From Candidatus Thalassarchaeum sp. (GTDB lineage: Archaea; Thermoplasmatota; Poseidoniia; Poseidoniales; Thalassarchaeaceae), in the NCBI GenBank assembly GCA_022449945.1, contig JAKURM010000004.1, positions 1-51,727 of the forward strand: a stretch of 51,727 nucleotides of DNA, given 5' to 3'. The translations under genes were made by a program, and so were the position numbers. Below the pieces are notes generated by a model. It did not search any database and was not told where the DNA came from. It worked only from the letters and a program-made list of their open reading frames with translations. Shown one piece after another: positions 1 to 51,727 of the stretch (its first letter is position 1; every line of letters begins with the position of its first letter).

Positions 1-539
1 CCCATAATTACAGAGATTTGAGGGATTACTCCACTGGCTGTAACTTTTCTGAAGAAAATTTCTGCGTAGTAGCCAAGGCTTGCCCCTCCTACTTGGATTC
101 TAGCCCCTCCACTGTCATTTAGCCCAATTACTGGTGCACCAGTTTTTAGGGCCATATCCAGAATCTTGCATATCTTGAGGCCGTGCATTTCGCCAAGAGA
201 TCCTCCGTAAACCGTGAAATCCTGAGCGAAGCAGTAAACCAGCCTCCCGTCAATTGTTCCATGTCCACAAACCACTCCATCACCGGGAATTACGTTTCTA
301 TCCATGTCGAAATCCCGGCATCTGTGTTCAACTAGCGCATCTACTTCCATAAACGAGCCAGAGTCTAGCAACTGGTCGATCCTCTCTCTTGCAGTCAACT
401 TGCCCTTAGCATGCTGGGCCGAAATCCTATCTTGGCCGCCTCCTGCATGCGCCTTTGACTTCCTACGCCTCAGGTCATCAATTCGGTCCGACCCTCCTGT
501 CATTGAATTGGTAAATGGCAATAGGCCGCCCATGAGCAT
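1..539 (-). CDS. pccB: Propionyl-CoA/acyl-CoA carboxylase carboxyltransferase subunit (partial, C-terminus outside window)
   Basis: Reverse strand reads [149 protein letters not shown]..., the classic carboxyltransferase N-terminus. It is absent from the ORF track because it runs off the window. Confidence 0.92.
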
Positions 540-608
540 TCCTGATGACTTGTCATGTACAATGTAGCGGTTGCTTGAAGTCAGAATACGAATTGCAATG
601 CTCCGAAG

Positions 609-1046
609 ATGCGTGTAGTAGTGGCAAAACCAGGTTTAGATGGGCATGATAGGGGTGCCAAGGTGATAGCTAGGGCCCTAAGGGACGGTGGCCATGACGT
701 AATATACACCGGATTGCGCAAAAGTCCTGACGAGATTGTCAGGATAGTTAGTGACGAAGACGCTCAAGTTTTGGGGCTATCGACACTTTCTGGAGCTCAC
801 GAGTCTCTGATCCCAATTATCTGCACGGGCCTAAGGGAATCTGGACTGGGTGATGTGATTGTCTTTGCAGGAGGAATAATTCCCGAGCGAGATAGGAAGG
901 CACTGTATGAGTCAGGTGTCAGGGCGATTTTTGGCCCCGGTACGAAAACCACTTCCGTTCTAGATTTCTTGAATGAGGCATCAGATAGGTTGAGTGCAGG
1001 AAACCCTGTGGGGGTAGGTTCGGACACGGGGTGGCACTGGAATTGA
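609..1046 (+). CDS. mcmA2: Methylmalonyl-CoA mutase small (B12-binding) subunit
   Basis: [37 protein letters not shown] with the DxHxxG cobalamin-binding motif. Confidence 0.95.
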
Positions 1047-1945
1047 GTGACACCTCCAACTTGCTTAAATCGGCTCGGACTGGAAATCGTCGCAGTTTGG
1101 CAAAACTTCTGACAGCAATTGAGAGGGGTCAAGAGAGTGAGATAACCTCCGAAGAATCCTGGATTCTGGGCGTCACGGGGGCTCCTGGGGTCGGAAAATC
1201 AACATTGATTGGAAGATTGATTGAGCATTGGCAATCTAACGGAGAGAAAGTTGCTATTCTGGCCGTAGATCCGTCTTCTCCAGTCTCTGGAGGGTCCTTT
1301 TTGGCAGATAGAGTCCGCATCCCACAAGCAGATATTGACGACTCAATTTTTTTCAGATCTCTTGCCTCGAAAAACTTCCCCGGTGGAATAGTACCCAATA
1401 TTGGAAAAATGTGCCAAGCACTATCTGCTTGCGGTTGGGGGCGCATTGTCATTGAAACTGTCGGATCCGGACAATCGGAAATTAGTATCGTGGCATTTGC
1501 CGACATCGTACTTCTTGTCGATGGCCCCGATAGGGGGGACATCATTCAAGCAGAGAAAGCAGGAATCTTGGAAATCGCTGATTCAATTGCAATAAACAAG
1601 TCTGACATTCCAAGTTCAAATTCTGCAATCGAGGACATTCGCCGTTCACTAGAACTTAGTGAGGGTGACAACAGAACAGTTCACTTGGTTTCTGCGATTA
1701 ATGGAGATGGAATTTCCGAGTTAATTTCTGATTTGGAATCGATTTCACCGGATCCTGGTAGGCTGGGTATCCGGAATCGAGAGAAACTAATTTCATACTG
1801 GGTTTCGTTATTGCTTAGCCACGAGGAAATCGACTCTCAATTAGTCAATCTGGGTAACGGTTCTATAACTGTCCGAGATGCGATATATTCTATGGGTTCG
1901 TCTATGAATTTTGGAGGTACTGCTAATGGTCGAAACGACGACTGA
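1031..1945 (+). CDS. meaB: Methylmalonyl-CoA mutase-associated GTPase MeaB/ArgK
   Basis: GVTGAPGVGKSTLIGRLI P-loop, AVDPSSPVSGGSFLADRVR, NKSD; GTG start overlapping the mutase gene. Confidence 0.93.
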   Translation: MALELSDTSNLLKSARTGNRRSLAKLLTAIERGQESEITSEESWILGVTGAPGVGKSTLIGRLIEHWQSNGEKVAILAVDPSSPVSGGSFLADRVRIPQADIDDSIFFRSLASKNFPGGIVPNIGKMCQALSACGWGRIVIETVGSGQSEISIVAFADIVLLVDGPDRGDIIQAEKAGILEIADSIAINKSDIPSSNSAIEDIRRSLELSEGDNRTVHLVSAINGDGISELISDLESISPDPGRLGIRNREKLISYWVSLLLSHEEIDSQLVNLGNGSITVRDAIYSMGSSMNFGGTANGRNDD

Positions 1946-2567
1946 AGTCTTTGTTGATCACGTCGAGCATTCAATCGGCGGATTCGGCGGTCACGCTTTT
2001 CGGAGGGCAACCCATGTAACAATGGCCATCATCCCCTATCTTTACTACGTTCATGGAAATGATATTTCTTCCTATTTTCAATTAGCTCCTAACCAGTTCG
2101 TCAGTCTAGTATGCATTTCCATACTAATCATTGAGGCATTGCGACTCCGTTTTGGAATCGTCATTATCGGTCAAAGAGAGTATGAATCATACCAAATTTC
2201 TGCATTGGCTTGGGGTGCTCTTGCAGTTTCACTTGCACTCCTAATAGCTCCCCAGAAGGGCGAACTGATGGAAGCAGGACTTTATGGCGCGCCAATAATT
2301 TTCGGAATGACAATAGTCGATCCTGTAATGGGCGAAATAAAGAGGATAAAGCAAGACCTGAGGCTAGCAATAGGAATCGGTCTTTTGGTTTCATACGTCG
2401 TTTGGCTATCTTGTTACTATTGGTTGGGTACAGACTTGATTGTCGTAGCACTCCTTGCTCCTCTAACTGTAGCAGGAGAGCTACCAAAGACGAAAGCAAT
2501 CGACGATAATGCCACCATGATCCTTTTTCCCCTTGCGGGATTGATACTCATGTTTCCATTCCTCTGA
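1926..2567 (+). CDS. Polytopic membrane protein, dolichol/phytol/diacylglycerol kinase (SEC59/DGK1)-like
   Basis: Several hydrophobic segments; HAFRRATHV near the N-terminus and a C-terminal ..AIDDNATMILFPLAG motif resembling the DDN(l/t)xxPl motif of this family. Confidence 0.55.
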   Translation: MVETTTEVFVDHVEHSIGGFGGHAFRRATHVTMAIIPYLYYVHGNDISSYFQLAPNQFVSLVCISILIIEALRLRFGIVIIGQREYESYQISALAWGALAVSLALLIAPQKGELMEAGLYGAPIIFGMTIVDPVMGEIKRIKQDLRLAIGIGLLVSYVVWLSCYYWLGTDLIVVALLAPLTVAGELPKTKAIDDNATMILFPLAGLILMFPFL

Positions 2568-2620
2568 CACCATAAACCCGTCATATTTACAACCCGAATA
2601 GGCCTCGTGGTGTCGATACA

Positions 2621-2788
2621 ATGGAATTACAGGACGAATCTTCTTTAGACGACTCTGGGAACTCCCCATCTGATGACGGTCCTGCAGAGGTCAATATTGT
2701 CGAAACTCCCTTATCCCAGAGTACCTACTTGGCAATCTGGGCAATTTCACTTGTTGCCTCATTCGGCATTTTCTTTGTGTACTTCTGA
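2621..2788 (+). CDS. Small single-TM acidic protein (55 aa), not in ORF track
   Basis: ATG..TGA reads MELQDESSLDDSGNSPSDDGPAEVNIVETPLSQSTYLAIWAISLVASFGIFFVYF; acidic N-terminus plus one C-terminal TM, located between two genes. Confidence 0.55.
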   Translation: MELQDESSLDDSGNSPSDDGPAEVNIVETPLSQSTYLAIWAISLVASFGIFFVYF

Positions 2789-2823
2789 TAGACATTTTGT
2801 AGTTTTATCGTTTGGATAGGCTC

Positions 2824-4686
2824 GTGTGCGGGATATCTGGGTTATTGGGAAGCGACTCCTCAGAAATGGCATCCAATATGGCTAGATGCATGCGTCACAG
2901 GGGGCCAGATGGTTTCGGGGGATTCTCCGAAGATATTGGCAGGGGAATAGTAGCCTTTGGGCATTCCAGACTTTCAATAGTTGACATGGGGGGCTCGGAA
3001 CAACCCCTCGTAAATCACTCTGGTTCTGCGTTGGTACATAATGGGGAAATATACAACTACGGTCAGATTAGAAAATCTATTTCCAATTATCAATGGTCTA
3101 CATCTGGTGATTCAGAGACAATATTAGCTCTACATTCAAACTCAATTTCCAGACCTTCCGAAGCCCCAGAATTTGCTACTGGTGTGGACGTTTCCGGAAT
3201 ACGGATTTCTCCGCAGGCCGCTTATCCTGGAAACCCTGCGGAGAAGCACTCCAAATGGGTATCTATGCTGGATGGGATTTGGGGATTCGCTCTTTGGGAT
3301 CCAGCTCTACGTGAACTAATCCTGTGCAGGGATTCAATGGGCGTGAAGCCACTCATACGCACCATACTTCCCAACGGTACTCTGCTATTTGCTTCCGAGA
3401 TGAAAGCATTTCATGCACATCCTGAGTTTGTCCCAATCCCTGACATCACGTCCCTTGCAGTTAGGTTGGCTTACGAGTATCCCCTAGACAGAACAACGCT
3501 ATTCGATGGAGTAATGCAAGTAGGACAAGGGACCATAGAAACATGGGGTATAGACGCCGAAGGAAGAGCCGTAATGACGGGAATTACTCGATATTCCTCT
3601 GAATCGATTAAACCTAATTCCAGCCTAGACTTCGAAAAACACTCAACTATTCTATTTGACACACTAAGTAAGAGTGTCAGAGATCGGATGATGTCAGATA
3701 CTCCCGTCGGCATTGTACTTTCTGGGGGGCTGGACTCTAGCCTAATTGCCGCCCTAGCAAAGGACTCCTCGGATGAATCCTCTCTGGAATCACCTGAATG
3801 CTGGACAGTTGCGGGTAGTGAGGACAATCCTGATCTAATTTCTTCTCAGAGAGTTACCGAAAGTCTTGACTTGCAACATAATGTTAGCATCCTTCATGAT
3901 GACATCTTCTGGAAGAAACTCCCTAGTTTTTCTTGGGATGGAGAAGATATGGACATCACAGTTCTTTTTTGGCAGCCACTATTTGAGGCAATGTCAACCT
4001 CAGTCAAGGTTGGATTGTGCGGACAGGGTGCAGACGAACTTCATGGGGGATATCAGAGATACGCCAATCTGCCACTGCACGCGAAGACTGTGGGCAATCG
4101 CCTGGATCTTGCAAGAGGCATTGACTTCTCAAGAATTGAATCCGGTATCGGGAAACCCTGGGAGGATTCGGGATTTTCACCTGATTCCGTGTTCTCTTCG
4201 GTCCAGTCGGCACTACAGTTCGAACTCGACAGAGGCCAACTAACCAACTTCCAACTTCGTCTTGCGGATAGGCACGGAATGGCATCGGGTTTGGAAGCTA
4301 GGGTTCCATTCTTGGGAAGGTCACATAGAGTTGCATCCCATAAAATGCCAATCGAATGGAGAGTCTCTAGTCCCGAGGAGAAGTTGGCACTAAGAAAGGC
4401 TGCAGAGCTGACAAACCTTCCCGATTCCATAGTTTACAGGCCTAAACTCCCCGCTGGAACAGCCACCGCCCCCAAGATGGTTGAGAGCCTAATTTCCGAA
4501 CTAGAGCCCCATGCACTTGAATGGTCAGCAGAGTATGGGATTTTGGAGCCATTACTTAGGAATCAGCCTGATATGGCGATAGGGATCCGATTATTCCACG
4601 CCACCCACTTTACAGAAGGAGGGATTGAACGCTCTTCAAAAGATTTGATGTCCGTCATCGATGATGTTGGGGACTGGCCCGGATAG
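2824..4686 (+). CDS. asnB: Asparagine synthetase (glutamine-hydrolysing), class II glutamine amidotransferase
   Basis: CGISGLLG N-terminus, RGPDGFG, HNGEIYNY, SGGLDSSLIAALA. Start moved to GTG at 2824 so that the catalytic Cys is residue 2 (the track starts at TTG 2812). Confidence 0.92.
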   Translation: MCGISGLLGSDSSEMASNMARCMRHRGPDGFGGFSEDIGRGIVAFGHSRLSIVDMGGSEQPLVNHSGSALVHNGEIYNYGQIRKSISNYQWSTSGDSETILALHSNSISRPSEAPEFATGVDVSGIRISPQAAYPGNPAEKHSKWVSMLDGIWGFALWDPALRELILCRDSMGVKPLIRTILPNGTLLFASEMKAFHAHPEFVPIPDITSLAVRLAYEYPLDRTTLFDGVMQVGQGTIETWGIDAEGRAVMTGITRYSSESIKPNSSLDFEKHSTILFDTLSKSVRDRMMSDTPVGIVLSGGLDSSLIAALAKDSSDESSLESPECWTVAGSEDNPDLISSQRVTESLDLQHNVSILHDDIFWKKLPSFSWDGEDMDITVLFWQPLFEAMSTSVKVGLCGQGADELHGGYQRYANLPLHAKTVGNRLDLARGIDFSRIESGIGKPWEDSGFSPDSVFSSVQSALQFELDRGQLTNFQLRLADRHGMASGLEARVPFLGRSHRVASHKMPIEWRVSSPEEKLALRKAAELTNLPDSIVYRPKLPAGTATAPKMVESLISELEPHALEWSAEYGILEPLLRNQPDMAIGIRLFHATHFTEGGIERSSKDLMSVIDDVGDWPG

Positions 4687-4954
4687 ATCCTTCATTCGCC
4701 AACAGACGCATCTTTTCTGCGACTCCCCCCTTTCCACTATATCCGCCTATGGAGCCATCAGACTTCACGACTCTGTGACAGGGGACAATGATTGGATACG
4801 GGTTAGAAGAACAGGCATTTGCCACAGCCCGAGCAGATCTGGGATGGCCTATTTCCACTGCCACTTCTTTGTATGACCGAGTCTCCCCGGGGGGTATTTT
4901 CATCAGTTCCTTCCAGACCTTGTTCTGGAAATCAGTACCGTCCAAATTAACCAA
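4655..4954 (-). CDS. ogt: Methylated-DNA--protein-cysteine methyltransferase (single-domain)
   Basis: FQNKVWKELMKIPPGETRSYKEVA...ARAVANACSSNPYPIIVPCHRVV with intact PCHR active site; 3' end overlaps the asnB 3' end. Confidence 0.9.
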   Translation of the reverse strand: MVNLDGTDFQNKVWKELMKIPPGETRSYKEVAVEIGHPRSARAVANACSSNPYPIIVPCHRVVKSDGSIGGYSGKGGVAEKMRLLANEGSIRASPQHHR

Positions 4955-4969
4955 TTCTCGCCCTTCCAG

Positions 4970-5260
4970 TTATTCCGCTTCGGCTTGATCGTCCGTCTCG
5001 AAACCACCATCGTCCATTCCAACGATTTCATAGTTCGAAGGAAAAAGTGCAATGACTATTCCTGCAACAATGCATCCAAGTCCTAATGCAAATGCCTGTT
5101 TAACAACCATCAATTCAAGACCAATTGCGAAGAGAATTAGTCCTCCCAAGTTAGAAACCCACACCAATGTCTTGAATGTTGATAGAGAAACCCCCTCGGA
5201 TCTCTTAGTCCTTCTTGGTCCAAACTCAGCACCGAATCTAAGTGGCCCCTTGTCCTCCAT
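4970..5260 (-). CDS. Small two-TM membrane protein in the cytochrome b operon
   Basis: MEDKGPLRFGAEFGPRRTKRSEGVSLSTFKTLVWVSNLGGLILFAIGLELMVVKQAFALGLGCIVAGIVIALFP; tightly spaced after the ferredoxin gene. Confidence 0.65.
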   Translation of the reverse strand: MEDKGPLRFGAEFGPRRTKRSEGVSLSTFKTLVWVSNLGGLILFAIGLELMVVKQAFALGLGCIVAGIVIALFPSNYEIVGMDDGGFETDDQAEAE

Positions 5261-5264
5261 TCAA

Positions 5265-5597
5265 TCACCTATCAATCATCAGAATTGCATCTGTCGGACA
5301 GGCTAGGACACATAGCTTACAACCAGTACACGGGTCTCTGAGAATCCTAGCCTTTCTGTTGACATCTACACTCATAATTGGGCTTGCCAGAGGGGTGTCG
5401 TAGAGCTCAATAGCATCATCATCGCATACAATCGTACACTGGTCACACCCAATACACTGTTCTTCCTTAACCCATGCAACAGCATCATCTCCACCCTTCA
5501 AACTAGCCTCTTCTTCAGCCTTCATAGAATTAAGGAGCCTCCTAATTCTTGCCTGTTCTACGGCCCTCCTTTCCAATAGGTCCGGTATCTCAGTCAT
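5265..5597 (-). CDS. 2[4Fe-4S] ferredoxin-type protein
   Basis: CIGCDQCTIVCDDD and CTGCKLCVLACPTDAI clusters. Confidence 0.88.
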   Translation of the reverse strand: MTEIPDLLERRAVEQARIRRLLNSMKAEEEASLKGGDDAVAWVKEEQCIGCDQCTIVCDDDAIELYDTPLASPIMSVDVNRKARILRDPCTGCKLCVLACPTDAILMIDR

Positions 5598-5664
5598 GCT
5601 CGTTCAACTACTGGCGAGATGCCCATCCTTAAGATAGTGATTCTGCAATAATAGCATTTGCGAA

Positions 5665-8481
5665 CTAAGTCGACTTCGACTCTTCGATCTGTCTAGCTAG
5701 GAAACTCACAACGTCTAAAATTTCGAAGTCATGCCTTGGGTCTCCTTCGAACTTCAGGCATTCGAAGTGTGCTACGCACTTGGGGCATGTTGTCAGCATC
5801 ACATCTGCACCCGTAGCATTCACCTCGTCAAATCTCTGCAACCTTAGAGCACGGCTATTTTCATTACACGACATCATGCTAGAAACGCCACAACAAAGGG
5901 CATCTTCACCCGTATGCTCCATTTCGACTAGCTCGACACCATCTACCGCCCTGACCAAGTCGCGCGGCTCTTCGTAGATATTCATCTGCCTACCGAGTCG
6001 GCAAGGGTCGTGATAAGTCACAGTAACATCATTCTCGGTTCGTAGACTCATGTCAAATCCATTCTCTACTAGGAATTCTGTGGTATGCATAACCTTCATG
6101 TCGTCAAGTTCGTAGTCCAAGGCAAAGGTGCGGAAGCACTCTGCACACGATGTCACCAGAGTGTCTATCCCACTCTGTCCGAGCTTCTTCTGGTTGTATG
6201 CCTTTAACTTTTCAAACACCTCAGTCATTCCTTGCCACTTCTGATCATGCCCGCAGCACTTCAGGAAGTCCCTTCCTAGATATGTAACGGACTCCCCCAT
6301 CTCCTCGAAAATCGTGAATGCCGCGTTTGTGGTCTCTCCGAGGTCCATCTCACCATGATTGACATGGCTGAATATCATCTCTTGATCGATGTAGTCTACG
6401 CATCCTGGGTAGTAGCCAACGCTAGAATCCAGGGGATAGTCTTCTACAGAGATGAACGACTCATCTGCGTCTTCTTCGGCTTCAGCAGCGAGAACTGCTT
6501 GTAATAATGTGTGCGGAATCTCAGCAGCGGGAGGCCCTCCGACAACCAGATTCCTCCTGATGTCGATGTATGAGTCATAGTCAACCAGCTGTGGACATGC
6601 GTTAGTGCATGCGGTGCATGTTAAGCACGAGTACAATGGGACACCGTCATCCTCATTGTTCCATGTATTGTATATGATGTTCAGCTTGTCTCCAGCATTG
6701 AATAGCCTGACTGGACAAGCATCGTCGCACAGGTCGCATCCATAGCACTTGTTCATCTCCCATTCGTAACCCCTTGCCATGCTTCTCATTAGCATGAACA
6801 CAATTGCACCGACTCCTAGGCAAGGAATAAACATCGAATAGATTAGCTTGGCATCCAGACTCTTTGGGTTTTTGTGGTAGGTCGGGTTTTCCAGTGCAAG
6901 GGAGGCTAATTCTGTTAATTCCCTTGTACTATCGGCTCTCGCCAAAGTAGTCCCTTCTTCGGATAGTAGGAGGGGCTGGTAAGCAACAACCGAGAAGTCG
7001 GAAATCATCATGACGCTATCGTTCACTTCGCTGGATTTGGTGACGAACGTAACTGTGTATGATTGAGCCGAATCTAAGTAGATGGTTGCAGACTGGCACG
7101 ATGTTCCACTATTTTCCCACACTAGCTGTCCAGCCTCATCCGTTAGCACCAGGCTTTGTGTGTGGAGTCCAGCATTCCTGACTGTAGTTCTGAAATTGCA
7201 CGAAATATCAGCAGGAACTTCGGAGAGTCCTAGGTCTTCGACCATGAATGTCCTAGACTCTATGATTTCAATATCGCTAGCATCCTCTGAGCCATTATAG
7301 ATTACGTCATCTGCACCAATATTCCTGGAGGTAGATATATCGCTATGCCCATTAACCCCACTGAAGTCAATGATCGTTGACCTAGTCGGTTGGAAAACCC
7401 CCCAATTCGACCAGTATATCGCAGGCATGACACACCATTCGTCGTAGGAGTCGCCTTCGTGGATATCCTCCCAAACTGATAGTTGGCCGGAACTCTCGTA
7501 TGGCAGGCACTTGTCACCCCACTCATCCCAGACATTTCCTTTGTCTACATGGACAAGAGTGTCTGATGGCTGTCCTCTGATGCCATCCAATTCAACCAGC
7601 TTCGCCTCGTTCTGATACTCCCAGAATCCCATTGTCCCGAGTCCTCTCTGATTCCAGAAGCCATTTTCGTAGACAGGCCATGTTATTGCACATAGCAGTA
7701 CGCTAGCGACCAGTGAACCTACCGCAATCTGCCTTCCAAGGATTGGGGTTAATCTAGAACCCATGGGTCCAAGGAGGAACTTTCTCACCGAGAAATACAA
7801 GAGTGCAAAAACGAAAATTCCCGTCAGAACCCATGGAACTGCATTGAATACCTCTGCTGTCCACGGAGACTGCGTGCCGCATCTGAAAACCCCATGCGAG
7901 GTCCCCCAACAGTAGTCTGTTCGATTTTGTCCATACATTTCTAGGAAGATGTTTATCGAGAAAACTGAGATGAACCAAACGTGAGCAAGATATACTGCCC
8001 CAGCAGTAGCAAACCACGGATCTTCGACCCCCCTCTTCTCCCTCTTCCCAATGATGAAGGGGGGTAGTGCCAAGATTCCTACTGGGAGGCCAGTAATTAG
8101 CGCACCCCATACTCCTGCATTCCACGAGACGATCGGTTGTCCAAAGAACTCGCCTATTGGGCCAGCAGGAATGTCGAACTGAGGTAGGTATTCCCCCCAT
8201 CGGAGGTATCCATAGGAGAACAAAACATACCAGTCTGGGAAAACGAAACCAGCCTGGGCATATGGGTCAGCCGCATTGTGCAAAGGTGGGGGGATTATCC
8301 AAGAGTAGAATGCAATAACCATCATTATCGATGCGAAAATTATGGTGTCACGAAGTACCTCTGTTGGCCAGAATGCATGTCCGGTGAAAACCCTCCTCCT
8401 CTCATCTTCCCCTTCTAGTAGGCCTTCCTTTTCACTGATGTAGGTGTCAGCTATCCTTCCGAATCTTTCTATCATCCCCAT
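5665..8481 (-). CDS. Fusion: cytochrome b C-terminal (subunit IV-like) domain + extracytoplasmic domain + HdrD/GlpC/LutA-like Fe-S oxidoreductase
   Basis: N-terminal TM region with PDWY (PEWY-like Qo motif), about 250 aa non-TM segment, one TM, then CYGCDLCDDACP / CLTCTACTNACP clusters and two CCG domains (YPGC..KCCG..SCAEC; HDPC..LCCG..TCPKC). Confidence 0.88.
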   Translation of the reverse strand: MGMIERFGRIADTYISEKEGLLEGEDERRRVFTGHAFWPTEVLRDTIIFASIMMVIAFYSWIIPPPLHNAADPYAQAGFVFPDWYVLFSYGYLRWGEYLPQFDIPAGPIGEFFGQPIVSWNAGVWGALITGLPVGILALPPFIIGKREKRGVEDPWFATAGAVYLAHVWFISVFSINIFLEMYGQNRTDYCWGTSHGVFRCGTQSPWTAEVFNAVPWVLTGIFVFALLYFSVRKFLLGPMGSRLTPILGRQIAVGSLVASVLLCAITWPVYENGFWNQRGLGTMGFWEYQNEAKLVELDGIRGQPSDTLVHVDKGNVWDEWGDKCLPYESSGQLSVWEDIHEGDSYDEWCVMPAIYWSNWGVFQPTRSTIIDFSGVNGHSDISTSRNIGADDVIYNGSEDASDIEIIESRTFMVEDLGLSEVPADISCNFRTTVRNAGLHTQSLVLTDEAGQLVWENSGTSCQSATIYLDSAQSYTVTFVTKSSEVNDSVMMISDFSVVAYQPLLLSEEGTTLARADSTRELTELASLALENPTYHKNPKSLDAKLIYSMFIPCLGVGAIVFMLMRSMARGYEWEMNKCYGCDLCDDACPVRLFNAGDKLNIIYNTWNNEDDGVPLYSCLTCTACTNACPQLVDYDSYIDIRRNLVVGGPPAAEIPHTLLQAVLAAEAEEDADESFISVEDYPLDSSVGYYPGCVDYIDQEMIFSHVNHGEMDLGETTNAAFTIFEEMGESVTYLGRDFLKCCGHDQKWQGMTEVFEKLKAYNQKKLGQSGIDTLVTSCAECFRTFALDYELDDMKVMHTTEFLVENGFDMSLRTENDVTVTYHDPCRLGRQMNIYEEPRDLVRAVDGVELVEMEHTGEDALCCGVSSMMSCNENSRALRLQRFDEVNATGADVMLTTCPKCVAHFECLKFEGDPRHDFEILDVVSFLARQIEESKST

Positions 8482-8490
8482 GTAAACACC

Positions 8491-9363
8491 TCAATGTGGC
8501 TCCGCAATTCCTTGTACCCAAACGATGAAGAGGTGGGCCAGAATAAGGGCCGTTACTATCACCGGTAGAACGAATACATGCAAGAAGTACATCCTAACCA
8601 CAGTCTGTCCCGTGAGAACGGTATCCCCAAAAAGTGCGTTAGCCATCCATTCCCCTATCAAGGGCGTGGCATTAGCCATGTTTATTCCAATCGTGGCCGC
8701 GCCAAACGCCAGACTATCCCATGGAAGTAGATAACCGGAGTAACCGAAAAAGATGGTGAAGAACATCAAAGCCACTCCAATTAGCCAGTTTAGCTCCCTG
8801 GGGTTCCTGTAAGCACCAGTGAAGTAAACCCTGCACATGTGTAGGAATACAGCTGCTACCATGAAGTGAGTAGTCCAGTGGTGAATTGAACGGATTATGT
8901 ATCCGAATGGTAACTCTAGCATAATGAATTCCATTGATGCGTATGCAGGAGTCGGGTCAGAGCTTAGGTCTCCCCCTGGGACATAGTAGAAGCCAAGAAT
9001 CGTCCCAGAAATTACCAGGATAATGAATGCTAGGAATGAGATCCCACCTAAGCAGTACAATGGATACCAATACCAAATAATCCTTAGTTTATACTTCTCA
9101 GCATGAGTTAGTGGCATTTGCCTGTGCATACTGTGGTAAGAATCCCGGCTCATGCCCCAATAGTCCTGGATCCGAAATCTAGTATCAAGCCAAGAGAATG
9201 CCCATAGGAAGGCCTTCTCTGCCAATCCCATACTTCCTGCGTTAGTTTCAACTGCCCTGAGGATATCTTTTCTCGGAATGTCATCCCTCTCCCTCCTTAG
9301 GGTGAATGCAACGATAACCACGACAATTGCTATGAAAATCCAAAGGAACCAGAACTGAATCAT
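8491..9363 (-). CDS. Cytochrome b6-like N-terminal subunit (di-heme)
   Basis: RSIHHWTTHFMVAAVFLHMCRVYFTG and FLHVFVLPVIVTALILAH heme-ligand pairs; GYSGYLLPWD. Confidence 0.93.
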   Translation of the reverse strand: MIQFWFLWIFIAIVVVIVAFTLRRERDDIPRKDILRAVETNAGSMGLAEKAFLWAFSWLDTRFRIQDYWGMSRDSYHSMHRQMPLTHAEKYKLRIIWYWYPLYCLGGISFLAFIILVISGTILGFYYVPGGDLSSDPTPAYASMEFIMLELPFGYIIRSIHHWTTHFMVAAVFLHMCRVYFTGAYRNPRELNWLIGVALMFFTIFFGYSGYLLPWDSLAFGAATIGINMANATPLIGEWMANALFGDTVLTGQTVVRMYFLHVFVLPVIVTALILAHLFIVWVQGIAEPH

Positions 9364-9372
9364 ATTTTTTAC

Positions 9373-10227
9373 CTACCCACAGAATGTGTACCAATCCTTG
9401 AAATCTGGGAGAGCCTCGATTGCATCGCCATTTACAATGAAGGGAATTAGTGGCATGCCATATGGGGCGGGCCCACCTGTCTTTTTTATTCCAATGAAGT
9501 CGAAGTCTTGTCCATTAGACCTGTTCCGAGCAGTGTTCTTCTCAATTACGGTAGGGTCATATCTACTGGAGTGACAGATACAGAAGAGCTTGTTTCCGCC
9601 CGAGTCAGTTCCACCCGGAAGCCAATTGTCTGCAGTGAAGTCATTGTTCACCAACTGCCATCCAGGTATACAACATAGATGCGGGCACCTGGAGAAAATG
9701 ATGATCATGTTGTCGTGAATTGAAAGCGAGGCAAACTCCTCTTTCTCTTCAATTTCATAACCAGAGCCTACGTATGCTCCGCTGGCCGTAACTCCATCCA
9801 TAAGTTGGAATCTCGGCTCGTTCTCACTCAGGGGCCTGTTCGTATTTTCTTCATGTGGTACGTAGACCGCGACAACAGGTAGTCCGGACCAAAGCCCTGC
9901 AGCAGCGGACATTCCCGTGGACGAATCGGCTGCTTCATCTCTGAATGCCTGCATGGTCATCGGTTGCTTATCCATATTCCCATACCATACTTCAGATCCC
10001 TTGGGTGCGTAGAAGAGTATAGCCTGATCCGAACCTCCCGAACTAGCCTGACCCATTAAAAATGAGGCAAAACCTACACTGCCTAGACTTGCCATGGTAA
10101 TCAGGCCGGCTGCCGTATTGAACGACATCCGCATGAATTCTCTTCGATCAACGAATCCTACGCCCTCTTTTGCCGAATCCTCATTTTCATGCAAAGGCCG
10201 TAGTTTGAATCTCCTAGCCATCATCAC
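9373..10227 (-). CDS. Rieske [2Fe-2S] protein
   Basis: DRREFMRMSFNTAAGLI N-terminal anchor/Tat-like segment; CPHLCCIPGW ... FCICHSSRYDP Rieske motifs. Confidence 0.92.
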   Translation of the reverse strand: MMMARRFKLRPLHENEDSAKEGVGFVDRREFMRMSFNTAAGLITMASLGSVGFASFLMGQASSGGSDQAILFYAPKGSEVWYGNMDKQPMTMQAFRDEAADSSTGMSAAAGLWSGLPVVAVYVPHEENTNRPLSENEPRFQLMDGVTASGAYVGSGYEIEEKEEFASLSIHDNMIIIFSRCPHLCCIPGWQLVNNDFTADNWLPGGTDSGGNKLFCICHSSRYDPTVIEKNTARNRSNGQDFDFIGIKKTGGPAPYGMPLIPFIVNGDAIEALPDFKDWYTFCG

Positions 10228-10673
10228 ACCTCATATTTCTTCCATGCTTCTGGATCATTCCTTGTGATGTACTTGTTTCGCCTATGCTTTACTATGATTA
10301 CATCTGGTAAGACATACTTTAGGTACACGATTCCCATGATAATTAGGGTTAGAAGGGTCATTGCTAGGTTGAATGATAGTAGCTGCTGATCCCAGTGTTT
10401 GAATAGTCCATATGAAAGAGAGCCCGCCCAGAAAAGAGTCCAAAGAATTCCCCATAGTCCAACTAGTACGATCAACCAAGAGTCTCCTGACGGCGAAACG
10501 CTCGCTCTAACAATTGTTCCAGGCTTTGGTGAGTTGAATACACCATGATCAACTGCGGCCGAGTAAGACTCTTCAGAAATAGTGACATCTTCAAGTGCCT
10601 TGCGTGCGTCTTCCACGCTTACTTCTCCTGACTCGACTTGTCGGAGTAGGCGCATTACCACGTCGTCCTTCAT
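10224..10673 (-). CDS. Two-TM membrane protein, putative accessory subunit of the cytochrome complex
   Basis: Translationally coupled (4-nt overlaps) between Rieske and upstream CDS; WLIVLVGLWGILWTLFWAGSLSYGLF and LLSFNLAMTLLTLIIMGIVYLKYVL. Confidence 0.7.
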   Translation of the reverse strand: MKDDVVMRLLRQVESGEVSVEDARKALEDVTISEESYSAAVDHGVFNSPKPGTIVRASVSPSGDSWLIVLVGLWGILWTLFWAGSLSYGLFKHWDQQLLSFNLAMTLLTLIIMGIVYLKYVLPDVIIVKHRRNKYITRNDPEAWKKYEV

Positions 10674-11494
10674 AGTTGATCTCCCCTTCTAAGATGCTTT
10701 ATTCTCAGTTTTAGTAGATTACTCCGGCCAACATAATGTCTCGAGAATCCGTACCTGAGAAACAATCCACAGAAGATGATAACAAGCATTACTGCTGCGA
10801 ATCCTAGTAATCCTAGCCAGTGAGCTAGGAGCTCAGCACCCATGTGATGGAGATCTGTGTGCTCTTCCACTGGGGCAGGAGGGTTAATTTCACCATTGCC
10901 GGAGAATATCGTTCTGACCTTGCCGTTATCCGTCCCCTCATCAACACTGGCGGTAAGCCTATTCCACCTGTCTAGGTTTGACGGAGCCATATCGCCATTG
11001 ACAGCATTTCCAGCAACCCAGACAGTCATTGAACCCGATGATTCTTCCGGAGCAGTCCATACAATACTCCACTTCCTGTCAGCCGTGCTGGATCCAGCAT
11101 TGGTGTGCGTTAGGGTGGCCAGGTCACCCTCCCAGTTTTGAACCAGCCCTTCAAAACCATCTCCAGGTGAAAGTTCACCAGAGCTGACTCTCATCGAGAA
11201 TCCCCCAGTGTATGAATCAGCAGATATCTCAGGTCCACCAATCAATTGGATAATTAATTCATATTGCCCCCCAGCCTCGAATTGGTAGGGAAATCCATCT
11301 AAGATCACTGTAACTGAGTTATCCGGACTTTCAGAATGGCACGTGCATCCCGCTAGCGATACATCTCCTTGGTTATTGGCATCGCCACCAACTCCAGTGT
11401 GCAGTGCTTCGCTCGATCCAGCAAATATTGCAATTACAACCAACGTTGCCAAGTACTTTCGATGGGAAATCATTGTCTGTTTCTCACCTTCCAC
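10670..11494 (-). CDS. Secreted/anchored protein with reeler / choice-of-anchor-V-like domain and CTCH motif; C-terminal TM
   Basis: Signal peptide (from internal Met at ~11473), GDVSLAGCTCHSESPDNSVTVILDGFPYQFEAGGQYEL, C-terminal LLGFAAVMLVIIFCGLFLRYGF; first gene of the operon. Confidence 0.65.
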   Translation of the reverse strand: MEGEKQTMISHRKYLATLVVIAIFAGSSEALHTGVGGDANNQGDVSLAGCTCHSESPDNSVTVILDGFPYQFEAGGQYELIIQLIGGPEISADSYTGGFSMRVSSGELSPGDGFEGLVQNWEGDLATLTHTNAGSSTADRKWSIVWTAPEESSGSMTVWVAGNAVNGDMAPSNLDRWNRLTASVDEGTDNGKVRTIFSGNGEINPPAPVEEHTDLHHMGAELLAHWLGLLGFAAVMLVIIFCGLFLRYGFSRHYVGRSNLLKLRIKHLRRGDQL

Positions 11495-11541
11495 ATCAAA
11501 GTATATTGAGCCACAGAAAAGGGGGATATTAACGTTCCACC

Positions 11542-11560
11542 TCGGCCCCTACGGGGCCGA
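11542..11560. repeat. Inverted repeat TCGGCCCC-TAC-GGGGCCGA in divergent intergenic region
   Basis: 8-bp perfect stem with 3-nt spacer, between divergent genes at 11494(-) and 11616(+). Confidence 0.7.
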
Positions 11561-11615
11561 TGATTAGTAGTAATCTCGGAACAACACTCAAACACCGGCG
11601 CACGAGTCCAGTAAC

Positions 11616-11921
11616 ATGACGGGTCCCCAATGGAAGAATGTGTACAACCTGGCCGAAGAGCAAGTTGAAAAATTAGATTTGGCGGAGCAATTGATGGAAA
11701 TGATGCAATTATCTGAAGCCGAGAAGACACTAATTGAGATGTTGGAGGAAAACTCCGAGTGCGTGCCAGTTCTGAATATCCTCGGCCATCTGAATGGAAG
11801 ATATATTTCTGATTTCGAATCGGCCATCGAGTATTATGAAAAGGTGATATCCTTGGAGCCTGACAATGCCTGGGCTCGAGATGAAAGAAGGCGATACAAG
11901 AGATATCTCACCTATGATTAG
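11616..11921 (+). CDS. Small TPR-like protein
   Basis: AEKTLIEMLEENSECVPVLNILGHLNGRYISDFESAIEYYEKVISLEPDNAWARDERRR. Confidence 0.7.
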   Translation: MTGPQWKNVYNLAEEQVEKLDLAEQLMEMMQLSEAEKTLIEMLEENSECVPVLNILGHLNGRYISDFESAIEYYEKVISLEPDNAWARDERRRYKRYLTYD

Positions 11922-11956
11922 AACAAGATAATCTAGTAATTTACTGGCCGGGAGCC

Positions 11957-12862
11957 ATGGAAGAAGGAGCCATTGTCATCGTTGGTGTCGGTGGTATAGG
12001 GTGCGCTTGGTCCCAAAGAGCCCACTCACTCTGCCAGGACCTTGCTGAATTATTATTGGTCGATGCGGACGAATCTTCTTTTTCTTCCGATCATGAAGCC
12101 AATTGTCTGCATCTTGATGCAGCCGGCGATGCAAGGGGGGCAGCCGCCCTACCAAATCTCGCTGAACATAGGTTGAAAGAAGGGATGGGCAACATTCAGC
12201 ACTTCCTTGAGAGATCAGAATTGGTCATCATTCTCTCTGCCCTTGGCGGTGGAACGGGTTCGGGTGCCACCTCTGAGATTGCTGCAAGAGCCAGAGAATC
12301 TGGTAGCCTGGTTTTGAGCATCGTCGGACTGCCCTTTGCCGAACAACCTCTAAGGTGCGCAATTGCCGACGTGGCCCTTCCTGAAATCGAGCGGAACTCT
12401 CACCTTTGCATTAGGGTGAGCCTTGAGAGGCTTGCATGGCAGGCGAGATACCGAAACTCAGACTGGAAGATGGGTTCGGAGTGGATAGGCGAACTTATCG
12501 AGGGTTTGGTTACTACATTAGCCCGAGTAGGAAAGATAAATCTTGATCTGATGGATTTGAGAACAGTTATCGATCGACCTGGTAATGCCACTCTACTAGT
12601 TGGCACGGGTTCGACTGAGAACCCATCAGAAGTTGTTCGCATGGCCCGAGAGTCACCCATGTCTGAGATCGGTGTCGATGGAGCAAAGGGTTGCTTGATA
12701 CAGGTTGAGGGCGGTCCTGACATGACTTTGGCACACCTGGATGCAGTTTCAGAAGGTTTTGTCTCTGCACTGGACAGTGACTGCCAGGTAATTCTTGGAG
12801 CCCGGTCAAGTGACGATATGGCCGGAAGCCTAAGACTCGTAGCCGTAGTCAGTGGCCTCTAG
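11957..12862 (+). CDS. Divergent FtsZ/tubulin-superfamily GTPase
   Basis: IVGVGGIGCAW N-terminal nucleotide-binding loop, ALGGGTGSGATSEIAARARESGSLVLSIVGLPF (T4 GGGTGS[T]G), KINLDLMDLRTVI (NxDxxD catalytic loop). Confidence 0.78.
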   Translation: MEEGAIVIVGVGGIGCAWSQRAHSLCQDLAELLLVDADESSFSSDHEANCLHLDAAGDARGAAALPNLAEHRLKEGMGNIQHFLERSELVIILSALGGGTGSGATSEIAARARESGSLVLSIVGLPFAEQPLRCAIADVALPEIERNSHLCIRVSLERLAWQARYRNSDWKMGSEWIGELIEGLVTTLARVGKINLDLMDLRTVIDRPGNATLLVGTGSTENPSEVVRMARESPMSEIGVDGAKGCLIQVEGGPDMTLAHLDAVSEGFVSALDSDCQVILGARSSDDMAGSLRLVAVVSGL

Positions 12863-14118
12863 TCGATAAGCTCAATCGTATCTTCATCGGGTACTGTTTC
12901 CATCTCTAAACTAATTTCATTATTCTGTGGAACAATTTCCGAGATAGCTGCTTCCTCCATCATTCCATTGCTTCCGTCCGAACCAAATGTTTCAAAATCT
13001 TTAGTCGCATTTACTCTAATTCGAAATACTGCAATTGGTGTGATTCCAACAATTACTAATGCCGTCAGAATGTGACCGAATGCTGTGGTAGTCAATAGGC
13101 TTCCTTTCGAAAGAGCGGACAGAGAAGAAATGCTTCCTGCGTACACATATCCAAAACTAATCCCCCAGAAAACTGCAGACTGCCCCTGGAAAATCTTTAC
13201 GCCTTTCTTACTGTTCTTGTTTGCCATAGACCAGACGGCCAATAGGATTGTAATTGCCATTAGCAATCCTTCCTCAACAATCATTGATGGCGTAACTTCG
13301 TTAGAAAAAAAAGGCATCCTTCTCCATGCACTGAAAACGTGCCAACATGCGGTCAGAGAAAGAAGAAATGCGACCCTATCGGCAATGACCCCGTCGATTT
13401 CAGTCGATTTCCTGGAGGTAGAAGTAATCCTGTCCACTATGCCCATAATTGAACCGATCAATATCAGAAATAGAGCCCATGCTAGATGTTCACTTGTACT
13501 GATATTTGCGTAATCTCCTGCGTCGTAGCCAAACCACCAAATAATCGGGCAGAACAAAACAAGGATAGCAACAATTCTCAGTGCCGAATAACCAAATCCA
13601 ATTCTGCTAGGCCTAATCTTCTTTGAAACTCTAGTGCCATAAGTAGACAATCCGATAGCCAATGTAATCGCTTGGAATATTGACATCAATACGAAAATCA
13701 TTCCAAGTGCAATTGCAATCCTCCCGAGCCATTCTTCTGCTTGAGAAATGGTCACAAATGAGACTATAGCAGAAATGCAAACAATTGGAAACAATGTTGC
13801 AGCACCCTTCTTCCAATACGATTTTCCAATTACCCCCCTGCTCTGGTGATCTACTCTTAGTAGGATGCCACCAATCTTTGATGGCGCGAAAATTGCAGCT
13901 ATGCAATATGACAGTGACAGCGAAAGAAAAATGACGGCACCCCTTTCTTGGATTCCAAATATGTCCACTTTCATCATTACGTAGAGCAGCCCGGTAATTA
14001 TCATCATTGCAAGGAAATGCGGCAGAGTTGAGGGGCTGGCGAATGACTTGAGAAGCCCTGTAACAGACCGTTCATTGCCCCCAATTCCCCCTTCCATGCC
14101 TTCTGGGGGACCCACCAT
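12859..14118 (-). CDS. Polytopic membrane protein of unknown function
   Basis: About 10 hydrophobic segments; long ORF with protein-like composition. Confidence 0.75.
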   Translation of the reverse strand: MVGPPEGMEGGIGGNERSVTGLLKSFASPSTLPHFLAMMIITGLLYVMMKVDIFGIQERGAVIFLSLSLSYCIAAIFAPSKIGGILLRVDHQSRGVIGKSYWKKGAATLFPIVCISAIVSFVTISQAEEWLGRIAIALGMIFVLMSIFQAITLAIGLSTYGTRVSKKIRPSRIGFGYSALRIVAILVLFCPIIWWFGYDAGDYANISTSEHLAWALFLILIGSIMGIVDRITSTSRKSTEIDGVIADRVAFLLSLTACWHVFSAWRRMPFFSNEVTPSMIVEEGLLMAITILLAVWSMANKNSKKGVKIFQGQSAVFWGISFGYVYAGSISSLSALSKGSLLTTTAFGHILTALVIVGITPIAVFRIRVNATKDFETFGSDGSNGMMEEAAISEIVPQNNEISLEMETVPDEDTIELID

Positions 14119-14146
14119 TGGTTAAGGTAAACCCCTTCCCGGTGCC

Positions 14147-14449
14147 ATGGCACGACTTAACAAGTCTGCTCGCGGAAAGCACAGGTGGGTGGGCATCGAG
14201 TCATCATTGCCTTGCTCAATTAAGAATGTGAAGGAAGAACTCAACAATATATCGGGTAAGATACAATGGAAATTACTTGATTTCCATATTTGGGCAGATT
14301 CTGCAACAATGATAGTCAAAGTACCCCTCGAAAGACATCATTTTGCCCTCGACAGAATTAACGAGATTGATGGAAAATCAACAATCACAAGCTCCGGAAA
14401 ACTTCGACTTGTTCGACATAGGATTTCTGAAAAACATAAATTAGAGTAG
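14147..14449 (+). CDS. rnp2: Ribonuclease P protein component 2 (Pop5/Rnp2)-like
   Basis: RGKHRWVGIESS...IQWKLLDFHIWADSATMIVKVPLERHHFALDRINEI...SSGKLRLVRHR resembles the Pop5 fold pattern; divergent. Confidence 0.5.
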   Translation: MARLNKSARGKHRWVGIESSLPCSIKNVKEELNNISGKIQWKLLDFHIWADSATMIVKVPLERHHFALDRINEIDGKSTITSSGKLRLVRHRISEKHKLE

Positions 14450-15793
14450 CCAATTTGTGCCATCCAAGTCGCAAATTTGTGATAATCCATTCCCGCAAAA
14501 GATCTCCATTTCGCCGTCCTTGCTTAGTCCAACGGGCCTCCTTGGGACACCGGCGATTTCCACAATTACTCCTTCTGAAAGAACTCTGGACAGTTTTCTC
14601 CATGAAAGATTTCGGAGCTCTTCCATATTTGGCAATTCAAACCACTCATTGTCTTCTAAGAGGGATGAAACTGCCGTATCAAGGATTCTGAAAACATCCA
14701 TTGCATCAATATCGCCCAACGTTTCCTCCCATCCCCCTCCTGAAATCTCGCCTTCTTCGAACCGGGTCCTGTTGGCTCCAAAACCAATTCTAACATCATC
14801 CGAATCACTCGACTCAATTAGCACCCCCCCAATCTTCCTTCTTTGTTTGGTAATTATGTCATTGGGCCACTTCATCTCAGCGTTTAGGGCATCACTGAGG
14901 ACTGAGCCGATACTTGTTTGTAGAAGGCCGGGGGAAATCGAATTGAATAACTCAGCATCCAGTTTCCATGTACTGGACAAACCATCCTTCATTGAAATCC
15001 ATTTGGTCCCCCTTCTTCCCCTACCATTCCTTTGAGAAAATGATAATACCCTCTGCCACCCTATATTTTCAAGTTTCTTTGCCTCGTCCATCGTGGAATC
15101 GCAAATGTCCAGAATTGTCGGTTTTACTCCCTGGCCGGTCTTCCAAAATCCAATTACTTCTAGACGCTCATTCCCGATTCTTTCGTAAGCAATTGAACGA
15201 GCAGACCACCCCATTTCTTTCCAGACCGAAGGATTACTTTCACTGATCGGATCAGTCCTCATCAGAATCAAAATCAACAAATCCCTCTTCCTTTTTTCGG
15301 AGTCAATTTCTAGGCTTCCGAGAAGCTTCGCCCCCCACCCCCCATTTCCAACATCGTTAAGCGCCACCGCCTCCATCTCCGGAATTTCTGACTCATGCCC
15401 CATCTCTAGATAGGGTATATTCCATACTAAAAGCTCTACATCACTAGGTATTTCCATCCCTTCCCCAATCCCAGACTCATGAACTTCTACTAACGCCGAA
15501 AGTCCGTGATTTTCCACATTCCCCCTCGTTGCTGAGACTGCATATGGATTCACATCACAACTAATCACATTCCAACCAAGGCTGGCAAGCTGCATTGTCA
15601 CTGCACCCGAACCACAACCAATCTCCAATGCTCTGCCATTTCTTTTCTTTAGTTTTGAAATAGCATCACAAAGCAGCAATGTGTCCTCCCTAGGTGGATA
15701 GACCGTCTCAGGAACCACTAGTTCGCATTCGCCGATCCCGATTATTGGAAACTTACATATCTTACTCGGGATTTCAATATGATACGAATCCAA
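14441..15793 (-). CDS. Fusion: Mtq2/HemK2-like methyltransferase + biotin--protein ligase (BirA)
   Basis: N-term PPREDTLLLCDAI..ALEIGCGSGAVTMQLA..VWNIPYLE; C-term SQRNGRGRRGTKWISM..MKWPNDIITKQRRKIGGVLIES. Confidence 0.88.
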   Translation of the reverse strand: MDSYHIEIPSKICKFPIIGIGECELVVPETVYPPREDTLLLCDAISKLKKRNGRALEIGCGSGAVTMQLASLGWNVISCDVNPYAVSATRGNVENHGLSALVEVHESGIGEGMEIPSDVELLVWNIPYLEMGHESEIPEMEAVALNDVGNGGWGAKLLGSLEIDSEKRKRDLLILILMRTDPISESNPSVWKEMGWSARSIAYERIGNERLEVIGFWKTGQGVKPTILDICDSTMDEAKKLENIGWQRVLSFSQRNGRGRRGTKWISMKDGLSSTWKLDAELFNSISPGLLQTSIGSVLSDALNAEMKWPNDIITKQRRKIGGVLIESSDSDDVRIGFGANRTRFEEGEISGGGWEETLGDIDAMDVFRILDTAVSSLLEDNEWFELPNMEELRNLSWRKLSRVLSEGVIVEIAGVPRRPVGLSKDGEMEIFCGNGLSQICDLDGTNWLL

Positions 15794-15969
15794 CTAATCA
15801 CCCATATTCCATATTCCCTATTTAGCCGGGTTGAAAACCTTTATCCGAATAATCACAGAAGGCGGTATGGACGCCTCTCCCGGGGCGATGCGATAGCCGA
15901 GCGCAAGCATGCGAGTCGCAAGGTTTTTGAAGACCCCCTAGGTCGGAGGATAGCCCAGCATTAGCCATG

Positions 15970-16042
15970 GGCCTGTAGCTTAGTCAGGTAGAGCGCCGGG
16001 CTTTTAACCCGGTGGCCGGGGGTTCGAATCCCCTCAGGCCCG
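15970..16042 (+). tRNA. tRNA-Lys(TTT)
   Basis: GGGCCTG...CAGGCCC acceptor; anticodon stem-loop CCGGG-CTTTTAA-CCCGG; GGTTCGAATCC T-arm. Confidence 0.95.
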
Positions 16043-16092
16043 CCTGCTTGCTACTCAGGCCCTCGCTTTTCTGGAACCCGGGAGGCGAAATA

Positions 16093-16680
16093 ATGGCCGT
16101 AAAAAGCTCCACTAAGAAGAGACTTGTCGAACTAGGAATCGCGGAAGAGCACGCACACAGATTGGCCGACGACGCCAATCTAGATGCAATCAAGAGGATG
16201 TCAAGGGAACAGGTTGCAAAGAAAGTTGGAATCGAGGATAGCGATTCGGCTCTTGATCAAATAATGGGTGTAATCAGTGAACATGTAGGTTCCCGTAAGA
16301 GGACTAAGAGTAACCGAATTACCATTTCCCGCAAGGCCCTTCTCGAGGAAGATATTCCCAGGGGGGATTTCAGGTTCAATGTACTCAATCATTTCCTTGT
16401 CCCTCATCACGAACTGGTTCCAATCGAATCGGAGGAAACTGAGTTAGCGCCATGGGGGCTAAAGACTTCCGACGTTCACGGAAACAACCGGCTGGCGAAG
16501 GAGCTTCTTCCAAAAATACTGATCACCGATCCTGCAATTCAGGCCATAAAAGAAATGGAGGAGTTGGAAAACGACGAGCTCCCGGCGGGTTGGCTGACGA
16601 ACCGAGTCGTCAGAATCCGAAGGTATAGTAGATCGGCCGGCAGCTCGGTTGCATTTCGCTTGATTGTAGAGAGCGCATGA
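16093..16680 (+). CDS. rpoH: DNA-directed RNA polymerase subunit H with N-terminal HhH-like extension
   Basis: FNVLNHFLVPHHELVPI and GWLTNRVVRIRRYSRSAGSSVAFRLIVE match Rpb5/RpoH; first in rpoH-B-A'-A'' order. Confidence 0.88.
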   Translation: MAVKSSTKKRLVELGIAEEHAHRLADDANLDAIKRMSREQVAKKVGIEDSDSALDQIMGVISEHVGSRKRTKSNRITISRKALLEEDIPRGDFRFNVLNHFLVPHHELVPIESEETELAPWGLKTSDVHGNNRLAKELLPKILITDPAIQAIKEMEELENDELPAGWLTNRVVRIRRYSRSAGSSVAFRLIVESA

Positions 16681-19600
16681 TTAGGGGTGAAAAAGTGAAG
16701 GAGATAGTTGAGAGTTATTTCAAGCAAAGAAGTCTGGTTAATCACCAGTTGGCGTCATACAACGATTGCATTCCCATTGGAGATGGGAAGGAAAGCCGAA
16801 TGGAGTCCATTGTCAGGAATATCAAGATTGGGAGCGATGAGCATTTTGATGATGACGAGGGTGGCTTGGTTAAACTCGATCTTCTCGACAAGGAGATTGT
16901 TGTAAGGCTGAAGAATTTGAGATTAGGGCGCCCCACGATAAAGGAGGCCAATGGGGCTGAGCATCCCGCTACTCCCCTAGAGTGCCGAATCCGAAAACTT
17001 ACTTATTTTTCTCCAGTATACCTCGACTTCAAGATTTATCGTGACGATTTACCTCCCTCTCCAGGCGCAGAACTTGGTTACCTCGAGGAGAAGGGAGTCC
17101 ATATTGGCAACTTGCCGATAATGGTACGCTCTGCTAGGTGCAACCTTCATGCCGGACATATCGATGAGAATCGGAGACTCTCCCCCGAGTCCTCGGATGA
17201 AGACGCTGAGCGCTACCAGAAGCTCCTTAGAAAATCCGGTGAAGATCCACTAGATCCGGGTGGATATTTCATCATCAATGGCACCGAAAGAGTCCTAATC
17301 TCGATGGAAGATCTGGCTCCGAACCGAGTAACAGTTGAGAAGAACAAGAAATATGCACATGAGACGCAGGTCGCAAAAATCTTCTCCCAGAAAGATGGAG
17401 TTCGGAAGCCCCTGAACGTCGAGAAGAGAAGGGACGGGATGTTAATGGTCAAGATTCCCAGTGCCGGAACCACACCAGTTCCATTGGTGTTACTCATGCG
17501 AGCATTGGGTGTTGAGAACGACAGGGAGATTTTCGCTTCAATTGCAGGTCCACCCGAGGCAATGAAATACACTGTTGCCAACCTAAATGATCTAAGGGAC
17601 AACGACGAATATGGGGTCGATACGTGCGATGAAGCCCTTGGTTGGCTTGAGAAGAAATTCGCCGCCGGCCAGCAGAAGGAATACCGTGAGTCACGGATCC
17701 AGAACCTGCTAGATAACGAACTCCTTCCTCATTTGGGTTCTACCTTCGAAAATAGAGAGAAGAAGGCCATTTTCTTGGGAAGAATCGCACGGCAAGTTCT
17801 GGAAATGGCAATTAAGGACAAGGATCCCAATGACAAGGATCACTATGCCAATAAGCGAGTAAGACTAGCAGGAGACCTGGTAGAGGATCTGTTCCGTGTC
17901 AGCTTACAGCAACTTGCCCGGGATCTAAAATATCAGTTGGAAAGGCATCACAACCGAAAGAGGGAGCTTCGAATATCCTCCTGCCTTAGGCCAGACGTGC
18001 TTACCACCAAAATCATGCATGCCCTTGCGACAGGAAACTGGGTGGGTGGTAGATCGGGTGTTAGCCAGCTGCTGGATCGTACTACATACCTGTCTGCACT
18101 ATCCCATCTGAGGCGAGTTACCAGTCCTCTAGTTCGGAGCCAACCACACTTCGAGGCTAGGGATCTCCACCCAACGCAATGGGGTCGACTTTGTCCAAAT
18201 GAGACGCCGGAAGGACAGAATTGCGGCCTTGTAAAGAACGGTGCCCAGATGATAGACATTTCTGAAGAAGTTCCCGAAGCAGACGTCAAAGATTTGCTAA
18301 AGGAGGCTGGAGTTAATGACAATCCAGATGGTTGGGCGGATGGCTCAAGGATTCACGTTAATGGGGATATATTCGGACTACACAAGAGGCCACACAAACT
18401 AGTGAGCCAATTCAAGAGAAGAAGACGCTCGGGAAGGATAAGGCCAGAAGTCAGCATAGGTAATGACTTGGAGAACAGTGATGTCTTCATCAATTCTGAT
18501 CGCGGTAGTATGCTACGTCCCCTGCTAATCATAGAACACGGCAGCCTTCAGATAACAAAGATGCATTTGGAGGGACTGAGGTCCGGTGAAATTTCATTTT
18601 CCGACTTAGTCTCAGGTGGAGTAATTGAATGGGTCGATGCCGAAGAAGAGGAAGATCTTCTGATTGCACCCAGGCCGTTTGACCTGCCGGCAGAGTCACC
18701 TAGGAATAAGAGGCCGATTAACCCATCCAAGGTTCAGTGGACAAACCTTGGAGAAATGGGCAAGGACTCTGACGGAAAGCCCGTACCACTATCTTACGCG
18801 CAATTGATTGCCGAGGTACAGATGCCCAATGGAGAGACGAAGAACGAGAAGTTCAGAGTCCCGCTGAACTACTACCAAGAGAATATTGATGCCCTAAAAA
18901 GGAAAGAAAAGAAAGGCAACACTGTACTAGTATACACCCATGTGGAGATTGACCCCCAACTAATTCTCGGAGTCTGTGCTTCTCTGGTTCCATACCCGGA
19001 ACACAATTCCACTCCGCGTGTAACCGGTGGAACTGCCATGGTAAAGCAAAGCCTTGGGGTGGCCAGTGCGAACTTTCGCCTTAGACCCGATACCAGAGCC
19101 CACGTGATGCACTACCCACAGAGGTCAATTGTTGGCACTCGTGCTATGCAGTCCACGAACTTCGACCAAAGGCCAGGCGGGCAAAATTACGTTGTCGCCA
19201 TAGTTAGCCATCACGGTTACAATATGCAGGACGCCGTAATTATGAATCGCTCTTCGGTGGAGAGGGCCCTAGGAAGGTCAGCATTCGTTCGTACATACAA
19301 TGCCGAGAATAAGAGATTCCCAGGAGGGCAGGAAGAGAGGATTGAGATCCCAGGAACCGGATTAGATGAGATCAAGGGACTCAAGTCATGGGATTCATAC
19401 TCGCACCTAGAGAGGGACGGCCTACCCGTTCCAGAGGAGGAACTGACCAGCGAAGAGGGAGGCCGATCAATTCTTGTTGGCAAGACCAGCCCTCCAAGAT
19501 TCCTCGAGGAGGCTCATGGGGCGTTTTTGCAAGCGCAAGAGAGACGAGAGTCATCCATGCTTGTTAGGCATGGGGAGAAGGGCTGGGTAGACAATGTATA

Positions 19601-20414
19601 CGTCACCGAATCTCTCGATTCCGGTAGACTAGTAAGGATTACACTTCGAACAAACAAGATTCCGGAGCTTGGAGATAAGTTTGCAAGTAGGCACGGTCAG
19701 AAGGGAATCATTGGCAGGCTCGTAAACCAAGAGGACATGCCATTCACCGAGGATGGAGTAATCCCTGATCTTCTGATAAATCCTCATGCAATTCCATCTA
19801 GGATGACTGTCGCACACGTATTGGAGATGATAGGTGGCAAGGTCGGCTCAATGGAAGGTAGGAGAATTGACGGTACCGCCTTCACAGGTGAGAAAGAAGA
19901 GTCACTAAGATCCGGCCTACTCCGAAACGGACTAAAGCATACTGGGAGGGAACAAATGATCAACGGAGAAACCGGAGAAAACTTCCCTGTTGATACCTTT
20001 GTAGGGGTGATATACTACCAGAGACTACACCACTTGGTAAGCAGCAAACTGCATGCCAGAAGCAGAGGAAGGGTCCAGATTCTAACTAGGCAACCAACGG
20101 AGGGAAGGGCTAGGCAAGGTGGCCTCAGGTTTGGTGAAATGGAGAGGGACTGCCTCATCTCACACGGGGCATCGATGGTGATCAAAGACCGACTTCTTGA
20201 TGAATCCGATGGCTGGAACCTCATGGTTTGCAATACTCCCCGTTGTGGGCATGTAGCCTACTACGACTGGAAGCGAAGAACCAGTGTTTGCCCGGTCTGC
20301 GGAGATAGGGCCGATGTCCATTCCGTACAGACTTCGTATGCATTCAAACTACTCCTGGATGAGATGAAGAGCTTGGGTGTTGCCATGAGGCTGGAACTGG
20401 AGGATCGAAGATGA
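16677..20414 (+). CDS. rpoB: DNA-directed RNA polymerase subunit B (unsplit)
   Basis: [77 protein letters not shown]. Confidence 0.98.
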   Translation: [1245 protein letters not shown]

Positions 20415-23400
20415 GTGCACGCGACGCAGCAAAGATTCCAAAGCGAATCGACTCAATCAGGTTCACCCTTATGGATCCGAATGAAATAAGGAAGATGTCA
20501 TCAGTAGAGGTAAAGACGGCGGACACTTACAAGGACGATGGCCATGCATTCAAGCAGGGTTTGATGGATCCAAAGATGGGGGTCATTGATCCTGGAATAA
20601 GGTGCGAGACATGTGGCAACAAGCACGAGGAGTGCCCCAGCCACTTCGGACACATTGCTCTAGAGCTCCCCGTGATGCACATCGGCTTCACTAACCTAAT
20701 CAAGAACTGCCTAAAGTCAACATGCAATTCTTGCAGCAAGGTCCTGTTACTGGACGCCGCCGAAACCCACCCAACCGATCCGGAAAAGTCCGAACAGGAT
20801 TACTACAGGGACAAGGTGCATGACATCATTCTCAAGCACGGCGTCGGCGGTCGTGAATTCAAGAAAGTCATCAAGGATATCGAGACCGTTTGCTCTAGTG
20901 CCAAGAGGGCCATCTGCATGCATTGCGGCGCTGAACAGGGCAAGATAATCTTGGACAAGCCTACGACCTTCAAAGAGAAGAAGGCCGACAAGGGCGAGCA
21001 CAAGCTGAATGCTAGGGACATAAGAGAGTGGCTAGAGAAAATTCCTGACGAGCACTTAATTTTCGTTGGAATGGAGAAGGATGTGAGCAGGCCCGAATGG
21101 ACGATCATGAAGGTTCTGCCTGTCCCGCCGATAACCGTTCGGCCCTCTATTACTCTTGAGAGTGGAGACAGATCGGAAGATGACTTGACACACAAACTAG
21201 TCGATGTACTTAGGATCAACCAGCGGCTACGAGAAAATCGTGACTCTGGGGCACCACAGCTAATTGTGGAAGACCTATGGGAGTTACTTCAGTATCACTG
21301 CACAACTTATTTTGACAACCAAACCAGTGGAATACCACCAGCACGCCATCGGTCCGGAAGGCCCCTGAAGACACTTTCTCAGAGACTGAAAGGAAAAGAG
21401 GGAAGGTTCCGTAGCAACCTCTCTGGAAAGAGGGTCAACTTCTGTGCCAGAACTGTCATCAGCCCCGACCCCAATCTTGGAATTAACGAGGTCGGGGTCC
21501 CCGTAACAACAGCAAAGGAACTAACGGTCCCAATCAGGGTTACCAGCCGAAATAGAGAACAGTTGCGGCAGATGATTCTACGCGGTCCAGATGTTCACCC
21601 TGGAGTAAATTACATTATCCGAGGAGATCGATTCCGCGTCCGAATTACCGATCGAACTAAGTTCATCTGGTCAGGATTCAGATGCCTCAATCCGGAATGC
21701 CATTCTGGTAGCGAGGAAGAGCCATACATGGGTTACCAACCGGAGTTGAACCAAGTCCTACCTGCACCCAATTTCCTTCCAGGCCTAGTACTAAAGGAGC
21801 AAATGCGGAGGGATCACATTACTGACGAGCTTCAGAAAGAGTGGAGCGTCGACCTCGAAGCGACTTTGTCTAACCTAAGGGGCGAGGATTTGAGTGGCAA
21901 CCAACTTCCTGAAGACGATCCCAATGCTGTAATACATCATCGTTGGAAGTGGGAAGTAGAGAACCCGGACGACTACCTACCCGAGTATCTAGAAGTACGT
22001 TGCCCACACTGTGGGAGTCCCGAGGTAGAGGATGAACACGGCAATGTCTTCCCTACTGATGTTGAGGACAGACTCAGCACTTACGATAGGGATGGAAACC
22101 CCCGTCCGGGGGTGGTCGTAGAACGCCATCTGATTGATGGTGATGTTGCGATTTTCAACCGGCAACCATCATTGCACAGGATGTCAATGCTAGTTCATGA
22201 AATTAGAGTCATGGAAGGTAAGACATTCCGCTTCAACCTTGCTGATTGTACTCCCTACAACGCAGATTTCGATGGAGATGAAATGAACCTACATGTAATT
22301 CAGAGCGAGGAAGCAAGGGCCGAAGCCCGAATCCTTATGCGAGTGCAGGAGCACATAATTTCCCCAAGGTATGGTGGAAGCGTTATCGGTGGGATACACG
22401 ACCACATCACCGGGGCTTACTTGCTAACGCATGGGGAAGCATTCCTCCCTCGCCAGGCTGCTCTGGACGTACTGAGCTCCATAGGGTGGGATGGCAATCT
22501 TCCCGAACCGGTGGAAAGGAATGGACAAGTCGGTTACTTTGGAAATGAGATTTTCAGCCTTCTAGTCCGAGGGGGCTTTGAACTGAACTTCAAGAATCGC
22601 GCGGGCGAGCCCGTTTCCGTGACGGCCGGCGACGTCTCCGGTGCCATTGACAAGCGCGGAATCGGGGCCGAGGATGGAAGGCTCCTAGATGCCGTGGTAC
22701 AGACTCACGGAACAGATACCGGTGCTGAGTTCATCAATAAGATGACTAAAATGACCATTGCAATATGTACAGCTATGGGATTCACCACTGGAATTGATGA
22801 CGAAGATCTGCCCCCGGAGGCAAAGGATGAGATTGATAGAATTAACCGAGCTGCCAGTGAGAAGGTAGACGAAGAACTTGCCAGTTTCGGAAAAGATGGC
22901 AGGAAGTACGAGGCCAGACCAGGGCGAACGCCACTGGAGACCCTTGAAGAGAATATTTTGACGATTCTTGACGAGGGCAAAGCCGAGACCGGAAATGTAG
23001 CAAAATCACTGTTGGGAGAAAATAACTCGGCGGTTTTGATGGCAACATCCGGAGCTAGGGGTTCTATGGACAATCTCGCTATGATGGCCGGCTCCATTGG
23101 TCAGCCAAAGGTTAGGGGCAAGCGACTAGAGAGGGGGTATCAGGATCGAGTTCTTTCACACTTCCCTAGGAATGTCAAGGGCGCCAAAGAGAAGGGGTTC
23201 GTCTCTTCTTCTTTCAAGAGTGGCCTCGAGCCTACGGAGTTCTTCATGCTGTCTGTCTCAGGAAGGGAATCCCTTGTGGACACTGCAGTTAGGACTAGTA
23301 AGTCAGGTTACATGCAGAGGAGGCTGATTAACGCAATGGACGATCTAAAGGTAGCAGATGATGACAGGGCTTCTGTCAGGAACACCGCCAACAGAATCAT

Positions 23401-23506
23401 CCAGTTCGAGTACGGCGAGGATGGCATTGATCCTGCAAGGAGCCGTAAGGGAAGCCCATTCGATGTCAACCAAGTCCTGAACGATGCGCTTGGAGGTGGT
23501 AAGTGA
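20411..23506 (+). CDS. rpoA1: DNA-directed RNA polymerase subunit A'
   Basis: [29 protein letters not shown] catalytic motif. Confidence 0.98.
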
Positions 23507-25086
23507 TGGTTGTAAAGAGTGCCACCAAGAAGAAACTGATGGACTTGGGAATCGAGGAGGAGTACGCTCACAAGTTGGCAGATGACAAGAAGTGGGATGA
23601 CGTCAAGGGCCTCTCTCCAGGGCAGATTGCACAGATTTGTGGCATAGACTCTGGGACGTCCCAAAGAATCCACGAGGTTATGGCAAACTCTGCTAAGTCC
23701 AGTCGGGCTTCTACAGCGACATCTGAGAAGACGATTGTTCGCAGAAGAACAGTTTCTAGGTCTCGTAGAATGAAGAGGTCCCTTCCCCTGGAGGAATATG
23801 ACCAAGAGTCTAAGATTATCCAAATCGGACGTGACGTGGACTCAGATGACGAGATGTACCTAAAGCTATCAAAGGCTGCTAGTGATGCTAATGCTGGCAT
23901 GACTCCTAGAATGCTAGACGATCTTGTCAAGGGCTTGGAGAAGAGGGGAGAGAAGAAGTTTACCGATGCGAAGGCAAGGAAGATTATCCAGTCCGCCATG
24001 AGCTTTGCCAGTGAGTCCAAGGCAGTACCATACGAGGCTGTGGGAATCACAAGAGCCCAGTCTATTGGAGAACCAGGTACACAAATGACCATGAGGACAT
24101 TCCACTACGCAGGAGTAGCAACGGTGAATGTGACCCAAGGTCTTCCTCGAATTATCGAAATAGTCGATGCTAGGAAAGTCCCTAAAACACCAACAATGAT
24201 CATCTATCTTGATGAACAGAACGCAAAGAAAAAGCCTCTTCGGACAAACGAGAAATTAGTCCGAAATATAGCAGCTGCACTCGAGACCACAACAGCCACT
24301 GATATTGCTGCCATCGATGTAGACGTGGCCCAGAGGAACATCAGCCTACAACTGAATAATAGCAATATGAAGCTGAAAAAGATGACTGGCGCTGAGGTTC
24401 GTGATAAACTATCAAGGGCATTGAGGCTATATGTTCAGGCAGACAATGATGACCGCCCCAAGTCACTTCGTATTATTCCTGGAGTCACAAAGGAAGATGA
24501 TCTGGCGTCCTTAGCCTCTGATCCGCCAACCTATACCGCACTACTCCAACTAGAGGACAAGATCAAGAAACTCAGACTTAAGGGACTTCCTGGAATTTCC
24601 AGGGCTAACGTCCAGGGCCCGGTTGCTGAAACAGGTGAGTATTACATCTCCACTATTGGCTCCAATCTTTCTAAAGTGAGTGAGTTTGCCGGAATAGACA
24701 AATCAAGGACATACACAAACAACATCAACGAAATTCATGACTACCTAGGAATCGAGGCTGCTCGGCAGGCGATTATCAACGAGATGTGGGATACTCTTGA
24801 GGGAGCCGGTCTAGATGTAGATGTCCGTCATCTGATAATGGTCTCAGACGTTATGACAAATGGTGGCGAAGTTCGGGCCATTGGTCGGCATGGAGTTAGC
24901 GGTACTAAGCACTCAATTCTTGCACGTTCAGCCTTCGAGGTGACCGTCACGCACCTCCTTAAGGCTGGGATTATTGGCGAGAGAGATATGCTTTCTGGAG
25001 TAACCGAGAATATCATTGTTGGCCAGCCAGTAGCTTTGGGTACGGGAAGCGTTGAACTGTATTACATCCCTGAGGCAACTAATTGA
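23506..25086 (+). CDS. rpoA2: DNA-directed RNA polymerase subunit A'' with N-terminal HhH-like extension
   Basis: [51 protein letters not shown] overlap with rpoA1. Confidence 0.97.
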
Positions 25087-25095
25087 GGTGAGAAG

Positions 25096-25392
25096 ATGGA
25101 TATTGCCAGGCAGTTAAAGCAAGCTATCAACTCCGGAAGTATCATTTTCGGTCAGAGGCAAACATCATCTTACTGCTCCAAGGGCGATGCGAAACTGGTC
25201 TTACTAGCCGCAAATTGCCCGGAGTCATACATTGACGACTTACGAAACGCATTTCCTAAAGTTCCCGTCCATCAACTCACATTGGTGAACAGGCAATTAG
25301 GTGCTGCCTGTGGTAGGCCATTTCCAGTTAGTGCATTGTGCGTCATTGATCCCGGCCAGAGTGATTTGATGCAACTGGCTCCCAATTTATGA
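25096..25392 (+). CDS. rpl30e: Ribosomal protein L30e (eL30)
   Basis: IARQLKQAINSGSIIFGQRQTSSYCSKGDAKLVLLAANCPESYIDDLRNAF; conserved position after rpoA2. Confidence 0.88.
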   Translation: MDIARQLKQAINSGSIIFGQRQTSSYCSKGDAKLVLLAANCPESYIDDLRNAFPKVPVHQLTLVNRQLGAACGRPFPVSALCVIDPGQSDLMQLAPNL

Positions 25393-25397
25393 TTACG

Positions 25398-25419
25398 AAT
25401 TGCCACTGAACTGGCAATT
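25398..25419 (+). terminator. Stem-loop AATTGCCA-CTGAAC-TGGCAATT immediately after rpl30e
   Basis: 8-bp perfect stem starting 6 nt after the rpl30e stop, followed by TTC; terminator or processing element. Confidence 0.45.
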
Positions 25420-25460
25420 TTCTGGGTTCGGTTCAAAGTCATAACGGCTCCCCTAGCATC

Positions 25461-26384
25461 ATGGAGGATACAATCCGGGGTATACTGGAAACCAGAGGGG
25501 TATCTCTGAAGAACCCTGAGATCGAGAAAGTGATCACTGGATTCTCCTGTCTGGGGGTGGCTCCTAGGGTTTCGGAGATTGACACTTCGGAGGGAGATGT
25601 GCACGTGTGGATAATTTCTCCCAATAGTCTACCAATTAGAGGCAATGAACTAATTCGCTGGGGATTCAGTGCCCCTAAGGGAAGACATTGGCTACTTAGC
25701 CTTCGAGAGGTCCCTTCTGGACTAGTTGAAATCGATGGATTAGAATACGTAATTTGGACTCCTGAAAGGGTGACCAAATGGATTGGAGAAGCGGTACTTT
25801 CAGGGGATATGAAAGCACAGCCAACGCATGAAATAGAAACAGATTCTCCCGATTCGGAGAATGAGGAGAACAACCCGGGCTTCCCCGATATGGCCATGCG
25901 ACCAAGGCTCGAAATCGAGAATTGGCTATCTCAGAGGGGGCTTGATGGGGAACAATACAATCCGGTCTTTCTCGAAGCAAAGATTTGGGAAGTTTCAGGA
26001 AATCTGATTGGCCCAAATGGCGAATTGGAAGGCGGTAATTGGAAACTATACGAAGATCCATGGACACGGACTCTTTCGATACTAGAACCTGATGAATTAT
26101 CCGCAAATCCGCCCAATTTACGAGTTATATCCCCCCCTGCTAAGAGTTGGCTTACCCAATCCAGACTTTCCGAGGAAGCCTCGAAATTACTTGAGATACG
26201 ACGAAAGGGCGAAACGGACATTTCCGGTTCAAGCACAGTTAGAAGTATGCTATTACAAAGATGGTCCCTCGATACCTCCAGTTCGACTTTCGCCGAATTC
26301 CGGCTTTTCCTACCTGCATGGATTGTGTCGAATCCAGATGAGTCCGTCCTTCATGCCCGTAATGGACGAACGTACGAGATTTAG
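25461..26384 (+). CDS. Hypothetical protein (307 aa)
   Basis: Long ORF with protein-like composition between rpl30e and convergent coiled-coil gene; no family recognised. Confidence 0.65.
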   Translation: MEDTIRGILETRGVSLKNPEIEKVITGFSCLGVAPRVSEIDTSEGDVHVWIISPNSLPIRGNELIRWGFSAPKGRHWLLSLREVPSGLVEIDGLEYVIWTPERVTKWIGEAVLSGDMKAQPTHEIETDSPDSENEENNPGFPDMAMRPRLEIENWLSQRGLDGEQYNPVFLEAKIWEVSGNLIGPNGELEGGNWKLYEDPWTRTLSILEPDELSANPPNLRVISPPAKSWLTQSRLSEEASKLLEIRRKGETDISGSSTVRSMLLQRWSLDTSSSTFAEFRLFLPAWIVSNPDESVLHARNGRTYEI

Positions 26385-27283
26385 GTTCTCTGAAGAAGCA
26401 TCAGTTCCTCGGTCGAAAGTGTGTCTCCAGACATCAGCTTGCTCATCAAATCGGTCATCTCCAGGCTGCCATCTTCATCAATCTGTCTTTGCTTACTGCC
26501 CGAAAGCTTCAGGATATCTTGCATGGAATGAATGCAGCGAAGAGAAATAATGTAGTTATTATGCAGATCGTCTGCTCTACCTTTCGTTTTGGTTAGCCCA
26601 ATGTGTTCGGAATTTGCCATTCCCCTGAGCTTTTCTACCTCATCGGACAATTCCATCATCAATGCGTGAGCCTCTTCTGATTTTTCAGATGCAACTGTAA
26701 CCGCATCATGCGCCTTCTGCTGAGCCTTCTCTGCGGCCCTTACTCTCCTTAGGGCATTGGAATTACTCTCTTCTTCTTCCTTTCTTGCATTTTCATATTC
26801 TGCTTTCAATTTCTTCATTTTCGCGAAGAATTCTTTCTCTTTGTTAGGCTTAATTTTTCCAGTTTGGTGATTCCATTCGAGCTTCTCCATTTCCCCTCTA
26901 ATCTTGCTTGCAGGTTTCCCATTTCTCCTCTTCCCGCGTTCCTCACTAGACTTGCTGCCATTAGAACTTCTGAGTTTAACCCTCAAAGCCTTCAACTCGT
27001 TTGTTCTTTCCAGGCGAATCTTCCTCAATTCGGCAACCTTTCCATTTGCTTCATTCCTGATAGCCTTCTGTTTCTGGACCTCTGTAATCAGCTCCTTTAC
27101 TTGGCGATTAATTTCATTCCTCTTATCGAGTTGTCCGCGAACTTGGACGTTCAAATCATCTCTGTTAGATTTAAAATCGTCTAGCTTACTGCTTACACTT
27201 TCAGACATGGGTTCAAAAATTTCCCTTATATTCGAGTGATTGAGTCCCATGTATGTCCATGTTTTCGGAATTTGCACCAACAT
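26381..27283 (-). CDS. Coiled-coil protein (COG1340-like)
   Basis: Charged heptad-rich sequence; C-term LMSGDTLSTEELMLLQRT. Confidence 0.75.
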   Translation of the reverse strand: MLVQIPKTWTYMGLNHSNIREIFEPMSESVSSKLDDFKSNRDDLNVQVRGQLDKRNEINRQVKELITEVQKQKAIRNEANGKVAELRKIRLERTNELKALRVKLRSSNGSKSSEERGKRRNGKPASKIRGEMEKLEWNHQTGKIKPNKEKEFFAKMKKLKAEYENARKEEEESNSNALRRVRAAEKAQQKAHDAVTVASEKSEEAHALMMELSDEVEKLRGMANSEHIGLTKTKGRADDLHNNYIISLRCIHSMQDILKLSGSKQRQIDEDGSLEMTDLMSKLMSGDTLSTEELMLLQRT

Positions 27284-27308
27284 TTAAGGAATACCAATTT
27301 CAAGGCCA

Positions 27309-28271
27309 TTATTCCCTTCTGCTGGCCATTCTTCCCTTTCTTCCACCAGTTCTTGCTACTCCCAATTTTCTGGCCTTCTTCCTAATCTTACCACTCTTGA
27401 TTACTTCTTTTTCCTCCCCCGGAACAATATTTTCTTCGAGGGTCGAAAGACCACCCGATTCCAATAGAGCCCCCATCTCTTCCTTGCTAAGGCTACCTCC
27501 ACTGGCCGCGATTCCCATGATGTCAGAGAGCTTTACTCTGCCGGGCCGATTTGATGCTATTCTGGTATAACTTTCAATCCTGTTAATCTCTTTCCTTGTG
27601 ATAGCTTTTTCAGATTTTAACCTATCCAATCTTCTGTCAATCTCCGATATCCTGTTGCTAATATTACGGATTTCCTTCCTACTTATTCGCGTACCTTTCG
27701 GATTATTCTCGGACTTTGCTTCGGCCACGATTTTTCCTGCTTCCTCTCTGTTCTCATCCAATTTTCTAGAAATTTCCTTCAACTTTCTTACTTCACTTGC
27801 GTACATTTTGTGTGCATCCTCAGCCAATATTTTTTGTTTGATTGATGCTTGAATCTCAAAAAATCTTCTAAAAGCATCGAGTTCCCGATTAAGCATAGGT
27901 ACCGATGTAAGATCATTATCTACTGTTGTCAGCCTAGAGTGTGTGTCACTAAGCCATTCAAACAGAATTTCCGATGGTGGTGGGACACAACGATTGACTG
28001 AATCTCGCTGTTCCTTGTGTTTCAGGCTTTTCTTCCTTGATTTGTGGAATTCCTGAAGTAATGATTTTCGCCCTATATCCGCCTCTTCAAAGCCCCCGAG
28101 AGCCGATCGAAGTGACTTCACGATCTGTACCTGATCCTTCCTCTCGCTCCTAAGTCCCCTTGCCTCGCTATCCAATGTAGACATATCCCTTTTCTTCCCT
28201 ATCAGGAGTTGACCGACGTCCTCTTCATCCATACCCTCAAGGTCGTCCCATTTTCCTTTGGACACACTCAT
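27309..28271 (-). CDS. Coiled-coil protein (COG1340-like) with basic C-terminal tail
   Basis: Heptad-rich; IAASGGSLSKEEMGALLESGG and tail KKARKLGVARTGGRKGRMASRRE. Confidence 0.75.
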   Translation of the reverse strand: MSVSKGKWDDLEGMDEEDVGQLLIGKKRDMSTLDSEARGLRSERKDQVQIVKSLRSALGGFEEADIGRKSLLQEFHKSRKKSLKHKEQRDSVNRCVPPPSEILFEWLSDTHSRLTTVDNDLTSVPMLNRELDAFRRFFEIQASIKQKILAEDAHKMYASEVRKLKEISRKLDENREEAGKIVAEAKSENNPKGTRISRKEIRNISNRISEIDRRLDRLKSEKAITRKEINRIESYTRIASNRPGRVKLSDIMGIAASGGSLSKEEMGALLESGGLSTLEENIVPGEEKEVIKSGKIRKKARKLGVARTGGRKGRMASRRE

Positions 28272-29101
28272 TCTTCTTCACCACCGATTGCCTGGTAATC
28301 TTTCTTCTTGCCTTTTCGCCTTTTTGCAAAGGAAGAAAACCCCCCGTTCTCTACTCTTCTCATTCCAATTAGCAGGTCTGAGAACCCCGGACCTATGTCC
28401 CCGAATCCTTCCCTTAATCTTCTTTCCCAGTGTTTTATTGCCTTGTCAGACTGTGAAAGAAGCTCTCTGGCCCTATCAAGCTGGCTTCTCACTTCTCGCA
28501 ATTCATTGCTTAGGATTGTCCGCTTCTCGTAGGTTGGCTGAGCCTTTTCGACAGCTGCCAGCATTTCACCATGGGCCTTGTCTGCAGTTCTGTACAAATC
28601 TGACATTTCCTTGCTTTTTTTGATATAATCTACCATCTCTGGGTTGGATTCCTTCCTATCCTTTAGCCAACGGTCGTTTTCCTCTACAATCCTCCTCCGT
28701 TTGTCCAACAACTTCCTCTCTGCCTTGTGATCTAGGGCGGAAGTCTGAATTTTGTGTTCAATGTCTTCCAGTTCCTCCATCACCCTCTTCTTCTTCCATT
28801 TTGGATCCAGGCTCTTCATTCCTCCTTCTTCGAGAAGCTTTACTCTGGAAGATTTTACATCTGGGATTAGTGCACTTGCTCGGGATTGACTTTCATCCCT
28901 CTTCATTTTCAGTTCTGCAACTTTCTTATTTGCCCCTTCGAAGGACCTTTCCAACCTCTCTAACTTTGGTACTATGGATTCTTCTTCAGCCTCCAGGTTC
29001 CTTATTACTCCCGGTAGGCTATCTTTCAGCATCAATCTCCGCTGAAGTAACGCCCCTGCCAACTCATCAGGACCTAGCTCTAGCAACTGATTGTTGTCCA
29101 T
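28268..29101 (-). CDS. Coiled-coil protein (COG1340-like)
   Basis: Heptad-rich; translationally coupled to the 27309..28271 gene. Confidence 0.75.
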   Translation of the reverse strand: MDNNQLLELGPDELAGALLQRRLMLKDSLPGVIRNLEAEEESIVPKLERLERSFEGANKKVAELKMKRDESQSRASALIPDVKSSRVKLLEEGGMKSLDPKWKKKRVMEELEDIEHKIQTSALDHKAERKLLDKRRRIVEENDRWLKDRKESNPEMVDYIKKSKEMSDLYRTADKAHGEMLAAVEKAQPTYEKRTILSNELREVRSQLDRARELLSQSDKAIKHWERRLREGFGDIGPGFSDLLIGMRRVENGGFSSFAKRRKGKKKDYQAIGGEEE

Positions 29102-29192
29102 ATCCTCCGTGACGAACGAATCATTACATTAAAGGGCTATGTGAGGTGATATATTGGGTTTGATTGATACGGTGCCACGGAAGGGGACGACC

Positions 29193-30767
29193 ATGCTCTC
29201 GATGACGTCAAAATCCGCGAGCACTCCCATTATTATCGCTATTGTTCTCATTTCGTTGTCACACCATCATCCGAGTATACCAGAGCCTCTGCAAGACTGT
29301 GAAGCACTATTTACTAACACCAGCAACTCATCTGCGAATTTCACTTCTGCAGGAACCTCAACTGTTGCACTTTCTGGAGAACCGGCTCACGTCGGGGACG
29401 AGGTGGTTGCCTCGATTCTTGTCAGTAACATCGGTCATTCTACCGGATTTGCGACTTTAAACATCGAAAACGATGAAATTGGAAAATCCTATTCAGGTGA
29501 CCCTGTTGAAATTACACCAGGTTCAAGCAGGGAGATCATGACCTCGATTTTTCCGTTAAATCACGGTCCAATATCATACAGTTGGTGGGTTTCTAGTAAC
29601 GGTTCGAATGTAAACCAGAGCCTAATGGGGGATTTTAGTGTAGAGGTCCTTGCTAAGCAGTCAATTTCAACATCGATTGACAACTACGATTGGAGTGCAA
29701 CTGAAGGACTTCAGATTGATGTTTCACTATACCTATCATCTGGAAGCTCCCGAGAAGTAATTTTGGATGTTTTTGGTTCGCTAAAGGAAACTTCCTATCA
29801 TCTACAGAGTGTGGCAATTGATCTAGATCCCGGACGCAGGAACTTCCATTTTGAACTCGGAAGTCCCAATTCCGAAACTGTCGCGATAGAGTTGACCACC
29901 ATCGGTTGGCTACCTAATGCTGATTCAGTAAATTCATCATCAATTGAAGTAAACTCACCTTTGGCTGATCCTAGTCAACTGTCTGTAGAAGTTACAGTGA
30001 CAACCATGGAACCCACAGCAGGTGAACCGCTTCGATTGAAGGTGAATCTAACTAATGGTGATGACATGCAAGCCCAGAGTGGAAAAATTAGAGTGCTCAG
30101 AAGTTCAGACCAGACAATATTGGCCGAGTCGTTGATTTCCGCCGTAAATCCCGGCGTTTCCATAAGCCATGAACTCGTCATTCCATCGTGGCCTGATTCA
30201 GATAGCGCTCAATTGGAGGTCATATGGATGTATGGTGACCTTTCATCATCCAAATTTCACTCTTTAGAATCATCAGTCGAAGAGGGGGGGTTTTCTCTTC
30301 CATTCGACATTTCGGCTGCGTTATTTGGCGTTTTGTCTGGCGTAGTCATAGTCCTGTCCGGACGTCTCGTCTGGCGAGCCGCGTCATCCAGAACACCTAC
30401 TACCTCTGAATCACGAATTAGGGAAACCAGAGTTGAAAGGGACTCACGGTCCAAGAATAAGAAATTGAAAGAGGTTCCTTGTCCATTCTGCGAGCAGCGA
30501 CTATCGGTACCCGCCGACCACGTTGGCGATGCAAAATGTCCTTCCTGCTCAATGCAGTTCAGCGTAATGGGAGTAATGCCTGATTCCCCTACCCAATCAA
30601 AAAAGAACCTAGGGGAAAAAATAACGATTTTTCCAAAATCCAAGTCATCCAGCGATCTTTTACAGTGCCCGGAATGCGATCAGACCCTCAAAGTCCCAAT
30701 GGAAAAGAGGCCCGTGCAGTCTCGCTGTCCCGTGTGTAAAATAGAATTCATGGCCGAATTAGAGTGA
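29193..30767 (+). CDS. Surface-exposed protein with C-terminal TM and two cytoplasmic zinc ribbons
   Basis: N-term signal TSKSASTPIIIAIVLISL; Ig/CARDB-like repeats; TM AALFGVLSGVVIVLSG; CPFC..CPSC and CPEC..CPVC. Confidence 0.75.
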   Translation: MLSMTSKSASTPIIIAIVLISLSHHHPSIPEPLQDCEALFTNTSNSSANFTSAGTSTVALSGEPAHVGDEVVASILVSNIGHSTGFATLNIENDEIGKSYSGDPVEITPGSSREIMTSIFPLNHGPISYSWWVSSNGSNVNQSLMGDFSVEVLAKQSISTSIDNYDWSATEGLQIDVSLYLSSGSSREVILDVFGSLKETSYHLQSVAIDLDPGRRNFHFELGSPNSETVAIELTTIGWLPNADSVNSSSIEVNSPLADPSQLSVEVTVTTMEPTAGEPLRLKVNLTNGDDMQAQSGKIRVLRSSDQTILAESLISAVNPGVSISHELVIPSWPDSDSAQLEVIWMYGDLSSSKFHSLESSVEEGGFSLPFDISAALFGVLSGVVIVLSGRLVWRAASSRTPTTSESRIRETRVERDSRSKNKKLKEVPCPFCEQRLSVPADHVGDAKCPSCSMQFSVMGVMPDSPTQSKKNLGEKITIFPKSKSSSDLLQCPECDQTLKVPMEKRPVQSRCPVCKIEFMAELE

Positions 30768-30771
30768 TATA

Positions 30772-31446
30772 ATGACTGAATTCAGTGAAATAGAACAAAT
30801 GTACTTGAAATCAATTTTCGAGGTACATAGTTCGACTCCCGATGCAATAGTAAAGACCACACAATTGGCCCAGATTATGGATATCGCTCCTGCATCGGCT
30901 ACTGAAATGATCCAACGCCTGTCCGAACGAGGCGTGGTCACTCACATCCCTTATCGTGGGTTCCGCCTTACTCCAGAAGGATTCCAATTAGCTGCAAGAA
31001 TAAAACGTAGGGAGGGGTTGGTGAAGATTCTGCTCGCTGATGTAATAGGTTACAAGGGTAACATCAAGGAGGTCGCATGCAGAATGGAACACGCGATCGA
31101 TGATGACTTGGAGACGACTCTCGACAGGTTCCTAGGCTACCCTGAACACGATAACGATGGAAACAGGATTCCTGGGATTCAGAGGGAAATCGATTCACCC
31201 ATAATCGGCTCACTACTGCCTCTTTCCAATCTTCCCGAGGGGTCATATGCGACTATAGAACTGCTAGCATCAGATGTGGTCGACGGAATCACACTTTCCG
31301 AGGCCGGCCTTAGAGTTGGAGAAACAATTTCAAAGAATGAAGGAAAGATATACTTGGGAGGCACAGCGATTAGTGTGTCACCGAGCCTATCCATGTGTGT
31401 CATTGCTAGAGTTACTGAGATGGGGGCGGATACCGATGAGGGATGA
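30772..31446 (+). CDS. DtxR/MntR-family metal-dependent regulator
   Basis: EIEQMYLKSIFEV..TTQLAQIMDIAPASATEMIQRLSERGVVTHIPYRGFRLTPEG..RMEHAIDDDLETTLDRFLGYPEHD. Confidence 0.88.
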   Translation: MTEFSEIEQMYLKSIFEVHSSTPDAIVKTTQLAQIMDIAPASATEMIQRLSERGVVTHIPYRGFRLTPEGFQLAARIKRREGLVKILLADVIGYKGNIKEVACRMEHAIDDDLETTLDRFLGYPEHDNDGNRIPGIQREIDSPIIGSLLPLSNLPEGSYATIELLASDVVDGITLSEAGLRVGETISKNEGKIYLGGTAISVSPSLSMCVIARVTEMGADTDEG

Positions 31447-33010
31447 TGCTGAACGGAAGTTACTCGAAGTTGAATCTGAAATGGAGTCGATGCTTGCAGC
31501 ACTTGAGGAGGGGCCTGAATCAGAAATAGAGGCCCATCTGATGGATAGTTCTAACAAAGAACCTTCTGAATCGAATTACAAGAGGTCACTGAAGGCAAGA
31601 GAGTCGGTTCTGACTGGTGTCGACGACCTGCTGATAAGCGGAGGAGCGAGGCTTATCCTGCTGCTGCCGATTATTGTTGTAGTACTTTTTGGATTTGCAC
31701 AGTCATTCCGCGACTCAGAGCCAGAGTGGTGGACAGGAAGCGTGAGTGGCCTATTACTGGATCTAAGTATTTCGAAAGCAATCTATCTTCTCGCACTGGT
31801 AATAATGGTAGCTGACTTGGTTCTATTGTTCGTTCTCCATTATCTGATGTGGTTGACTAGAAGGATTTTCAAGTTGGAGAGTGATGAAATTACAAGATCG
31901 GGAGTCACATTCCGAAGTGCCCATGGATACACGGAAATGAAGGCCGTAATTGACGGTTCTACTAGTCAGCTTAACCTGACTACATCACTGATGATAATTG
32001 CGACATTATTTCTTTCCCTAGCTCTGAACTTCTCTACAGATACGCAAGGAGTTCCCGTTCTAATTGCACTATCTACGGGTGCACTTCTTTCGGGGCACAG
32101 TGTCTACATGGTTTCGGATAGGCCAAGATTCAACACGGTAAATCCATGGGGACTATTAGATGCATTCTCTCCGCCAATTCATCCTGCTCTTCTCAACAAA
32201 CCGTTCACAGATGTTATCCGAGCCCATGTGGATCCTCTTCTTGCAGTAAGAGTTTCGAAATATGTCTCTTCATTCAATAGTAACCTACGCAAGGGCATCT
32301 CCCTTTCCGATCTCCAAGAGTACATTTTGCAAATGTTGCATATGCTGAGGTCAGGTATCATTGATGAGGATGAGTTTCAGGCTGCACTCGAATCGGTCGT
32401 CGATGCAAAAACGATAGACCAAATTATCAACCACCCAGATCTTGGTGAGGAGACACTGGAAAGGCTATTGAGCCACGCAAGAAGTAGATGCGCACCATTC
32501 TTTAGGCTCAATGATAGGCTTCGGATGCATATTAACAACACGTCCAATTCAGGAATTTGGTTCGATGTAGACATGGAGAACCTAACGCTTGGTCAGGCAA
32601 ATCTGTTTGCGTTCGTACTGAATCAGACTGAACAGAGCCAAGATCTGATTATCAGGGTTCAGACTCCTGACTTTCGACCCAATGAATGCGTCTATAGGCT
32701 AAGGGTAGAGCCCCAAGACGTATCAAATCTAGAAGGCATGCCACTATACCAGAAGATATCTGAATCGATGCTTGAGTCAGGGATAATTTGGCAGACCCTT
32801 ATTCCTTCTTCGATGGGGGACGCAACTGTAACTGTAAGGCTCGAAGACTCGGCAGGAAACCTAATTTCCGGCAAGGTTCTAACCGCCCAAGTCAGATCCG
32901 ACCTCTTTACCAGACTTAGAATGACAACCGGTGCCGTATTCATGATTGGGGCCGCACTAGCCATAGTATCTCCAATGCTTCCATTCGTAGCCAATTTGCT
33001 TGGTCTTTAG
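31436..33010 (+). CDS. Membrane protein of unknown function
   Basis: ATG at 31436 overlaps the DtxR stop; several TM segments (LILLLPIIVVVLFGFA, AIYLLALVIMVADLVLLFVL, C-terminal VFMIGAALAIVSPMLPFVANLLGL). Confidence 0.72.
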   Translation: MRDDAERKLLEVESEMESMLAALEEGPESEIEAHLMDSSNKEPSESNYKRSLKARESVLTGVDDLLISGGARLILLLPIIVVVLFGFAQSFRDSEPEWWTGSVSGLLLDLSISKAIYLLALVIMVADLVLLFVLHYLMWLTRRIFKLESDEITRSGVTFRSAHGYTEMKAVIDGSTSQLNLTTSLMIIATLFLSLALNFSTDTQGVPVLIALSTGALLSGHSVYMVSDRPRFNTVNPWGLLDAFSPPIHPALLNKPFTDVIRAHVDPLLAVRVSKYVSSFNSNLRKGISLSDLQEYILQMLHMLRSGIIDEDEFQAALESVVDAKTIDQIINHPDLGEETLERLLSHARSRCAPFFRLNDRLRMHINNTSNSGIWFDVDMENLTLGQANLFAFVLNQTEQSQDLIIRVQTPDFRPNECVYRLRVEPQDVSNLEGMPLYQKISESMLESGIIWQTLIPSSMGDATVTVRLEDSAGNLISGKVLTAQVRSDLFTRLRMTTGAVFMIGAALAIVSPMLPFVANLLGL

Positions 33011-33044
33011 TTCGTTTCAATAAGGTGACTACACTCGCGAGCAT

Positions 33045-34028
33045 ATGGGACCCGAGGAATCGAGGGACGACGATCTCAGAACTAGGCTTCATGCTATGGA
33101 GTCCAAACTGAAGAGAATGAGGGATCAGAGGGGCTCCCATAACGAGGCAGCCCGACGGGCGGCCGACTCACGGAATTCTGTTCAAGAGCAGGGAAGGGAG
33201 CTAAGGGACTCCATCAAGTCAAAAATGGAGGAACAGAAAGAAGTACGGGCAAAGGCCAAATTCCATCAGGCTAGGAGAGATGAGATCCAGAAAAATGTGA
33301 GACAGCTAATTTCCAGGAAGAAGGGCAGGAGGGACGATGGACCAGGAAAATCTGTAGTTATTCAACTGTCTGAGACTATGGGGGAGATTGAAAAAATCGA
33401 AAATAGGATTATGACAGACGGCGGGCTATCATTGGAGAAGGAGAATAATCTAATCAAGAAGCTGAAATCACTAATTTCACGTCGTGAAGAGTTGATTCCT
33501 TCAGTCGAAGAACACCAGATTATTTCTATCGACTTGAGCGATATGGACGAATCGATACAGCGTCTTAGAGCCGAGGCAGACAACGAGCACCAGAAAATGA
33601 TTGATCAGAATAAGCTAGCCGATGAGATTTGGAACGATATCAAGCCCCTGTTCGAAGAGCGGGATTTCCTAAGGGGAGAGGGGGACAGACTCCACTCAAT
33701 TTTCGTTAGCGAGAGAGAAAAATCAGATGAAACTCACTCATCAATTGTTGAGATGCTTGCAAAGGTGAATGAAATCAAGGATGAGATTAAGTCCCAATGG
33801 CTAGAGCGTGAGAGATTGGTGAGGGATCACAACAAATCAGTAAGGGAGGCCTTGAAGACACCAGATCAAGATGAAAATATGGTGGACGATCTCTCAAAAA
33901 GACTCATCGAGGGGGGCTCTATTACGTTTGGTGGAACTGTCCCACCATCATCTGAGGAATTAGAACCGAGTAATAGCAACAAGAAAACTACTCGGAGATT
34001 GGGTACTAGCAGAGGGGGGAAAAGGTGA
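33045..34028 (+). CDS. Coiled-coil protein (COG1340-like) with basic C-terminal tail
   Basis: Heptad-rich; tail KKTTRRLGTSRGGKR like the 27309 gene. Confidence 0.75.
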   Translation: MGPEESRDDDLRTRLHAMESKLKRMRDQRGSHNEAARRAADSRNSVQEQGRELRDSIKSKMEEQKEVRAKAKFHQARRDEIQKNVRQLISRKKGRRDDGPGKSVVIQLSETMGEIEKIENRIMTDGGLSLEKENNLIKKLKSLISRREELIPSVEEHQIISIDLSDMDESIQRLRAEADNEHQKMIDQNKLADEIWNDIKPLFEERDFLRGEGDRLHSIFVSEREKSDETHSSIVEMLAKVNEIKDEIKSQWLERERLVRDHNKSVREALKTPDQDENMVDDLSKRLIEGGSITFGGTVPPSSEELEPSNSNKKTTRRLGTSRGGKR

Positions 34029-35018
34029 CTACCATCCTCGTTCTTCAAGCCTGACTTCAAGGCTGTCTATCTCCAGACCAGGCATCGCCTCTCCCACCAT
34101 CTCACTTGCTTCTGCAACAATGCCCTGATCATCAAAATGATGCGTGGCCAGAACTATTGCCTCTGCAGTGTTTTTTGGATCAGAACTCTTGAAAATTCCT
34201 GACCCTACAAATATTCCATCCATTCCATGCTTCATCATCAAAGCAGCATCTGATGGTGTCGCAATCCCCCCTGCAGAAAATGTAACCACTGGAAGTCTGC
34301 TTTGAGAAATCACATCATTCAATACCGACCCAATCTCATTACGAAGATATTCGAAATCACCAAATGGAGTTGATGAAACCTTCACCCCGAGTTCCGAAGA
34401 GTTCTCTAATCTCTTGTAACCATCCATTATCACGTCTATCATTCCTTCCAGCTTGGATTTGTTTGCACCCTTCGCCTCTTCTATCTCATAAGATACAAGC
34501 CTGGCATGTTCCACAGCACTGACTACGTTCCCAGTCCCAGCCTCTCCCTTTGTCCTAATCATTGCAGCCCCTTCTGAAATTCTCCTGACGGCTTCGCCCA
34601 GGCTCGTACAACCGCATACGAAAGGGATGGTGAAGTCATTCTTTGCTATATGGAAGAATGGATCTGCTGGGGTCAAGACCTCTGACTCATCAACCATGTC
34701 AACGCCAAGCGCCTCGAGAACACGAGCCTCCTCATCATGTCCAATTCTGGCCTTTGCCATTACTGGAATGCTAGTTGTTTCGATAATTTCTTTGATTAGC
34801 TGAGGATGACTCATTCTGGCAACTCCTCCACTAGAACGAATGTCAGCAGGTACTCTTTCCAATGCCATTACTGATACAGCACCCGCGTCTTCGGCTATAT
34901 GCGCCTGTTCAGGAGTAACTACGTCCATCACCACCCCTCCCTGTTGCATTTTAGCAAAACCGCGCTTCAGCAGTTCCGTACCATGCCTCATGGTCTGTAG
35001 ATCTAACCTATCTGACAC
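34029..35018 (-). CDS. pdxS: Pyridoxal 5'-phosphate synthase lyase subunit PdxS
   Basis: [60 protein letters not shown]. Confidence 0.97.
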
Positions 35019-35069
35019 GCCCAGCGCTTCGGGTTTACATTGAAGAACCTATGTCCTGATGGGCTATGC

Positions 35070-35348
35070 TCACGAATCGGCTAAGACTGGTGAGTCTCCC
35101 TCTGCTAGCGGAAGCCCCGGCGACTCCTCTTCATTCTTTACCAACCATTCCATTTGGTCATCAGGGAGATCAATATCTGCATATATCGCCTCGGCAGGAC
35201 ACTCGGGAACGCAAGCTGCACAATCTATACACTCGTCAGGGTCAATGACGAGGTATTCTTCGGCTTCCCTAAAGGCCTCGACTGGACAGACGTGTACACA
35301 GTCTTGATATTTGCAGCGCACGCAGGCACTGGTTACTACATATGTCAT
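35070..35348 (-). CDS. Ferredoxin (7Fe-type FdxA-like)
   Basis: [34 protein letters not shown]. Confidence 0.9.
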
Positions 35349-35393
35349 ATGAAAATCTTGGACTCACGAATAGCATATCAACGCTTTCGTCAC

Positions 35394-35828
35394 TCAACGC
35401 GAATCAATTAGTTCTCGGAGAAACTTCTCTGCCACGGACAAAACATCTTCTTTGGGGTAAACCTCCAATTTGAATGTCCCCTTTATCACAGGACCATCTC
35501 CTTCACAGTCCAGAGACACATCACCCCGCACAAGTTTCTATAAGGATGACCTGACATGGATTACCATATCCTCGACAATCCTCCCTGCAAGATCATCATC
35601 AATTATCATGAAAATCTGCTCCTTCCCAAATCTGCACAATGAGGCAGCCGCTACTTTCTTCTTCATATTTGCAACAATCATTACCATTGGAGAACCATGT
35701 GCGGACTTACTGTGATTGATGGATATCTCAGACTCGCTACCAACGAACCATCGCATTGCCTCGGAAATTATCTCAATGTCATCCACTGCACTTGCATGAA
35801 CTCTCCATGACCCGCCGTGGATTCTCAT
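35394..35828 (-). pseudogene. COG1325-like (predicted RNA-binding/exosome-associated) protein interrupted by an in-frame TAG at 35538-35540
   Basis: MRIHGGSWRVHASAVDDIEIISEAMRWF..AHGSPMVMIVANMKKKVAAASLCRFGKEQIFMIIDDDLAGRIVEDMVIHVRSSL*KLVRGDVSLDCEGDGPVIKGTFKLEVYPKEDVLSVAEKFLRELIDSR, then TGA; same frame on both sides of TAG. Confidence 0.55.
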
Positions 35829-35958
35829 ACAATGCCCTAGCATCGAATGACCTTCAATGCGCCGTACGAATATTCCTAATCCCGGGATTCCGTTCAAATA
35901 CTGGTGGTAGTTCGGACGGCTCGCGAACGGGGTAGCCCCCGATAGAGGAGTTGTCATA

Positions 35959-36891
35959 ATGGCCAAAGGTGCATCGGCTAGAGCGGCAGCTCGAAGGCAG
36001 AAAGACAAATGGAAGGCAAAGCGCTGGTTCTCCATCAGGGCTCCCAGAAATCCCTGGTCGTTCAAGGTCATTGGAGAGACCATAGCGGAAGAGGAATCTA
36101 TGCTCGTCGGCCGTCCCTATGAGGTCATGCAGAGCGATCTGGATGGGGACTTCTCCAAGATGCACGTCAAAATCAAGTTCAGAATAAAGGACGTCGTAGG
36201 AAACGATGCTCTAACCGAGTTCGTTGGCCACGATGTGATGAAGGACTTCGTCAGAAGACAAATTAGGCGCGACAGAGGGAAAGTTGACGATACGATTGAT
36301 GTCGTGACCGATGACGGCTTCTTCATCAGGATTAAGCCGTTCATAGTTACTCGTTCCAGAGTCAAAGGGAGTCAGAAGCAGGAAACTCGTAGTGTTGCTA
36401 GGAATGAGGTAATTACATTCTGTGCGAAGGCTACCTGGATAGGTGTTCAGCAGGCACTATTGGATGGTTCTCTAGAGGAAAGGGTAACTAAGGCCGTTTC
36501 CAAGATTCAGCCAGTCCGTGCTGTCTTCTTCCGTAGGAGTCAACTGATACAGGATGGCGTGGTAATTGACGATGGACCAACACTCGAAGAAGTAAAAGCA
36601 GCTGAGAAGGAGTCAATAGAGGCAGCAAATAAGAGCTCCGAAGACGAGGGAATTGAGCCTGAAGAAGCAGATGTTGAAACCGAAGAGTTAGCAGAAATAG
36701 GAGACGCTGAAATATCGGATGACGCCATTACCGAGGATCAAAACGTAAGTGAAAAACCATCCGAAGAAGTAGAAGAGACAAGCCCAGATTTCGAATCAAT
36801 GACGGTTGTACAATTGAAAGAATTGCTGAAGAAGGCAGGCAAGCCAGTTTCAGGAAAGAAAGCCGATTTGGTTGCCCGTCTTTCGGAGTGA
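35959..36891 (+). CDS. rps3ae: Ribosomal protein S3Ae (eS1) with acidic linker and C-terminal SAP domain
   Basis: KWKAKRWFSIRAPRNPW..ETIAEEESMLVGRPYEV; C-term MTVVQLKELLKKAGKPVSGKKADLVARLSE. Confidence 0.9.
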   Translation: MAKGASARAAARRQKDKWKAKRWFSIRAPRNPWSFKVIGETIAEEESMLVGRPYEVMQSDLDGDFSKMHVKIKFRIKDVVGNDALTEFVGHDVMKDFVRRQIRRDRGKVDDTIDVVTDDGFFIRIKPFIVTRSRVKGSQKQETRSVARNEVITFCAKATWIGVQQALLDGSLEERVTKAVSKIQPVRAVFFRRSQLIQDGVVIDDGPTLEEVKAAEKESIEAANKSSEDEGIEPEEADVETEELAEIGDAEISDDAITEDQNVSEKPSEEVEETSPDFESMTVVQLKELLKKAGKPVSGKKADLVARLSE

Positions 36892-36895
36892 GGAG

Positions 36896-37657
36896 ATGCC
36901 CCGCATTGCGGTGCTTTGCGGAACAGGAATGAGCGAGTTCGCAACAGCCCTATCTTCTAATGGAGTATCTCTATCTGATTGCATGATTGCCGAATCCCCT
37001 TGGGGTGAGGTGCCACTATCCATGGTCAAGATGGAACGTGGAGAGGTGGTTATTATTGATCGCCACTACTCAAATTCAAATTCCAGGACCCCTCCCCATT
37101 CGATTAATCACAGGGCCAATGTTCATGCCGCAATTAGCAGTCATCCAGACATGGTAGTTAGCGTAAATTCCGTAGGGTCAATTCGTTCAGATTTGAAACC
37201 TGGAATGGTGACAGTGGCCGGCGACGTTCTCGATCTGTCCATAAGGCCGTGGACATTTCATGATGACAACGCAATTCACGCCGATCGAACCTCGATTTTC
37301 AGTAAAGAAGCCTCAAACACGTGCAGCAAAGCAATTTCCACAGTGCAGGATACATCCCCCAAAGGCATTGTAGTTGCCCAATGCGTAGGCCCACAATTCG
37401 AGAGCCCGGCAGAAATAGATGCTCTCGAGCGATTAGGTGCCGATGTCGTCGGAATGACTCTCGGACCCGAGTCAAGACTGATTTCCGAAAAGATGCTGCC
37501 ATATGTCTGCCTTCCATGTTGCTCTAATTGGGCAGCTGGACGAACACCCGGTGACCCTGCTGCAGAAATCTCACACCACGAAGTCGATGCTATTGCTTCT
37601 GGAATGAGGAATGTTGTAGCATTATGCATCACTTCTCTACTAGATGAACTACAGTAG
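36896..37657 (+). CDS. MTAP/PNP-family nucleoside phosphorylase
   Basis: VVIIDRHYSN..PPHSINHRANVHA..VSVNSVGSIRSDLKPG..AQCVGPQFESPAEIDALERLGADVVGMTLGPES. Confidence 0.87.
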   Translation: MPRIAVLCGTGMSEFATALSSNGVSLSDCMIAESPWGEVPLSMVKMERGEVVIIDRHYSNSNSRTPPHSINHRANVHAAISSHPDMVVSVNSVGSIRSDLKPGMVTVAGDVLDLSIRPWTFHDDNAIHADRTSIFSKEASNTCSKAISTVQDTSPKGIVVAQCVGPQFESPAEIDALERLGADVVGMTLGPESRLISEKMLPYVCLPCCSNWAAGRTPGDPAAEISHHEVDAIASGMRNVVALCITSLLDELQ

Positions 37658-37670
37658 TATCAATATCCAA

Positions 37671-38195
37671 CTATCCAAAGAATTCTAGTTGTAATTCAGA
37701 AACATGGTCTCGCGAAATAGCATTTGAGTATGCTTCCAAGGGTTCTTTATTCAACTCTAGAAACTGCTTGCCAAAATTGAATGGCTGCAGGATACTCAGA
37801 GCCTGTTCATTATGGCCTAATATTGAGAGAGATGCCGCCAGCGCTTCTACAGATGACAATCGGCCGGCCTTTCCCCAAGAAACAGGGTTTGCGGGGAGTA
37901 AAATCGGCAGAATTCTACTCTCCAAATTCGTCTTACCTTCGATGAAATTTATAGACTCATGAATTTTTTTCCATGAGCAGTCAAGAACCACCAATGAAGC
38001 ACCCAATTCGATTAATTCCCTGTCTTCGGGTCCCATTATGACCGTTGAATTTGGATCAAGAAGATAGCCTCTGCGGGGGGCCAAATCTGCCTTATTGTGA
38101 ACCCTTGCAAGTCCCTGTTTTCCTAACTTCCTTGCTGTGCATTTTCTCGGGTCATCCTGTGCTAGATGAATGACATGAAGTGGTACAAGGCTCAC
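37671..38195 (-). CDS. tsr3: Tsr3-like rRNA aminocarboxypropyltransferase
   Basis: DDPRKCTARKLGK..VVLDCSWKK..RILPILLPANPVSWGKAGRLSSVEALAASLSILGHNEQA..FNFGKQFLELN. Confidence 0.87.
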   Translation of the reverse strand: MSLVPLHVIHLAQDDPRKCTARKLGKQGLARVHNKADLAPRRGYLLDPNSTVIMGPEDRELIELGASLVVLDCSWKKIHESINFIEGKTNLESRILPILLPANPVSWGKAGRLSSVEALAASLSILGHNEQALSILQPFNFGKQFLELNKEPLEAYSNAISRDHVSELQLEFFG

Positions 38196-38198
38196 GTT

Positions 38199-38759
38199 CT
38201 ATCTCCTATTTCTTGCACCTTTCCTCGATACTCCGAGCCTTCGTGCTTTCTTCCGGGGAACTTTGCCCCTATCTTCAGTGCTGATTTTGGTTGCAGCATC
38301 CGAGATTGTCATCTCTCTATGGGATGCAGACTCTACAACTCGAGAATTACTTGGTGCAGACTCAACGAACAGTTTGACTCCCAGTGACTTCGAAATCTTC
38401 TCTAATATCGTATCCGTGGGCCTAATTCCATTTTCTGCCTTTTGTATTGCAGAGACCTTCAGGTTCATTGACTTAGCTAATTCAGACTGAGACAATCCCT
38501 GATTCTCCCTGGCCCTCCTTATCCTCGAATGGAAGTCTGGAGCCAACTCAATTTCATCCTTTGTCATGATGTCAACTCCCGAAATCCCTTTCCCGACTAC
38601 GTGGCTTTCAGGAGCAGCATCAGGCAATTGCACGACCTTCCTCTCAACAACTAAGCCCATGGAATCGATACAATTGGTGCAGCAATCGAGAATTGTTCCG
38701 TGCACAGTAGACCTTCTGGTTGCGGTTCCTTCGATTCCGCATAACTCACATGTACCCAT
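38199..38759 (-). CDS. MBF1-like transcription factor (zinc ribbon + HTH_3)
   Basis: CELCG..CCTNC; SRIRRARENQGLSQSELAKSMNLKVSAIQKAENGIRPTDTILEKISKSLGVKL; tail KKARRLGVSRKGARNRR. Confidence 0.88.
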   Translation of the reverse strand: MGTCELCGIEGTATRRSTVHGTILDCCTNCIDSMGLVVERKVVQLPDAAPESHVVGKGISGVDIMTKDEIELAPDFHSRIRRARENQGLSQSELAKSMNLKVSAIQKAENGIRPTDTILEKISKSLGVKLFVESAPSNSRVVESASHREMTISDAATKISTEDRGKVPRKKARRLGVSRKGARNRR

Positions 38760-38811
38760 GGCTATCCCAACATCTCGTGTAACATGATACCTTCGCAGGT
38801 GTCATAAACAC

Positions 38812-40062
38812 GTGCCAAGAACGAGAATCATGGCAAGTGAGTCTGGAGAGGACATCAAAGAAGACATTTCTCCTATGTCCGACAGTGCAAAAGAAGATAC
38901 CTTAGATAGGCTATCTAAGGATTTTGATGATCTCTCAGAGCATGCACAGCAACTACTTACTGAGAAGCTATTTCTTGAGAATGAGTTTGCCCAGTTGAAG
39001 AAGCGTGCGAACCGTCTCGATGAAGAATTACGAAACATCAAGACACCCCCGCTAGTAGTTGGATACATTCAGGATATAATTGACGAACAAGCGATCGTTC
39101 GAAGCTCCAATGGAACCGTATTCTTGGTTTCAGTCAACCGTAGACTCGATATCTCAGAGATGAAACCCGGGACTAGAGTCGCTCTCAACCAAGATACCTT
39201 GTCTGTAGTCGAGGCTCTATCTGATTCATGGGACCCCCTCGTTAGCAGTGCAGAAATTATCGAAAGTCCAACGATTGACTACGAATCAATTGGCGGCCTA
39301 GACGAACAGATTAGGGAGATTAGGGAGGCCGTAGAACTGCCCTTTGAAAAACCCGAAGCGTTCATTGAATTGGGAATAGAACCACCCAAGGGTGTATTGC
39401 TCACAGGTCCACCTGGAACTGGAAAGACAATGCTTGCCAAGGCCGTGGCAAACTCGACTAAGGCTACATTCCTCGGCCTTGTTGGTGCCGAGCTGGCTCA
39501 GAAGTACATCGGAGAGGGAGGCAGAATGGTCAGAGAGCTATTCGATCTGGCCAAACAGAAGGCTCCGTCAATAATCTTCATAGACGAATTGGACTCCATA
39601 GGATCCAAACGTCTCGATACGGCAACATCTGGAGACAGAGAGGTCCAGAGAACGCTTATGCAGCTTCTTTCAGAAATGGACGGGTTCGAGACTCTAGACG
39701 ACGTGAAGATAATCGCTGCTACAAACAGACCAGAGTTACTGGATGCGGCTCTGTTGCGACCAGGCCGTTTTGACAGGATAATCGACATTCCTCTGCCTGA
39801 CGTTGACGCGAGGGAGACAATATTTGGGGTTCACACGAAATCTATGCCTATTGACAAGAAGGTTGGATTGAGGTATCTTTCTAACATTTCGGAAGGATTC
39901 AGTGGTGCCGAAATCAAGTCGTCTGTGGTTGAGGCTGGGATAAATGCAATCTCAGACGGACGAAAGAAAGTATCAAAATCTGATTTCACAGATGCAATCA
40001 AAAAGGTTGAGAATAAGAGAAAGGACTCTGCAAACAGCTCCGCCGAGGGACTGTACCGTTAA
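38812..40062 (+). CDS. pan: Proteasome-activating nucleotidase (PAN AAA ATPase)
   Basis: IGGLDEQIREIREAVELPFEKPE..GVLLTGPPGTGKTMLAKAVA..IIFIDELDSIG; C-terminal LYR = HbYX motif. Confidence 0.94.
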   Translation: MPRTRIMASESGEDIKEDISPMSDSAKEDTLDRLSKDFDDLSEHAQQLLTEKLFLENEFAQLKKRANRLDEELRNIKTPPLVVGYIQDIIDEQAIVRSSNGTVFLVSVNRRLDISEMKPGTRVALNQDTLSVVEALSDSWDPLVSSAEIIESPTIDYESIGGLDEQIREIREAVELPFEKPEAFIELGIEPPKGVLLTGPPGTGKTMLAKAVANSTKATFLGLVGAELAQKYIGEGGRMVRELFDLAKQKAPSIIFIDELDSIGSKRLDTATSGDREVQRTLMQLLSEMDGFETLDDVKIIAATNRPELLDAALLRPGRFDRIIDIPLPDVDARETIFGVHTKSMPIDKKVGLRYLSNISEGFSGAEIKSSVVEAGINAISDGRKKVSKSDFTDAIKKVENKRKDSANSSAEGLYR

Positions 40063-40097
40063 GCAAATCTCTTCATTGGGTCTGCCTTCCAAGGCAT

Positions 40098-41138
40098 GTG
40101 TCTCAACCACTGGTGGAATGCGTTCCAAACTTTAGCGAAGGCCGAGACAAGTCAGTTATAGGCAGAATAACGGCCCCAATAGAGGCTATTCCAGGAGTCA
40201 CACTACTGGATGTTGACATGGGCGCCGACTTCAACAGGACCGTGGTCACGATGGTGGGCAATCCTGATGACGTCCTCAAAGCAGCCATTGAGTGCACCAT
40301 AGTGGCTTCAGAGCTCATTGACATGAGGGGCCACACCGGTGAGCACGCCAGGATGGGTGCTGTTGATGTTGTCCCATTCATTCCTATCAACGGTGTATCT
40401 ATCGAGGAATGCGCCAGCCTCTCTGAAATTTATGCAGAGACGGTTTCGCAAAAACTCGACCTTCCAGTATATCTCTATGCGGAGGCTGCTAGGAGTGAGC
40501 AGAGGGTGAGGCTACCAGACATCAGGAGAGGCGAGTACGAAGGACTGCAGGAAAAGATGCAATCCGAGATTTGGGCTCCAGATTACGGGCCAAGAGAATT
40601 CAACCCAAAGCTTGGTGCTACGGCTACCGGAGCTAGGCAGATTCTAATCGCATACAATGTGAATCTGAACTCAGATGACAAAACCAAGGCCAATTCGATC
40701 GCATCTATGATTCGAACAAGCGGCTCCTTGGTTAAGGACGTAAACGGGGAGAAAATAATCGGGGAGGACGGTAAACCTCTAAGGAATCCTGGTAAATTTA
40801 AGGCTCTCCAGGCTGCCGGTTGGATGTACGATGATTCTACTGCCCAGGTGTCGATGAATCTCCTTGATCACAAGGTCACAGGATTGCATCATGTCACTGA
40901 GGCAATCCGCGAAGAGTCCCAGAAAATTGGCTTAAACGTGGTTGCGGGGGAGCTGGTAGGACTAGTCCCCCTAGAAGCCATGATTTCAGCAGGTAGGAAT
41001 TATCACAAAGAACCCGATTCTGCTGACGAATCGTCACTAGTCGATGCAGCAATAAAGGGCCTCATGCTCGATATTTTAGGTGAATTTAATCCCGAATCAA
41101 GTATCATTGAATGGGCCATTCGTGAGGCGTTGGGATGA
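40098..41138 (+). CDS. ftcD: Glutamate formiminotransferase
   Basis: LVECVPNFSEGRD..HTGEHARMGAVDVVPFIP..RRGEYEGLQEKM; GTG start. Confidence 0.94.
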   Translation: MSQPLVECVPNFSEGRDKSVIGRITAPIEAIPGVTLLDVDMGADFNRTVVTMVGNPDDVLKAAIECTIVASELIDMRGHTGEHARMGAVDVVPFIPINGVSIEECASLSEIYAETVSQKLDLPVYLYAEAARSEQRVRLPDIRRGEYEGLQEKMQSEIWAPDYGPREFNPKLGATATGARQILIAYNVNLNSDDKTKANSIASMIRTSGSLVKDVNGEKIIGEDGKPLRNPGKFKALQAAGWMYDDSTAQVSMNLLDHKVTGLHHVTEAIREESQKIGLNVVAGELVGLVPLEAMISAGRNYHKEPDSADESSLVDAAIKGLMLDILGEFNPESSIIEWAIREALG

Positions 41139-41758
41139 ACGAGGGATACGAGGAAGTACTCAGATCAATAGCATCCTCCGATCCTACTCCTGGAGGTGGT
41201 TCGGTCGCAGCATTATCCCTTGCTCACGCACAATCACTGACCATCATGGTAGCTAGACTTACGGAGGGCAAGGAGAAGTGGGCAGATGGGCACGAGTTGG
41301 CGGAGGCAATAATCTCGAAATGGGATCCTAAAATGGAAGTTGCCATTGGGCTGGCAGAGAAGGATGCACATGCATTTGACCAAGTAATGGGGGCCTATCG
41401 TCTCCCAAAGAGCGACGAAAAAGAGAAGGAATTCAGGAATTCGTCTATCAGAGAAGCAACAATTGGGGCTGCTGAAGCACCCCTGGAAACAGCGACAGAA
41501 GCATTGGATCTCCTATCCGACATTGAGTCATTCAGCCATTCATGCAACTCAAATGCATTGACTGACCTTGCCTCAGCGGCGGAACTATCGAGTTCAGCGG
41601 TAAAAATTGCATCGATGAATGTTAGAATTAATCTGGATTTCATTGAGGGAGAGGATGTCGATGAACTCTCGACGAGATTGGATGCCGTAGTGGGGCAATC
41701 TTCCTCATCACTAGTGAGGATTAGAACCAAAGTTTCCGAGAGGCTTGGTTGGAAATGA
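41135..41758 (+). CDS. fchA: Formimidoyltetrahydrofolate cyclodeaminase
   Basis: ASSDPTPGGGSVAALSLAHAQSLTIMVARLT; coupled to ftcD. Confidence 0.9.
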   Translation: MNEGYEEVLRSIASSDPTPGGGSVAALSLAHAQSLTIMVARLTEGKEKWADGHELAEAIISKWDPKMEVAIGLAEKDAHAFDQVMGAYRLPKSDEKEKEFRNSSIREATIGAAEAPLETATEALDLLSDIESFSHSCNSNALTDLASAAELSSSAVKIASMNVRINLDFIEGEDVDELSTRLDAVVGQSSSSLVRIRTKVSERLGWK

Positions 41759-43770
41759 AACTAGACAGAGACTCCTTCAACGGTATTCCAGATACTCTTC
41801 CACCACACAAGACCATAGATCCCGCAGTCCCCCATGCCCCCCCAAGGCCCCAAGTTTTGGATGAAAGAGGCAGGGTGCTGTCTATTGAAAACGCTTTGAG
41901 GTACTTCCCAGAAGATTGGCACGAGACTCTCGCCAAGGAGTTCCTGGATGAGCTGGACCAGCATGGCCACATATACATGCATAGGTTCAGGCCAGACTAC
42001 GAAATGCATGCCAGGCCAATCTCGGATTACGATGCCCACTCTAAGTCCGCAGCAGCAATAATGCTGATGATTCAGAACAACCTAGATCCCAATGTCGCCC
42101 AGTTTCCACACGAATTGATTACCTACGGGGCCAATGGGGCCGTTTTCCAGAACTGGGCGCAGTACCTGCTTACCATGGAGTATCTCTGCAAGATTAGGGA
42201 AGATCAGACATTAGTAATATACTCCGGCCATCCATTGGGAATTTTCCCCTCTAGCCAAGAATCTCCGATGGTAGTAGTCACGAATGGAATGGTCATCCCA
42301 AACTACTCTTCTAAATTGGACTATGAGAGGATGAACGCCTTGGGGGTTTCTCAGTACGGACAGATGACGGCCGGATCGTACATGTACATAGGCCCTCAGG
42401 GAATCGTACACGGAACAACCATCACGATACTAAACGCTGCTAGAAAGTACCTCGGAAAAACCTCTGAAGAAGGGCTAGGGGGCGTGCTATACGTCACATC
42501 TGGTCTTGGTGGGATGTCCGGGGCCCAGGCTAAGGCTACGGTAATTGCGGGTGCAGTGTGCATAATCGCCGAAGTCGATCCATCCCCAGCAAGAAAGAGG
42601 CATTCACAGGGTTGGCTAACAGAGCTTCACGAAGACATTGAGAAATTAGTAGATCGTGCTGAGCAGGCCATTTTCAGAAAGGAGGCAGTCTCTCTTGGAT
42701 ATGTGGGCAACATCGTAGAACTCCTGGAGTACCTTGTGGAGAGGGGCACCCATGTCGATCTAGCTAGCGATCAGACCAGCCTACACAATCCATGGCTAGG
42801 AGGATACATTCCAGTCGGCCTGACACTTGAAGAGAGTACAGAACTGCTGATGGAAGACCCTGCCAAATTCAAGGAATCAGTCAAATTTTCATTAAGGAGG
42901 CATGTAGCAGCAATCAATTCTCTTTGCTCCAAAGGGACCCGTTTCTGGGATTACGGAAACGCCTTCCTGCTCGAGTCAAGCAGAGCAGGAGCGGACATCA
43001 AAAAAGAGGACGGTTCCTTTCTCTACCCTTCCTACGTGGAAGACATAATGGGGCCAATGTGCTTCGATTATGGCTTCGGACCGTTCAGATGGGTCTGCAC
43101 CTCCGGCGAGGAGAGCGATCTGAGAAAGACGGACCAGATCGCAAAGGATGTCCTAGAGCAATTATCCTATGGTTGTCCGGATGAAATTCGAACTCAGTAC
43201 ATAGACAACATAAGATGGATTACTGAGGCAGAGAAGCATGGCCTGGTGGTTGGTAGCAAGGCCAGAATCCTATATGCGGATGAAGTGGGAAGGAGGGCCA
43301 TTGCGAGGGAATTCAACAAGGCAATCTCGGATGGCACTGTCACCGCTCCAATTGTTCTTGGTCGCGATCATCACGACGTAAGCGGTACTGACAGCCCATA
43401 TAGGGAGACTGCGAACATATACGACGGATCTATGTTCACCGCAGACATGTCAGTACAGAACTTCGTAGGGGACTCGTTCAGAGGGGCAACATGGGTCAGC
43501 CTGCACAACGGGGGAGGCGTTGGCTGGGGAGAGGCCATAAACGGTGGATTTGGACTTGTTATCGATGGTTCAGAACAATCTCAAGAGAATATCGACTCTA
43601 TGATCTCATGGGATGTGAATAACGGCCTTGCTAGGAGGTCATGGGCGAGGAATCCAGCTGCAAGATTCGCCATCTCCAGGGCCATGGAATCCGATGATAG
43701 GATTGACGTCACTATGCCCAATATCGTGGACGAAAGAGTGCTAAGGGACTTGTTCGAAGGTACTCGATGA
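41755..43770 (+). CDS. hutU: Urocanate hydratase
   Basis: TYGANGAVFQNWAQY..YSGHPLGIFPS..TSGLGGMSGAQAKAT; ATGA overlap with fchA. Confidence 0.96.
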   Translation: MKLDRDSFNGIPDTLPPHKTIDPAVPHAPPRPQVLDERGRVLSIENALRYFPEDWHETLAKEFLDELDQHGHIYMHRFRPDYEMHARPISDYDAHSKSAAAIMLMIQNNLDPNVAQFPHELITYGANGAVFQNWAQYLLTMEYLCKIREDQTLVIYSGHPLGIFPSSQESPMVVVTNGMVIPNYSSKLDYERMNALGVSQYGQMTAGSYMYIGPQGIVHGTTITILNAARKYLGKTSEEGLGGVLYVTSGLGGMSGAQAKATVIAGAVCIIAEVDPSPARKRHSQGWLTELHEDIEKLVDRAEQAIFRKEAVSLGYVGNIVELLEYLVERGTHVDLASDQTSLHNPWLGGYIPVGLTLEESTELLMEDPAKFKESVKFSLRRHVAAINSLCSKGTRFWDYGNAFLLESSRAGADIKKEDGSFLYPSYVEDIMGPMCFDYGFGPFRWVCTSGEESDLRKTDQIAKDVLEQLSYGCPDEIRTQYIDNIRWITEAEKHGLVVGSKARILYADEVGRRAIAREFNKAISDGTVTAPIVLGRDHHDVSGTDSPYRETANIYDGSMFTADMSVQNFVGDSFRGATWVSLHNGGGVGWGEAINGGFGLVIDGSEQSQENIDSMISWDVNNGLARRSWARNPAARFAISRAMESDDRIDVTMPNIVDERVLRDLFEGTR

Positions 43771-43801
43771 CTCTATTTGGGAATCACGGTTCGATACACC
43801 T

Positions 43802-45325
43802 ATGGTTGATATCCTGATAGATGGGTGCTCCTTGACTCTGGAGCAGGCTATGTCGTTAGCTTCTGGCCAATCCACTGCTTCTCTATCAATAGAATCAAGG
43901 GAAAAGATGTGCGAATCACGAGCTGCAGTAGAGGATATAGTCCGTTCTGGAGACACTGTATACGGGATAAATACAGGTTTCGGGGCAATGTCATCGGTTA
44001 GAATACAAGACGACGAAATAGAGGCTCTTCAGGCAAATCTGGTCAGAAGCCATGCCTGTGGCGTAGGAGAGAGAATGGAGCCAGAGCACGTACTCCTAAT
44101 GATGGTTTTCAGGGCCAATTCAATCGCGAAGGGTATCTCCGGCTCGAGACCCGAGGTCGTCGATCTGATCCTCTCGATGGTTAACTCGAGGATATCGCCC
44201 GAAGTACCACGAATCGGGTCTCTCGGAGCATCTGGAGATCTAGCTCCTCTCTCTCACATGGCATTGTCAATGATGGGGGAGGGAAAATGCTCAGTCTACG
44301 AAAACGGCTTATGGGAAAGTCGAGATAGCATGGATGCCCTTTCAGATGCTGGCTTGGAACCGATAAAACTCCTTGCGAAGGAAGGACTCTCACTGATCAA
44401 CGGGACAAGCCAGATGTGTGCATTTCTTGCTGTAACAGTATTAAACATGGAGACTCTTGCCTTCGCTGCTGATGCTTCATTGGCTTGCTCATTGGAGGCC
44501 ATTCGGGGATCCCAAAAGCCATTTGACCCTAGAATACAGGCATCTCGACCGCAATTCGGGCAAGCTGTCTCCGCTGCTAGGATTCTGGAACTTCTTTCTG
44601 ATTCCGAGATTTCGACTTCCGATGGGGATTACGACAGGGTACAGGACGCATACTGTTTCAGGGGCGCCCCTCAAGTCCCTGGCCCCGTTATCGATCTACT
44701 ACGAGCAACGAGGAGGATGCTGGAAATTGAGATCAACAGTGCTACTGACAACCCCCTAGTATTCGTGGAAGGGGACGATGCCGAAATTATCAGCGGAGGA
44801 AATTTCCATGGACAAAATCTGGCCCTTGCCAGTGATGCGATAGCCATTGCATGTCACGAACTAGCCGCAATCTCAGAGAGAAGGATAAACCAGCTCTTGG
44901 ATCCAAAGTGGAGCGGCCAGAAAGCCTTCCTCGCCACCAAAGAGGGACTTGAGAGCGGACTGATGATAATTCAGTACGTTGCTGCCTCGATAATTTCAGA
45001 ATTGCACTTACTAGCAAACCCTGCTACTACGAGCAACACTCCAGTCAGCATGGGCAAGGAGGACCACGCATCGATGGGATCGACGGGCTGCCACAGGGCC
45101 CTTCGGTCAACTATGCTTCTTTCCCAGGCCATAGCAAACGAGATGGTTTGCTCCTCAGAGGCCTTGGATGGAATCGATGAAAAGGCCGGAGAGGGAGTCT
45201 CGAAGATTCACAAATGGGTCAGGACAATAGTCTCTCCGTTAGATGGTGATAGAACAATGACGGATGAGTGCGAGGCTTTGTCGCGAGCAATAGTAGGAGG
45301 GCACCTCTCCAGCTTATTCGGGTGA
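43802..45325 (+). CDS. hutH: Histidine ammonia-lyase
   Basis: GINTGFGAMSSVRI; GSLGASGDLAPLSHMAL (ASG MIO triad); SMGKEDHASMGS. Confidence 0.97.
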   Translation: MVDILIDGCSLTLEQAMSLASGQSTASLSIESREKMCESRAAVEDIVRSGDTVYGINTGFGAMSSVRIQDDEIEALQANLVRSHACGVGERMEPEHVLLMMVFRANSIAKGISGSRPEVVDLILSMVNSRISPEVPRIGSLGASGDLAPLSHMALSMMGEGKCSVYENGLWESRDSMDALSDAGLEPIKLLAKEGLSLINGTSQMCAFLAVTVLNMETLAFAADASLACSLEAIRGSQKPFDPRIQASRPQFGQAVSAARILELLSDSEISTSDGDYDRVQDAYCFRGAPQVPGPVIDLLRATRRMLEIEINSATDNPLVFVEGDDAEIISGGNFHGQNLALASDAIAIACHELAAISERRINQLLDPKWSGQKAFLATKEGLESGLMIIQYVAASIISELHLLANPATTSNTPVSMGKEDHASMGSTGCHRALRSTMLLSQAIANEMVCSSEALDGIDEKAGEGVSKIHKWVRTIVSPLDGDRTMTDECEALSRAIVGGHLSSLFG

Positions 45326-45329
45326 TAAA

Positions 45330-46052
45330 TTGCAGGAAAAATTGCACATGACAAGGCATCCGGGAACTAATCCCCCGCCATTCGACACGAAAGTTGCAGA
45401 GACAAAGGAAAGCTACTTGCTACTTGACCAGACTTACTGCTACCCCAGAGGTGGTGGACAACCGGGGGATACGGGAACGATCATTTCTGGCGGCACTCCT
45501 GTTTCTACTCTTCACGAGGTCCTGCCGGGTGAAATGATACTACACCCTGTAGATGACGTTGGAGACTTCTCAATAGGCCAGGAGATAACTTGCGAAATTG
45601 ACGTTAAGAGGAGGAACGGACATACTCTGATGCACACGTCACAGCATATCTTCTCAGCTCTAGCAGAGGATATCTGGGGCGCTGAGACAGTCGGGAACCA
45701 GATAGGGGCCGAACAATCCAGGGTCGATTTGTTGTTCGACAACAAAGAAGTGTTCGACCCAGACGTCCTCGTCGATGCCGTTAACTCAGTAATCGGGTCA
45801 AACGTTGATGTGAACGTTCACGAGTGGGACAGGGGGAGAATCATGGAACACAAGCAGATGAGGCACACCAAATTCATGCACAGGATTCCAGAAACCATTA
45901 CTCACCTTAGGGTGGTAGAGGTGGAGGACGTGGACTTATGCCCCTGCGCCGGAACACATGCATCAAATACCTCGCAGATCCCAACGGTCAGGTACATCGG
46001 AAAGAAGAACAAGGGAAAGGGCAGGTTGAGAGTTTCATACGAATTTGAATGA
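45330..46052 (+). CDS. AlaX-type alanyl-tRNA editing protein
   Basis: CYPRGGGQPGDTG; HTSQHIFSALAEDIWGAETVGNQIG (HxxxH); CPCAGTHASNTSQI. Start may be TTG 45330 or ATG 45348. Confidence 0.9.
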   Translation: MQEKLHMTRHPGTNPPPFDTKVAETKESYLLLDQTYCYPRGGGQPGDTGTIISGGTPVSTLHEVLPGEMILHPVDDVGDFSIGQEITCEIDVKRRNGHTLMHTSQHIFSALAEDIWGAETVGNQIGAEQSRVDLLFDNKEVFDPDVLVDAVNSVIGSNVDVNVHEWDRGRIMEHKQMRHTKFMHRIPETITHLRVVEVEDVDLCPCAGTHASNTSQIPTVRYIGKKNKGKGRLRVSYEFE

Positions 46053-46079
46053 CAATATGATTAGTATCACTTCTAATGG

Positions 46080-46152
46080 TGGGCTCGGCAGGAATTGAAC
46101 CTGCGATCTTCGCCATGTCAAGGCGACGTCATAACCCCTAGACCACGAGCCC
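46080..46152 (-). tRNA. tRNA-Val(GAC)
   Basis: Reverse strand GGGCTCGTGGTCTAGGGGTTATGACGTCGCCTTGACATGGCGAAGATCGCAGGTTCAATTCCTGCCGAGCCCA; anticodon GAC. Confidence 0.95.
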
Positions 46153-46196
46153 GGCTTTCATCGCAGTAAACATTCACACAAGAATGATTCTGAGGC

Positions 46197-46349
46197 TCAT
46201 GATACAATTTTTGATATTCTTCCATCACAATTATGATTTGAACACGATCCTGCAGCTCTAGTACGGCCATTGCTCATCTTGATTAGTTTCGGAGCAATGA
46301 TCACAACATATGTCTTGCACTTCATGCAGAATCCGTGTACATCACTCAT
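46197..46349 (-). CDS. 50-aa zinc-ribbon protein (DUF5679-like), not in ORF track
   Basis: MSDVHGFCMKCKTYVVIIAPKLIKMSNGRTRAAGSCSNHNCDGRISKIVS; two Cys pairs (CxxC, CxxxxC). Confidence 0.75.
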   Translation of the reverse strand: MSDVHGFCMKCKTYVVIIAPKLIKMSNGRTRAAGSCSNHNCDGRISKIVS

Positions 46350-46472
46350 AGTTATGCTAAATCATTTCAGACTTCAATATTTCATAACATGCAGGGTTAG
46401 ATTGGCGTTTTAGGTAAAAATTTGCAAAAACGATGTACTGAGGGTATATAGCGAGAAATCTATACAAATCAT

Positions 46473-46498
46473 TTTCTGATAATCATGGTTATCAGAAA
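46473..46498. repeat. Perfect inverted repeat TTTCTGATAA-TCATGG-TTATCAGAAA
   Basis: 10-bp perfect arms, 6-nt spacer, inside an AT-rich intergenic region. Confidence 0.8.
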
Positions 46499-46623
46499 CA
46501 AACACTGCGATATTTTGCTACATTTGCGAATATAGACATGGATTCTGGAGAGATCGGAATATATTGACAATTATTGAGAAACATATTAAGTTAAATTAAA
46601 ACTGTTATAATTTAATATTAGCA

Positions 46624-47916
46624 TTAATATGTTTTATTTTGATTTACAATAATGCCATCAATCAACGTCTTGCTAACTGGAGATGTACCTGGCGTCTGGC
46701 ACCAACTGTCTGCTGAACTAGACCATAGTATGTTTAGGTCCGCCCGTCTTCCTTCAGCAATTACACCTCTTACGCTATTATCGGGAAACATGGTTGATGC
46801 GGGGTTCCTAGTAGCTGCTGCAAGCGAAACAATCGGATCAATCCCCATTCTGTGCGAAAGCAAACTACCAATGAATGGTAATGATGTAATGGGGCAGTTT
46901 GGATTAAAGTCAGTTGCAATTGAAAATGGCCAATCTTCATCAATGCATTTGGAAATTGGCAGGTCAAGCTCTTTGCCTAAAATGTAAGGAGTTCCTGGTA
47001 GGAAGGTCTGAACTGTCCCCGATTCGGCTGCAGCGATTCTCGAATCTTCATTAGAGCAAGCCACATGATCCCCGCTCACTGAACCAAGTTCCGCTGCTAA
47101 CTCCAGACCCCCGCTATCGACAAACTCATCCACATGAAGCCTAGACCCAAGCCCTTCTGCCTTTGCAGCATTGACAATGTCCTCTGTTTCTTCGTTTGTG
47201 AACCAACCCTCTTCGCAGAAAACATCTACCCATTTTGCCAGGCCCAGCTCATTTACAACTGGGAGTTGTTCTGAAATCAGCTCTTCCATATATTCTCCCC
47301 GACTCTTCTCTCGAGGAAAATCATGAGCCCCCAGCCATGTGGGAACAATGTTGCACGGAGTTTCCCTATTGATCATTGATACGGACTCTAGAATCTTTAC
47401 TTCTGTTTCCAAGTCCAATCCATAGCCACTTTTTGCTTCCATGGATGTAGTTCCGTTTGTTATGAACGACTGGCATCTACTCAGTCCAGAGCTCACAATC
47501 CTTTCTTGGGGGGCTGATCTTGTGCTTAATACGGTCTTCCATATACCGCCCCCAATTTCTGCGATTTGCTGGTATGAATTTCCTGATTGCCGTAGTGCCA
47601 ATTCGTTTGCTCGGTCTCCCGCCCATACTAGGTGCGTGTGGGAATCCACGAAACCAGGTACAATCGCCATACCACCTACGTCGATAACACTCACATCTAC
47701 CGAGCTCTTCTTGGATGGATACCATGGGGCAAATTCAGTAATCAATTCAGTTGATTGCTCTATTCTCTCCACATATCCATCATTGATCAAAATGCCCATT
47801 CCTGGACTATGGACTATGGACTCTCGGTCATGCAAACGTTCTCCTGAAAGGGGAAATTCATCATCTCCCGTAGACATGTGAGCAACCTCTCCGCAGTTGT
47901 GAATCAGAGTTCGCAT
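46624..47916 (-). CDS. hutI: Imidazolonepropionase
   Basis: VPGFVDSHTHLVWAGDRANELALRQSGNSYQQIAEIGGGIWKTVLSTR..TTSMEAKSGYGLDLETEVK..ATDFNPNCPI. Confidence 0.96.
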   Translation of the reverse strand: MRTLIHNCGEVAHMSTGDDEFPLSGERLHDRESIVHSPGMGILINDGYVERIEQSTELITEFAPWYPSKKSSVDVSVIDVGGMAIVPGFVDSHTHLVWAGDRANELALRQSGNSYQQIAEIGGGIWKTVLSTRSAPQERIVSSGLSRCQSFITNGTTSMEAKSGYGLDLETEVKILESVSMINRETPCNIVPTWLGAHDFPREKSRGEYMEELISEQLPVVNELGLAKWVDVFCEEGWFTNEETEDIVNAAKAEGLGSRLHVDEFVDSGGLELAAELGSVSGDHVACSNEDSRIAAAESGTVQTFLPGTPYILGKELDLPISKCIDEDWPFSIATDFNPNCPITSLPFIGSLLSHRMGIDPIVSLAAATRNPASTMFPDNSVRGVIAEGRRADLNILWSSSADSWCQTPGTSPVSKTLIDGIIVNQNKTY

Positions 47917-47966
47917 GACTCCTGATACTCAGGACAGTTGAAAGAACTCGCGCTCTTCGGTGTTCT

Positions 47967-48974
47967 GTGGGGCGACTAATTGTCGGCATAGAGAGCACTG
48001 CGCATACCCTTTCATTTGGGGTAGTCGACTCCGATGGGACTTTGTTCCCATCCCATTCGTCGTTATTCCGCCCAGAAGAAGGTGGAATTCACCCGAGAGA
48101 AGCAGCTGACCATCATTCTGATTCGGCATCTAATCTATTGGATATGCTATCTAGTAGCACTGACTTCAATTGGGACTCGGTGGAGGCAATTGCCTTCAGC
48201 CAGGGTCCTGGTCTGGGACCCTGCCTCCGAATCGGAGCATCTGTAGCACGCTCTCTTTCAACCAGCCTCGGAGTACCTTTAATTGGAGTGAATCATTGTG
48301 TGGCACATATTGAAATTGGTAGGAATCAGACTGGCTGCATTGACCCCGTCTTGCTTTATGTTAGCGGTGGGAATACGCAGGTAATTGCACGTTCCGATGG
48401 TAGATACAGGGTACTTGGGGAGACATTAGACATAGGAATAGGCAACATGCTCGATAAATTTGCTCGTTTGCACGGCATTCCATTTCCAGGCGGACCCGAG
48501 ATTGAGAGATTGGCCGACGAATATCTCCAGAAGGCTGAACCGGATATGGACCCAGTTCAGTTGCCATATGGGGTCCAAGGGATGGACATTGCATTCTCTG
48601 GAATCCTCACATCTGCGATTCAGAAAGTATCTGACGGAGCTCCGTTGGAACAAGTCTGCTGGTCACTTCAAGAGCACACATTTGCCACTTGCATAGAAGT
48701 CGCCGAGCGGGCGATGGCACATACGGGTAAAACAGAACTACTTCTCGGTGGAGGAGTTGCATGCAATGGTCGACTTAGGGAGATGTCAAGCATCATGTGT
48801 TCCGAGAGGGACGCAGTTTCGTACTGGCCTGAGAAGGCATACTGTATTGATAATGGGACTATGATCGCTGAATTGGGTAGAAGGATGTACCAGCAAGGCA
48901 TTACTACTAGTCTGGGAGACAGCGGCATCAACCCCCTGCTGCGAACCGATAACACAGACGTAACTTGGCCATAG
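47967..48974 (+). CDS. kae1: tRNA threonylcarbamoyladenosine biosynthesis protein Kae1 (no Bud32 fusion)
   Basis: VGIESTAHTLSFGVV..HPREAADHH..GPGLGPCLRIGA..NHCVAHIEIG..LYVSGGNTQV; GTG start. Confidence 0.95.
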   Translation: MGRLIVGIESTAHTLSFGVVDSDGTLFPSHSSLFRPEEGGIHPREAADHHSDSASNLLDMLSSSTDFNWDSVEAIAFSQGPGLGPCLRIGASVARSLSTSLGVPLIGVNHCVAHIEIGRNQTGCIDPVLLYVSGGNTQVIARSDGRYRVLGETLDIGIGNMLDKFARLHGIPFPGGPEIERLADEYLQKAEPDMDPVQLPYGVQGMDIAFSGILTSAIQKVSDGAPLEQVCWSLQEHTFATCIEVAERAMAHTGKTELLLGGGVACNGRLREMSSIMCSERDAVSYWPEKAYCIDNGTMIAELGRRMYQQGITTSLGDSGINPLLRTDNTDVTWP

Positions 48975-49029
48975 AGTCGCGAATACTTATGAGAGGCCGT
49001 ATGGCCGGTAATACGAGGACGATTAGACA

Positions 49030-49854
49030 GTGCAGAGGAGGAGAAGGAGCAAGCCCGCGCCAAAGGACGTATTTGGCAGTTCCCAACCCGCCCAGCCAAC
49101 AAAGTCCCCAACTCGGTCCAGACCTCCACTACCTTCGCGACCGCGTACCCAGATTACCCCTCCATCGGTTCCTGGAGCCAAGAGCAAGGACGATCAAAAG
49201 CCCACTACGGAGAAACCGAGTGTCGTCGAGCCAATTCTGGAAACTCCAGAGGATAGTTCAGAGCCAATAGATGAATCTGAAGTGAAGGTGGAAGCAGATC
49301 CACAAGAGGAAATTCTCGAGGAGCAGCTTCTAGCTAAACAGCCAAAGCAGAAGAAGACACTTGGTTTGAGCAAGAAGGAAGCGGTACTTGATGCACCTGC
49401 CGAAACTGTGGAAAAACCCCACACCTCAACAAGTCAGAAGGCCAGGGAACTGATAGAGAGCAGCATTCTACGGGCATCTAAACCCGTGGCGACACCTGTA
49501 ACCCCCACAGCAAAGAAGATCGAAACACCCGTGGCGAAGCCAGAAGTCAAGCCAAAAACACAGAGGAAGTTCCGAAACAGAGTCTCTTCATACCAACCTG
49601 CAAATCGCGCCAGGAGACTGGACAGGAGCAGACACATGGAGTACAAATACGAAATGCGAGGAGTCCTGGTCGATATTGGAGTCCCAGAAGAGCATCGATC
49701 CAGTCTCCTTGCCACAATTTGGGCTAGGGGGGAGAGGCAGACCACAAAGGAGGCCAAGGACTTCATCTTGGAAAAGATGGATGAGGGTATAATTGACGAT
49801 GAGCAGCACGACATACTGATCAAGATTGTCGATGGCTACACAGTTAGACGATAA
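49030..49854 (+). CDS. Hypothetical protein: long disordered Pro/Lys/Glu-rich region + small C-terminal helical domain
   Basis: N-terminal low-complexity P/K/T/E-rich 190 aa; conserved-looking C-term MEYKYEMRGVLVDIGVPEEHRSSLLATIWARGERQTTKEAKDFILEKMDEGIIDDEQHDILIKIVDGY. Confidence 0.65.
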   Translation: MQRRRRSKPAPKDVFGSSQPAQPTKSPTRSRPPLPSRPRTQITPPSVPGAKSKDDQKPTTEKPSVVEPILETPEDSSEPIDESEVKVEADPQEEILEEQLLAKQPKQKKTLGLSKKEAVLDAPAETVEKPHTSTSQKARELIESSILRASKPVATPVTPTAKKIETPVAKPEVKPKTQRKFRNRVSSYQPANRARRLDRSRHMEYKYEMRGVLVDIGVPEEHRSSLLATIWARGERQTTKEAKDFILEKMDEGIIDDEQHDILIKIVDGYTVRR

Positions 49855-51412
49855 CATCAGAATGGTTCTTGTCCGTGTGCTTAGTGGGACGTTCATGCCC
49901 AATGGCAGTAAAGACTCCTCACCAGCCGGCTCTCCACCATACCGCCGTGGAATACATGCAGGAATGTACAGGGACAGGCTATGGACCATGAGGCAATATG
50001 CCGGATTCTCTACTCCATCAAAGACCAACCAACGTTTCAGGGCACTCCTCGATGGAGGGCAAACAGGAATCTCTGTAGCATTCGACCTACCAACTCAACT
50101 TGGCCTCGATTCCGATGACCACCAATCGGCCGGTGAGGTGGGGAAGGTAGGAGTCGCTATTGACTCAATTCATGACATGAGAGTCTTATTTGATGGAATT
50201 GACCTAGGGAGAGTTTCCACATCAATGACGATAAATGCGCCTGCAACGACGCTCCTAGCACTCTATGTCGCAGTCGCAGACGAGAGAGGCGTCCGTCGAA
50301 ACGAAATATCCGGAACTGTGCAGAATGACATCCTCAAGGAATATATGGCTAGAGGGCTATACGTATATCCCCCAGAGCAGTCAGTAAGACTAACTACTGA
50401 CCTGATGAACTGGTGCTCCAACAATGCCCCCAGATGGAACACAATTTCCGTTAGTGGTTACCATCTCAGGGAGGCAGGATGCACCGCTGCACAGGAGGTC
50501 GGAATGACATTGTCCAATGCATTATTCTATGCCAGGAGCGCCATAGATTCAGGAATGGAGTTCGACGAATTTGCACCACGGATGTCATTCTTTTTCGCTT
50601 GCCACAACGATTTCCTAGAAGAAATCGCCAAGTTTCGTGCCGCTAGGGAGCTCTGGCATAAATTAGTACTAGACGAGTTCGGTCCATCCGACCCCCGTTC
50701 ATCGCAGCTGAGATTCCACACACAGACATCAGGTGTCACCCTCACCGCACAACAACCCCTGAACAACGCAATTCGCGTTTCATACCAGGCTCTTGCAGCC
50801 GTCCTAGGTGGTACTCAATCACTTCATACTAATAGCTACGACGAGGCACTCGGCCTCCCTACCGAGGATTCCGTAACCATCGCTCTCCGGACTCAGCAGA
50901 TTATCGCAGAGGAGACAGGAATCGCCTCTCACGTAGACCCAATGGGAGGTTCCGAGGCCGTGGAGGAACTAACTGAGAAGATCATCTCTGATTCGCATTC
51001 CATCATCCGGAAGATTGACTCGATGGGAGGTGCCATGGAATGTGTAAAGTCCGGACACCAGCAGAGGCTGATTCACGAAAGTGCTTGGGTTCAACTGAAG
51101 GGGATAGAATCCGGAAGCGAGCTTGTTGTGGGCGTGAATTCCCATTCAAACGAGGACGATCCCGTTTTCGAGGGCATGATAATCGATCCGAAGGACGAGC
51201 GTGATAAGGTGGGCGAACTAGTCGTTATGAAATCAAACCGGGACGAGGCACGAGTCAGTGAATCCCTAGCTGCTCTGGAAGAAATATGTAAGGGGGACGG
51301 AAATGTCATGGATGCACTTATTGTCGCTCTGAAGGCGGAGGCAACAGTAGGGGAAGTCAATGGGGTTATGAGAGAAGTTTTCGGTACATGGATGGCTCCT
51401 AGTGGTGTTTGA
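49832..51412 (+). CDS. mcmA1: Methylmalonyl-CoA mutase large subunit (catalytic N-terminal type)
   Basis: RDRLWTMRQYAGFSTPSKTNQRFRALLDGGQTGISVAFDLPTQLGLDSDD..GRVSTSMTINAPA. Confidence 0.95.
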   Translation: MATQLDDNIRMVLVRVLSGTFMPNGSKDSSPAGSPPYRRGIHAGMYRDRLWTMRQYAGFSTPSKTNQRFRALLDGGQTGISVAFDLPTQLGLDSDDHQSAGEVGKVGVAIDSIHDMRVLFDGIDLGRVSTSMTINAPATTLLALYVAVADERGVRRNEISGTVQNDILKEYMARGLYVYPPEQSVRLTTDLMNWCSNNAPRWNTISVSGYHLREAGCTAAQEVGMTLSNALFYARSAIDSGMEFDEFAPRMSFFFACHNDFLEEIAKFRAARELWHKLVLDEFGPSDPRSSQLRFHTQTSGVTLTAQQPLNNAIRVSYQALAAVLGGTQSLHTNSYDEALGLPTEDSVTIALRTQQIIAEETGIASHVDPMGGSEAVEELTEKIISDSHSIIRKIDSMGGAMECVKSGHQQRLIHESAWVQLKGIESGSELVVGVNSHSNEDDPVFEGMIIDPKDERDKVGELVVMKSNRDEARVSESLAALEEICKGDGNVMDALIVALKAEATVGEVNGVMREVFGTWMAPSGV

Positions 51413-51413
51413 T

Positions 51414-51727
51414 ATGAGTACGGGAAGGATAAACCACATCGGAATAGCGACCAAGTCACTGGATGAAGCTGAGACTCTCTGGTCTGCACTAGGATTCACT
51501 GGTACCAAGGACGAGGAGGTTGCCGAGCAGGGTGTACGCATTCGGCACATGTCCGGATCGCAGGAAACCCGAATCGAACTTCTTGAGCCAATTTCCGATG
51601 ATTCTCCAATAGGGAGGTTCATCGAGAAGAGGGGAGAAGGGATCCAGCAAATCGCCGTCGATGTCTTGGATATGGAGGCCAAGATAGAAGAGCTCATGTC
51701 AATGGGAATCAGGATGATCAACAAAAC
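51414..51727 (+). CDS. mce: Methylmalonyl-CoA epimerase (partial, runs off window)
   Basis: MSTGRINHIGIATKSLDEAETLWSALGF..GVRIRHMSGSQETRIELLEPISDDSPIGRFIEKRGEGIQQIAVDV. Confidence 0.9.
   Translation, partial: MSTGRINHIGIATKSLDEAETLWSALGFTGTKDEEVAEQGVRIRHMSGSQETRIELLEPISDDSPIGRFIEKRGEGIQQIAVDVLDMEAKIEELMSMGIRMINK

Follow-up and report, generated by a model that had tools for sequence, protein, structure and literature searches.

Subunit IV of a Rieske/cytochrome b complex is covalently joined to an HdrD-type iron-sulfur module in the Poseidoniales, and the two form a true single open reading frame across this group. We found this petD::HdrD-type fusion, of 938 aa, at 5665..8481 on the minus strand of the window, which is the whole stretch of 51,727 nucleotides from a Candidatus Thalassarchaeum sp. 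contig (JAKURM010000004.1) that was analysed here. The fusion, its operon, the conserved ligands, the conserved heme c_n cysteine and the Hdr-type ligand set can all be read from the sequences compared. On balance, we favour the reading that complex III of the Poseidoniales (Marine Group II) is a b6f-like, menaquinol-type complex in which the cytoplasmic HdrCB (HdrD)-type module would serve as a second electron port, with net input favoured.

A single gene throughout Poseidoniales

In the ORF listing, the fusion gene is read from 8481 to 5665 on the minus strand, while the plus strand of 5665-8481 has many stops. The coordinates and the length given in a first-pass annotation of this DNA agree with the listing, and the strand can be added as minus. 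Its product carries, in order, subunit IV with the PDWY motif, five transmembrane (TM) helices, an extracytoplasmic domain of 275 aa, a sixth TM helix, two [4Fe-4S] sites and two complete CCG domains.

For the phylum-wide search, the gene was counted as full-length where one alignment took in at least 932 of the 938 residues in a single stop-free frame, and 90 genomes, all of Poseidoniales, encode it in this form. In other Poseidoniales, the alignment is mostly interrupted only at contig ends or within the variable outer domain. The named records bearing the fusion represent many independent assemblies, from MAGs as well as single-cell-type isolates, and one genome (G015), a single-contig chromosome of 2.06 Mb, encodes it uninterrupted. 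The covalent tie between subunit IV and an HdrD-type module, proposed in the first-pass annotation, is therefore borne out by 90 single frames that pass from domain to domain without frameshift or stop. A joining of two genes by assembly or annotation is refuted by the same survey, with its many assemblies and its single-contig chromosome, and we give this explanation practically no weight; it could appeal to the Marine Group III-like (MGIII) genomes, which encode the CCG part separately, and nothing in its favour was seen in Poseidoniales. Across 56 diverse Poseidoniales sequences, all 18 Fe-S cysteines are kept without exception apart from C743 (55/56), a conservation that places the features of the fusion far beyond chance.

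A record titled Acidimicrobiaceae bacterium (L093) also holds a Poseidoniales-type fusion, which is 75% identical, so that this contig is probably mis-binned.

Subunit IV and membrane topology

Residues 1-190 (7912..8481, minus strand) correspond to subunit IV of cytochrome b with its helices E, F and G, as found by comparing a profile (A3) with the PDB. Pfam Cytochrom_B_C gave no match in this genome, and a family profile was needed. The subunit IV profile, made from 15 members (the N-terminal region and its relatives), matched b6f subunit IV at 2e-9 and, more strongly (5e-12), the C-terminal halves of solved cytochromes b, whose PEWY falls on PDWY in the alignment. The stretch HNAADPYAQAGFVFPDWYVLFSYGYLRWG is indeed present, with PDWY at residues 82-85 (8227..8238, minus strand), and the motif is invariant in 56/56 sequences and in every outgroup having the region. 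Since PDWY is common to all relatives examined, its replacement of PEWY, which had been singled out earlier, is real but not in itself remarkable.

Hydropathy places the TM helices of the fusion at residues 46-64, 127-145, 162-180, 214-232, 252-270 and 546-564. This pattern of five helices, 275 aa and one more helix reproduces the earlier description of about five helices, a long extracytoplasmic stretch and a further helix. Two of the helices (residues 214-270; 7672..7842, minus strand) are an insertion of the Poseidoniales, absent from the relatives in lineages f22 and f25 and in MGIII. They are followed by an acidic, beta-rich domain (residues 271-545; 6847..7671, minus strand), assigned as extracytoplasmic by topology and as beta-rich by AlphaFold2 strands, with weak GOLD/beta-sandwich fold matches. 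Its C428 and C462 are kept in 54-56 of 56 Poseidoniales sequences, and the conserved outer-loop cysteines C191, C201, C428 and C462 are consistent with disulfides. The last helix (residues 546-564; 6790..6846, minus strand) is predicted to run from the outside to the cytoplasm.

Because PDWY must face the p-side and the fusion has six TM helices (four in its relatives), the Fe-S part would lie on the side of the N-terminus, that is, in the cytoplasm. The Lys+Arg counts of successive loops (7, 1, 4, 2, 4) agree with the positive-inside rule, and the relatives with four TM helices put the Fe-S part on the same side. We infer that the Fe-S module faces the cytoplasm, a prediction from sequence in which the charge distribution joins the TM parity already invoked in the first-pass annotation. 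AlphaFold2 modelled the fusion alone with a pLDDT of 80.8. When cytochrome b6 and the fusion were modelled as one chain, by in-frame read-through of the b6 TGA as a modelling device only, the AlphaFold2 model was poor (pTM 0.41), without usable inter-subunit geometry or cofactor distances.

The Fe-S module and its type

The Fe-S part starts with an HdrC-like pair of [4Fe-4S] sites (residues 575-631; 6589..6759, minus strand), recognized by Pfam Fer4 and by HdrC chains (3e-7 to 2e-5), whose eight cysteines are kept in 56/56 sequences and form the motifs C579xxCxxCxxxC589 and C619xxCxxCxxxC629. Two CCG domains follow, both supported by Pfam, conservation and alignment with HdrB. The first (6136..6402, minus strand) reads C694-x47-C742C743-x35-C779xxC782 and the second (5776..6003, minus strand) C827-x35-C863C864-x34-C899xxC902; for both [4Fe-4S] motifs and both CCG domains, the spacings are exactly as had been counted by eye in the earlier reading. 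On the fusion, Pfam gave CCG at 1.2e-23 (two stretches) and Fer4_9 and Fer4_8 at about 5e-7.

In a profile search, the best solved relatives of the Fe-S part were EtfD (9ojn, 3e-38), HdrC and HdrB (2e-6), and the fold matches were EtfD, LutA and HdrB. Because EtfD was the top solved match, by sequence as by fold, our first working hypothesis was an EtfD/EMO-type ETF dehydrogenase passing beta-oxidation electrons to complex III. ETF-family genes, present in 120 of 126 genomes, would suit this hypothesis; most genomes lack the ETF-QO Fe-S domain, which was matched in 5 of 60. The cluster ligands argue otherwise. In Hdr proteins, CCG1 contains a second Cys and each CxxC contributes a bridging Cys; in EtfD, Thr replaces that second Cys and CPHC supplies a capping His (PMC13083937). 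The fusion has the Hdr set, with Cys743 in 55/56 sequences and Cys782 and Cys902 in 56/56, and it carries CC and CAEC without a capping His, so that the EtfD/EMO hallmarks are missing. Its two [4Fe-4S] sites and two CCG domains with five Cys each, bridging Cys included, are the ligand set of HdrD/HdrBC. In addition, the genome encodes a separate EtfD-like protein (L176:1355-3436, minus strand, contig C46), with a NarI-like membrane part, HdrD, CS and CPHC, which is probably the ETF:quinone oxidoreductase of this archaeon, and the etfAB neighbourhoods examined had no link to the fusion operon. With Hdr-type ligands in the fusion and another candidate partner for ETF, the ETF-dehydrogenase hypothesis was demoted, and we now consider it highly improbable. 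By its ligands, the Fe-S module of the fusion is Hdr-type, not ETF-oxidoreductase-type.

The operon holds neither an HdrE-type cytochrome b nor an HdrA partner, and has subunit IV and cytochrome b6 instead. Of the HdrD/GlpC-like label first given to the module, the Hdr-type half stands, on the CC and the bridging Cys, while the operon showed no dehydrogenase for lactate or glycerol-3-P that could act as its partner. One could also imagine that the Fe-S part transfers no electrons and is carried along as an evolutionary passenger or serves for docking or regulation, as related lineages exist without the module. Given that the cluster ligands are all kept in 55-56 of 56 sequences and that an adjoining Fe-S partner is retained, this seems even less credible than an ETF dehydrogenase.

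Elsewhere in the genome, contig C20 encodes an HdrB/SdhE-like protein of 286 aa (L178:4392-5252, minus strand) adjoining an unusual flavodoxin-like ORF.

Cytochrome b6 and a predicted heme c_n site

The cytochrome b6 of the operon (290 aa; 8491..9363, minus strand; Pfam 3.7e-41) has an extra N-terminal TM helix, retains the four heme-b His and matches the solved b6f cytochrome b6 chains at 9e-42. Of 21 genomes, 18 carry one copy of it; the other three show two b6 copies, a pair of partial matches lying on different contigs, and no match, respectively. Direct alignment with 6rqf_I and 1vf5_A equates its Cys104 (codon 9052..9054, minus strand) with Cys35 of b6f, the covalent heme c_n ligand, and Cys104 is the predicted attachment site of this heme.

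The equivalent residue is Cys in 128/128 Poseidoniales sequences, as well as in f22, f25 and one MGIII genus, and Ser in the other MGIII genus. It is Ser, Thr or Ala in the unfused lineages f4, f15, f21, f23, f32 and f39, while f31 has an unfused petD and yet Cys at this position. In the tree, most unfused lineages, those with Ser/Thr/Ala, form one clade (100/99). Thus, the correlation between the heme c_n Cys and the module, which reflects few independent events and has f31 and one MGIII genus as exceptions, is suggestive, and not strong independent support.

The cytochrome b6 ORF of f25 is 941-1074 aa long, with a long extracellular-looking N-terminal part (L146:788-3613, L223:1420-4644).

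Other subunits of the operon

Read 5' to 3' on the minus strand, the operon encodes a choice-of-anchor V protein, a DUF7318-like protein, the Rieske protein, cytochrome b6, the fusion and a 2[4Fe-4S] ferredoxin, an order kept across Poseidoniales. The anchor-V gene (274 aa; 10670..11494, minus strand; NCBIfam 1.3e-23) always comes first; its product has CxCH and a C-terminal TM helix, and C50, C52, H53 and H130 are kept in 96-97 of 97 sequences. Searches with Pfam and NCBIfam found neither cytochrome f nor c1 in the operon, only this CxCH protein, which is a candidate for a p-side redox subunit replacing cytochrome f/c1. The same databases revealed no FAD- or NAD(P)-binding domain in the fusion or the operon. 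The DUF7318-like small membrane protein (149 aa; 10224..10673, minus strand; Pfam 1.4e-5, just below the cut-off) is syntenic. The Rieske protein (284 aa; 9373..10227, minus strand; NCBIfam TIGR01416 5.8e-9, below its cut-off) has CPHLCC and CICH, and the cluster ligands of both boxes are kept in 133 of 134 sequences. With two His pairs, a separate subunit IV, P(E/D)WY and a Rieske protein with both ligand boxes, the complex belongs to the Rieske/cytochrome b class (b6f-type); the lack of cytochrome f/c1 bears on b6f or bc1 proper and not on this wider class.

The ferredoxin (110 aa; 5265..5597, minus strand) lies 67 bases downstream of the fusion, and its eight Cys are conserved. A relative of it is found near the fusion in 125 loci, in opposite orientation in several Poseidoniaceae, and the single-contig genome G015 has no ferredoxin adjoining the fusion. 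In each fused or split lineage seen, a ferredoxin, a 4x[4Fe-4S] polyferredoxin or an HdrA-like flavoprotein adjoins the module.

Upstream of the operon and divergent from it, positions 11957-12862 of the window (plus strand) hold a diverged FtsZ/tubulin-family gene; a similar-looking gene adjoins the operon in G015 (L151).

Relatives and origin of the fusion

Our survey covered the Thermoplasmatota, and the same operon is present in other members of this phylum. There, petD is unfused and encodes 234-273 aa in f4, f15, f23, f31, f32 and f39, and in f21 it encodes 579 aa without Fe-S motifs. The fusions of f25 and f22, of 606 and 789 aa, have no outer domain and are followed by an HdrA-like flavoprotein, a neighbour seen only in f25 (L146), or by a 4x[4Fe-4S] polyferredoxin. 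In the MGIII-like genomes, named so by kinship (same class, another order-level family), petD, a TM helix and the 2[4Fe-4S] part are one ORF, which overlaps a further ORF for the CCG part; in two genomes, a polyferredoxin comes next.

A fully split petD/Fe-S arrangement was sought in the relatives, and only the MGIII-like genomes are split, after the [4Fe-4S] pair, so that even there petD keeps its covalent link to the first section of the Fe-S part. Two separate ORFs in related genomes had been named at the outset as the finding that would speak against a fusion; they are absent in Poseidoniales, and occur only in MGIII-like genomes and with this late break. The MGIII copies each miss one CCG1 ligand, with Gly at 782 or Ser at 743. 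Their [4Fe-4S] and CCG genes overlap by 4 bases (L149:955-958, L150:8675-8678), which suggests coupled translation.

In the tree, the Fe-S parts, fused and split, form one clade (100/99) apart from the other Hdr proteins of the phylum, so the association of petD with the Fe-S part probably arose once. The end of unfused petD, ...GYExxLNxxYYKVR, aligns with GYEWEMNKCYGC...CPVR, the start of the Fe-S part (L214:7617-8321, L216-L222), and this C-terminus may be the remnant of a lost module.

Discussion

While the parts of this complex are each known, their combination, in which an Hdr module is covalently part of a Rieske/cytochrome b complex, is new to the literature searched. We found no description of it in the open-access literature, and the consulted part of a survey of archaeal fusions (PMC11237513) does not mention it. 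Like b6f (PetB/PetD/PetC), the complex has a four-helix cytochrome b6 with four heme-b His and the Cys35 equivalent, a separate subunit IV and a Rieske protein. Unlike b6f, it has PDWY for PEWY, an operon without cytochrome f, and a subunit IV with 5+1 TM helices, a large outer domain and a C-terminal Hdr-type module. The nearest design is that of the anammox complexes Kuste4569-4574 and Kustd1480-1485, where Rieske/cytochrome b goes with an NAD(P) oxidoreductase subunit that has FAD and an NfnABC-like fold (PMC12954380). Both share a b6-like cytochrome, heme c_n (here the Cys only), a five-TM subunit IV and a cytoplasmic Fe-S redox enzyme (here predicted). In contrast to the anammox complexes, the HdrCB-type module is covalent on subunit IV and has no flavin or NAD domain.

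Hdr-type Fe-S modules are used by methanogens for thiols and ferredoxin. The fusion resembles HdrDE in its 2x[4Fe-4S], its two complete CCG domains and its b-type cytochrome partner; however, HdrE is a b cytochrome without Rieske protein or Q-cycle, unrelated to subunit IV/b6, and the known substrates of HdrDE are CoM/CoB. EtfD (9ojn) also combines a membrane part, two [4Fe-4S] sites and two CCG domains in a single chain, and takes the electrons of a cytosolic carrier to menaquinone; besides its Thr and His cap, it differs from the fusion in a single-heme, five-TM membrane part (PMC13083937). In Marine Group II, Tully 2019 (PMC6336850) reported an RnfB that lacks the other Rnf subunits, as well as cytochrome b and Rieske proteins in the absence of a canonical bc1. 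The 110-aa ferredoxin of the operon matches TIGR01944 rnfB, and differs from RnfB in scoring below the cut-off and in having 2[4Fe-4S] only; it may be the orphan RnfB of that study.

The 2-oxoacid:ferredoxin oxidoreductase family is present in 39 of 40 genomes and the NADH-binding NuoF is absent in 37 of 40, so reduced ferredoxin is likely to be a major carrier. We infer the cofactor content and the electron path of the complex as follows. Ferredoxin and/or a thiol/disulfide pair would exchange electrons at the CCG site of the Hdr-type module, and the electrons would cross the two [4Fe-4S] clusters adjoining the last TM helix to reach heme c_n/b_n and then the quinone at the Qn site. On the other side, PDWY and the Rieske protein would sustain a normal Q-cycle. 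Net input would be favoured, with ferredoxin reduced by 2-oxoacid oxidoreductases and/or dithiols feeding the quinone pool.

The flow could also be outward. Quinol oxidation at Qo would then be bifurcated, with one electron going to Rieske and O2 and the other through b_p, b_n and c_n to the Hdr module, where a cytoplasmic disulfide or ferredoxin would be reduced; the light-driven proton-motive force (pmf) of proteorhodopsin could help. The cofactor chain is identical to that of the input reading, the catalytic ligands are Hdr-type, and the anammox complexes, with heme c_n and a cytoplasmic oxidoreductase, offer a precedent proposed for NAD(P) (PMC12954380). Nevertheless, output needs pmf drive or unusually low b-heme potentials, and a normal Q-cycle would call for the same complete Qo machinery. 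We regard output as rather unlikely, and input as the more likely net direction of the second electron port. It is also tempting to propose, more tentatively than the second port itself, a three-way electron exchanger in which heme c_n would wire the Qn side to a catalytic Hdr-type centre; either quinol bifurcation, helped by light-driven pmf, would then make a cytoplasmic reductant, or ferredoxin and thiols would feed the Q-cycle.

In the sunlit ocean, Poseidoniales rank with the most abundant archaea. The fusion supplies the subunit IV missing from their only respiratory complex III, which has been described as incomplete, and its operon probably explains the orphan ferredoxin/RnfB of the same report (PMC6336850). 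Beside the anammox complexes, the fusion is a second evolutionary solution for placing an n-side redox enzyme on a Rieske/cytochrome b complex. Ferredoxin electrons are postulated to enter b6f at heme c_n, and this step of cyclic electron flow is debated (PMC9342900); with an Fe-S module built into the predicted heme c_n face, the passage from ferredoxin to quinone via heme c_n becomes testable. If the exchanger proves true, the ferredoxin:quinone reductase activity long sought in b6f would exist here in a natural, covalent version.
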